Shown here piece by piece: positions 1 through 46,143 of a DNA stretch of 46,143 nt. Source of the DNA: Bacteroidota bacterium (lineage in GTDB: Bacteria > Bacteroidota > Rhodothermia > Rhodothermales > JANQRZ01). The stretch's first letter is position 1. Every line of letters starts with the position of its first letter. The translations under genes were made by a program, and so were the position numbers. The stretch spans positions 1 to 46,143 of the forward strand of contig JBCDKT010000030.1 in NCBI GenBank assembly GCA_038746285.1, in the 5' to 3' direction. The notes under the pieces were generated by a model that was not told where the DNA came from, made no database searches, and was given only the letters and a program-made list of their open reading frames with translations.

Positions 1-141
1 GGATAGTGTCTCACCTACACGAGGTCGTCCCCGCGTAGGCGGGGACCCATGCACCCCCCTACGTGAAGCGCCGCCGCCTGATGGATGCCCGCCTGCGCGG
101 GCATGACATGAGAGTGAGGCAACAATCCTCAGAGGTGGTAT
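1..141 (+). repeat. Left copy of terminal inverted repeat
   Basis: Positions 1-141 match the reverse complement of 46003-46143 with two mismatches, near 61-62. The unit carries two strong hairpins: GTCCCCGC/GCGGGGAC (27-34 and 39-46) and ATGCCCGC/GCGGGCAT (85-92 and 97-104). It contains no plausible gene. Identity stops at position 142, so this is a defined mobile or REP-like unit rather than a large duplication. Two copies at the exact ends of the window suggest contig breaks at a dispersed repeat; a true 46-kb inverted-repeat-bounded element is possible but less likely. Confidence 0.9.
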
Positions 142-239
142 TAGTCTGGACCAGCGAGTGGTCATGGAAGAGACCTCGGGGTCTGATGGGTCCGAACGCC
201 GGGTGTGGTACCCGGCGGCCTTCTCAACCGGTACCTGTC

Positions 240-1139
240 ATGCTAGCACGTCTCTCCCACCTCGCTGCCCTCCTCGCCCTCCTCACGCTCAGCGCCTGCG
301 ACAGCGCAAGCGACGAGCCGGCGGAGCGCTTCCCCCTCGACCTTGCTACCGACGACGCCCTCGGAAGCATCCTCACCGACGAGGCGGGGCGCACGCTCTA
401 CGTCTTCGCTGGCGACGCCGACGGCCTCGGGGCCTGCGCCGGCGGCTGCCTGGACGCCTGGCCCGTCTTCTTTGCCGAGGACCTGCGCCTCGCAAGCGGC
501 CTCGACCCAGCCGACGTGGACCAGATCACGCGCGCCGATGGGCTCCGTCAGACGACCTACAAGGGCTGGCCGCTCTACTACTACGCTCCCGCCGGCGACG
601 GCCAGGTCGAGGCCCCGGGCAGCGTGCAGGGCGACGGCGTCGGCGAGGTGTGGTTCGTCGCCAAGCCGGACTACGCTGTCCTCCTCGTCCGCGGCCAGCT
701 CGTCGGCGCCGACGGCACGGCCTACACCGAGGACCTCGCTGAAGGCACCGGCCTGACGCGCTACTTCACCGACGACCGGGGCCGCACGCTCTACCGCTTC
801 GGGGCCGACCGGGACGGCGAGAACACCTTCACCGCGCCGGACTTCAGCAACGACGCCGCCTGGCCGGTCTACGCCGGCAACGGGGCTGCCCCAAGCACGG
901 CCGGCCGCAGCGACTTCGGCACGATCAGCGTCGGCGGGCGGACGCAGCTCACCTACAAGGGCTGGCCGCTCTACTTCTTCGGCGGCGACGAGGGCCGCGG
1001 CGACACGCGCGGCGTGAGCCAGCCCAACCCCGGCACCTTCCTCGTGGTGAACGAGGCGACCGCGCCCGCACCGCCTTCGAGCGGTGGCTCGGACGATGGG
1101 CCGGGCGACGACGACCCGAACGGCGGAGGCGGATACTAA
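240..1139 (+). CDS. Lipoprotein with two Yx(FWY)xxD secreted repeats
   Basis: This is a 299-residue predicted lipoprotein of the Lipoprotein_15 / COG4315 type (secreted repeat of unknown function). Residues 1-20 form a signal peptide ending in a lipobox with Cys20 (LTLSAC). Two copies of the family repeat follow. The first has GRTLYVFAGDAD, a C-x3-C-x3-WP segment and TYKGWPLYYY. The second has GRTLYRFGADRD and TYKGWPLYFF. The C-terminus is a Gly/Asp/Pro-rich low-complexity tail. The reading frame stays open upstream to 63, but that part lies in the terminal repeat, so the ATG at 240, just before the signal peptide, is chosen. The biochemical role of the family is not established; a surface or periplasmic location is inferred from the lipobox. 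A strong hairpin follows at 1186-1224. Confidence 0.85.
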   Translation: MLARLSHLAALLALLTLSACDSASDEPAERFPLDLATDDALGSILTDEAGRTLYVFAGDADGLGACAGGCLDAWPVFFAEDLRLASGLDPADVDQITRADGLRQTTYKGWPLYYYAPAGDGQVEAPGSVQGDGVGEVWFVAKPDYAVLLVRGQLVGADGTAYTEDLAEGTGLTRYFTDDRGRTLYRFGADRDGENTFTAPDFSNDAAWPVYAGNGAAPSTAGRSDFGTISVGGRTQLTYKGWPLYFFGGDEGRGDTRGVSQPNPGTFLVVNEATAPAPPSSGGSDDGPGDDDPNGGGGY

Positions 1140-1185
1140 CCGGTACCCGCTCGCAGGCTGCGGCGGAAGCTCAGTCCCAGCAACG

Positions 1186-1224
1186 CGCGGCACGCCGGAG
1201 ACTGGTCACGCTCGGCGTGCCGCG
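1186..1224 (+). terminator. Strong hairpin between the lipoprotein and sigma genes
   Basis: The 12-bp perfect stem CGCGGCACGCCG (1186-1197) / CGGCGTGCCGCG (1213-1224) has a 15-nt loop. No U-tract follows, so intrinsic termination is uncertain. The hairpin ends 14 nt before the first possible GTG start of the sigma gene and could also act in that leader. Confidence 0.45.
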
Positions 1225-1237
1225 TGCTGTGTAGTAT

Positions 1238-1834
1238 GTGCCCCCACTCACCCGATCCCCACTGGCGCGATCTGTGTCCGACGAACCCCATTTCGCAGCG
1301 CTCTGCCGGCGGCTCCGGGCCTCGGACCGCGAGGCGTTCGCCGAGGTGTTCCGTGCGCTCCGGGAGCCGCTGCTGCGCTATGTAGCTCGCTTCACCGGCG
1401 ACGCGCCCCTCGCCCACGACCTCGTCCAGGACGTCTTCGTCATGCTGTGGGAGATGCGTACCACACTCGACCCCGAGCAGACGCTCCGGGGGCTTCTCTA
1501 CCGGATGGCGCGCAACCGAGCGCTCAACCACAAGCGCGCCCGCCGGACCCGGCAGCGCAAGCACGACGAAATCCGGCACATGGCCGAGCCTACGGTCTCC
1601 CCCGCTCAACGCCTCGACGCCGACCGGCTCCGGGTCCGGCTGGGCCGCTGGCTCGGCGACCTGCCGGAGCGCCAGCGGGAGGCGCTCTCGCTGACGCGGT
1701 TCGAGGGCCTCAGCCACCGCGAAGCGGCCGAGGCGATGGGCGTCGCGCCGCGCACCGTGAACAACCACATCGTCCGCGCCCTCGGTACGCTCCAGGCGCG
1801 GCTCGACGCCTTCGAAGACGAAACCCCGGCATGA
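1238..1834 (+). CDS. ECF-family RNA polymerase sigma factor
   Basis: This encodes a sigma-70 factor of the extracytoplasmic-function type, up to 198 residues long. Region 2 is visible as DREAFAEVFRALREPLLRY... with DLVQDVFVMLWE, followed by the region 2.4-like LRGLLYRMARNRALNHKR. Region 4 is LPERQREALSLTRFEGLSHREAAEAMG with the recognition helix VAPRTVNNHIVRAL. The first start is a GTG at 1238; a second in-frame GTG at 1274 gives MSDEPHFAALCRRLRASD, which begins where most family members begin and may be the true start. The gene overlaps the anti-sigma gene through ATGA (1831-1834) and heads a sigma / FecR / TonB-receptor operon. By family knowledge it is probably activated when the receptor binds its ligand and the FecR protein is released. 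Confidence 0.9.
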   Translation: MPPLTRSPLARSVSDEPHFAALCRRLRASDREAFAEVFRALREPLLRYVARFTGDAPLAHDLVQDVFVMLWEMRTTLDPEQTLRGLLYRMARNRALNHKRARRTRQRKHDEIRHMAEPTVSPAQRLDADRLRVRLGRWLGDLPERQREALSLTRFEGLSHREAAEAMGVAPRTVNNHIVRALGTLQARLDAFEDETPA

Positions 1835-2850
1835 GCTTCTTTGTCCGACCAGACCTACCTGTTATGTCTGACCTTCCTCCCGATCTCCTCTCAGCTTACG
1901 ACGGACAGCCCGACGAGGCCGCCCGCGCCGCCCGCCTCTGGGACACGCTCGGCGACAGTCCGGCGGCCGGCGGCCTCCTCGACGGCGTTCCATCGACCGA
2001 CGAGGCCCTGGCCGACCTGGAGCGCCGCATCGCTCGCTCCGGTTCAGGTGCCGCGTCCCGGCGCGCGGCCGACCGCGACGCCGTACCCCGCCCTGGCCGG
2101 ATCGTCCGGTGGGCCTCGGTCGCCAGCGTCCTCGCCGCCTGCCTGATGGTGAGCGCGTGGTGGCTGCAGCGGCCTGTCGTCGCGGAGGCCGCACCGGGGG
2201 AGCGGGTCAGCGTAGCGCTCCCGGACGGCTCCCGCGTCGAGCTGAGCGGCGGCTCCGAGATAGCCTACCGCAGCGGGTTCCGGGCCTGGTTCTTCCGGCC
2301 GGACGCAGCGCGCCGCGTCGAACTTCGCGGCGAGGCCTTTTTTGCCGTCGAGACCGCGCCGCGCCCGTTCGTCGTGGAGACGTTCAGCGCCTCGGTGACC
2401 GTCCTCGGGACGCGCTTCGGCGTCCGCGCCTTCGCGGACGACCCGGGGCCGGCGACGCGCGTGATGCTGGAGGAGGGGAGCGTCCGGGTGGCGACGCGTG
2501 ACGGGGCTGCTCCGGTCGTGCTCCGGCCAGGCGAGGCGACGGCGGTCGCCGCCGGCGCTGCGCCGGCGGCACCGGCAGCGGTCGCGCTCAACCAAGCGCT
2601 CGCGTGGCGGAGCGGCGGCTTCGCCGTCGAGGACGAGCCGCTGGCCGTGGTCCTCCGCGAGATCGAGCGTCGCTACGGCGTGGAGGTCCAGGCCGCCGAG
2701 GGCGTACCGCTCGACCGGCCGCTGACGTTCTACGTCGGCGAGCGCAGTGTCGAGGCGCTCCTGAGCGACATCGCGCTTGCGGCGGGCCTGCGCGTGGAGC
2801 GCCTTCAGGGTGGCTACCGCTTCCTCCGGGACACGACGCAGGCGCGATGA
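1831..2850 (+). CDS. FecR-family transmembrane anti-sigma factor
   Basis: This 339-residue protein relays the surface signal to the sigma factor. It has an acidic cytosolic N-terminus and one membrane segment at about residues 91-111 (VRWASVASVLAACLMVSAWW). A periplasmic FecR domain covers about 125-225 (LPDGSRVEL, LRGEAFFAVE, FVVETFSASVTVLGTRF, LEEGSVRV). A C-terminal DUF4974-like domain covers about 265-335 (EPLAVVLREIERRYGVEV, SVEALLSDIALAAGLR). The ATG at 1831 overlaps the sigma stop; an ATG at 1864 (MSDLPPD) is an alternative. Its own stop overlaps the receptor start at 2847-2850. This is the usual FecI/FecR-type arrangement of Bacteroidota; the ligand cannot be read from the sequence. 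Confidence 0.92.
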   Translation: MSFFVRPDLPVMSDLPPDLLSAYDGQPDEAARAARLWDTLGDSPAAGGLLDGVPSTDEALADLERRIARSGSGAASRRAADRDAVPRPGRIVRWASVASVLAACLMVSAWWLQRPVVAEAAPGERVSVALPDGSRVELSGGSEIAYRSGFRAWFFRPDAARRVELRGEAFFAVETAPRPFVVETFSASVTVLGTRFGVRAFADDPGPATRVMLEEGSVRVATRDGAAPVVLRPGEATAVAAGAAPAAPAAVALNQALAWRSGGFAVEDEPLAVVLREIERRYGVEVQAAEGVPLDRPLTFYVGERSVEALLSDIALAAGLRVERLQGGYRFLRDTTQAR

Positions 2851-5540
2851 GCCCGTCTCGACGGTTGTTGCTCCTCCTCTTCGTGGTCTGCGCCGGCACG
2901 GCCGCCGCACAGCCGAGCTACGACCTGACCGTGCGCGGGGCTACGCTCCAGGACGCACTCGCCGAGGTCGTCCGCCTGACCGGCATCGAGCTGGTCTACC
3001 CCTCCGACCTCGCGCCGGAGCAGCGCGTGTTCTGCGCGCACCGCGCCGGCTCGGTCGAGACGCTCCTCCAGTGCATCCTCGACGGGACCGGCCTCGACTA
3101 TGTCCGCTCCTCGACCGGGGCCTACGTCCTCATCGAAGCCGTCGTCGCGGAGCCGCTGCCGGGGCGGCTGGCCGGGCGCGTGGTGGACGCGGAGACCGGC
3201 GAACCGCTCCCCTTCGCGCACGTCCTCCTCACCGACGCCTCGACCGCGACGGCGGCTGACACCGACGGCCTCTTCGCGTTCGCTGACCTGCGACCCGGCC
3301 GCTACCAGGTCGTGGCGACGCACGTAGCCTACCGCGCCTCGGCACCGCGCCCGGTCTGGATCGAGCCGGGGACGGCGGAGCGGCTCGAGATCGCGCTCGA
3401 CGGGCGGGGGGCCGAGGCGGAACCGGTCGTCGTGGACGGGCTGGCGCAGCGCCTGCCGTCGGCGCTGCTGGGCCTCGGCGCGGCGGAGCCGGCCGAGGCA
3501 ACCCCCTACGCCACCGCGTCGGCCGACGTGATGGCGGGGGCGCGGCGCGTCCTCGGCGTGTCGGCGACTCCCGCCCTCGCCGACCTTCACGTCCAGGGCG
3601 GCAGCCCGACCGAGCACGTCGTTCGCCTCGACGGTGTGCCGGTGCGCGACCCCGTCGTGCTCGGCCGCCACCTCGGCGCGTTCAGCCCGCTCGCGCTCGG
3701 GCGCATGACGGTCCAGAAGGCCGGCTTCGGGACGGCCGCCGGCAGCCAACTCACCGGGGCCGTCGACTTCGCGCACCGGCTCGGGAGCGACCGTTCCGGT
3801 GCCGAAGTTCTCCTCGACCCGGTCGGCGTCAACGTCCGGCTCAGCGGTCCGCTCGGCGCGCGCGGCGGCCAAGCGATGGCGGCCGTCCGGCACAGCGCGT
3901 GGAGCGCTGTCGAGGACCCCGGCGTGCGCCGCCTCCTCGACGCCTGGGGCCGCGCCGACCCCGTCTTCACCGGCCTCTGGCTGGAAAGGCCGGTCTCGGC
4001 CGATGCGCTCGCGCCCGCCCTGTACCGCCCAGACGTGTCGTTTACCGACCTCCACGCCGCCGCCCGCTTCCGGCCCTCGCCCTACGCCACGCTCCACGCC
4101 TCGGCCTACTACGCCCGCAACCAGGTGGACGCCGACCGCACCGCCACGCTCGCCTCGACCGGTGAGCCGGACCGCCTCCTCGCCTTCCGCGACGCCTACG
4201 ACTGGCTCAACGGCACGGGGCAGGTCCGCTACCGCCACCTCGTCGGCGCACGCGGCGTGGTCGGCGTGCAGGCGCGCGCGGCGCACCACGACTCTGGCTA
4301 CGCCTACCGCTTCGGGCAGGCCGAGCGCTCGGGCACACCCGGCGAGGACGCGGCCCTCCTCGGGCGCATCGGCGACGGGCGCGGCGGGGACGCGGCCCAC
4401 GCGCTGACCGAACTCGCGCTCGACGCCGACGGCACCTTCAGCCTGGAGCCGGGCACCGACCTCACTGCCGGGCTGGGCGTGGAGTACGCCCGCGCCCGCT
4501 TCCGGGCCGGGCACGACTTCATCGCGCCCCTCGCGCTCGACGCGGCGGCGTGGAGCCTCACCGGGCGCCTCGACGGGCAGGCGACGCTCGGGCTGCGGAC
4601 GGTGCTCGAAGGGGGCGTGCGGCTGACCTTTCTCCCAGCCCGGCAGACGCTCTACGCTGAGCCGCGGGCGGCTGTCCGCTACGACGGGGCCGCACCGTTC
4701 GGGGCCTACGCGCTCCGCCTCGCGGGGGGCCTCTACCGGCAGTTCGTCAGCGGCTTCGCCTTCCGCAACCCCGGCCCGGCGGCGGTCGCGCCCGAGGTGC
4801 TGTTCTGGCTGCCCACGACGAGCGAGGCCCCGCCGCGCGCCCTCCACCTCGCCGCCGACGCCCTCGTGATGCCGGGCATGCGGTGGACGCTCCGCGCCGA
4901 AGCCTTCGCCCGCTGGGAGAGCCGGCTCCTCGCCCTCGACGCGCCGGCGCTGCAAGGCCCGGGCCCGGTTCGGGACGTAGCCACCGCCGTCGCTCCCGCA
5001 AGCGGCCGAACCCTCGGCGCAGGTCTCCGGCTCGAGTACGAGGGAGACCGGGTGCGGTCGAGCGCGAGCTACAGCGCGGAGCACGCCCGGCGCACTGTGC
5101 CCGGGCGCTACGACGGTCGGCGCGTGGCGACGCCGTGGACGGTCCCCCACCGCCTCGGCCTCGACGCCGACGTGCGGCTCGGACGCGGCCTCGGCGTGCG
5201 TGGCAGCGGGCAGGCGCTCCTCGGCCGCTCGTGGGGCTACCGCGGCGCGTACTACGACTACCTCCCAGCCGCCTCGGGCCTCGTCGCCGAAGAGTTCCGG
5301 GACACGCTCGGCGCGCCGGAGCAGGACAGGCTGCCGGCGGCGCTGCGGCTCGACCTCGGCGTCTACCTCGCCCGCCGCGTCGGGCCAGCCTGGGTTCGCC
5401 TGGACCTCGGCCTCCTCGACGCCCTCGACGGCGGCGACGTGTACGACTGGAGCCGGAGCACGCTCGGCGCGGGCGGGGTGCCCGTCGAGCGCGGGGTGCC
5501 GGGCCGCCGCTGGAGCGCCCAACTCCGGGTTCAGTTCTGA
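2847..5540 (+). CDS. TonB-dependent receptor with STN signalling domain
   Basis: This encodes an 897-residue outer-membrane receptor. A signal peptide occupies residues 1-21. An STN-like domain (about 25-98; LQDALAEVVRLTGIELVYPSD) is the part expected to touch FecR. A carboxypeptidase-regulatory-like beta-sandwich (about 108-190; GRVVDAETGEPLPFAHVLL) comes next, then a plug domain with HVQGGSPTEHVVRLDGVPV. A long beta-barrel ends in SAQLRVQF, with the aromatic last residue typical of outer-membrane proteins. The start overlaps the anti-sigma stop through ATGA, so the three genes are translationally coupled. The substrate is unknown; no SusD-like partner lies next to it, which argues against a SusCD nutrient-uptake pair and for a transducing receptor. 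Confidence 0.92.
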   Translation: MSPSRRLLLLLFVVCAGTAAAQPSYDLTVRGATLQDALAEVVRLTGIELVYPSDLAPEQRVFCAHRAGSVETLLQCILDGTGLDYVRSSTGAYVLIEAVVAEPLPGRLAGRVVDAETGEPLPFAHVLLTDASTATAADTDGLFAFADLRPGRYQVVATHVAYRASAPRPVWIEPGTAERLEIALDGRGAEAEPVVVDGLAQRLPSALLGLGAAEPAEATPYATASADVMAGARRVLGVSATPALADLHVQGGSPTEHVVRLDGVPVRDPVVLGRHLGAFSPLALGRMTVQKAGFGTAAGSQLTGAVDFAHRLGSDRSGAEVLLDPVGVNVRLSGPLGARGGQAMAAVRHSAWSAVEDPGVRRLLDAWGRADPVFTGLWLERPVSADALAPALYRPDVSFTDLHAAARFRPSPYATLHASAYYARNQVDADRTATLASTGEPDRLLAFRDAYDWLNGTGQVRYRHLVGARGVVGVQARAAHHDSGYAYRFGQAERSGTPGEDAALLGRIGDGRGGDAAHALTELALDADGTFSLEPGTDLTAGLGVEYARARFRAGHDFIAPLALDAAAWSLTGRLDGQATLGLRTVLEGGVRLTFLPARQTLYAEPRAAVRYDGAAPFGAYALRLAGGLYRQFVSGFAFRNPGPAAVAPEVLFWLPTTSEAPPRALHLAADALVMPGMRWTLRAEAFARWESRLLALDAPALQGPGPVRDVATAVAPASGRTLGAGLRLEYEGDRVRSSASYSAEHARRTVPGRYDGRRVATPWTVPHRLGLDADVRLGRGLGVRGSGQALLGRSWGYRGAYYDYLPAASGLVAEEFRDTLGAPEQDRLPAALRLDLGVYLARRVGPAWVRLDLGLLDALDGGDVYDWSRSTLGAGGVPVERGVPGRRWSAQLRVQF

Positions 5541-5679
5541 GCAGGAAACGGGGAGGTCAGCGCGTCGGTCGCGCCGGCGACTGGTCATCCGCTCGCGCCT
5601 GGGGTCTGGGGAGATAGACAGGGCCCTCCCCTCTGGCCGGTCTCGCCTCCCTCTCCCTACTCACCTCAACGCTATCTCC

Positions 5680-7185
5680 ATGCGACACGCTACGCTGGTC
5701 CTCTTCGCGCTCGTCTGCGCCCTCACGCTCGGCCTCGCCGCCGGCCCGGCGCATGCTCAACTCTTCAGCGCCTACGCCGAGGGCGCGACCAACCCCAACG
5801 CCTGGCTGACCGACGTCACTGACGGCAGCTTCGCCGAGTTCGACAGCCCGTCCGCGAACGCCGTCGCCGACGACGAGGTCAACCGCCGGATCTACTACGT
5901 CATCGAAGGGGGCACCCTCTCCGACATGCGGCTCGCCTACCTCCCGGTCTCGGAGAGCGGGGACTTTCTGGACCCCGTCGGCATCGGGCTCATGTTCGAC
6001 CAGGACGGGCTGCGGCTCAACCGGACCGTCGGGCTCGCCTTCGGCAACGGCGTCCTCTACGCGGCCAACTCAGGTCCGGGCAGCGGCGGTGCCCCGCGCG
6101 GTCTCTACCGGGTCGACCCTGGGAGCGGCGACGCGACGTTCCTCTTCGACCCCACGTTCCAGAACGAACCGGTCGTCTTCCGCGGTCTCGGCTTCAACGA
6201 TGTCGACGGGTTGCTCTACGGCGTCAGCGCGCTCGGCGACGGGTCCTCGCTGTTCGCCGTCGACCTCGGCACGGGGAGCGTCACCGAAGTCGTCGACCTC
6301 GCCGAGGCGCCGGGCTCGTTCGAGGGCTTCGACGGGGTCGGCATCGGCGGCAACCGGGCCTACCTCACCTTCGGCCCGAGCGCGGTGAATATCCAGGTCT
6401 ACAACCTCGGGACGGGGCTGTTCGAGAACCCGCTGCCGAACCCGCCGCGCGGCGAGAACGGGTCGGGCGGCGCGACCTACGCGTCGTTCCTCGGGCTGAC
6501 CGGACTCACCTTTGAGGCCTCGGCTACAAGCCCGCTCACGGTCGCCCCCGGCGGCTCGGTCTCGTTCGACTTCACCGTCACGAACGCCACCGGCAGCAGC
6601 CTCTTCGGCGACTTCTTTTTCACGGCCCAGACGGCTAGCGGCACCACGGCGACCGAGGGCCGGATCGTCGCCGCCCGCACGCTGCCGGACGGGGCAACGG
6701 CGCAGGGGAGCTACACCCAGCGCGTCCCCGGCAACGCACCGCCGGGCACCTACACCTACCGGCTGCGGATCGGGACCTTCCCCACGACGACGGTTGCCGA
6801 GGAGGTCTTCACCGTGACTGTGACGGGGGCAGCCCGTGCGGGCGACGATGCGGCGTGGCTGGTCGAGGACGCGGCGCTGCACCTGCAGCAGACGGAAGCA
6901 GCGCCCACCGCTCGTTCGAGCGCCGTGGCAGTCCAGCTTAGGGCCTATCCCAACCCGTTCACCGGGCGCACCACGGTCGGCTTCACCGTGCCCGAGGCCG
7001 GGCCCGCCCGCGTCGCGGTCTTCGACGTGCTCGGCCGCGAGGTTGCTATGCTCGCTGACGGGCCGCTGGCAGCCGGTCAGCACGAGGTCGTGCTCGACGG
7101 GGCGGCGCTGCCGAGCGGGGTGTACGTCGTGCGCCTCACGACGGAGAGCCAGACGCTGACCCGGCGCGTGACGCTGATCCGCTAG
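5680..7185 (+). CDS. Secreted propeller-like protein with T9SS sorting domain
   Basis: This 501-residue protein has a signal peptide ending near AGPAHAQ (about residue 26). The N-terminal part, about 27-270, reads like a repetitive beta-propeller (NRRIYYVIEGG, FGNGVLYAAN, RGLGFNDVDGLLYGV). No enzyme motif is seen. An Ig-like module follows at about 285-390 (VAPGGSVSFDFTVTNATGSS through GTYTYRLRIGTFP), and a shared equivalent occurs in the next gene. The last 80 residues form a type A T9SS C-terminal domain: AYPNPFTGRTTVGF, VAVFDVLGREVA, LPSGVYVVRL. This predicts Sec export followed by T9SS transport to the cell surface or medium. It lies 139 bp downstream of the TonB receptor and might be co-regulated with it. 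Confidence 0.88.
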   Translation: MRHATLVLFALVCALTLGLAAGPAHAQLFSAYAEGATNPNAWLTDVTDGSFAEFDSPSANAVADDEVNRRIYYVIEGGTLSDMRLAYLPVSESGDFLDPVGIGLMFDQDGLRLNRTVGLAFGNGVLYAANSGPGSGGAPRGLYRVDPGSGDATFLFDPTFQNEPVVFRGLGFNDVDGLLYGVSALGDGSSLFAVDLGTGSVTEVVDLAEAPGSFEGFDGVGIGGNRAYLTFGPSAVNIQVYNLGTGLFENPLPNPPRGENGSGGATYASFLGLTGLTFEASATSPLTVAPGGSVSFDFTVTNATGSSLFGDFFFTAQTASGTTATEGRIVAARTLPDGATAQGSYTQRVPGNAPPGTYTYRLRIGTFPTTTVAEEVFTVTVTGAARAGDDAAWLVEDAALHLQQTEAAPTARSSAVAVQLRAYPNPFTGRTTVGFTVPEAGPARVAVFDVLGREVAMLADGPLAAGQHEVVLDGAALPSGVYVVRLTTESQTLTRRVTLIR

Positions 7186-7244
7186 ACGCCCCGCGCCCTT
7201 CACACGCTCAACTCTCCTCCCCTGCACCCAATCTTCGGCTCACC

Positions 7245-9122
7245 ATGCACCGCTCCACCTCCCCCTTCGTCCCTGCGCGCCGCTTCGCGCGCGTCTCCGC
7301 TCTGGTCCTCGCCTTCTTCGGGGGCGGCCTCCAGGCCCAGTCCATCTCCTTCGGCGATGCCGTCCCGTTCGGACAGACTGCGCCGGCCGCCTCGGATCTC
7401 CTCGCCGCCGACTTCGACCAAGACGGTGACCCCGACGTGGTCGCGGCGAGCTTCGACCCCGACGTGGACGAGACGGACCAGCGCGCCGCACTCTACGAAA
7501 ACCGCGACCGCGGCACGTTTAGTTTCGAGGGCGTACTGCCCGCTACGGCTATTCCCAACGACCTCGAAGCGGGCGACTTCGACGGCGACGGCGACCTCGA
7601 CCTGGCCGTCGTCAACGCTGAGAACGACGCGCTGACGATCTACGTCAACGACGGCAGCTTCGGCTTTGCTCTTACCCAGACGGTGCCGGCCGGGGCCAGC
7701 TTCGTCGGGGTGGTCAAGGCCGGCGACTTCGACGGCGACGGCGACCTCGATCTTGTCACCGACCGGATGGCGATCCACCTCAACGACGGCACGGGCCGCT
7801 TCGGGGCGGCGCAGCCCTTCGGGACCGTCGCGCCGAGCGCGCTCCTCGCCGGCGACCTCGACGGCGACGGCGACCTCGACATGCTCAGCCTCGACGTGTT
7901 CACGAGCACCATCACGCGCTTCGAGAACGACGGTCTCGGGCGCTTCACCGAGTCGCTCTTCTCCGACGCCGTGCGCGGCGTAGGCGACGGTGACCTCGCC
8001 GACCTCGACCGCGATGGCGACCTCGACATCGTCGTGAGCAGCCAGACCGTGGAGGACGTCGTGGGCACGTTCGAGAACCTCGGCGGCGGAGCCTTCGGTC
8101 CGTTCGAGGTGGTCTTCGACGCCGCAGCCGTCCAAGCCCCGGACGACCTGCGCGCCGTGGACCTCGACGGCGACGGCGACCCGGACCTCGTCGGCACGAG
8201 CCGGATCGACGGCGACATCGGGCCGTTCTTCGCCGAGAACACCGGCGGCGCTTTCGGTCCGGTTGAGGGCTTCGGTCTGCGTCTCGGCGGCGGCGTCCTC
8301 GAGGTGGCCGACCTGGACAGCGACGGAGCCCTAGATGTGGCCGTAGCGGCTGGGGGTACGCTGACCTGGTACCGCAACCGCACCGGCGACGCCGTCAGCC
8401 TCCTCGCCGGTCCGGGCGAGACCATCGTCGTGGCCCCGGGCGGCTCGTTCGAGGTCGGCTTCGAGATCCGAAACAACACCGGCAGCGCCCTCGCCGGCGA
8501 CCTCTTCTTCAGCGCCGCGACCTTCCCCGGCGGCGTCGTGCTCGGCCAGGGGCTCGTCACCTCCGGCACCGTCTCGGGCGGGCAGACCGCCACCGGCAGC
8601 TACACCCAGAGCGTCCCGACGTCGACGCCGACCGGAGGCTACACCTACACGGTGGCGGTCGGGACTTTTCCCGGTCAGGCTGTCGATGCCGTAGACCTGC
8701 GCGTCATCGTCTCCGACCGAGGTCGGGAGAGCGCCGGGATCGAAGGGACGATGTCGGCGGCGTGGATCGCCACGGGTGCCTCGCCGTGGGTGGTGGTGGA
8801 GGACGCCCCGGAAGCAGCGGCTGGGCCGGAAGCGGCGGCTGGGCCGGACGCGCAGGTTGAGGCGACGGCGTCGATTTCGGCCTACCCCAACCCGTTCGCC
8901 CGCGCTACGGAGATTGGGTTCGCGCTCGACGAGGTAGCCGAGGTCGTGCTCGCCATCTTCGACGTGCGCGGCCGCGAGGTCGCCCGCCTCGCCGACGGGC
9001 CGTTTGAGGCCGGCGACCACCGCGTGCGGTTCGAGGCGGCGGGCCTCCCGAGCGGGGTCTACCTCTACCGCCTGAAGGCCGGCTCCCGCGTCGAGACAGG
9101 GCGGCTCACGCTCGTCCGCTAG
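7245..9122 (+). CDS. FG-GAP/VCBS-repeat secreted protein with T9SS sorting domain
   Basis: This encodes a 625-residue secreted protein. After a signal peptide (about residues 1-28) come at least seven calcium-binding FG-GAP/VCBS-type motifs (DFDQDGDPD, DFDGDGDLD twice, DLDGDGDLD, DLDRDGDLD, DLDGDGDPD, DLDSDGALD), which predict an integrin-like beta-propeller. An Ig-like module follows (APGGSFEVGFEIRNNTGS, then GGYTYTVAVGTFP), homologous to the one in the preceding gene. A short EAAAGP duplication lies at 8811-8846 as a linker. The C-terminus is a type A T9SS sorting domain (SAYPNPFARATEIGF, LAIFDVRGREVARL, LPSGVYLYRL). Such proteins are usually surface or extracellular adhesion or matrix proteins; no catalytic domain is recognisable. 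Confidence 0.9.
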   Translation: MHRSTSPFVPARRFARVSALVLAFFGGGLQAQSISFGDAVPFGQTAPAASDLLAADFDQDGDPDVVAASFDPDVDETDQRAALYENRDRGTFSFEGVLPATAIPNDLEAGDFDGDGDLDLAVVNAENDALTIYVNDGSFGFALTQTVPAGASFVGVVKAGDFDGDGDLDLVTDRMAIHLNDGTGRFGAAQPFGTVAPSALLAGDLDGDGDLDMLSLDVFTSTITRFENDGLGRFTESLFSDAVRGVGDGDLADLDRDGDLDIVVSSQTVEDVVGTFENLGGGAFGPFEVVFDAAAVQAPDDLRAVDLDGDGDPDLVGTSRIDGDIGPFFAENTGGAFGPVEGFGLRLGGGVLEVADLDSDGALDVAVAAGGTLTWYRNRTGDAVSLLAGPGETIVVAPGGSFEVGFEIRNNTGSALAGDLFFSAATFPGGVVLGQGLVTSGTVSGGQTATGSYTQSVPTSTPTGGYTYTVAVGTFPGQAVDAVDLRVIVSDRGRESAGIEGTMSAAWIATGASPWVVVEDAPEAAAGPEAAAGPDAQVEATASISAYPNPFARATEIGFALDEVAEVVLAIFDVRGREVARLADGPFEAGDHRVRFEAAGLPSGVYLYRLKAGSRVETGRLTLVR

Positions 9123-9148
9123 CGGCGTCTTCGGTCGAAGCCCGCGCA

Positions 9149-9182
9149 GGCGGATAGGAGGGGAGCACCTTCCTGTCCGCCC
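9149..9182. terminator. Hairpin between convergent genes
   Basis: A near-perfect stem pairs GGCGGATAGGAGG (9149-9161) with CCTTCCTGTCCGCC (9168-9181), with one wobble and one bulge. It lies between two convergent stop codons at 9122 and 9211, the position expected of a bidirectional terminator. Confidence 0.55.
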
Positions 9183-9210
9183 GCGTGCGTTTGAGAGGCG
9201 CTGCGAGGGG

Positions 9211-9855
9211 CTACCGAATCAGCAGCACCTTGCCCTGCCGCTCGACCACGCCCGCGGCATCCTCGACCGTCAGTCGCCACAGGTACACCCCGCTCGCCAG
9301 GCGCGGCGGTGCCCAGTCCGCCTCGTGCCGACCTGCCACCTGCCGTTCGTCGACGACCTCGCCCACGCGGCGGCCGAGCACGTCGTAGACCCTGAGCGAG
9401 ACCTCGCTCGGGCGCGGGAGTTCGTAGGCGAACGTGGTCTGTCCTCGGAACGGGTTGGGGTAGACCCCGCCGAGCCGGAAGGCGGCCGGCGCGGCGACCT
9501 CCAGGCGAACGGTGTGCGTCCAGGTTTGGCTGTCTACTGTGGTGACGGTGAAGCGGAGCGCAGCGGGCGTGCCGACGGGGGCGTGGGGTAGCACGTCAAA
9601 GGAGAAGGCGGCGCGGGCCTCGGCCCCGGGCGCGACGGCGTCGAGGACGACCTCGGCCGGGGTGACGGCGAGCCAGTCGGGGGCCTCGGCGAGGGCGACG
9701 CTGAGGGCTGTGGCACCGTGCTCCTCAGCGATGTTGGCAACCGTAAGGGCGAGCGTGTTGCCTTCGGCAGCAAAGGGAACGCGGTGCGCCGTCTCTGACT
9801 CTTGCGCCAGTGCAGGAATAGCAGCAAACAGAGTGATGAGAAGGACGGTACGCAT
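9211..9855 (-). CDS. Small secreted protein with T9SS sorting domain
   Basis: This 214-residue protein has a signal peptide (TVLLITLFAAIPALAQ). A single beta-sandwich-like domain covers about residues 20-125, with alternating hydrophobic strands (NTLALTVANIAEEHG, LRFTVTTVDSQTWTHTVRLEV). A T9SS type A sorting domain follows (VYPNPFRGQTTFAYELP, SLRVYDVLGRRVGEV, LASGVYLWRL). No catalytic motif is visible. It is the last of four same-strand genes after the nuclease toxin and the two small paralogues, 28 nt after the second of them, so it may be co-transcribed. Its GC content matches the chromosome rather than the toxin. A function beyond being a surface or secreted cargo cannot be assigned. Confidence 0.85.
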   Translation of the reverse strand: MRTVLLITLFAAIPALAQESETAHRVPFAAEGNTLALTVANIAEEHGATALSVALAEAPDWLAVTPAEVVLDAVAPGAEARAAFSFDVLPHAPVGTPAALRFTVTTVDSQTWTHTVRLEVAAPAAFRLGGVYPNPFRGQTTFAYELPRPSEVSLRVYDVLGRRVGEVVDERQVAGRHEADWAPPRLASGVYLWRLTVEDAAGVVERQGKVLLIR

Positions 9856-9883
9856 AGCCAGATTGAAGCAGTTGGAGATCAGT

Positions 9884-10438
9884 TTAGAACCTTTGATGGA
9901 TGACGATTTCGCCTGCCGAACGTGCTCGCTGGAAGAGTCCTTGTAAGGCTGGCACTATGTCTTCCATGCGATTCTGCACCCACGGCTCACACCCTTCAGG
10001 TTCGTACTGCGGAGCGAGTCTCAGCACTCGCCAAACACGGCGTTCAAGCTCCTGCCCGTCTATCGCTTCAAGCGCGCTGCAGATGGCATCGAGGTCTGAG
10101 CCGAGGCTGTACCGCAGCAGACGGTCGCCTTCCCACTTCGGAAGTCGCGCTCCGAACGCCGCCCAGGCGAGCGGGTCCGCAAACTCGTCCGTGATGAACA
10201 GGCTGGAGTGGTGTTCGTGAGCAGTCTCGGTGAGTACGTCGAGTACGAGCCCGTAGCTCCTCCAGAGGCGTATTTCAGGGGACGTGGGGTCCAAATCTTC
10301 TCTTTCCCCTGCGTCAGGATCGTAGGGAACCAGTTCGAAATCTAGGTACTCCGCAAAGTCGCTCAAGGAAGCTCGCCGCGAGAGCACGTCTACCGCAGGT
10401 TCAAGAGGCACCCGGATGACTGAGACGCTTATACCCAT
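9884..10438 (-). CDS. DUF1877-like protein, candidate immunity protein 2
   Basis: This 184-residue soluble protein begins MGISVSVIRVPLEPAVDVL and is clearly paralogous over its whole length to the gene just upstream. Shared blocks include LDVLTETAHEHHSSLF, FADPLAWAAFGARLPKWE, LLRYSLGSDLDAIC and ARSAGE(I/V)VIH. The N-terminal MGI...RV segment and the C-terminal helix with ARSAGEIVIH resemble DUF1877 (YfbM-like) proteins; this is a pattern judgement, not a search result. It has no signal peptide or membrane segment, so it should act in the cytosol. Its place directly after a secreted nuclease-like toxin suggests an immunity protein. The charged loop near residues 45-55 differs most from its twin. 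Confidence 0.8.
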   Translation of the reverse strand: MGISVSVIRVPLEPAVDVLSRRASLSDFAEYLDFELVPYDPDAGEREDLDPTSPEIRLWRSYGLVLDVLTETAHEHHSSLFITDEFADPLAWAAFGARLPKWEGDRLLRYSLGSDLDAICSALEAIDGQELERRVWRVLRLAPQYEPEGCEPWVQNRMEDIVPALQGLFQRARSAGEIVIHQRF

Positions 10439-10468
10439 GTCCGCTGCTAATTTTCAGGCTGTGGCAGT

Positions 10469-11020
10469 CTAGTACATTCGATGGATGACGACTTCCCCTG
10501 CCGACCGCGCTCGTCTGTAGAACTCGGGCATAGCCGGCAGCACTTTTCTTACGCGGCTCTGCGCCCATGGCCCGATTCCCCTTCCATACCCCGGCGCGAC
10601 CTTGAGCAGGCGCCGGATGCGGCGCTCTATCTCCGTCTCGTCTATCGTTCCAAGCGCGTCGCAGATAGCGTCGAGGTCCGAGCCGAGGCTGTACCGCAGC
10701 AGGGGGTCCTCCTCCCACTTCGGGAGCCGCGCCCCGAACGCTGCCCAGGCGAGCGGGTCCGCGAACTCCTCCGTGAGGAAGAGGCTAGAGTGGTGCTCGT
10801 GAGCGGTCTCGGTGAGTACGTCGAGCGTGAGCCTATACGCTTTCATGAGGTCTAGTCCAAGAGACTCGGGGTCCGGAGCGTCTCTCCTCTCTTCCTCAGG
10901 GTCGTAAGGCATCAGTTCGGTCTCGAGGTACTCGGCGAAGTCGTTGAACGACGTCCGCTGCGAGAGCATGTCCACGGCAGGCTCAAGGGGCACCCGGAGG
11001 AGGACGACGCTTATACCCAT
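10469..11020 (-). CDS. DUF1877-like protein, candidate immunity protein 1
   Basis: This 183-residue cytosolic protein starts only 5 nt after the stop of the upstream secreted nuclease gene and is presumably translated from the same mRNA. It is a tandem paralogue of the next gene (9884-10438), with both opening on the same ATGGGTATAAGCGTC-like sequence. Helical blocks LTLDVLTETAHEHHSSLFLT and FADPLAWAAFGARLPKWEED are nearly identical between the two. The C-terminus FYRRARSAGEVVIHRMY resembles DUF1877. No catalytic motif is visible. By position it is the best candidate for the cognate immunity protein of the toxin; a non-immunity role cannot be excluded. Confidence 0.82.
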   Translation of the reverse strand: MGISVVLLRVPLEPAVDMLSQRTSFNDFAEYLETELMPYDPEEERRDAPDPESLGLDLMKAYRLTLDVLTETAHEHHSSLFLTEEFADPLAWAAFGARLPKWEEDPLLRYSLGSDLDAICDALGTIDETEIERRIRRLLKVAPGYGRGIGPWAQSRVRKVLPAMPEFYRRARSAGEVVIHRMY

Positions 11021-11025
11021 GTTTG

Positions 11026-12996
11026 CTATTGGTCTATGTCAGGTGTGCAGGATACAACGAATGGATGTTCCCAGTCCATCACGAAGTCCTTGATCCAGCT
11101 CTGCACATCCGCCTTCGGTCCTATCAGGTCACCGCTGAGGTAGAAATCGCTCCCATCCCGAGTTACTCTAAGATGCATGACGTTGATGCCCCGCCTAGCC
11201 GCCTCACTCGGAAGGTTGCCTGAGCGATAGTTGCTCCCGAGCCACTCGATCCTTGGATTTTGGGAGTTGGTTGCGATTATGTAGAGCGGGGCCCCGGGCA
11301 TAACTCCCCCTTCTGCGGTGTAACTGCGAGCCAGGTCATCCATATGCGACCTATACTGACTACCCTTAATGACATCACGCCGCATCTCGTTGAACTTCAC
11401 TTCTAGGATCGACGTCACGTAGCCAGGGATGATAGGCCAGCCAGGCTTCGTTACGTCTCGGAGGCCGTTGAGCCAGCCGTCCACTGGGCGTACAGTAGGT
11501 CCAGGACCCGGACTGTACTCTATGCCAATCGGATGGCCCTGCGTTGCCGCATTTAGTGAGGCACGCACGCTAGCCTGGAAGTACATCCCCAGTTCAGAGG
11601 GCAACTGACCAGGGCAGGTGTCCCGAATCAACTGCTCGACTTCCGCCTTGGTCGCTGGGTCGTGCTCGAAGGCAAGCGCCCCTCCGCAGCCAACTCTGCC
11701 GAGACCGGGAGCTGTGTGGGCCGGCCTCCCTTGTGCCGCTTGCACCTCGAACTCAGCCTCTCCCCAAAGCCCCTCGTTGACGAATGCCGAGGCAGCTACG
11801 CGGGCAGAGTCACAGGAAATGCTATCTGCCATGAACTGCACTTGACCATCCCGCAGCTCTCCGTAAGGGACGACGAAGGCGGCACCTCGCAGTCCATCAT
11901 ACTTCAGGCTTCCCTGATCCAGCGAGGAGATGGCTACGAGCACTTGCGTCGTATCTGGCAGCGTCCCAGGACCGCACCCCGTCTTCTGGTACCTCCCGAA
12001 CACCCGAGCGGAATCGCCCGCCGCGATATCCCAGGGACTCACGGTTACTATGAGCGTGTCTGATGCCGGTGGCGGCCCGCTCCCTCGGACCACCACCTGC
12101 GCCTCGCCGCCGACGCCCCCTCCGCTCGCAAACACGCTTACTAACTCATCACACGCAGGGCCGCTCGCCAACGCCGCTTCTTTCGTATCGAAGTAGAGCC
12201 GCCCGCCGCCTCGGTCCCCGTACTCGAGCACGCGCGGCGAGCCGACGTGACCAGCTACGATGTCGTGCAATTGCCCATACGGAGACGACACCGTGTACGT
12301 GATCTCCGTCGAGTCCGCGAGCGGGGCCTGCTCACCGGAGCTGTAGACGGCGAGTGTCTGGAACGAGGCCGCCTCTCGCCCCGACTCCTGGAATGCGATC
12401 GTGTCGCGGTCAGCGGTGAGTTGGAGTGCGTCCGGCGGGTCGGCCTCGAAGCGGCCTCGCGCCGTGAGACCGGTGTACGGATACGTGTACCCTTCCAGGC
12501 ACCAGCACCGGTTCGTCCACCGGAAGCCGCAACCGATGTCGTACGTGTGCTTCGCCGTCGGCGACAGACCAGCGTTTACGTCCACCTCATCGCCGCGCGC
12601 GAACCAGAGCGAGTCGACCACCTCGTCGGCATCGACCCGGACTCGGAGCAGATCGCCGGATGCTGAGTAGTTGCGGTGGTAGTACTCGACCTCGCTGCAC
12701 ACGCCGCGGAGGTACTCGTCGCTGAAGCTGAATCCGCTCGTCACGGAGGTGCTGTGCACGTCACCATCCGATGTTGCTACGGAAAAGGTGCCCCCGAGCG
12801 GCTCTCCGGTGCTCGACGCGCCCTGCCCGTAGAAGACGTACTCGCCCTTGCCGCGCGGCTGGTAGTCGTACTGTCCCCTCGCCGCCGCCTCGGGCGCGAT
12901 CTCGACGCGCTCTTCGATGGCGACTTGTGCCTGCGCTGCCGGCACGAACGAGAGGGTGGCGCAGACCAAGAAGAGCAGGGCAGAGCAGAGACGCAT
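11026..12996 (-). CDS. Secreted protein with C-terminal PD-(D/E)xK-like nuclease domain (candidate polymorphic toxin)
   Basis: This encodes a 656-residue protein, taking the ATG at 12996 immediately before the signal peptide MRLCSALLFLVCATLSF...AQAQ; the frame is open to 13062 but the extra 22 residues look non-genuine. Residues about 25-430 are beta-rich with paired cysteines and read as Ig-like or Big-type domains (LQLTADRDTIAFQESG, SDTLIVTVSPWDIAAGDSA). The C-terminal about 220 residues form a separate alpha/beta domain with D506/D514, then E532-V-K534 (ILEVKF) and S546-Q547, the layout of restriction-endonuclease-fold toxins. A hydrophobic strand GAPLYIIATNS follows. No T9SS sorting domain is present because the nuclease occupies the C-terminus, so the route out of the periplasm is unknown. 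GC is visibly below that of the neighbours, suggesting transfer. Two small paralogues follow as candidate immunity genes. Confidence 0.8.
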   Translation of the reverse strand: MRLCSALLFLVCATLSFVPAAQAQVAIEERVEIAPEAAARGQYDYQPRGKGEYVFYGQGASSTGEPLGGTFSVATSDGDVHSTSVTSGFSFSDEYLRGVCSEVEYYHRNYSASGDLLRVRVDADEVVDSLWFARGDEVDVNAGLSPTAKHTYDIGCGFRWTNRCWCLEGYTYPYTGLTARGRFEADPPDALQLTADRDTIAFQESGREAASFQTLAVYSSGEQAPLADSTEITYTVSSPYGQLHDIVAGHVGSPRVLEYGDRGGGRLYFDTKEAALASGPACDELVSVFASGGGVGGEAQVVVRGSGPPPASDTLIVTVSPWDIAAGDSARVFGRYQKTGCGPGTLPDTTQVLVAISSLDQGSLKYDGLRGAAFVVPYGELRDGQVQFMADSISCDSARVAASAFVNEGLWGEAEFEVQAAQGRPAHTAPGLGRVGCGGALAFEHDPATKAEVEQLIRDTCPGQLPSELGMYFQASVRASLNAATQGHPIGIEYSPGPGPTVRPVDGWLNGLRDVTKPGWPIIPGYVTSILEVKFNEMRRDVIKGSQYRSHMDDLARSYTAEGGVMPGAPLYIIATNSQNPRIEWLGSNYRSGNLPSEAARRGINVMHLRVTRDGSDFYLSGDLIGPKADVQSWIKDFVMDWEHPFVVSCTPDIDQ

Positions 12997-13099
12997 CCGG
13001 GCGTGGGTCCGCGTTAGGAGCAGGGGACCGACACGACACAACAGGCAGCTTTCCTTCTGCAACTAGCCCTCTAAAAAATTAGCGACTCGTCACCCAAAT

Positions 13100-13137
13100 A
13101 GCACTGCCGGGTGAGGCGAACCCGACCCGGCAGTGCT
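13100..13137 (-). terminator. Hairpin terminator after the S9 peptidase gene
   Basis: The perfect 13-bp stem AGCACTGCCGGGT (13100-13112) / ACCCGGCAGTGCT (13125-13137) has a 12-nt loop. It lies about 22 nt after the peptidase stop on the minus strand. The flank read on that strand is ATTTGGG, only weakly U-rich. The hairpin separates the peptidase from the toxin operon promoter region. Confidence 0.6.
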
Positions 13138-13159
13138 GTTGTGCGTGATGGAGGCTGGG

Positions 13160-15247
13160 CTAGTTCGAGCCCATCGCGTCCTTCATCGTCTCATGCTCGG
13201 ACTCGGCGAGGTCCGAGACGTCGTAGCTCGGCGGGTCGCCGCCGGGTCCCATGAGGTAGTGGTCGAACCACCGCATCGCGCGCAGGGTGTAGTCGAAGCG
13301 CGCCGTCGCGTTGCGGTTGCCGTGGCCCTCGCCGGGGTAGAACACGAGCCGGACCGGGGCCTCCCCGTGCAGCTTGAGGTGGCGGTAGAGCTCCATCGAC
13401 TGCGTCGGGTGGACGCGCGGGTCGTCGGCCCCGTGCATGATCAGGAGCGGGGTCCGGCCCTGCTCGGCGTAGTAGATCGGGCTGCGCTCGAGGAAGAACT
13501 GCCAGTCGTCCCACGGGCGCTTGCGGGCGTGGACGAGAAACTCCTCGTTCGGGATGTCGGTCGTGCCGACCTTCGAGACCTTGTTCGAGATGCCGACGAA
13601 CATGACGCCGGCGGCGAAGCGCTCCGAGTAGCGGGTCGCCATCCAGCCGGTCGCGTAGCCGCCGTACGAGCCGCCCGTCACGCCGACCTTGCTCTCGTCC
13701 ACGATCCCCTCGGCGATGAGGTGGTCCACGCCGTCGACGATGTCGTCGAACTCGGCCCCGGCGGGGTCGGCCTGGCCGGCCTTCGAGAAGGCCACGCCGC
13801 GCCCGGTCGAGCCGCGGTAGTTAGGGTAAAAGACGGCGTAGCCCTTCGCGGCGGCCATCTGGCCCGGCAGCGAGTAGGCCGTCAGCCAGTTGTTGCGGTA
13901 GTGCGCCTCGGGCCCGCCGTGGACGACAGTGATGAGCGGGACACGGTCGCCGTCGCCGTGGCCGAGCGCGTGGATGAGCAGGCCCTCGATCTCCATCCCG
14001 TCGCGGGCCTCGTAGGTGATGACCTCCTGCCGGGCGAGACGCTTGCCGGCCAGCCACGGGTTCGACTCCGTGACGCGCTCGACCTCGCCGCCGGTCACGA
14101 CGTGGAGTTCGGTCGGATACGTCGGGCTACTCGCAGCGAAGGCCATGACCTCGCCGTCGTCGGAGGCAGCGAAGCCCGTGAAGACGGCCTCGCCGAAGGG
14201 AAGCAGCTCGACTTCCAGGCTCCCGTCCCGGTCGACGCGCCGAATGGCTGTCTCGACGCCCTGGTCGGCAGAGTAGCGGATCGTCTCGGCGTCCTCCCAC
14301 ATCATGCCCGTGACGTGGCCCTCGAAGTTGGGGAGCACGTCGCGGAACCGCCCGGTCGAGGCGTCGGCCACCATCAGCCGCCCCTCCTTCGGGTCGTTGA
14401 CGTCGGCGGCGGAGATCATCGCGAGGTGCTCGCCGCTCGGGCTCCACGCAACCGCCCCGAGCTTGCCGGGGTTCTCGACGCGGGCCACGACCTCGCCCGT
14501 CGCGGCGTCGAGGACGTGGACGCGCTTGCCCATGTACGAGTTGTCGACGTACGGGTCGGGCGCGATCGCGGCAGCGATGCGGGTGCCGTCGGCGCTCCAG
14601 TCGATGGTGTAGACCGTCCCCGGCACGTCCATCATCTGCGGCTCGGCGTCGGTGCCGAGGGTAGCGACGAACAGCTTGCGGTTGGGGGTCTCCTCCTCGT
14701 AGATGTCGGGCTGGTAGGGCAGCACCTCGCTTCTCTCCGCTGTCGGCTCGGCCGAGATGAAGGCGACGCGGCTCCCGTCGGGGCTCCACGCGGGCGAGCC
14801 GATGCCGCCGTCGAAGGCGAGCACCCGCGTCATCTCGCCCGTGAACGGGTCCATCGTGTAGAGCGCCGGGCGCGTGTCGTCGTTGTGGCGGGTGAGGAAG
14901 GAGACGCGCTCGCCGTCGGGCGTCCAGGTGAGGCTGCCGTGGGAGACGGCCCCGGTGCGGAGGCCGGTCGTCTGGCCGCTCTCGACGGAGTAGAGGTGGA
15001 GTTCGGAGTAGGGGCGGGCGTTGGCCTCGAACGGGTCGCGCTGCACGGTGACCGTGTAGGCGACCTGCTCGCCGTCGGGCGAGACGGCGACGGCACCGAC
15101 TGTCTGGATGCGCGCCACGTCGAGCGGCGTCAGCACGTCGTCCGGCACGGGGTCCGCGCTCTGGGCGAGGGCAGCGGGCGCGGCGACGGCGAAGAGGAGC
15201 AGGAGCGCGCCGAGACAGGGCACGCGGCGGGCAAAGGCGGTAGGCAT
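13160..15247 (-). CDS. S9 family prolyl-oligopeptidase-type serine peptidase
   Basis: This 695-residue exported peptidase resembles dipeptidyl/acylaminoacyl peptidases. It has a signal peptide (residues about 1-29, ending AALAQ) and an N-terminal WD40-like propeller (about 45-390) with repeated SPDGxxVA/SPDGEQVAY motifs. A C-terminal alpha/beta hydrolase domain (about 430-690) follows. The catalytic triad can be placed as Ser527 (GGSYGGY), Asp609 (HGADDPRV) and His642 (GEGHGN). The oxyanion region VVHGGPEAHYRNNW is present. Length and order match the family. A TTG two codons upstream (15253) is possible, but the ATG at 15247 is preferred. It is predicted to degrade peptides in the periplasm. 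The divergent ArsR-type gene begins 113 nt upstream. Confidence 0.95.
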   Translation of the reverse strand: MPTAFARRVPCLGALLLLFAVAAPAALAQSADPVPDDVLTPLDVARIQTVGAVAVSPDGEQVAYTVTVQRDPFEANARPYSELHLYSVESGQTTGLRTGAVSHGSLTWTPDGERVSFLTRHNDDTRPALYTMDPFTGEMTRVLAFDGGIGSPAWSPDGSRVAFISAEPTAERSEVLPYQPDIYEEETPNRKLFVATLGTDAEPQMMDVPGTVYTIDWSADGTRIAAAIAPDPYVDNSYMGKRVHVLDAATGEVVARVENPGKLGAVAWSPSGEHLAMISAADVNDPKEGRLMVADASTGRFRDVLPNFEGHVTGMMWEDAETIRYSADQGVETAIRRVDRDGSLEVELLPFGEAVFTGFAASDDGEVMAFAASSPTYPTELHVVTGGEVERVTESNPWLAGKRLARQEVITYEARDGMEIEGLLIHALGHGDGDRVPLITVVHGGPEAHYRNNWLTAYSLPGQMAAAKGYAVFYPNYRGSTGRGVAFSKAGQADPAGAEFDDIVDGVDHLIAEGIVDESKVGVTGGSYGGYATGWMATRYSERFAAGVMFVGISNKVSKVGTTDIPNEEFLVHARKRPWDDWQFFLERSPIYYAEQGRTPLLIMHGADDPRVHPTQSMELYRHLKLHGEAPVRLVFYPGEGHGNRNATARFDYTLRAMRWFDHYLMGPGGDPPSYDVSDLAESEHETMKDAMGSN

Positions 15248-15359
15248 AGCCAAGTGAAGTCGAGTGGAAAGTCGGCGGAAAGTACGGGCGAGGCTACGAT
15301 TCGGTCCGGCTGCGTGGGGGTCCCGCCCCTATCTTTGGATGCGCACTTGCTCCGCTGCC

Positions 15360-15686
15360 ATGAAGCCACCCCTCGTTCCCGATGCGCTCGTCGAGCGCGC
15401 CGCGCGCCGGCTCAAGGTGCTCGGCCACCCGGTCCGGCTGCGCCTCCTCAACGCCCTCCGCGCCCACGGCGAGCTGAGCGTGCAGGAGCTGATGGACCTC
15501 ACCGAGCAGCGGCAGGCGAACGCGAGTAAGCACCTCGGCCTCCTCGCCCGTGAGGGCATCGTGCGCCGCCGTAAGGAGGGGATCAACGCGTTCTACTCGA
15601 TCGCCGACCCGAGCATCGCGGGCATCTACCTCCTCATCTCGAACCGCCTGAACGAGAAGGCGGCGGAGCCTGACGCCGCGCCCTGA
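15360..15686 (+). CDS. ArsR-family winged-helix transcriptional regulator
   Basis: This 108-residue protein carries one winged-helix domain. The pattern LKVLGHPVRLRLLNALRAHGELSVQELMDLTEQRQANASKHL is the ArsR core with its recognition helix, followed by the wing (GIVRRRKEGINAFYSIADPSI). No cysteine or histidine metal-binding pair is visible in the usual ArsR/SmtB positions; the protein has no cysteine at all. It is therefore unlikely to be a classic metal sensor. The start at 15360 is placed at MKPPLVPDALVERAARRLK. It is divergent from the S9 peptidase gene and might regulate it or itself; no operator is obvious. Confidence 0.88.
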   Translation: MKPPLVPDALVERAARRLKVLGHPVRLRLLNALRAHGELSVQELMDLTEQRQANASKHLGLLAREGIVRRRKEGINAFYSIADPSIAGIYLLISNRLNEKAAEPDAAP

Positions 15687-15761
15687 CCGACGCCGACGCT
15701 CGTGCCCAGGCCCTGCTCGCTCAGGGCGGGGAGGTCCACGCCCGCCTCTTCGTCGTCGCCG

Positions 15762-16133
15762 CTACGCGCCCTCCAGCAGCACCTCGACCTTCTGGACCAG
15801 CTCGCGCGTGCCGAAGGGCTTGGTCACGTAGTCGTCGGCCCCGAGCGCGAGGCCTTTGGTCACGTCTACGTCGCGGCCCTTGGCGGTCAGAAGAATGATC
15901 TTGGTGTTGGCGAACTCGGCGTGCTCGCGGACCGTCTGGCAGACCTCAAAGCCGCTCCGGCGCGGGAGCATCACGTCGAGCAGGACGAGGTCCGGGTAGA
16001 CCGAGTGGACGGCCTCGAGCGCGGCCTCGCCGTCGCGGGCAATCGTGACCTCGTGCCCGGCCTGCTTCATCAGGAACTCCAGCGAGAGCACGATGCTCGG
16101 CTCGTCGTCTACGATCAGAACTTTGTGCGGCAT
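15762..16133 (-). CDS. CheY-like single-domain response regulator
   Basis: This 123-residue protein is a receiver domain only. The acidic pocket is Asp9/Asp10 (VLIVDDEPS), the phospho-acceptor is Asp53 (LVLLDVMLP), with Thr83 (LLTAK) and Lys105 (YVTKPFG) completing the switch set. No DNA-binding output domain follows, so it must signal by protein contact or pass phosphate on. It starts 11 nt after the stop of the SLC5-kinase hybrid on the same strand, making a cognate pair very likely. In CrbS/CrbR and CbrA/CbrB systems the partner regulator has a DNA-binding domain; here that is missing. Confidence 0.95.
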
Positions 16134-16144
16134 GGAAGCAGGCG

Positions 16145-18946
16145 TTAGCGAGTGGGAGCGGCCGAGGGCGCGGGGGCCACGGGCAGGGTGACGACGAAGG
16201 TAGCGCCTGAAAGCGGTTCCGGCGAACCGCCCGGCGAACCGCTCGGCGGGGCCCCGTCGGCGACCCAGAGGCGGCCGCCGTGGTGCTCGGCGATGCGGCG
16301 GGCGATGGCGAGGCCGAGGCCCGTCCCGCCCGGCTGCCCGTCCGAGGCCGGCTCAACCTGCCGGAAGCGCTCGAAGACCTGCTCGCGGTGCGCCGGGGCG
16401 ATCCCCGGCCCGTCGTCCGAGACCTCGACGCGGAGCACGGGCGTGGCCCCGTCGCCCTCGGGGGCCTCGGTGCGGAGGCGGACGGCGATCCGGCCGCGGC
16501 AGAACTTGGACGCGTTCGAGAGCAGGTTGACGAGTACCTGCATGAGCCGGTCGCGGTCGGCGTTGAGGGGAGGTGCGCCGTCGTCGAGGGCGAGTGTGAG
16601 CGCGATGCCGCGCTCGCGCAGCACCTGGCCGAGCGCGGCGGCAGCCTCAGCTACGAGCGCGGCCAGGTCGACGGCTTCGTACCGCCAGTCGAGCGCGCCG
16701 CTGTCGAGCTTCTGGAGGTCGAGGACCTGGTTGACGAGCCGCGTCAGCCGCTCGCTCTCCTTGATGACGATGCCGAGGAACTCGCGGCGCTGCTCGGGCG
16801 AGAGGTCGGCGTTGTCGTGCAGGATCTCGGCGAAGGCGCGGACCGAGGTGAGCGGCGTGCGCAGCTCGTGCGTGACGGTCGAGACGAACTCGTCCTTGAG
16901 CCGGTCGAACTCGGTCAGGCGCTCGTTGGCGGCGCGCAGCTCGGCCGTCGCCGCCTCCAGCTCGGCCGACTTCTCCCCGAGCGCGCGCGACTTCTCTTCG
17001 AGGGCGCGGCTGTAGGCGATCACCTGCTGCGTCTCGTCGAGGATCGCCATCACCTCGCGGAGGCTCAGCGGCTCCTCCTGCACGGCTGTCGCGAGGACGA
17101 CGCGCGCCGAGGCGGCCCCGATCGCGCCGGCGAGGAGTTGCTCGGCGTGCTGCACGAGCGCGGCGTCGGCTACGTCGGGGAGCGCCTCGCCGGAGCGCCG
17201 GGCGTAGGCCACCAGCGCCTCGTCGGCCCGGGCCGCACCGAGGAAGCGGCCCAGGACGGCGCGGAGGTCGGCCACGGCGGCGCGGCCTCGCCAGAGTTGA
17301 ACACTCTCGCCGGAGCGCCGCAGCACGTCCACAAACGCGACCGCCTGCCCGTGCTCGACGACGCCCTGCCGCGTCCACAGCGACACCCCGACGAACAGGC
17401 CGGCGTTCACGAGTGCGCTCCAGACGAGGCTGTGCGTGATCGGGTCGAGGCCCACCAGCCCGAAGAGCGCGTAGGGCCGCAGGAGCGCTATCCCCAACGG
17501 CCCGGCCTCGGCGAAGGACGCCGGCAACAGCCCGGCCTCCACGAGCGACGGCAGCGGTAGCGTGTAGCCCCACACGGCGAAGCCGCCCACGAGCGCCGCC
17601 AGCGCCCCGGCCCGCGTCGCCCGCTTCCAGTACAACCCCCCGAGAAACGCCGGGGCGAACTGCGCGACAGCCACGAACGAGATCAGCCCGATCGAGACGA
17701 GCGAGTAGGCCGAGCCGATCAGCCGGAAGTAGAAGTAGCTCGCCACGAGGATGCCGAAGATCGCGCCCCGCCGCACTGCGAGCAGGAGCGCGCTGAGGTC
17801 GCCCCGCTCGGTCAGCCGCAGCCGGCGCAGCCGCAGCAGCACCGGCATCACGAGGTCGTTCGAGATCATGATCGAGAGCGCCGTCGCGGCGACGATCACC
17901 ATGCCGGTGGCCGCGCTCAGCCCGCCGACGAAGGCGAGGAGCGCCAGCGCCTCTTGCCCCGCCGCCAGCGGCAGCGTCAGCACGAACGTGTCGGCGTCGA
18001 CCCCCGCCGGGAGGTAGAGCCGCCCGCCGAGCGCGATCGGGAGAACGAATACGTTGATCGCGAGCAGGTAGAGCGGGAAGAGCCACACCGCGCGCCCGAC
18101 GTGCCGCTCGTCGACGTTCTCGACGACGGCGACGTGGAACTGCCTCGGCAGCAGGAGGATGGCGAGAAAGGAGACGAACGTGAGGGCGAACCACGAGCCG
18201 TAGTCCCCGACGCCCTCGAACGTGAGCAGCGGCCGGAGGTCCGCCCGCGCTGCCGCCTGCCCGAAGAGGTCGCCGAACCCGTCGAACACGCCGAACGTCA
18301 CGAACGCCCCGACCGCCACGAACGCCACGAGCTTCACGACCGACTCGAACGCGATCGCTGCGACGAGGCCCTCGTGGCGCTCGGTCGGGTCGAGCCGCCG
18401 CGCGCCGAAGAGGATCGTGAAGAGCGCCAGCACGAGGGCGACGATGAACGTCTGCCCGAGGAACAGCGGTTCCGGCTCGGCCGCCGCGCCGAGGCCGGCA
18501 GCGCCGCTGCTGACCTGGAGGCTCGTCGAAATGGCCTTGAGCTGGAGCGAGATGTACGGGATGATCCCGACGACGGCGATCACGCTCACCACGCCGGCCA
18601 GGAGGGCGCTTTTGCCGTAGCGCGCCGAGACGAAGTCGGCGATCGAGGTGATGCGGTAGAGCTTGGCGACGCGGAGGATCTTCCGCAGGAGCACCCACCA
18701 CAGCAGTGCCATCAGCGTCGGGCCGAGGTAGGTCGGGAGGAAGCCGACGCCCGTCGTGGCGGCGCGCCCGACGCTGCCGTAGAAGGTCCACGCCGTGCAG
18801 TAGACCCCGAGCGAGAGCGCGTAGACGACCGGGCTGCCGATGACGCTGCGGCCCTGCTGCGCGCGCCGGTCGCCCCAATAGGCCACGGCGAAGAGCAGCG
18901 CGACGTAGGCGAATGCGACGCCCAGAACGATGCCCTGGTGGATCAC
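16145..18946 (-). CDS. SLC5 transporter-histidine kinase hybrid (CbrA/CrbS-like)
   Basis: This 933-residue sensor starts with a sodium:solute symporter-like module of about 13 membrane helices (residues about 5-500; [24 protein letters not shown] is typical of the CbrA/PutP-like branch). A cytosolic linker and a coiled coil (about 650-685; [20 protein letters not shown]) follow. Then come a HisKA domain with phospho-acceptor His693 ([10 protein letters not shown]) and a HATPase with N811 (NLLSNASKF), G1 DDGPGIAP (844-851) and G2 GGTGLGLA (873-880). All kinase boxes are intact. It starts with a GTG that overlaps the stop of the upstream small membrane protein (GTGA, 18943-18946). Linkage to acetyl-CoA synthetase and a DUF4212/SSS symporter suggests it senses acetate or a related substrate, as CrbS does. 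Confidence 0.93.
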
Positions 18947-19188
18947 GGTGCGCCTCCTGCCTCCGCCCGGTCCGTCTCCGCGCGCTCGGCTTCAGCCGGT
19001 AGGCGCGGGCGGCGGCCCTCGATGACCCATGCCGCCAGCCCGATCAGTCCCGCCCACACGCCGAAGAGGTACGCGTAGAAAACCGGCAGACCGAGCACGA
19101 CCTCGGCGCTGCTGAAGAGCGAGAGGAGCGGGTAGGTGAAGACCACCACGCCCAATCCGAATAGAGCGATGAGTCGCTGGCTGCGCAT
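18943..19188 (-). CDS. Small membrane protein coupled to the SLC5-kinase (DUF3311-like)
   Basis: This 81-residue protein has two predicted membrane helices (LIALFGLGVVVFTYPLLSLF and FYAYLFGVWAGLIGLAAWVI) and a charged cytosolic tail. The layout, with a GLPVFYAY motif between the helices, resembles DUF3311-type small subunits that accompany sodium:solute symporters. Its stop overlaps the GTG start of the SLC5-kinase gene, so the two are translationally coupled and probably form a complex. The ATG at 19188 is chosen; an in-frame ATG at 19215 would add nine residues. Confidence 0.75.
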   Translation of the reverse strand: MRSQRLIALFGLGVVVFTYPLLSLFSSAEVVLGLPVFYAYLFGVWAGLIGLAAWVIEGRRPRLPAEAERAETDRAEAGGAP

Positions 19189-19381
19189 CCCCGTACCTTC
19201 GAATTCTTCGCCCATGATACCGCGTTCCCGGGAGCAAGGCAAAACGCGGGGGCGTCTTCGGGCGGCACCCCGGCGTTGCCGGCGGGTGCTCGCAGGCGGC
19301 ACTCGGCCGCGCGCTGAGCCTGCGCCGCTCCTGCCGAAACCGCCGTTTCCCCTCTGCCGTTTGACACGTCTCCACCCGCCC

Positions 19382-20404
19382 GTGCCCGTGTCGCTCGCTC
19401 CTCTGACCGAGGCCCTGCTCGCCGCCGTACCCGACGCCGCGCTCGTCTGCGACGCCGGTGGACACATCCGCGCCGCCAACGCCGCCGCTGCACGTCTCCT
19501 CGACGCCGACCTCCCCGGTGCGGATGCCCGCAACGCAGCGACCCCGGAGAACAGTCTCGCGGGCCGCTCCGTCTTCGCCTTCCTCGACGAGGCGCTGCTC
19601 CGCGACGCCCCGGACGGCGAGCCGTTTTCCGCACGCGTGGGCGCACGCCTCGTCCACGTCCACAAGACGACACAACCCGCCGGCCTGGCACTCGTCCTGC
19701 GCGTCGCCGAGTCGCTTCCTCTTCACCGCGATGTCGAGCGCCTGGCGCTCGGCCTGACGGAAAGCGTCCGTGGCCCGCTGGCTAGCATCCGAGCCGCCAT
19801 CGAGACCCTGACCGAGTACCCCGGCATGGAGGAAGACCTCGCGGCGCAGTTCACCACGATCATCCGCGAGCAGGCCGTCGCCCTCAGCGAGCAGCTCGAA
19901 GAGTCGGCTGCCGCCCTGGCCGAGGCGACAACGCCCCTGAGTCTGCCCGAGCACCTGCGCGCCGAGGCCCTGGGCGCACGCACCGCCGCTGCGCTCGCCG
20001 AGGCGCTCGCGGTGCGCGTGGACGCCGCTCCCGCTGCCGCGTCGGACGCACCCGACGCCGTGGTGCGGGTCGAGTGGTCGGCTCTCGAACGTGGACTCGT
20101 CCACCTCGCCACCCGCACCGTGCACGCCGTGCAGGCCGAGGCGCTCGCGGTGCAACTCAACCGAGCCGGGCAGATGGCGGCGCTCGACCTGTGCTGGCGG
20201 GGCGCGCCGGTCCGGCCCGAGCGCTTGGACCGCTGGGCCGACGAGCCGCTGGCTCCGGCTGGCGGAGCCAGCGCCGAGTCGCTCCGAGGCGTCGTCGAGC
20301 GGCACGGCGGCGCGCTGTGGGCGCGCGACGCGGACGCCGCAGGCCACGCGGCGGTCCGGCTCCTCCTCCCGGCGCGGATGCCTGCCAACGGCAGGAGCAG
20401 CTGA
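19382..20404 (+). CDS. PAS-domain protein with degenerate histidine kinase core
   Basis: This encodes about 340 residues from a GTG at 19382 (a second GTG lies at 19388). A PAS-like domain (about 5-115; LLAAVPDAALVCDAGGHIRAAN) is followed by a HisKA-like helix pair, LTESVRGPLASIRAAIETL. Glu127 there sits where the phospho-acceptor His is expected. The downstream region ends in a HATPase-like terminus (LRGVVERHGGALWA...RLLLPA), but the N-box asparagine and the G1 DxGxG motif are not visible. It is therefore predicted to be a pseudokinase. Similar PAS plus degenerate-kinase regions occur, to my knowledge, fused to a DnaQ-like exonuclease near acs/actP loci; no exonuclease is present here. It is divergent from the SLC5-kinase cluster and upstream of acs. 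Confidence 0.75.
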   Translation: MPVSLAPLTEALLAAVPDAALVCDAGGHIRAANAAAARLLDADLPGADARNAATPENSLAGRSVFAFLDEALLRDAPDGEPFSARVGARLVHVHKTTQPAGLALVLRVAESLPLHRDVERLALGLTESVRGPLASIRAAIETLTEYPGMEEDLAAQFTTIIREQAVALSEQLEESAAALAEATTPLSLPEHLRAEALGARTAAALAEALAVRVDAAPAAASDAPDAVVRVEWSALERGLVHLATRTVHAVQAEALAVQLNRAGQMAALDLCWRGAPVRPERLDRWADEPLAPAGGASAESLRGVVERHGGALWARDADAAGHAAVRLLLPARMPANGRSS

Positions 20405-20430
20405 GTGCTGCGACGAGCTCACGTTGACAG

Positions 20431-20525
20431 GTGTGTCATCCTGAACGTGGTTCAGACCGCGCAGCAGCGGCGCAGCCCATCTACGGGCCACGCCCCAGAT
20501 CCCGGATCGGGGTCCGGGATGACGA
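20431..20525. repeat. Palindromic dispersed repeat
   Basis: It contains the hairpin CTGAAC/GTTCAG (20441-20455), the module GACCGCGCAGCAGCGGCG (20455-20472) and a second hairpin ATCCCGGA/TCCGGGAT (20499-20506 and 20513-20520) followed by GAC. The same module, with one change, occurs in the repeats at 36594 and 40612, and the TCCCGGA hairpin type recurs at 24263. Confidence 0.8.
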
Positions 20526-20777
20526 AAGAAGAAAGCCTGTCCGTCTCAACGTGCCAGAGGACTCAGGGCTTATCCGAAAAGTCGGCCCGACCAGCAGAGT
20601 CTGAGCGGACGGGCGCGGAGCAAGGCGCACGAGAGGTCAGATGCCGTAGCCTATCGGACGACGAGTGCAACGCCGCGCCGCATCCGTGCAGCCAGAGGCA
20701 GCCGAGAAGATTTCTCGGGTAGGCCCTATGTCCCGAAGAGGACCCAGGGGACGCGACGAAAAAATTAGAGCGGGGGC

Positions 20778-20886
20778 TTGACACGCATCGACTCTATTTA
20801 TTACACTCTAGTAATGCATTGATGCATGCGTGCAGCCCAGTAGCTCTAAAGATCCGCAAGGGCTATACAAAGCAGTAATACATTAC
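20778..20886 (+). promoter_or_regulatory. Probable acs promoter and operator region
   Basis: TTGACA at 20778-20783 is followed after 17 nt by TTACAC (20801-20806), a weak -10. Around and downstream lie ATTAC-N6-GTAAT (20800-20804 and 20811-20815), ATGCAT-TG-ATGCAT (20814-20827) and GTAATACATTAC (20875-20886), the last ending 16 nt before the acs ATG. Repetition of the same half-site in inverted pairs suggests a regulator-binding site; the regulator is unknown. Confidence 0.4.
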
Positions 20887-20902
20887 CACAGGGTGATACA
20901 AT

Positions 20903-22870
<1,968 letters not shown>

Positions 22871-22877
22871 ACGCACG

Positions 22878-22909
22878 CGGCCGGGCCTCGCTGCCACGAG
22901 GCCCGGCCG
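22878..22909 (+). terminator. Strong hairpin after acs
   Basis: A perfect 13-bp stem (22878-22890 with 22897-22909; core GGCCGGGCCTCG / CGAGGCCCGGCC) encloses a 6-nt loop, starting 8 nt after the acs stop codon. It lacks a U-tract but is the strongest structure in the gap before the porin gene. It may attenuate rather than fully terminate. Confidence 0.6.
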
Positions 22910-22980
22910 ACACTCGCGCGCCGCCTGCGGCTGCCACCGCCTGCGGCGCTGTCACGCTCACCCAGCCACCGGAGTCACCC

Positions 22981-24231
22981 ATGACTAGACGAGCACCGCG
23001 CGCCCGGTGGGCGCGCTACGTCCTGCCTATCGTTCTCGGCGCGCTCTTGTTCCCCCTCGCCGCCGCGCCGGCCGCCGCGCAGAGCTTCGACCTCTACGGC
23101 TTCATCAAGTCCGCCTACTACTACGACACGCAGCAGGTGGTCGGCGCGCGCGAAGGCGACTTCCTCCTCTACCCCGCCCTCGCCACCGACGCCGACGACG
23201 AGCCGAACGACACCGACAACCTCCTCTTCTTCCCGTTCTTCAGCCGCGTCGGCGTGACCGTCGGTGACCTCCCCGAGGCGCTCGGGGCGACGGTCTCGGG
23301 ACGCATCGAGGGCGACTTCTTCGGGCCGGGCAACCCCAACAACAACACGTTTCGCATCCGCCGCGCGACGGTCGGGCTGGACTGGGGGGACCGCGAGGCG
23401 ATGTTCGGGATGGAGTGGACGCCGTTCTTCCTCTCGTCGTGGGCGCGGACGGTCGCGACCGAGGCGGGGGCGCCGTTCAACCCGTTCGCGCGCCACGTCA
23501 TGGCGCGGGTGACGTTCAAGCCCGGCAACGCCCGGGTCTCGGGCATCCTGGCGCAGCAGCGCGACGCCTTCCAGGAGATCGGCGGGCTCCGGCAGCAGCA
23601 GCAGGCGGCCCTGCCCTCGGCGACGCTCTCGGCCGAGTACGGCTCGGGCGGCAACACGGTCGGGGCCACGGCCCTCGTCAAGTGGATCCGCCCAGAGCTG
23701 ACCTCGGAGCGCTTCACGAGCGGCGCGGTGCAGGGCTTCGCAGCGCTCGCGCGCCCGCGCTTCGTCGCCCGCGCCAACGTGACCTACGGCGGCGACCTCG
23801 CCGACCACCTCATGACGGGCGGTTACGCGATCGTCCCCGGGGACGGCGGCGAGGTCGAGTTCGAGCCGCTCGACGTGGTCGCCGCCTGGGCCGAGGTCGA
23901 GACCACCGGCACGCTCAGCCTCGGCCTCTTCGGGGGCTTCCTCCAGAACCTCGGCACGAGCGCGAGCGGGCTCGACCCGGACGCCGTGACGTTCGCCGCG
24001 CGCGGCTACGGCGAGACGAGCGCCATCGAGCACGTCTGGCGCGTCGCCCCCCGCCTCGTCTACAACGCGGGCGCGCTCCGCTTCGGGTTTGAGGTCCAGG
24101 CCACCGGCGCGCGCTACGTCGTCGGTGCCGACCAGTCGGCCGTCTACGACGGCAGCCTCGCCCCGAGCGGCGACACCACCGAGGACGTGGTCAACCTCCG
24201 GGGCAACTTCACCGTGTTCCTCTTTTTCTAA
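22981..24231 (+). CDS. Outer-membrane porin-like protein
   Basis: This encodes a 416-residue protein with a signal peptide ending APAAAQ (about residue 34). A beta-barrel follows: FDLYGFIKSAYYYDT opens the barrel, then alternating strands such as ATVSGRIEGDFFG and TFRIRRATVGLDWGDREAMFGMEW. The C-terminus is RGNFTVFLFF, with the final Phe of barrel proteins. The pattern resembles DcaP-like or general porins, in which an FRIRRA segment is common. It lies between acs and the DUF4212/SSS symporter on the same strand, so it probably supplies small carboxylates across the outer membrane for that symporter. The specific solute is inferred from context only. Confidence 0.85.
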   Translation: MTRRAPRARWARYVLPIVLGALLFPLAAAPAAAQSFDLYGFIKSAYYYDTQQVVGAREGDFLLYPALATDADDEPNDTDNLLFFPFFSRVGVTVGDLPEALGATVSGRIEGDFFGPGNPNNNTFRIRRATVGLDWGDREAMFGMEWTPFFLSSWARTVATEAGAPFNPFARHVMARVTFKPGNARVSGILAQQRDAFQEIGGLRQQQQAALPSATLSAEYGSGGNTVGATALVKWIRPELTSERFTSGAVQGFAALARPRFVARANVTYGGDLADHLMTGGYAIVPGDGGEVEFEPLDVVAAWAEVETTGTLSLGLFGGFLQNLGTSASGLDPDAVTFAARGYGETSAIEHVWRVAPRLVYNAGALRFGFEVQATGARYVVGADQSAVYDGSLAPSGDTTEDVVNLRGNFTVFLFF

Positions 24232-24254
24232 GATGTGTTTGGAACCTCAAGAGA

Positions 24255-24335
24255 AGCTGTCGTCCCGGACTCTGATCCGGGATCTCGTGAAGACGGAGCT
24301 ACCCCTTAGATCCTGAAACGAGTTCAGGATGACAC
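24255..24335. repeat. Palindromic dispersed repeat
   Basis: Two hairpins lie here: TCCCGGA/TCCGGGA (24263-24269 and 24276-24282) and ATCCTGAA/TTCAGGAT (24310-24317 and 24323-24330, 5-nt loop). The unit combines the same two hairpin types as the repeat at 20431-20525, in a different order. It sits between the porin and the symporter small subunit. Confidence 0.75.
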
Positions 24336-24390
24336 CGGCGAGAGTTTCTGAACACAGCTTGGCCGTTTCGCACACAAACCGACGCCTGCC

Positions 24391-24678
24391 ATGAAAATGA
24401 CCAAGGAAGCCTACTGGCAACGCCAGCTCAAGCGCATCGCGCTCCTGCTCACCGTGTGGGCGGTCGTCGCCTTCGGGATGGCCATCTTCGGCGCGCCGTT
24501 CCTCAACCAGTTCTCGTTCGGCGGGGTGCCGTTCGGGTTCTGGATGGCCCAGCAGGGGAGCATCTTCGTCTTCGTCTCCCTGATCTGGATCTACGCCTAC
24601 TTCTCCGACAAGGCCGACCAGGAGGCCGGCCTCGCCGAGACCGAAGGCAGCGTCTCCGCCGCCGGCGAAGGCCACTAA
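24391..24678 (+). CDS. DUF4212 sodium/substrate symporter small subunit
   Basis: This 95-residue protein has two membrane helices (IALLLTVWAVVAFGMAIFGAPF and IFVFVSLIWIYAYFSDKAD). The N-terminus is EAYWQRQLKRIALLL, and the FGGVPFGFWMAQQGSI segment between the helices is the DUF4212 signature. The family accompanies a large SSS-type symporter, which starts 30 nt downstream. Together they are expected to import acetate or a similar short-chain carboxylate with sodium. A short Glu/Ala-rich cytosolic tail ends the protein. Confidence 0.94.
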   Translation: MKMTKEAYWQRQLKRIALLLTVWAVVAFGMAIFGAPFLNQFSFGGVPFGFWMAQQGSIFVFVSLIWIYAYFSDKADQEAGLAETEGSVSAAGEGH

Positions 24679-24708
24679 CCGCCCTCCTCCACCTAACCCT
24701 CCAGCACC

Positions 24709-26409
24709 ATGGGTATCCAAGAATGGACGTGGGTCACCGTCGGCCTGACGTTCTCCGCCTACCTCTACATCGGCTACCGCTCGCGCGTGGCCTCGACGCG
24801 CGGCTTCTACGTCGCCGGCCAGGGCATCTCGGCGCTCGCCAACGGTGCCGCCACCGGGGCCGACTGGATGAGCGCCGCCTCGTTCATCGGCATGGCCGGG
24901 CTGATCTCGTTCCAGGGCTTCGACGGCTCGGTCTACCTCATGGGGTGGACCGGCGGCTACGTCCTGCTGGCGCTCCTGCTGGCACCTTTCCTGCGGAAGT
25001 TCGGGCAGTACACCGTCCCCGACTTCGTCGCCGAGCGCTACTACTCGCAGACGGCGCGCGTCGTCGCGGCCGTCGCGGCCATCTTCGTCTCGTTCACGTA
25101 TGTGGCTGGACAGATGGGCGGCGTCGGCGTGGCCTTCAGCCGGTTCCTCCTCGTCTCGAACGAGGTCGGCGTGCTGATCGGCATGGTGATCGTCGCCTTC
25201 TTCGCTGGGCTCGGCGGGATGAAGGGGATCACCTACACGCAGGTGGCGCAGTACTGCGTCCTCATCGTCGCTTATACGATCCCCGCGATTGCGATTGCGC
25301 TCTCGCTCTTCGGCAACCCGATCCCGCAGGGGGCCATCGGCGAGGCGCTCCCGATCCTCGACCAGCTCCAGACCGACCTCGGCCTCGACCCCTACACGAG
25401 TCCGTTCGTCAACAACGACCTCCTGAACGTCTTCTGCATCACGCTCTGCCTGATGGTGGGGACGGCCGGGCTGCCGCATGTGATCGTGCGCTTCTACACG
25501 GTCAAGAGCGTCTCGGCGGCGCGGTGGTCCGCCTTCTGGGCGCTGCTCTTCATCGGCACGCTCTACACGACGGCCCCGGCGATCGCGGTCTTCGCCAAGA
25601 CCTACATCCTCCAGCAGTTCACCGAACTCGGTCCGCAGGGCTTCGTCGAGCTTTCGTGGGTGCAGAACTGGGCGCAGACCGGGCTGATCGACACCGAGGC
25701 GATTGCGGCGCTGCCCGCCGCCGACGCGTCGACGATCCGCGACTTCCTCAACACGACCGTCATCAACCGCGACATCATTGTCCTCGCGACGCCGGAGATC
25801 GCGGGGCTCTCGGCCTTCATCGTGGCGCTCGTCGCCGCGGGCGGGCTGGCTGCGGCGCTCTCGACGGCCTCGGGCCTGCTGCTCGTGATCTCGTCGAGCC
25901 TCGCGCACGACATCTACGGCAAGCTCATCAACCCGACGGCGACCGATAAGAAGCGGCTGGCCGTGGGCCGGGCGATGATTCTGTTCGCGGTCGTGATCGC
26001 AGGCATCCTCGGGATCTACCCGCCGGGGTTCGTGGCCGAGGTCGTGGCGTTCGCCTTCGGGCTGGCCGCGGCGAGCTTCTTCCCGGTGATCCTGCTGGGC
26101 ATCTTCTGGAAGCGCGCCACCAAGCAGGGCGCGATTGCCGGCATGTCCGTCGGCCTCGCGTTCACGTTCGTCATGATCGTGCTGATGCGGGCCGACCGCG
26201 TGCTCGGCCTGGACGCGCCGCTGCTGGCCGACTTCCTCGGCATCAAGGCCCAGGGCATCGGCGTGATCGGGATGGTGCTCAACTTCGCGCTGATGATCGG
26301 CGTCTCCCTCGTGACGGCTCCGCCGCCGGAGCGCGTCCAGCGGCTCGTCGAGCAGATCCGCTACCCGCGCGTGATGGCCGAGGAGGAGCTCGACACCGTC
26401 ACCGCGTAG
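24709..26409 (+). CDS. Sodium:solute symporter large subunit (ActP/VC_2705-like)
   Basis: This 566-residue protein is a member of the SSS/SLC5 family with about 13 membrane helices. The family's sodium-site region is recognisable as GAATGADWMSAASFIGMAGL (residues about 46-65), followed by DGSVYLMGWTGGYVLLALL. VRFYTVKSVSAARWSAFWAL and GGLAAALSTASGLLLVISSSLAHDIY are typical of the acetate/VC_2705 branch. It is preceded by its DUF4212 small subunit and lies in the cluster with acs, a porin and an SLC5-type sensor kinase. Acetate or another short monocarboxylate is the likely substrate. A terminator-like hairpin with T-rich flank follows at 26435. Confidence 0.94.
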   Translation: MGIQEWTWVTVGLTFSAYLYIGYRSRVASTRGFYVAGQGISALANGAATGADWMSAASFIGMAGLISFQGFDGSVYLMGWTGGYVLLALLLAPFLRKFGQYTVPDFVAERYYSQTARVVAAVAAIFVSFTYVAGQMGGVGVAFSRFLLVSNEVGVLIGMVIVAFFAGLGGMKGITYTQVAQYCVLIVAYTIPAIAIALSLFGNPIPQGAIGEALPILDQLQTDLGLDPYTSPFVNNDLLNVFCITLCLMVGTAGLPHVIVRFYTVKSVSAARWSAFWALLFIGTLYTTAPAIAVFAKTYILQQFTELGPQGFVELSWVQNWAQTGLIDTEAIAALPAADASTIRDFLNTTVINRDIIVLATPEIAGLSAFIVALVAAGGLAAALSTASGLLLVISSSLAHDIYGKLINPTATDKKRLAVGRAMILFAVVIAGILGIYPPGFVAEVVAFAFGLAAASFFPVILLGIFWKRATKQGAIAGMSVGLAFTFVMIVLMRADRVLGLDAPLLADFLGIKAQGIGVIGMVLNFALMIGVSLVTAPPPERVQRLVEQIRYPRVMAEEELDTVTA

Positions 26410-26434
26410 CGTTCCGTCTGCGTTTCGGTAGCCT

Positions 26435-26475
26435 GCGGGCGGCGAGGCGCTGCACCTCGGCACCCGCCTTTATTT
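26435..26475 (+). terminator. Terminator of the symporter transcript
   Basis: GCGGGCGGCGAGG (26435-26447) pairs with CCTCGGCACCCGC (26455-26467) at 11 of 13 positions around a 7-nt loop, followed by CTTTATTT. It lies 26 nt after the symporter stop. Confidence 0.6.
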
Positions 26476-26481
26476 GCACCC

Positions 26482-27585
26482 ATGACCGACTCGGCCCCGC
26501 CCCGCGGCTGCTCGCGCCACCTGCTGATCATCGCGGTCCTGTTCGGGGTCGCGCTCGTAATCGTCGTCGCACGCAGCCCGGACGGCGTGCGGAACCTCCT
26601 CGCCAACCAGCAGGCGATGCGCGAGGGGAGCGAGGAGGCGCGGCAGATCGACTCGCCGGATGCGCTCCTCAGCTGGATCGCGGCCCACCCCGAGCGGGCC
26701 TCGCTCGTCGTCCTCGACGCCGACGGCACCGAACGGCTCCGTCTGGCGGGTGAGGCGGAGCGGCCCGTCGCCGGCTTGCCCGCGCTGTGGGTCGCCGCAG
26801 CGTGGGCCGAGCAGTCGGCGAGCGGGCGGCTGGACCCGTCGGCCGTGGCGCCCGAGGCGCTTGCGGTGCGCCGCCTGCCTGGCACCGGCGGCGGCGATGC
26901 CGACACCCTCGCGCTCAGCCCCGAGGCGCTCGTCCGCCGTACCCTGGCCGGCGACCGCGCCGCCGAGAGCGCCCTCGTCGACCGGCTCGGGGACCAGGCC
27001 GTCGCCGAGCGCGCGCGCCGCTACGGGGTCGCGGCCCCGGTCCCGTTCGAGGGGATGCTCCTCGCCTGGCAGGACGGCGACACGACGGCCGCCGAGGCCC
27101 CCGCTCTCGCCCGGCGTCTCGCCCGCGACGAGGCCTTCCGCGAGGCCGCCGTCCAGCGGTTCTACGACGAGGGCTTCCGCCTCACGCTCGCCGAGCAGCG
27201 CGCCGCCGCCGGGGCCTCGCTCCCGCGCGGGAGCGCCCTCAGCTACGCCCGCCTCCTCACCGACGCCCTCTCCGGCACGCTCAGCAGTCCCGACGCCTCG
27301 GCGCGCTTCCTCGACGTACTCGCCGTGCCGGACAGCCTCGGGGGCGATGCGCTCCGCTTCGGCGCGAAGGGCGGCGGCTTCCCAGGGCACCTCGCCTTCG
27401 CCGCCTGGGTGCAGACGGCCGAGCACCCGGCGGGCCGGTCCGCTGTCCTGATCCTGGACGACCTCCCGCTCGGGCTGTTCTACCACCTGTCCCAGACTGG
27501 GCTCGACAGCGGCCTCATCTTCCGCCTCCTCACCGACGAGGCGTTCCTCGACCAACGCCGTGGCACCGGGCTTCGTCGAGACTGA
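26482..27585 (+). CDS. Membrane-anchored beta-lactamase-fold protein lacking catalytic residues
   Basis: This 367-residue protein has one N-terminal membrane helix (about residues 13-30). The rest follows the class A beta-lactamase / serine hydrolase (COG2367-like) pattern. WIAAHPERASLVVLDADGTE and ERPVAGLPALWVAAAWAE correspond to the active-site helix, LAGDRAAESALVDRLG to the SDN loop, and FGAKGGGFPGHLAFAAWV to the K-[TG]-G strand. The SxxK positions read GLPA (98-101) and SDN reads GDR (157-159), so hydrolase activity is unlikely. It could bind peptidoglycan-like ligands or be a structural paralogue. Its last codons overlap the remnant of a short-chain dehydrogenase gene, so the C-terminus may be altered. 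Confidence 0.78.
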   Translation: MTDSAPPRGCSRHLLIIAVLFGVALVIVVARSPDGVRNLLANQQAMREGSEEARQIDSPDALLSWIAAHPERASLVVLDADGTERLRLAGEAERPVAGLPALWVAAAWAEQSASGRLDPSAVAPEALAVRRLPGTGGGDADTLALSPEALVRRTLAGDRAAESALVDRLGDQAVAERARRYGVAAPVPFEGMLLAWQDGDTTAAEAPALARRLARDEAFREAAVQRFYDEGFRLTLAEQRAAAGASLPRGSALSYARLLTDALSGTLSSPDASARFLDVLAVPDSLGGDALRFGAKGGGFPGHLAFAAWVQTAEHPAGRSAVLILDDLPLGLFYHLSQTGLDSGLIFRLLTDEAFLDQRRGTGLRRD

Positions 27586-27754
27586 GATGATCGGCTCGGT
27601 GCCGAGCGAGGTGCTGGACCGCTTCGTCGGGCGGACGCCGGTGCGGCGGCTGGGCCGGCCGGAAGACATCGCCGAGGCGTACCTGTTCCTCGCCTCCGAG
27701 GGTGCGGGCCTCGTCACGGGTGCCGTGCTACGCGTGGACGGCGGCCTCGCGCTC
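27551..27754 (+). pseudogene. C-terminal remnant of a FabG-like short-chain dehydrogenase
   Basis: Translation in this frame gives TNAVAPGFVETEM, then RTPVRRLGRPEDIAEAYLFL and GAVLRVDGGLAL, the last about 67 residues of a 3-oxoacyl-ACP reductase-type SDR. The Rossmann nucleotide-binding part and the Ser-Tyr-Lys catalytic region are absent. Upstream, the DNA belongs to the beta-lactamase-like gene in another frame; downstream no stop follows the usual VDGGLxx end. The first 35 nt overlap the preceding gene. It reads as a deletion or recombination scar. An open frame continues to 27976, so a chimeric protein cannot be wholly excluded. Confidence 0.75.
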
Positions 27755-27859
27755 CAGCCAGACCGTTCGGCAAACGGTCGTAGCTTGGAACCCTCCGTGC
27801 CCATGTTCGCACGGGCTCCTCCCCTCAAGCCCCTCAACTCTATGCTGCCGCTTCTTCCG

Positions 27860-27976
27860 ATGAACAACCTCCTCCGCACGCTCATCGCCGGCTACGGCGC
27901 TAAAAAACTCGGCGGCGGGTGCTTCTCGACGGTCCTCATCTTCATCCTCCTCTTCTGGCTCCTCGGCCAGTGCTGA
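27860..27976 (+). CDS. Small membrane protein (38 residues)
   Basis: MNNLLRTLIAGYGAKKLGGGC opens a tiny protein, followed by one hydrophobic helix FSTVLIFILLFWLLGQC. The GAKKLGGGC motif followed by a single helix resembles short conserved proteins I associate with Bacteroidota, function unknown. An upstream in-frame ATG at 27842 would give 44 residues. It is in frame with the SDR remnant but is better read as a separate gene. A terminator follows at 28019. Confidence 0.6.
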   Translation: MNNLLRTLIAGYGAKKLGGGCFSTVLIFILLFWLLGQC

Positions 27977-28018
27977 TCGGCATGGCCTGAGCACTCTTCG
28001 GGCCGCGTTTCTATGGTG

Positions 28019-28049
28019 AGGGCGCGTCTGACCCCAGACGTGCCCTTTT
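28019..28049 (+). terminator. Rho-independent terminator
   Basis: AGGGCGCGTCTG (28019-28030) pairs with CAGACGTGCCCT (28035-28046) over 12 bp with one G-T wobble and a 4-nt loop, followed by TTT. It lies 42 nt after the small membrane gene and 33 nt before the amidase-caspase gene, so it separates the two transcription units. Confidence 0.8.
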
Positions 28050-28082
28050 CGTTCTCGCCCCAACGCTCTGCCGAGGTCCGCC

Positions 28083-30980
28083 ATGCCCAAGCCGTTCCAC
28101 GCCCTCACCGTCAGCGACTTCGCTGCCCTGCTCGACGATTTCCCGTTCACGCGGCAGATCAACACCGTCCACATGCACCACACATGGCGGCCCAACCACG
28201 CGCAGGACCGGGGCCACGCCTCGGTCGAAGCGATGTGGCGCTTTCACACCCAGCACCTCGGCTGGAGCGACATCGCGCAGCACGTCACGATCGACAAGCA
28301 CGGCACGATCTGGACCGGGCGCAGTTGGAACGCCGTGCCCGCCTCCGCCCGGGGCCACAACGGCAACACCGTCGCCGGGCCGTTCATGTTCGAGATGACC
28401 GGCGACTTCGACGTGGGCCGGGACGCGTTCGAGGGCCCGCAGCGGGAGGCGGTGCTGGAGGTGATCGCGCTCGTCCAGCGGCGGTTCGGGCTGCCGCCCG
28501 AGGCGCTGCGGTTCCACAACGAGATGGCCGCCAAGACGTGCCCCGGCACGAGCATCGACAAGGCCGAGGTGGTCGAGGCCGTGCGGCGGCTGCACGAGGC
28601 GATGGGCGCGCCCGGCGATGCGGAGCCGCTCACGCCCATCGAGCCGTTCGGGCCAGAAACCCTCGCGGTGCACGACATCCTCACCGACCTCGTCGAGATC
28701 GACCCCGTGGCAGTGTCGCGGTCGGCGGAGGCCGACGCCGAACTGCCCGACGAGGCGATGTCGCGCGAGCAGATCTTCTTCCTCTTCGGCGGCGACGGCG
28801 AGGCGCAGCGCGGCGGCGAGACGGCCCGCGCCCGCCTCACGCCCGAGATGATGACCGAACTCCGTCCCCACGTCGTCAACCTCACCGAGGGGCGGTTCTC
28901 GGACAGCGGCCGGTTCCAGACCACGCCGTCGGACGTGCGCGCGCTCTTCGGCGAGCACCTGCCGGCGGCGCTCAAGCGGGCGCGCGGCCTCGGCGAGCCG
29001 CTCCACGTCGTCTTCTACGCCCACGGCGGCCTCGTCCCCGAAAAGGCCGCGCTGGAGACGGCCTACACGCACGTCCAGTGGTGGAGGCAGCACCCGAACG
29101 TCTACCCGGTCTACTTCGTCTGGGAGACGAGCCTGTTCGAGACGATTGGGCAGGCGCTCAGCACGCGGGGCCGGAGCCTCGGGCAGCGGGCCGTCACCGA
29201 CGGGTTCGTCGAGGCCCTCGTGCGCTACGGCATGCTCGCGCCGTGGGCATGGTCGCGGATGAAGCTCAGCGCCGCGCTCGCCTCGGCCGACGGCGGCGGG
29301 GCGCGCTTCGTGGCGCACGAGCTAGCGAGCTTCACGAGCCGCTTCCACAAAGCCGTCGGCGAGGGCGAGATCAAGCTCCACGGCATCGGCCACAGTGCCG
29401 GGTCGATCTTCCACAGCTACTTTCTCCCGGCGGCGCTCGACCTCGGCGTACCGTCGTTCGAGACGCTGCATTTCCTCGCCCCGGCCCTCCGGGTGGACGC
29501 CTTCAAGGAGCGCCTCGCCGCCCGCCTCGGCGACGGGATCGACCACCTGGGTCTGTTCACGATGACGCGCGAGGCCGAGCGCGACGACCACTGCGCGCAC
29601 GTCTACCGCAAGTCGCTCCTCTACCTGATCCACCACGCTCTCGAGCGCGAGAAGCGCACCCCGATCCTCGGCCTCGAAGAGAGCCTCCGCGCCGACGACG
29701 ACCTCGCGGACCTCTTCGGCCTCGGCGGCGCGCCCTCGGACCGGGCCGAGACGGTTTTCTCACCGACCCAGACGATCTCGGGCCGGAGCGCGACCACGGC
29801 GACGACGCACGGCGGGTTCGACAACGACGCGCCGACGATGCAGAGCGTGCTCCGCCGCATCCTCGACGCGCCGGCGGGCGAGCCGGTCGCGGCGTTCCCC
29901 GCCGAGCAGAGCCGGGGCGACGCGTGGGCGCGCTCCGAGCCGCCCCCGCCCGAACTGCAAGACGTCGGCAGCACGCTCGCGCCGATCCCGCCCCGCCCGC
30001 CGGAGCCGGTCCCGTCGGCCGTCCCCGCGACGCCGGGCGTACCGACGGCCGGTGCCCGGCGGCGCGCGCTCTGCGTCGGCATCGACGCCTACTCGAGCCA
30101 GCCGCTCGCCGGGTGCGTGGCGGATGCCAGGGCGTGGGCCTCGGCGCTCCGCGACCTCCGGTTCGAGCCCATGCTCCTTCTCAACGAGGCCGCGACGCGC
30201 GAGGGCATGTTGGCGAGCCTCGAAGACCTCGTGCGGAGCGGGCAGCCCGGCGACGTGCTCGTCTTCCAGTACGCCGGGCACGGGACCTACTTCCGCGACG
30301 AGACCGGCGACGAGCGCGACGGCCGCGACGAAGCCTTCTGCCCCGTCGACTTCGACACCGGCGCGGTGGTCCTCGACGACGAGGTGCGCGAGCTCTTCGC
30401 CCAGGTCGCCGACGGGGTCAACCTGACGTGCTTCATCGACTGCTGCCACTCGGGCTCGATCACCCGCCTCGCGCTCCGCGCCGGGCACGACGACCGCCCG
30501 CGCACCGTCGCGCCGACGCCCGCGATGCGCGCCTTTCGCGACCGCCTCAAAGCCGAGCAGGGCCGGAGCCGGATCGCCGCCTCCGCCGCTGCGATGCGCG
30601 ACGTGACCTTCTCCGCCTGCCAGCCCGACGAGGTGGCGTGGGAGCGCGACGGGCAGGGCGACTTCACCCGGCGCGGCGTCCACATTCTGAGCGAACACAG
30701 CCTCCGCGAAGGTGGTGGGCTGACCAACCAGGCGTTCCACGACGCCGTGCTCGAGCGCTTCGGGCCGAGCCCGCGCCAGACGCCCTACTTTGACGCCGCC
30801 GAGGCTGCGAAGCGGCGTCCCCTGCTCGCGCCGCTCACCGCCTCGCCGGAGCGGTCGGCGCTGCTTGCGACGAACGGGGCCGCGTCCGGCGGAGCCGCGT
30901 CCGATCCGCAGGCCGTGGTCCGAGGGCTGCACCGCGCCGTGCAGCAGTTCGAGCGAGCCCTCGCCGCCCTGGACCGCTAG
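28083..30980 (+). CDS. Amidase-alpha/beta hydrolase-caspase three-domain protein
   Basis: This encodes a 965-residue protein with no signal peptide or membrane helix. Residues about 25-180 form an N-acetylmuramoyl-L-alanine amidase (PGRP/Amidase_2) domain with likely zinc ligands His33 (HMHHTW), His145 (RFHNE) and Cys153 (KTCPG), plus Lys151. Residues about 300-535 contain an alpha/beta hydrolase-like domain: VVFYAHGGLVPE resembles the oxyanion strand and HGIGHSAGSI places nucleophile Ser438. A Pro/Arg-rich linker (about 560-655) leads to a C14 caspase domain (about 657-830): RRALCVGIDAYSS, His733 in YAGHGT and Cys788 in FIDCCHSGS. All key residues of amidase and caspase appear intact. A metallopeptidase gene follows after 4 nt. 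The role is unknown; a processed lytic effector or a cell-death/defence protein are the leading ideas. Confidence 0.88.
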   Translation: MPKPFHALTVSDFAALLDDFPFTRQINTVHMHHTWRPNHAQDRGHASVEAMWRFHTQHLGWSDIAQHVTIDKHGTIWTGRSWNAVPASARGHNGNTVAGPFMFEMTGDFDVGRDAFEGPQREAVLEVIALVQRRFGLPPEALRFHNEMAAKTCPGTSIDKAEVVEAVRRLHEAMGAPGDAEPLTPIEPFGPETLAVHDILTDLVEIDPVAVSRSAEADAELPDEAMSREQIFFLFGGDGEAQRGGETARARLTPEMMTELRPHVVNLTEGRFSDSGRFQTTPSDVRALFGEHLPAALKRARGLGEPLHVVFYAHGGLVPEKAALETAYTHVQWWRQHPNVYPVYFVWETSLFETIGQALSTRGRSLGQRAVTDGFVEALVRYGMLAPWAWSRMKLSAALASADGGGARFVAHELASFTSRFHKAVGEGEIKLHGIGHSAGSIFHSYFLPAALDLGVPSFETLHFLAPALRVDAFKERLAARLGDGIDHLGLFTMTREAERDDHCAHVYRKSLLYLIHHALEREKRTPILGLEESLRADDDLADLFGLGGAPSDRAETVFSPTQTISGRSATTATTHGGFDNDAPTMQSVLRRILDAPAGEPVAAFPAEQSRGDAWARSEPPPPELQDVGSTLAPIPPRPPEPVPSAVPATPGVPTAGARRRALCVGIDAYSSQPLAGCVADARAWASALRDLRFEPMLLLNEAATREGMLASLEDLVRSGQPGDVLVFQYAGHGTYFRDETGDERDGRDEAFCPVDFDTGAVVLDDEVRELFAQVADGVNLTCFIDCCHSGSITRLALRAGHDDRPRTVAPTPAMRAFRDRLKAEQGRSRIAASAAAMRDVTFSACQPDEVAWERDGQGDFTRRGVHILSEHSLREGGGLTNQAFHDAVLERFGPSPRQTPYFDAAEAAKRRPLLAPLTASPERSALLATNGAASGGAASDPQAVVRGLHRAVQQFERALAALDR

Positions 30981-30984
30981 CCCG

Positions 30985-32922
30985 ATGGACCAGCCGACGA
31001 CACCGACGCCCTCGACGCCGGACGCGAGCGCGGCCCAGGCCCAGAGCCGAGGGCTGACGGAGGACGAGGCAGGCGGCGCTTCCGCACCCGAGCTGGCTCC
31101 GCCGTGGGCCGTCTGCATCGGCGAGGGCGTGCGGCGGGCGCTGCGGGCGCGGCCCTACGAGCGGCAGCGCGGCGACCCAGTCTACCGCCCGCTCCGCATC
31201 TACACGCTCGACGCCGGAGCCTCGCGCGGCGACGCCCCCGTAGCCCGGGTCAACGTCCCCTACGAGCCGCTCGCGCCCGGCCCCAAAGGGCAGCTTTTCG
31301 AGGTCGAGGAGACCTTCCGCACGGCCGACGGACTGCGGCCCCAGGTGGTTGACCTCGACGCGCCCCGCGTCCTCCTGGAGAGCGGGCGGACGCCCTCGCC
31401 CTCGGACCCGCAGTTCCACCAGCAGATGGTCTACGCCGTCTGCACCCTCACCTACGCCGCCTTCCGCAAGGCCCTCGGGCGCGACCTCGCGTGGGGCTTC
31501 GACGGCACGCCCGACGCCGACGGCCTCGTCCGCCTCCGGCTGCTGCCCCACGCCTTCGAGGGACGGAACGCGTACTACGATCCCGAAGCGGGGACGCTCA
31601 ACTTCGGCTACTTCCGCAACGCAGGCGACGCGCGCGGGCGCAACGTCCCCGGCGGCGTCACCTTCACCTGCCTCGCCCACGACATCGTCGCGCACGAGGT
31701 CACGCACGCGCTCCTCGACGGCCTCCGCGCCCACTTCACGCTCCCGACCAACCCCGATGTCCTCGCCTTCCACGAGGCTCTAGCCGACCTCGTGGCCATC
31801 TTCCAGCGCTTCGGCTACCCCGAGGTCGTCCGCGCCGCGATCCGCCGGGCGCGGGGGCGGCCCGAGAAGTCTGAGGTCCTGACCGGCCTCGCCCGGCAGC
31901 TTGCCCGCGCCACCGGCCACCACGCCGAAACGCTCCGCTCCACCGTCAGCGCCGAGCGCGACCTCCCCCGCTACCGCGAGGCCAGCCCCGCGCCGCACGC
32001 GCGCGGCGAACTCCTGATCGGGGCCGTCTTCGAGGCGTTCCTGACCGTCTTCCAGCGCAAGTCGGCGCGCCTCCTGCGCCTCGCCACCGGCGGCACCGGC
32101 ATCCTCCCCGAAGGCGACCTCCCCGCCGACCTCGTCGAGGCGCTCGCGGACAAGGCGTGCGCGCTCGCCGGGCAGTTCCTCACGATCTGCATCCGCGCCG
32201 TGGACTACTGCCCGCCCGTCGACATCGAGTTCGGCGAGTTCCTCCGCGCCGTCATCACAGCCGACTACGACCTCGTCCCGGACGACCCGTGGGGCTACCG
32301 CGAGGCGTGGATCGACGCCTTCCAGCGGCGCGGCATCTACCCGCACGGCGTGGCGTCGCTCAGCGAGGACGCCCTCCTCTGGCGCGCCCCGCGCCCCGGC
32401 ACGCCGCCGGTCGCCGACCTCAGCTTCGGCCGCCTCGCCTTCGGCGCGAGTCCGACGCAGGTCGCTGGCCGCGAAGAGCTAGAGGCGCAGGCGACAGCGC
32501 TGGCAACGTACCTCACCGGCCCCGGCCGCCTCCAGGCCCTCGGCCTCGCCGAACCCGGCACCGACGCGAGCGGCAATGTGATCGACCCGCCGTGCATCGA
32601 GTCGGTCCGCCCGTCGCGGCGGGTCGGGCCGGACGGGCAGATGATCTTCGACCTCGTCGCCGAGGTGACGCAGTACCGGACCCTGCGCGGCCCAAACGGC
32701 ACACCGATGCGCTTCTACGGCGGCGCGACCTTCATCCTCGGCCCGAGCGGGGCCATCCGCTACGTGGTCTCCAAAGACCCGACGAGCGCGCGCCGCCTGC
32801 AGCGCCAGCACGCCTTCGTCGAGAGCGACACCGGGCAGCGCGCCTGGGTCGTCCGCGACGGCCGGCCGCAGTCGACCGCCCACCTCTTCCGCCTCCTGCA
32901 CGCGCGCGATACGGTGGGCTAG
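30985..32922 (+). CDS. Zinc metallopeptidase, gluzincin type (HExxH...E)
   Basis: This 645-residue protein starts 4 nt after the amidase-caspase gene and has no signal peptide; the N-terminus is a Pro/Thr/Ala-rich tail (residues 1-35). The catalytic core has VAHEVTHALLDG with His237, Glu238 and His241, and FHEALADLV with Glu264 as likely third zinc ligand. This spacing and the ExxxD pattern are like M4-type gluzincins. A C-terminal domain (about 530-645) has VRPSRRVGPDGQMIFDLVAE and YGGATFILGPSGAIRYVV strands. The partner caspase protein has a long interdomain linker that could be a substrate; that is a guess. The last 4 nt overlap the convergent lipoprotein gene. Confidence 0.85.
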   Translation: MDQPTTPTPSTPDASAAQAQSRGLTEDEAGGASAPELAPPWAVCIGEGVRRALRARPYERQRGDPVYRPLRIYTLDAGASRGDAPVARVNVPYEPLAPGPKGQLFEVEETFRTADGLRPQVVDLDAPRVLLESGRTPSPSDPQFHQQMVYAVCTLTYAAFRKALGRDLAWGFDGTPDADGLVRLRLLPHAFEGRNAYYDPEAGTLNFGYFRNAGDARGRNVPGGVTFTCLAHDIVAHEVTHALLDGLRAHFTLPTNPDVLAFHEALADLVAIFQRFGYPEVVRAAIRRARGRPEKSEVLTGLARQLARATGHHAETLRSTVSAERDLPRYREASPAPHARGELLIGAVFEAFLTVFQRKSARLLRLATGGTGILPEGDLPADLVEALADKACALAGQFLTICIRAVDYCPPVDIEFGEFLRAVITADYDLVPDDPWGYREAWIDAFQRRGIYPHGVASLSEDALLWRAPRPGTPPVADLSFGRLAFGASPTQVAGREELEAQATALATYLTGPGRLQALGLAEPGTDASGNVIDPPCIESVRPSRRVGPDGQMIFDLVAEVTQYRTLRGPNGTPMRFYGGATFILGPSGAIRYVVSKDPTSARRLQRQHAFVESDTGQRAWVVRDGRPQSTAHLFRLLHARDTVG

Positions 32923-33539
32923 AGACAGCCGGTGGGGTCGAACCACGACCCGTCGCCGACCTGAGAGACCTCGCCGTCGTCCGTGCGGAACAGGTCGCCG
33001 CTCACCTCGGGCTGTACGACGTAGAGGTCGTCGAAGACCGTTCGGCTCCCGTAGGTGAAGAAGGCGCGGTAGAAGCCGGACGGCACGAGGTCGCCCCGCG
33101 CGTCGCGGAGGTCCCAGTCGAAGCTCCGGCTCGGGCTATCCTTCTCGAAGGCCCGTACCGTCTCGCCCGTCCGGCCGCGCACGTAGGCGAGACTGCCGCC
33201 CACCGCCGTTGAGGTCGGGTCCGGCCCTACCGTGTGCCAGTACGCCCGAACGATCTCGATGCGGACTTCGTTGGGCAGGTTGATGAAGCGCAGGACGCGG
33301 ACGCCTTCGCCCGTTTCATAGACGGAGCGGCCCCGGTACGGGTTCGGCACGGCCGCGATCAGGCCCGCCGTGCGCGCAGGTCTGCCGCAGACGAAAAACG
33401 GATCTACCTCTGGGCTTGTCTCCAGCGTGATGGCGAATCCGGTGACGGCGAGGTCGGACTGCGGGATGGTCTCGCCGCTGTCGCAGCCGGCGACGGGCAG
33501 CAAGATGAGGATTGCGAGGACTAAAGCGGAGCGGATCAT
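32919..33539 (-). CDS. Predicted lipoprotein of unknown function
   Basis: This 206-residue protein has a signal peptide ending in a lipobox (LLPVAGC, Cys19). The body contains VPNPYRGRSVYE and FDWDLRDARGDLVPSGFYRAFF, which resemble the FlgD/T9SS-type Ig-like fold common in Bacteroidota secreted proteins, although the usual C-terminal position is not kept. Three further cysteines lie after the lipobox Cys. No catalytic motif is seen. It is convergent with the metallopeptidase gene, sharing 4 nt at the stops. It is expected to sit in the outer membrane or on the surface. Confidence 0.8.
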   Translation of the reverse strand: MIRSALVLAILILLPVAGCDSGETIPQSDLAVTGFAITLETSPEVDPFFVCGRPARTAGLIAAVPNPYRGRSVYETGEGVRVLRFINLPNEVRIEIVRAYWHTVGPDPTSTAVGGSLAYVRGRTGETVRAFEKDSPSRSFDWDLRDARGDLVPSGFYRAFFTYGSRTVFDDLYVVQPEVSGDLFRTDDGEVSQVGDGSWFDPTGCL

Positions 33540-33589
33540 GCGTTAGGAAACGGGTAAGAGAAGGCGCCGAATATAACCCGACTCGCTCG

Positions 33590-35326
33590 TCAGCCACTCC
33601 GCTTCCCCGCCGAGATCAGTTCGCGGGCGCTTTCGAGGGCGGCTTCGCTGAGCGCCTCGCCGCTCGTGAGCGCGGCCACTTCGCGCGTCCGCTCCTCGTC
33701 CGCGAGCCGCCGGATCGTGGTCTTGGTGCGCGCCCCCTCCGGGTCGTCCTCGACGTGCTTCTCGACGAGGAAGTGGTGGTCGCCGAGCGCAGCGATCTGC
33801 GGGAGGTGCGTGATGGCGATGATCTGGTGGTAGGCCCCGAGCCGCTGCATGCTCTCGCCCACGCGCCGCGCCACCTCGCCCGAGATGCCCACGTCAATCT
33901 CGTCGAAGACGAGGATCGGGAGGCGCTCGCTCTTGGCGAGGATCGTCTTGAGCGCGAGCATGATCCGGCTGACCTCGCCGCCACTCGCCACCTTAACGAG
34001 CGGGCGCGGGGCTTCGCCGACGTTCGTGGTGATGTAGAACTCGACGAGGTCGGCCCCGGTCGGGAGTGCGCGGAGGCGGACCGTGTCCTTGCCGTCGGGC
34101 CACGCGATCCAGCCGTTGGCGTCCGGCTCCCGGCTGAAGTCGACGACGAACTGGCCGTGCGGCATCCCGAGGTCGGCCAGCTCGTGCTGGATCATCTGCT
34201 CGATCCGCTCGGCGACCTCGTGGCGCTTCTGGCTGAGCCGGTAGGCCGCCTCGGAGAGCGCCGCCTGCGCCTCCGCGATCTGTCCGTCGATCCGGGCGAT
34301 GCTGCCCTCGAAGTCGGCGGCGAGGTCGTAGGTCGCGCCAATCTCTTTGCGGTGGTCGAGGACGGCGTCGAGCGAGCCGCCGTACTTGCGCTTCAGGCCT
34401 TCGAGCGCACCGAGCCGCTCGCGGATGCCTTCGAGCCGCTCCGGGTTGAACTCGATCCGGGCGTTGTAGCCCTGGAGGAACTTCGTCGCCTCCTCGACGG
34501 CGATCTCGGCCGCCTGCATCTCGGCGAGCGTCGCCTCGAACGTCTCGTCGATCCGGGCGAGGTCGCGCAGCCCGTTGCGGACGACGACGAGCCGGTCGTA
34601 GATGGCGTCCTCGCTCTCATAGAGGAGTTCGTAGAGGCTGGCGGTGGCCTCGTAGAGCGTCTCGGCATTTTCGAGGATCCGCCGCTCGGCGTCGAGCGCT
34701 TCCTCCTCGTCGGCCTCGGGCGCGACGCCGTCGATCTCGTCGATCTGAAACGCGAAGAGCGTCTTCTGCTGCTGCAGCTCCGCCTCGCGCCGGACGAGGT
34801 CGGCCCGCTTGCGCTGGAGCCGGGCGACCTCCTCGAAGGGCGCTCGGTAGGCGTCGACGAGCCCGCCCAGCCCGCCGAAGTCGTCCAGCAGGCTGAGGTG
34901 CGTCTCGGTCCGCAGGAGCGACTGGTGCTCGTGCTGCCCGTGGAGATCGATCACATGCTGGGCGACGGCGCGGAGAACGGCGAGCGTCGCGGGCGTGTCG
35001 TTGACGAAGGCGCGGCTGTGGGAGGCCGAGACCTCGCGCCGGACGACGAGCGCGCCCGACGGGAACGGCTCGATCTCGTGGCTCCGCAGGAGGTCCGGCA
35101 GGCCGCCCTCGTTGGCGTCGTCGAACAGCCCCTCGATGACCGCCTTCTTCGCCCCGGCGCGGACCGCTTCGGTCGACGCCCGCTCGCCGAGGATCAGCCC
35201 GAGCGCGCCGAGGAGGATCGACTTGCCCGCCCCCGTCTCGCCCGTGATGATGTTCAGCCCGCTGTCGAACTCGACCTCGAGGGCTTCAATGAGCGCGTAG
35301 TCGCGGATGTGGAGCGAGCGAAGCAT
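33590..35326 (-). CDS. recN: DNA repair protein RecN
   Basis: This 578-residue SMC-like ATPase acts in double-strand break repair. The start MLRSLHIRDYALIEALEVEF is typical, followed by the Walker A GETGAGKS (Lys35). A Q-loop/HGQHEHQSLL motif lies near 125-135, a long coiled coil spans about 160-400, the signature region is VASGGEVSRIMLALK and the Walker B is ILVFDEIDVGISGEVA. The C-terminal ITHLPQIAALGDHHFLVEK is also diagnostic. Length matches the family. The frame stays open far upstream, but the ATG at 35326 is the conserved start. The upstream membrane-protein gene ends 26 nt before it. Confidence 0.97.
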   Translation of the reverse strand: MLRSLHIRDYALIEALEVEFDSGLNIITGETGAGKSILLGALGLILGERASTEAVRAGAKKAVIEGLFDDANEGGLPDLLRSHEIEPFPSGALVVRREVSASHSRAFVNDTPATLAVLRAVAQHVIDLHGQHEHQSLLRTETHLSLLDDFGGLGGLVDAYRAPFEEVARLQRKRADLVRREAELQQQKTLFAFQIDEIDGVAPEADEEEALDAERRILENAETLYEATASLYELLYESEDAIYDRLVVVRNGLRDLARIDETFEATLAEMQAAEIAVEEATKFLQGYNARIEFNPERLEGIRERLGALEGLKRKYGGSLDAVLDHRKEIGATYDLAADFEGSIARIDGQIAEAQAALSEAAYRLSQKRHEVAERIEQMIQHELADLGMPHGQFVVDFSREPDANGWIAWPDGKDTVRLRALPTGADLVEFYITTNVGEAPRPLVKVASGGEVSRIMLALKTILAKSERLPILVFDEIDVGISGEVARRVGESMQRLGAYHQIIAITHLPQIAALGDHHFLVEKHVEDDPEGARTKTTIRRLADEERTREVAALTSGEALSEAALESARELISAGKRSG

Positions 35327-35352
35327 AGCAGGGCGGGCGAACGGGCTACATA

Positions 35353-35997
35353 TTACGACCCCGCAGCGGCCGAGTCCCGGACGGCAGGTTCGCCGCGAAG
35401 CTGCCTCGCCCCAGCGCACGAACTCGGGCCGAGCTCGCGCTCCAACTCGAAGGTGAGCTGGAGCCCCGTGGCGAGCTGCGCGGCCGACAAACCGCCCTGC
35501 GCCAGCAGGCTCGCCATCGCGTCGCGCACGGTCTGCCGGTAGGAATCGACGAACGTGTAGTAGTTGCCCAGCCCGAGCGCCTGCTCGTACGACATGAGCC
35601 CGAGCGCGCCTGTCGCCTGCGCCGTTGCGTAGGCTGAACCCGTGACGAACGCCGAGTTGAACCCGCGCCACGACGGGATGCGCGCGAGCAGGTCCATCGC
35701 GTCGCCTTCCATAAACGCAGGATCGACAAACGCAGGATCGACGGCGGCGACGCTGTCGAGTTCGGCGATAACGCGCTCGTGGTAGGCCTGCGACCGCTCG
35801 ATCCGCCGGCAGTTCTGCTCCATCTCCGCCGCGAGGCTCTCCGTGGCGACCTCGACGCGGCGGGCGTCCAGAAAATGCTGCCGCACCTCGGCCGCCCCCA
35901 GCGCCAGCGTCACGCCGAGCACGACGGCAAACACCTCGAAGGCGAGCACGCGCCACGAGAACCGGGACCGCTTCGGCTGTCGCCGTCGGATGAGCAT
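35353..35997 (-). CDS. Membrane-anchored protein of unknown function
   Basis: This 214-residue protein has a basic N-terminus and one membrane helix (about 15-36; WRVLAFEVFAVVLGVTLALGA), followed by a helical, probably periplasmic part (EVRQHFLDARRVEVATESLAAEM...). The layout recalls DUF6090-like single-helix proteins of Bacteroidota; the family match is not certain. A 15-bp tandem duplication (35713-35742) encodes a doubled VDPAF. It is encoded directly upstream of recN on the same strand. Confidence 0.72.
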   Translation of the reverse strand: MLIRRRQPKRSRFSWRVLAFEVFAVVLGVTLALGAAEVRQHFLDARRVEVATESLAAEMEQNCRRIERSQAYHERVIAELDSVAAVDPAFVDPAFMEGDAMDLLARIPSWRGFNSAFVTGSAYATAQATGALGLMSYEQALGLGNYYTFVDSYRQTVRDAMASLLAQGGLSAAQLATGLQLTFELERELGPSSCAGARQLRGEPAVRDSAAAGS

Positions 35998-36022
35998 AGA
36001 GCGTACGTGCTAGGCAACAAGG

Positions 36023-36214
36023 TTAGCGTCCGATCTCCGACACGGACAAGCCCCGGCAGGTTTTCCGGGCGAGCACATTCGGCACTTCGGTATGGCGCGG
36101 CACGGCTTCGGTCTCACCGGTGCGCGGGTTGGTCCATAGCGAATGGCTGCGGCCTTCCCGTTTGAGAACGCACCCGCTCTTGCGCAGGTGCTTCAGGAGC
36201 GCGTTCCGCTTCAC
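36023..36214 (-). CDS. hicA: HicA-type mRNA interferase toxin
   Basis: This 63-residue protein has the dsRBD-like HicA fold pattern: MKRNALLKHLRKSGCVLKREG, then the catalytic His24 region GRSHSLWTNP, followed by VPRHTEVPNVLARKTCRGL. HicA toxins cut mRNA until bound by HicB. It begins with a GTG that overlaps the stop codon of hicB (GTGA at 36211-36214), so the antitoxin gene comes first and the two are translationally coupled. The length is normal for HicA. Confidence 0.9.
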   Translation of the reverse strand: MKRNALLKHLRKSGCVLKREGRSHSLWTNPRTGETEAVPRHTEVPNVLARKTCRGLSVSEIGR

Positions 36215-36429
36215 GCCGCCACCGAGACCGTCGTGCGCTCGGCGTCGTCCGGCACCCCGCGCAGCCCGTCCTCGCGCCGGTCTTCCAGGATGAGCACAAT
36301 CGCGTCGGCGAGACTTTCGAGCGCTTCGTCGCGCGTTCGCCCCTGCCCGTTGGCGCCGGGTACTTCGGGCGCGTACGCGATGAACCACGCGCCGTCGCGC
36401 TCGATGATGGCCGTGAACTCGTGCTGCAT
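36211..36429 (-). CDS. hicB: HicB-type antitoxin
   Basis: This 72-residue protein has the partial RNase H-like fold of HicB: FTAIIERDGAWFIAYAPEVPGANGQGRTRDEALESLADAIVLIL. No C-terminal helix-turn-helix or ribbon-helix-helix domain follows, so it probably neutralises HicA without binding DNA itself. It precedes hicA, the reverse of the order in E. coli hicAB. Its start at 36429 lies beside an intergenic region rich in dispersed repeats. Confidence 0.9.
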   Translation of the reverse strand: MQHEFTAIIERDGAWFIAYAPEVPGANGQGRTRDEALESLADAIVLILEDRREDGLRGVPDDAERTTVSVAA

Positions 36430-36526
36430 CGGTGCTACCGCTTGGTTGTCGTTCGGACCGTGCCCCCAATGTACGTCCCAGAAGTCGGCGCATCCGCCTG
36501 ACCCTGTTTCGACCTCACCCTCACCT

Positions 36527-36626
36527 CACGTCATCCCGGCCCCAGAGCCGGGACCCACCGGCCAGCAACCCCTGTGGGTCCCCGCCTGCGCGGGACCGCG
36601 AAGCAGCGGCGTTAGCCCATGACGTG
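36527..36626. repeat. 100-bp palindromic dispersed element
   Basis: It is bounded by the 8-bp inverted repeat CACGTCAT (36527-36534) / ATGACGTG (36619-36626). Inside are a CCCGGC/GCCGGG hairpin (36535-36552), a GGTCCCCGCCTGCGCGGGACC hairpin-like segment resembling the hairpin of the terminal repeats, and the module GACCGCGAAGCAGCGGCG (36594-36611) shared with repeats at 20455 and 40612. Confidence 0.8.
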
Positions 36627-36664
36627 TGGAAAGGTGTGGAGCGAGAAGCCAAGCCTCTTTACGT

Positions 36665-36752
36665 TGTCATTGCGAGCGCAGCGAAGCAATCTCCTCGCAC
36701 CGGCAGTCCTGTGGAGATTGCCACGTCGGCCTGCGGCCTCCTCGCAATGACA
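36665..36752. repeat. 88-bp nested hairpin repeat (TCATTGCGAG type)
   Basis: The outer 12-bp perfect inverted repeat TGTCATTGCGAG (36665-36676) / CTCGCAATGACA (36741-36752) encloses an inner 9-bp repeat GCAATCTCC/GGAGATTGC (36686-36694 and 36713-36721). Sequences of this kind are, to my knowledge, widespread intergenic repeats in many bacteria. It ends 6 nt before the stop of the small gene at 36759 and may act as its 3' structure. Confidence 0.85.
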
Positions 36753-36758
36753 GGTTGT

Positions 36759-37094
36759 TCAGATAGAGTTGAGGTCCTCCCGGTTTCGGACGACGAGTCG
36801 GGAATGCTGTGCCATTGCTAGGACTGTTTCTATTTCTACGGCAAGACGCCCCTTCTTTGCTTCTACCTCGACGAAGGTGACAGACGAGCCAGGATCGGAG
36901 GCAACTCGGAGCGGGAGCTGCCCAACATCACCCAGCGGGTACGCGAACCACTTGTCACGTTCCACGTCGGTTCCTACCAACCCAATGCGTATAGCGTCGG
37001 CGTCCGAGTCATCAAACTCGTACTCGACGAGGCTCGCCATGAAGTCGAGCGCCGGGAGCAGGTTCTCTTTGAATAACCAGTTCCTCACCACCAC
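36759..37094 (-). CDS. Small protein of unknown function downstream of secA
   Basis: This encodes about 111 residues from a GTG at 37094 (further GTGs at 37091 and 37088), 5 nt after the secA stop. It reads NWLFKENLLPALDFMASLVEYEFDD, then RIGLVGTDVERDKWFAYPLGD and VTFVEVEAKKGRLAVEIETVL, a plausible small alpha/beta protein. It has no signal peptide, membrane helix or recognisable motif. Its base composition is lower in GC than secA, and a dispersed repeat adjoins the 3' end, so it may be an acquired gene rather than a true secA partner. I do not recognise the family. Confidence 0.6.
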   Translation of the reverse strand: MVVRNWLFKENLLPALDFMASLVEYEFDDSDADAIRIGLVGTDVERDKWFAYPLGDVGQLPLRVASDPGSSVTFVEVEAKKGRLAVEIETVLAMAQHSRLVVRNREDLNSI

Positions 37095-37099
37095 GGCTC

Positions 37100-40576
<3,477 letters not shown>

Positions 40577-40910
40577 GGGGGAGGGCTATTCGCTGATTAG
40601 CTGATTGGCTGCGCCGCTGCTTCGCGGTCACTGATTGGGTGATTGGGAGGTCAAATCACCCAATCGGCGAATCAGCCAATCACTCAATGAGGTCGGGGGC
40701 TGCGTTTTTGCATCGTGGCGGGGTCCTGGACCGGTCGTACCTTAGTGCTTCGGCCCCCACCGGACAGACTGGCAGAAACTACAACGACACGCGGCGCTTA
40801 TCGGCCCAGGGTACTGTCTCCACGCGCTCTTGCAAACAGGATACCGGACGCGCCGGCACCCTCCTCGTTTCGGCGTGTACCCTTTCGTTCTTCAACGCGT
40901 TCCTGTGCCG
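40577..40910. other. 334-bp intergenic region between secA and porQ
   Basis: The secA side holds a palindromic repeat (40586-40690). The remaining 220 bp lead into the porQ start; I see no gene, clear promoter box or stable terminator there. Confidence 0.6.
40586..40690. repeat. GATTGG-type palindromic repeat
   Basis: A 12-bp stem GATTGGGTGATT (40633-40644) / AATCACCCAATC (40654-40665) is nested within further pairing GATTGGCT (40603-40610) / AGCCAATC (40674-40681). Between them lies the reverse complement of the module GACCGCGAAGCAGCGGCG (40612-40629), also found in two other repeats of this window. Confidence 0.82.
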
Positions 40911-41885
40911 ATGTCTACGCTGCGCCTCGCTGCCGTCTCGCTCTTCCTCCTCTGCACCGCCGCCGCAGCGGCCTTGGCGCAGCCGAGCCGGCTGACCGGG
41001 TTCGGGCTGCTGCGGCTGGAGCCGTCGGCGCGGGCGACGGCCCTCGCCGGGGCCTACGGGGCCGGGCCGGGCGGTGACGTGAACGCCCTCTTCGCCAACC
41101 CGGCCCTCCTCGACGAGACGAGCCACCGGCGGCTCTCGGTGAGCTACCTCAACCACCTCGCTGACATCAACGCGGGGTTCGCCGCCTACGGGCACCACAC
41201 CGAGCGGCTCGGCGGGACACTCGGCGGTGCGGTCCGCTTCCTCTCTTACGGCGACTTCGAGCGCGCCGACGCCGACGGCACCCGCGCGGGCGACACCTTC
41301 GGCGCGTCGGAGGCGATCCTGACCCTTGCCTACGCCCGCCCGGCCGGCGAGCGCCTCCACCTTGGCGCGAGCGCGCACGCGGTGTTCTCGTCGATCGACG
41401 ACGCGAGCGCGCAGGCGTTCGCCATCGACCTCGGGGCGACCTACCGCCTGCCGGAGCGGGGGTTCGCGCTCAGCGCCTCGCTCCGCAACCTCGGCGTCGT
41501 CGCGGGCAACCTGGGCGCGGAGGACGACGTGCTGCCGCTCGACCTGCGCTTCTCGGTCTCGAAGCAGCTCCAGTACGTTCCGATCCTGATCACGGTCGCG
41601 GGCTACGACCTGACCTCGTTCGAGAACGAGAACGGCTCGGCGCTCAACGAGATCGCCCGGCACCTGTCGGTCGGGGGCGAGCTTCGGTTCGGCGCGCCGT
41701 TCGCCGTGCGCGTGGGCTACAACCACCGCCTCCACGAGGAGCTTTCGACCGGCGAGCGGCTGGACCTGGCCGGGCTCGGGCTAGGCTTCGGGCTGAACCT
41801 GCGGCGCTTCGGGTTCGACTACGCCTACAACGCGTGGAGCTCGTTCGGCGGCCTGCACCACCTCACGCTGCGGACACAGCTGTGA
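40911..41885 (+). CDS. porQ: Type IX secretion system protein PorQ-like
   Basis: This 324-residue outer-membrane barrel has a signal peptide ending AAALAQ (about residue 24). FGLLRLEPSARATALAGAYGAGPGGDVNALFANPALLD matches the PorV/PorQ (FadL-like) opening, and LSVSYLNHLADINAGFAAYGHH plus RFLSYGDFERADADGTRAGDTFGASE are PorQ-type. The end LHHLTLRTQL closes the barrel. In other Bacteroidota PorQ acts with PorZ/PorU at the T9SS attachment complex. A divergent PorV/FadL-like paralogue is the alternative. The frame is open upstream, but the ATG at 40911 directly precedes the signal peptide. It would serve the T9SS cargo encoded at 5680, 7245 and 9211. Confidence 0.82.
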   Translation: MSTLRLAAVSLFLLCTAAAAALAQPSRLTGFGLLRLEPSARATALAGAYGAGPGGDVNALFANPALLDETSHRRLSVSYLNHLADINAGFAAYGHHTERLGGTLGGAVRFLSYGDFERADADGTRAGDTFGASEAILTLAYARPAGERLHLGASAHAVFSSIDDASAQAFAIDLGATYRLPERGFALSASLRNLGVVAGNLGAEDDVLPLDLRFSVSKQLQYVPILITVAGYDLTSFENENGSALNEIARHLSVGGELRFGAPFAVRVGYNHRLHEELSTGERLDLAGLGLGFGLNLRRFGFDYAYNAWSSFGGLHHLTLRTQL

Positions 41886-41889
41886 GTCG

Positions 41890-42306
41890 ATGTCCCGGTC
41901 GCGCTCGTACCTCCTGGCCTTTGCCGTCACTGTCGCACTGGTAGCCGTCGTCACTGCGGTTCTGCTTGACCGAAAGCCCCTTGTTCTCGCGGAGCACGTT
42001 GACGATTTCGACCGGCTCGCGGAACTCAGGATAGCATCCGAGGACAACAAACTCTGGCTTCGAGGTAGTTCTCTCGCACCGGGAGAAGCTAGAGACCTCA
42101 TGACTCGCCTGCGCCTAAGCGCTGTGAGAGTTGATCCAGCGAGCCCGGAGCCGGGAACGTGGATAGTGTGTGCCGTTGAGGGAGGCGGCTATGGTAGCCG
42201 CCGATCATTCCTTCTCCATTTAGACTCGACACGATCCAATAGGTCAGAGCCGGTTGCTCGGAGCAGTCTGGGCGGATGGTGGTACCAAGCAAACTGTTTT
42301 CCGTAG
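41890..42306 (+). CDS. Hypothetical membrane-anchored protein, lower GC
   Basis: This 138-residue protein has one N-terminal membrane helix or uncleaved signal (residues about 7-25; YLLAFAVTVALVAVVTAVLL). A small soluble domain (LAEHVDDFDRLAELRIASEDNKLWLRGSS... to LGGWWYQANCFP) with two cysteines follows. It starts 4 nt after the porQ stop. GC is well below that of porQ. A near-copy of the porQ 3' end lies beyond it at 42349-42372, suggesting it was inserted there. No family is recognised. Confidence 0.7.
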   Translation: MSRSRSYLLAFAVTVALVAVVTAVLLDRKPLVLAEHVDDFDRLAELRIASEDNKLWLRGSSLAPGEARDLMTRLRLSAVRVDPASPEPGTWIVCAVEGGGYGSRRSFLLHLDSTRSNRSEPVARSSLGGWWYQANCFP

Positions 42307-42543
42307 CGCACAGGTAGGGCCTTTTCACGCTACAGGCGTAGCCTCGGACTCATGCTGCGGACCCAGCTCTGAGGCGGAATCTGGCCGCTCATGCCTGGAC
42401 CGGTGGACCTCCACGAACGCCCCACGCGTAGGCGGTTTTCGCACCTCAGCCCTCTCTCGGCGCTCGGCTGGCGTATCATCACTCTGACATGTCACCACCG
42501 CACGGGGGCACGCGGCATCCGCAATGCTCGCCCCTGAGGTCTC

Positions 42544-43524
42544 ATGCGCACCTCTCTCACGCAGATCCGCCAAAAGTACGCAGCCCTCCAGACGGAGCGG
42601 GTGGCGCGGCGCCGTGCCTTCGACCCCGAAGAGGCGCTGCTGATCTTCAGCGACCCGCGCGGCGGCAGCACATGGATCGCTGAGGTGCTGCACCACATCC
42701 CGCGCACGGCGGTCGTGTGGGAGCCGCTCCACGTCCGGGAGGTGCCGGCGTTCCGGGAGATCGGCTTCAAGTGGCGCCAGTACATCCCCGAGGACGCCGC
42801 ATGGGAGGCGGCCCGCGAGACGTTCGACCGGCTCTTTCGCGGGGCGCTCCTCAACCGCTGGACCTGCCGCGTCTCCGACTGGCGCGCCATCACCCGTGCC
42901 GAGCGGCTGCTTGTCAAGTTCGTCCGCGGCAACGCGCTCTTGCCCTGGCTGACCGGGCAGTTCGCCTTTCGCCGCCCGCCCGTGCTCCTCGTCCGCCACC
43001 CCTTCGCGGTCGTCGCGTCCCAGATGCTGTACTTCTCGTTTGAGAAGCAGAAGACGCCGCCCTCGCAGTGGCGGGGCTTCGGCCGGCCGCCGACGGGGCG
43101 CTTCAACGACCTGTTCCACGAGCACGCCGCCTACCTGAAGACCCTCGAGACGCTCGACGAGGTGCTGCTGGCGCAGTGGTGCCTGACGACGCTGCCTACG
43201 CTCCGCCACCCGGCCAACAACGAGCGCTGGCTCACGGTCCACTACGAGACGATGCTCCTGGAGCCCGAGGCTGTCGTGGAGCGCATCTTCGCGGCGTGGG
43301 ACTTCCCCGTGCCGCCCGGCGTGGTGGCGCAGCTTTCCCAGGCCAGCTCCACGACCAACAAGGCCACGTTCCAGCAGGGGGCCGAAGCGCAGCTCGCCAA
43401 GTGGCAGCGGCAGTTCGACCCCGAACAGATTCGCCGGATGCGCGCCGTGCTCGACTACTTCGAGGTCGAGGTCTACGACGAAGGATTAATGCCGCGTCTA
43501 CCGCCGGGCGTACCCACAGCCTAG
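42544..43524 (+). CDS. Sulfotransferase family protein, copy 1
   Basis: This 326-residue protein has the PAPS-dependent sulfotransferase layout: the 5'-phosphosulfate loop FSDPRGGSTW (residues about 35-44) and the 3'-phosphate motif LVRHPFAVVASQ (around 149-159). Conserved blocks are EPLHVREVPAF, LTVHYETMLLEPE and a C-terminal FQQGAEAQLAKWQRQFDPEQIRRM. The acceptor is unknown: a sugar, lipid or peptide. It is followed 41 nt later by a full-length paralogue with motifs at identical residue positions, so the pair arose by tandem duplication. It has no signal peptide and should be cytosolic. Confidence 0.88.
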   Translation: MRTSLTQIRQKYAALQTERVARRRAFDPEEALLIFSDPRGGSTWIAEVLHHIPRTAVVWEPLHVREVPAFREIGFKWRQYIPEDAAWEAARETFDRLFRGALLNRWTCRVSDWRAITRAERLLVKFVRGNALLPWLTGQFAFRRPPVLLVRHPFAVVASQMLYFSFEKQKTPPSQWRGFGRPPTGRFNDLFHEHAAYLKTLETLDEVLLAQWCLTTLPTLRHPANNERWLTVHYETMLLEPEAVVERIFAAWDFPVPPGVVAQLSQASSTTNKATFQQGAEAQLAKWQRQFDPEQIRRMRAVLDYFEVEVYDEGLMPRLPPGVPTA

Positions 43525-43565
43525 CGGCTGGCTCGGCCTCCCCGGGTATCCACCACCACCCCACC

Positions 43566-44540
43566 ATGCCCAACCGTCTAGCGCGCGCCCGCCGCCGCTA
43601 CCTCGACCTACAGCTTGCCCGGCTGGCCAAGCGCAACAGCTTTGCCCCGGAAGAGGCTCTGATTGTTTCGAGCTCGCCCCGGGGCGGTAGCTCCTGGCTC
43701 GCACAGACGCTGCACCAGATTCCCCGGACCGCCTTGCTGTGGGAGCCCCTCCACCTCCGCCACGCCGACGACTTCCGGGCGATCGGATTCGGCTGGCGCC
43801 AGCATATCCCGGAGGAGGCTGAGTGGCAGGAGGCGCGCCGGGCACTCGAGCGCCTGTTTCGGGGCAATGTCCTGAACGATTGGATACGGCGCGGAGCCAG
43901 CGTGCGCGAACTGGCAGCAGCCGACCGTGTGCTGGTCAAGTTCGTCCGGGCCAACCGCCTGCTGCCGTGGCTGACGAAGCAGTTTGCTTTCCGCCGCCGT
44001 CCCCTCTTCCTGGTCCGCCACCCCCTCGCGGTGGCGGCGTCGCAGGCCGTGCGGTTTCCCCCCCGGCTGAACCGGTTTGCCGACCACCGCCTCGCTGACT
44101 ACGAGCGTCCGCACGGGGCCTTCCTCCAGACGCTTGGCACATGGGAGGAAATCCTCGCGGCGACGTGGTGCCTGACGATGCTGCCTACCCTTCGCCACCC
44201 GGCAAACAACGAGCGCTGGATCACGGTCACCTACGAACACCTGCTGGTCGAACCCCGGCAGACGCTGGAGCGCATCTTCGACGCGTGGGCTATGCCGATG
44301 CCGCCGCACGTCTTGGATGCTGTCCGCGAGCCCAGCTCCACGACAAACGAGGCGACCTTCCTCCAGGGGGCCGAAGCGCAGCTCGGCAAGTGGCAGCAGC
44401 AGTTCGACGCGGAGCAGATCCGCCGGCTGCGCGCCGTGCTCGACTACTTCGAAGTCGAGTTCTACGATGAAGGACTGATGCCGTGCGCGGCGGCATTCGG
44501 CGACCAGGTCCCCACGCCAGAGGCCAGGGTGCTAGTTTGA
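43566..44540 (+). CDS. Sulfotransferase family protein, copy 2
   Basis: This 324-residue paralogue of the preceding gene has the 5'-PSB loop SSPRGGSSW and the 3'-PB motif LVRHPLAVAASQ at the same residue positions (about 37 and 149). Shared blocks include RTALLWEPLHLRHADDF, LPTLRHPANNERW and SSTTNEATFLQGAEAQL. Divergence is concentrated in the middle (residues about 110-125 and 160-190), where the acceptor pocket would be expected, suggesting different substrates. The start MPNRLARARRRYLDL lies 41 nt after copy 1. The C-terminus is about 12 residues longer past the shared YDEGLMP motif. Confidence 0.88.
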   Translation: MPNRLARARRRYLDLQLARLAKRNSFAPEEALIVSSSPRGGSSWLAQTLHQIPRTALLWEPLHLRHADDFRAIGFGWRQHIPEEAEWQEARRALERLFRGNVLNDWIRRGASVRELAAADRVLVKFVRANRLLPWLTKQFAFRRRPLFLVRHPLAVAASQAVRFPPRLNRFADHRLADYERPHGAFLQTLGTWEEILAATWCLTMLPTLRHPANNERWITVTYEHLLVEPRQTLERIFDAWAMPMPPHVLDAVREPSSTTNEATFLQGAEAQLGKWQQQFDAEQIRRLRAVLDYFEVEFYDEGLMPCAAAFGDQVPTPEARVLV

Positions 44541-44575
44541 GCAGGTCCATGCCCTCTCACCCTACGCCTTCCACC

Positions 44576-45061
44576 ATGCGCTCTCTGTTCCTGCTCCTCG
44601 CCCTCGTCCTCGGTGCCGGGGCGTGCTCCAATCCACCCCGCGATGAACCCCCGGACGACGCCGCAATGGAGGACGAGGTACCAATGGAGGGGACTGCCGA
44701 GGCGATGACCGGCGAACCGTTTGCGGTGGAAGCCGGGAGCACCGTCCGCCTCACCGAGGAGGGCGTAAGTGTGCGCTTCGACGAGGTGGTCTCCGACAAC
44801 CGCTGCCCGGCCAACGTCAACTGTGTGCAGGCCGGCGAAGCCCAGGTCCGGTTCACCCTCGTCGACACCGGGCAGGGCGACATCCCCTTCACGCTCCAGA
44901 TCGATGGCGGCATCACGGAGGTACAGGACATCGAGCGTTACCAGTTCGAGCGGGCCGACCGCTTCGTGGTGGCGTTGCTGCTGCTCCAGCCGTACCCCGG
45001 GCACGGAGAAGACGAGATGCCCATGACGGCGACCCTGGAGATGCGCCGCCTGACGCGGTGA
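44576..45061 (+). CDS. Predicted lipoprotein with CPxxVxCVxAGEA motif
   Basis: This 161-residue protein has a signal peptide with lipobox LGAGAC (Cys17), an acidic linker (residues about 20-45) and one beta-sandwich-like domain. The pair NRCPANVNCVQAGEAQVRF is a motif I associate with small secreted Bacteroidota proteins; the two cysteines probably form a disulfide. The function is unknown. The ATG at 44576 precedes the signal peptide; an ATG at 44549 is also in frame. Its stop overlaps the GTG start of the next gene (45058-45061), so both lipoproteins are coupled. Confidence 0.82.
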   Translation: MRSLFLLLALVLGAGACSNPPRDEPPDDAAMEDEVPMEGTAEAMTGEPFAVEAGSTVRLTEEGVSVRFDEVVSDNRCPANVNCVQAGEAQVRFTLVDTGQGDIPFTLQIDGGITEVQDIERYQFERADRFVVALLLLQPYPGHGEDEMPMTATLEMRRLTR

Positions 45062-45996
45062 GGGCCGCGCGCTGCCTGGCCCTCGCGCTCCTGCTCGCAG
45101 GGTGCAGCACCCGCCTGCCGGAGTCAAGCGGCCTGACGCTGACCGGAGACACACTCGGCGTGCAGCCGTTCGGGCCGCGCTTTGAGGACGCCCGGGCGCT
45201 GGCGGCCGATCCGTCGGGGCGGCTCTACGTCGTAGATGCCGGGGCGGCGGCAGTGCAGACCCTCGCGCCGGACGGGCGTCTGCTGGCGACGCTCGGCGGG
45301 CCGGGCACGGGCGACTACGCCTTCCTCGACCCGGCCGACGTGGACCCGACGAACGGCCTCGTGCTCGCCGTCGCCGACGCCGGCAACGGGCGCATCCAGC
45401 GGTTCTCGTTCGACGGCCAACTCGTCGAGACCCTGCGCGTGGCACCGGACCTCGACGAGACGGACGGCCCGCGCTCCAGCCGCTTCGGCGCACCCGACGA
45501 CGGCGGCGACACGAGCGAGACTGGAGCCGGGCGGCCCGTAGCCGTCGCCTCGGCAGTCACGGGGGAACTGTTTGCGGTCGAAGAACTGCGCGGCGTGGTG
45601 CTGCGGTGGAATGACCGCGAGCGCTCCGTCCGGGTCGTCGGCGGAATCGAGGCGGGCGCCGGTGCGCTGCGCGGACCGGTTGGCCTCGCGCTCGGGCCCG
45701 ACGGCCGCCTGTTCGTCGCCGACCGGGGGCACGCCGCCGTGCTCGTCTACGACGCCTTCGGGTCGTACCTCCGCCGGATCGCGAGCGGCGTGGCGCGCGA
45801 CATCCGGGCCGTCGGGGTGATCGGCGAGCGGCTCGTGCTGGTGCTGCCCCGGCAGGCGCTCGTCTACGGCCTGGACGGGCGGCAGCGCCGCGTCCTCGCC
45901 TTCGACCTCGCCGAGCCGCTCGTGGACGCTGCTGGTGCAGAGGACGGCCTCGTGCTGCTGACCTCGACGCGTCTCTACCGCGCCGCGCTTCCGTGA
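45058..45996 (+). CDS. NHL-repeat beta-propeller lipoprotein
   Basis: This encodes a 312-residue protein starting with a GTG that overlaps the upstream stop (GTGA). A lipobox (LLLAGC, Cys16) marks it as a lipoprotein. Repeated NHL-type blades follow: ALAADPSGRLYVVDAGAAAVQ, VLAVADAGNGRIQRFSFDG, PVGLALGPDGRLFVADRGHAAV, with weaker ones towards the end. The propeller is probably six-bladed and acts in protein or ligand binding at the outer membrane. No enzymatic residues are evident. The right terminal repeat begins 6 nt after the stop. Confidence 0.85.
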   Translation: MRAARCLALALLLAGCSTRLPESSGLTLTGDTLGVQPFGPRFEDARALAADPSGRLYVVDAGAAAVQTLAPDGRLLATLGGPGTGDYAFLDPADVDPTNGLVLAVADAGNGRIQRFSFDGQLVETLRVAPDLDETDGPRSSRFGAPDDGGDTSETGAGRPVAVASAVTGELFAVEELRGVVLRWNDRERSVRVVGGIEAGAGALRGPVGLALGPDGRLFVADRGHAAVLVYDAFGSYLRRIASGVARDIRAVGVIGERLVLVLPRQALVYGLDGRQRRVLAFDLAEPLVDAAGAEDGLVLLTSTRLYRAALP

Positions 45997-46002
45997 CCTC
46001 TG

Positions 46003-46143
46003 ATACCACCTCTGAGGATTGTTGCCTCACTCTCATGTCATGCCCGCGCAGGCGGGCATCCATCAGGCGGCGGCGCTTCACACAGGGGGGTGCATGGGTC
46101 CCCGCCTACGCGGGGACGACCTCGTGTAGGTGAGACACTATCC
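46003..46143 (-). repeat. Right copy of terminal inverted repeat
   Basis: This is the inverted copy of positions 1-141, differing at two bases. It carries the same two hairpins and begins 6 nt after the NHL lipoprotein stop, where the hairpins could also end transcription. Confidence 0.9.

Follow-up and report, generated by a model that had tools for sequence, protein, structure and literature searches.

To our knowledge, few pseudo-histidine kinases have been studied, and DivL of Caulobacter is the only one for which we know of a worked-out mechanism. DivL carries several PAS domains and a DHp-CA core in which a tyrosine takes the place of the acceptor histidine, and it is involved in cell-fate control with the single-domain regulator DivK and the live kinase CckA. 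In the parts of the DivL study considered here, R553 (acceptor+3) is required for the binding of DivK, which is disrupted by R553A, and the acceptor residue is dispensable, Y550H behaving like the wild type. Mutations of T557 and Y562 also break the binding, and the PAS domains set a selectivity for phosphorylated DivK, the form that the kinase core reads (PMC4211667). Another pseudokinase version of a histidine kinase is reported, in the excerpt available, for ChrS of Corynebacterium glutamicum (PMC9491836).

A second group of described systems (CrbS/R, CbrA/B, and RpuS/R) is built around SLC5 transporter-kinases and has acs and symporter genes nearby or among its targets. The available portions of three papers give CrbS and MxtR as SLC5-STAC-PAS-DHp-CA-REC proteins, CbrA as the same without REC, and a LuxR-type regulator for the CrbS system of Sinorhizobium (PMC7918813, PMC5715377, PMC9100948). 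CbrX, whose translation is coupled to that of CbrA, is reported to bind the SLC5 domain of this kinase (PMC6591292, PMC13022988).

Here, we analyzed a stretch of 46,143 nt from a bacterium of the order Rhodothermales (contig JBCDKT010000030.1), hereafter the window, which encodes a PAS pseudo-histidine kinase. Like DivL, this protein has a PAS domain, a DHp-CA core with a replaced acceptor and an Arg at acceptor+3, and it is associated with a single-domain regulator and a live kinase. It differs from DivL in having a Glu instead of the Tyr, a single PAS domain, Ala/Ala in place of T557/Y562, and an SLC5 kinase as neighbour in an acetate operon. As in the CrbS, CbrA, and RpuS systems, the locus has an SLC5 transporter-kinase close to acs and symporter genes, and as in that of CbrA a small membrane protein is encoded just upstream of the kinase. 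Unlike in CrbS, PAS and REC are on separate proteins, and the CheY-like regulator has no DNA-binding domain. ChrS derives from a different kinase and responds to a heme signal.

Fold and catalytic residues of the window protein

The gene lies at 19382..20404 on the forward strand, starts with GTG, and encodes 340 aa, its stop codon ending at 20404. Its protein contains TESVRGPLASIRAA, in which the Glu is residue 127, with its codon at 19760..19762 of the same strand (19382+126*3). When the family profile was aligned with the live SLC5 kinases (99.4% probability, 220 columns), Glu127 fell on the His of HELRTPL. The gene limits and the replacement of the phospho-acceptor, both proposed in the sequence-only reading, therefore agree with the start, stop, length, and profile alignment.

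The protein comprises a PAS domain (residues about 6-109), a pseudo-DHp that includes Glu127 (114-183), and a degenerate CA domain (about 187-333). Pfam gave a PAS_8 match above the cut-off at residues 10-52 (E 3.8e-5) and a weak HisKA match at residues 127-173 (E 0.018), and HATPase_c was absent at E<=1. Among the 18 members of the family found in the order, HisKA was detected in 13 and HATPase_c in three (E<=0.1). We then modelled the protein with AlphaFold2, using 70 sequences as input. The model is confident (mean pLDDT 89.8) and shows the PAS domain, a complete DHp of two long helices (114-145 and 151-183), and a CA sandwich. Its top structural matches are the CA domains of kinases (PrrB 1ysr, Z 14.1, rmsd 2.8 over 132), and residues 2-109 match the Shewanella PAS domain 3mfx (Z 12.2). 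DivL (4q20_B) comes up at Z 12.6, with an rmsd of 3.1 over 129, tied with many live kinases, which shows no special kinship and is no evidence against kinship either. As far as the model goes, the PAS histidine-kinase fold is whole, and together with the Pfam match it bears out the earlier view that the PAS domain and the shape of the kinase core have been retained.

The residues that make such a fold a kinase are missing. The window protein has Arg245 at the position of the N-box Asn and Trp272 at that of the G1 Asp. In the 70 pseudokinases of our family alignment, the Mg-binding Asn is replaced by Arg in 44 and present in one, and at the G1 Asp position 67 have Trp and none has Asp; in live SLC5 kinases, the Asn is found in 55/55 cores and the Asp in 53/55. 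Hence, the N and G1 boxes, reported as not visible in this one sequence, are gone family-wide, and we found no ATP site in the 70 aligned rows. A single G1 glycine, G274, is retained in all 18 short forms. Judging from the alignment, these changes are consistent substitutions rather than random decay.

In the 18 short forms, the acid at His+1 is replaced by G, Q, S, A, T, or M, His+4 is variable, and the aligned DHp helices hold no substitute conserved His. A conserved His elsewhere in the helix and a functional ATP-binding site in a model had been named as observations that would overturn the pseudokinase assignment; the His, and an ATP site in the aligned sequences, were sought and neither was found. 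We thus reject a real kinase with its His at another position, and likewise a sequencing or frame error, given 17 concordant orthologues. In other words, the protein has the DHp and CA fold of an active HisKA histidine kinase and lacks its H-box His, N-box Asn, and G1 Asp.

Distribution and diversification of the family

To describe the family in the order Rhodothermales, we surveyed 114 genomes, several of which are drafts with 83-90% completeness where absences are weak evidence. The pseudokinase was found in 18 of them, including the window genome. The frames of the 17 orthologues stop after the CA domain, and we call these proteins the short form. They are 22-34% identical to the window protein, and fourteen residues are invariant in the 18 sequences: E127, R130, R137, A138, A139, E141, T142, P147, Q156, Q164, L168, R281, W285, and P330. 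At such identities the invariance of Glu127 exceeds chance. The DHp is the best conserved domain, with a mean pairwise identity of 0.45 vs 0.28 for PAS and 0.31 for CA (17 rows, one orthologue cut by a contig end being omitted), and the same holds for the live SLC5 kinase (0.68 for DHp vs 0.46 for CA, 9 rows).

The live SLC5 kinase was detected at E<=1e-150 in 17 of the 114 genomes, every one among these 18; in the eighteenth (G076), tblastn detected the gene where the contig end cuts it. The two genes are therefore both present or both missing in the order, where they occur in 8 of 49 genera; the only other genome of the window genus has neither. The association with a live SLC5 kinase, noted from the window only, thus extends to the identical 18 genomes and normally takes the form of one operon. 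We also sampled 296 genomes from across the phylum. The pseudokinase was detected in 11 of these (E<=1e-20), always together with the SLC5 kinase, which at E<=1e-100 is found in 32. We examined eight of the 21 genomes with the kinase and no pseudokinase match. One (G227) has a fused pseudokinase by tblastn, and the remaining seven, all Bacteroidota, show the SLC5 kinase, CheY, and an acetyl-CoA synthetase (ACS) without any pseudokinase, with one or two acyl-CoA synthetases after CheY; six of them also encode the small membrane protein ahead of the kinase (no match in L129). This suggests that the pseudokinase is an accessory of the system and not its core. At two of these loci (L125 and L126), a distant homologue of DnaQ-type exonucleases (28-33% identity) lies a few kb away.

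A scan with the window protein as single sequence revealed no relative, and an alignment-based scan gave 63 loci, mainly in Proteobacteria, Chloroflexi, and Rhodothermales, and also in Calditrichota, Myxococcota, and others. As these loci were picked by the pattern [LV][AS][NSG][IV]RAA[IVA]ET, the invariance of R137-T142 in this set is built in, which does not apply to E127, R130, P147, or the residues of the CA domain, all lying outside the pattern. We dropped eight copies of order genomes, two live kinases (L098 and L099), and one locus with a broken frame in which the exonuclease is present (L066). The family alignment of 70 rows then comprises the 18 short forms of the order and 52 others, namely 51 of the fused type and L051, a short protein from Chloroflexi. 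L095 was counted as fused-type even though its contig ends before the expected exonuclease.

Outside Rhodothermales, with the exception of L098, L099, L051, and L095, tblastn identified exonuclease homology at every locus, at the expected fusion site. The open frames of these relatives mostly have about 700-900 residues. Ten proteins were tested with Pfam, and RNase_T was confirmed in the seven that have the exonuclease. Plasmid-borne relatives are annotated as 'exonuclease domain-containing protein' or 'DNA polymerase III subunit epsilon'. When three exonuclease domains were used as tblastn queries, none matched the window, which upholds the remark that an exonuclease present at similar loci is missing here. 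The window protein also differs from these PAS-pseudokinase-DnaQ exonuclease fusions by lacking their N-terminal membrane part and by having Q156 and Q164, which are invariant in the short form; the 51 fused rows mostly have Arg at 156 and in 50 cases Glu at 164. It resembles them in falling in the same tree group (100/99) and mostly in the same cassette.

The fused-type rows also show which residues of the pseudo-DHp are constrained. Position 127 is E in 38, D in five, Q, G, and R in two each, and H and S in one each, and position 130 is Arg in 51/51. The only fused relative with the acceptor His is L093 (7004-8011, THEARHSVAGIRAA). As the motif lies just downstream of these positions, a second set was found by profile instead. 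It consists of four fused relatives from the window's class and of 16 gammaproteobacterial matches, from 13 of 274 genomes. There, position 127 is E in 12, R in four, N in two, and D and V in one each, with no His, and Arg130 is present in 20/20. One gene, from P. indica, is shared between the two sets (L043 = L161), so that the acceptor His occurs in one of 70 distinct sequences (51 + 20 minus the shared one). The Glu of the short forms (18/18) is thus conserved among orthologues, a check proposed in the sequence-only reading, but varies in the fused forms. Arg130, whose codon in the window is 19769..19771 (forward strand) and which corresponds to His+3, is found in 70/70 rows of the family alignment and is strict in all 90 rows examined (89 distinct).

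We built a tree of 24 pseudokinases and 34 live kinases, DivL not among them. A branch with support of 100/99 separates all of the former from the latter; the tree was rooted at midpoint and has several long branches. The single group suggests that activity was probably lost once, and long ago. The tree rules out that the pseudokinase is a recent copy of the SLC5 kinase, the long branches and midpoint root making the deep relations unsure.

In Rhodothermales, an exonuclease is found on a separate paralogue with a membrane-PAS-CA-exonuclease organization, in seven of the 18 genomes (G036, G037, G038, G040, G041, G075, and G077). At these loci (L026 and L028-L033), it is the divergent gene in front of ArsR, i.e., divergent from the operon. 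Among the 114 genomes and the matches listed to E 1e-25, it is restricted to these seven, which also have the short pseudokinase. In the other 11 genomes, including that of the window, matches are confined to the exonuclease domain or there is none among those listed (E 1e-25). The DHp is cleanly missing from five of the seven paralogues (0/70 columns) and replaced by an unrelated stretch in two. A model of one of the latter (L029, pLDDT 73.7) has two short low-confidence helices at the DHp site (256-278 and 283-301). Hence, we describe the DHp as degenerate rather than deleted in genus g37 (L029 and L033). Nuclease and pseudo-DHp are separated in these genomes, and the pseudo-DHp survives without the nuclease.

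Gene neighbourhood and partner proteins

The window encodes, in order, an ArsR-type regulator (15264..15686, forward strand), the CheY-like single-domain response regulator of 123 aa (15762..16133, reverse strand), the SLC5 transporter-histidine kinase of 933 aa (16145..18946, reverse), and a small membrane protein of 81 aa (18943..19188, reverse). After the pseudokinase come ACS (acetate--CoA ligase, 20903..22870), the small subunit of a sodium symporter (DUF4212, 24391..24678), and a VC_2705-family sodium/solute symporter similar to ActP (24709..26409), all on the forward strand. A beta-lactamase-fold protein (Pfam Beta-lactamase2, E 1.2e-9) is encoded after the symporter gene (26482-27585), and a gene of this type is at that place in 10 of the 17 other loci of the order, some of the others being cut by contig ends.

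The usual order of the operon is ArsR, small membrane protein, SLC5 kinase, CheY, pseudokinase, and ACS, with the ArsR gene heading the row in the relatives where it is found. Of the 17 other loci, 15 have SLC5 kinase, CheY, and pseudokinase in series on one strand (the kinase being cut in L027), and the remaining two (L023 and L025) are truncated by contig ends. ACS follows on the same strand in 13 of the 17, and further frequent neighbours are a porin, DUF4212, the symporter, and the beta-lactamase-fold protein. Relative to the 15 loci that show it, the window block of CheY, SLC5 kinase, and small membrane protein (15762-19188) is inverted, so CheY and the SLC5 kinase are divergent from the pseudokinase and ACS. 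A search for inverted repeats around this block gave 45 imperfect pairs, the longest of 72 nt at 71% complementarity, and among the 25 listed no pair flanks the block on both sides. A sigma-70-like promoter match (20778-20807, TTGACA-18-TACACT) lies in the 498 nt that precede ACS, which may thus have its own promoter.

To quantify the link with CheY, we used 75 loci, of which L066 gave no row and 66 of the other 74 had at least 1500 nt upstream. CheY lies directly upstream of the pseudokinase on the same strand in 55 of these 66 evaluable loci. The 11 exceptions are the window, because of the inversion, and ten loci with fused forms; these ten lie close to an ActP-like gene and have neither CheY nor a cassette-type SLC5 kinase in the retrieved stretch. 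In the same survey, 49 of 60 loci have the SLC5 kinase, counting one short partial match (L082). CheY and pseudokinase remain neighbours at L122, with the SLC5 kinase at a distance of 8 kb, and at L058, L080, and L085, where it is not in the retrieved stretch.

The window SLC5 kinase has live boxes and Pfam matches to SSF, HisKA, and HATPase_c; a STAC domain, for which no Pfam match is listed, is presumed from a motif. No receiver was detected in it by Pfam. PAS was undetected in all six SLC5 kinases searched (E<=1 for the window protein and E<=0.01 for the other five). Of the 60 SLC5 kinases found, we counted the 55 fitting the H-box pattern and left out the other five. The CheY protein, with D53 and K105 in the window, is intact and keeps the former in 63/65 cases and the latter in 65/65. 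When the family profile was used to find the nearest live kinase of a genome, an SLC5-type kinase came first in eight of the nine genomes searched (the exception being G055); in G380, this kinase is a 270-residue frame that the tree places among SLC5 kinases. The small membrane protein has no family match and is conserved before the kinase in several phyla. Its gene overlaps the start of the SLC5 kinase gene by 4 nt and takes the place of CbrX, of which it is possibly the counterpart, the likeness being one of place and overlap.

Proposed mode of action and significance

Our preferred reading, to which we assign a probability of about 0.5, is that the window protein is a conserved PAS pseudo-histidine kinase that serves as accessory of the SLC5-kinase/CheY system in an acetate-utilisation operon and docks CheY under the control of its PAS domain. 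That it is a pseudokinase is well supported; the mechanism we infer, and the link with acetate we infer because ACS and the symporter adjoin. The protein would probably relay signals by binding rather than phosphorylating, and the role of 'scaffold or ligand-dependent modulator' suggested by the sequence-only reading fits. We narrow this role to that of a CheY reader because CheY is the most constant neighbour and because the docking Arg, not the Glu, is kept family-wide. The SLC5 kinase would sense a carboxylate and phosphorylate CheY. A dimer of the pseudokinase would dock CheY or CheY-P via Arg130 and the DHp helices, neither taking up nor removing the phosphoryl group, and its PAS domain would set the affinity for CheY according to a small ligand, much as DivL acts with DivK and CckA. 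CheY would be the primary partner, and the SLC5 kinase perhaps another. The exonuclease would provide the output in fused relatives. In the short form, CheY would be sequestered or set free, or the SLC5 kinase be influenced, and the expression of acs and the symporter thereby tuned.

This reading is favoured by the retention of Glu127 in the short forms (18/18) and of Arg130 in the family (70/70), when the His, the acid at His+1, the Thr at His+4, and the ATP-site residues are gone. It is also favoured by the position of Arg130, which is that of DivL R553, by the DHp being the best conserved domain, by the adjacency to an intact CheY (55/66), by the joint occurrence with the SLC5 kinase in the order, by the SLC5 type of the nearest live kinase (8/9), and by the failure to detect PAS in that kinase (6/6). 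Several observations stand against it. Arg at His+3 is also present in 55/55 live SLC5 kinases, and its retention may thus reflect the fold; the Glu varies among the fused forms; in the window, pseudokinase and CheY are divergent; ten fused relatives have no CheY and no cassette-type SLC5 kinase in the retrieved stretch, and seven Bacteroidota cassettes are found without the pseudokinase. Finally, the counterparts of DivL T557 and Y562 (acceptor+7 and +12) are Ala134 and Ala139, a difference that would be expected with a different partner if such residues set partner specificity. We also consider it possible, and put it forward tentatively, that the locus is a CrbS-type hybrid kinase in exploded form, with a PAS-less SLC5 kinase, a free CheY receiver, and a PAS-bearing pseudokinase reading CheY. 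In most phyla this reader would drive a fused DnaQ-type exonuclease, a transporter-kinase signal thus controlling a nuclease through a pseudokinase, and in Rhodothermales reader and nuclease would have been separated or the nuclease lost.

The main rival, compatible with CheY docking and in our view rather doubtful, is that the pseudokinase heterodimerises through its DHp with the SLC5 kinase and supplies the PAS input that the latter lacks, CheY binding being secondary. The failure to detect PAS in 6/6 of these kinases speaks for it, the PAS domain of CbrA being reported as essential for signalling (PMC6591292). So do the SLC5 type of the nearest live kinase in 8/9 genomes and the all-or-none co-occurrence in the order. 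However, the tree group of the pseudokinases (100/99) shows that they are not recent copies of such a partner, their adjacency to CheY persists where the SLC5 kinase lies elsewhere or was not detected, and in Bacteroidota SLC5 kinases of this type do without a pseudokinase.

Known CheY-P phosphatases of the CheX/CheC/CheZ type have an ExxN or DxxxQ catalytic motif (ExxN in CheX and CheC), and HisKA-type phosphatases have ExxT/N. An invariant acid at the phospho-site of the short form (18/18) and a single-domain regulator in the cassette could suggest that Glu127 is used in this manner to dephosphorylate CheY-P. We find this improbable, since the pseudokinase has no ExxN, ExxT/N, or DxxxQ motif, its +3 position being Arg and +4 variable, some fused relatives have D, Q, G, R, S, V, or N instead of the Glu, and DivL is reported to have no phosphatase activity in the passages of the paper at hand (PMC4211667). 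The same strictly retained negative charge might instead mimic phospho-histidine and lock CheY in one state, making the protein a constitutive decoy without PAS gating. This is unlikely as well: fused forms tolerate other residues, including Arg, and the PAS domain has been retained. A functionless remnant of a fused exonuclease protein, as one could imagine from the missing exonuclease and the highly variable PAS and CA, is very improbable in view of the 14 invariant residues at 22-34% identity, the strict co-occurrence, the confident fold, and the constraint that the short form has of its own (Q156 and Q164).

Open-access full-text searches, with subscription literature outside their scope, gave no publication on this pseudokinase family, and the word 'exonuclease' occurs 0 times in PMC9100948, PMC5715377, PMC5436829, PMC7918813, and PMC13022988. 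To that extent, the family is undescribed. It provides a second, widespread case of a pseudo-histidine kinase, in Rhodothermales, Proteobacteria, Chloroflexi, and Calditrichota, tied to a metabolic transporter-kinase. It also offers an evolutionary test of why a dead kinase core persists, since the acceptor and ATP site vary and the docking Arg is fixed, and since a missing or degenerate DHp is confined, within the order, to nuclease paralogues that live beside the short form. If the CheY-docking reading is true, the proteins annotated at these loci as 'DNA polymerase III subunit epsilon' or 'exonuclease domain-containing protein' would be signalling effectors of carboxylate sensing. In the part of the study available, the exonuclease pp_0353 of P. 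putida, which is controlled by the SLC5/STAC system MxtR/ErdR, is needed for growth on pyruvate; it is described there as a member of the RNase_T family, not as a fused protein (PMC9927547). This requirement would fit the effector role, if that role holds.
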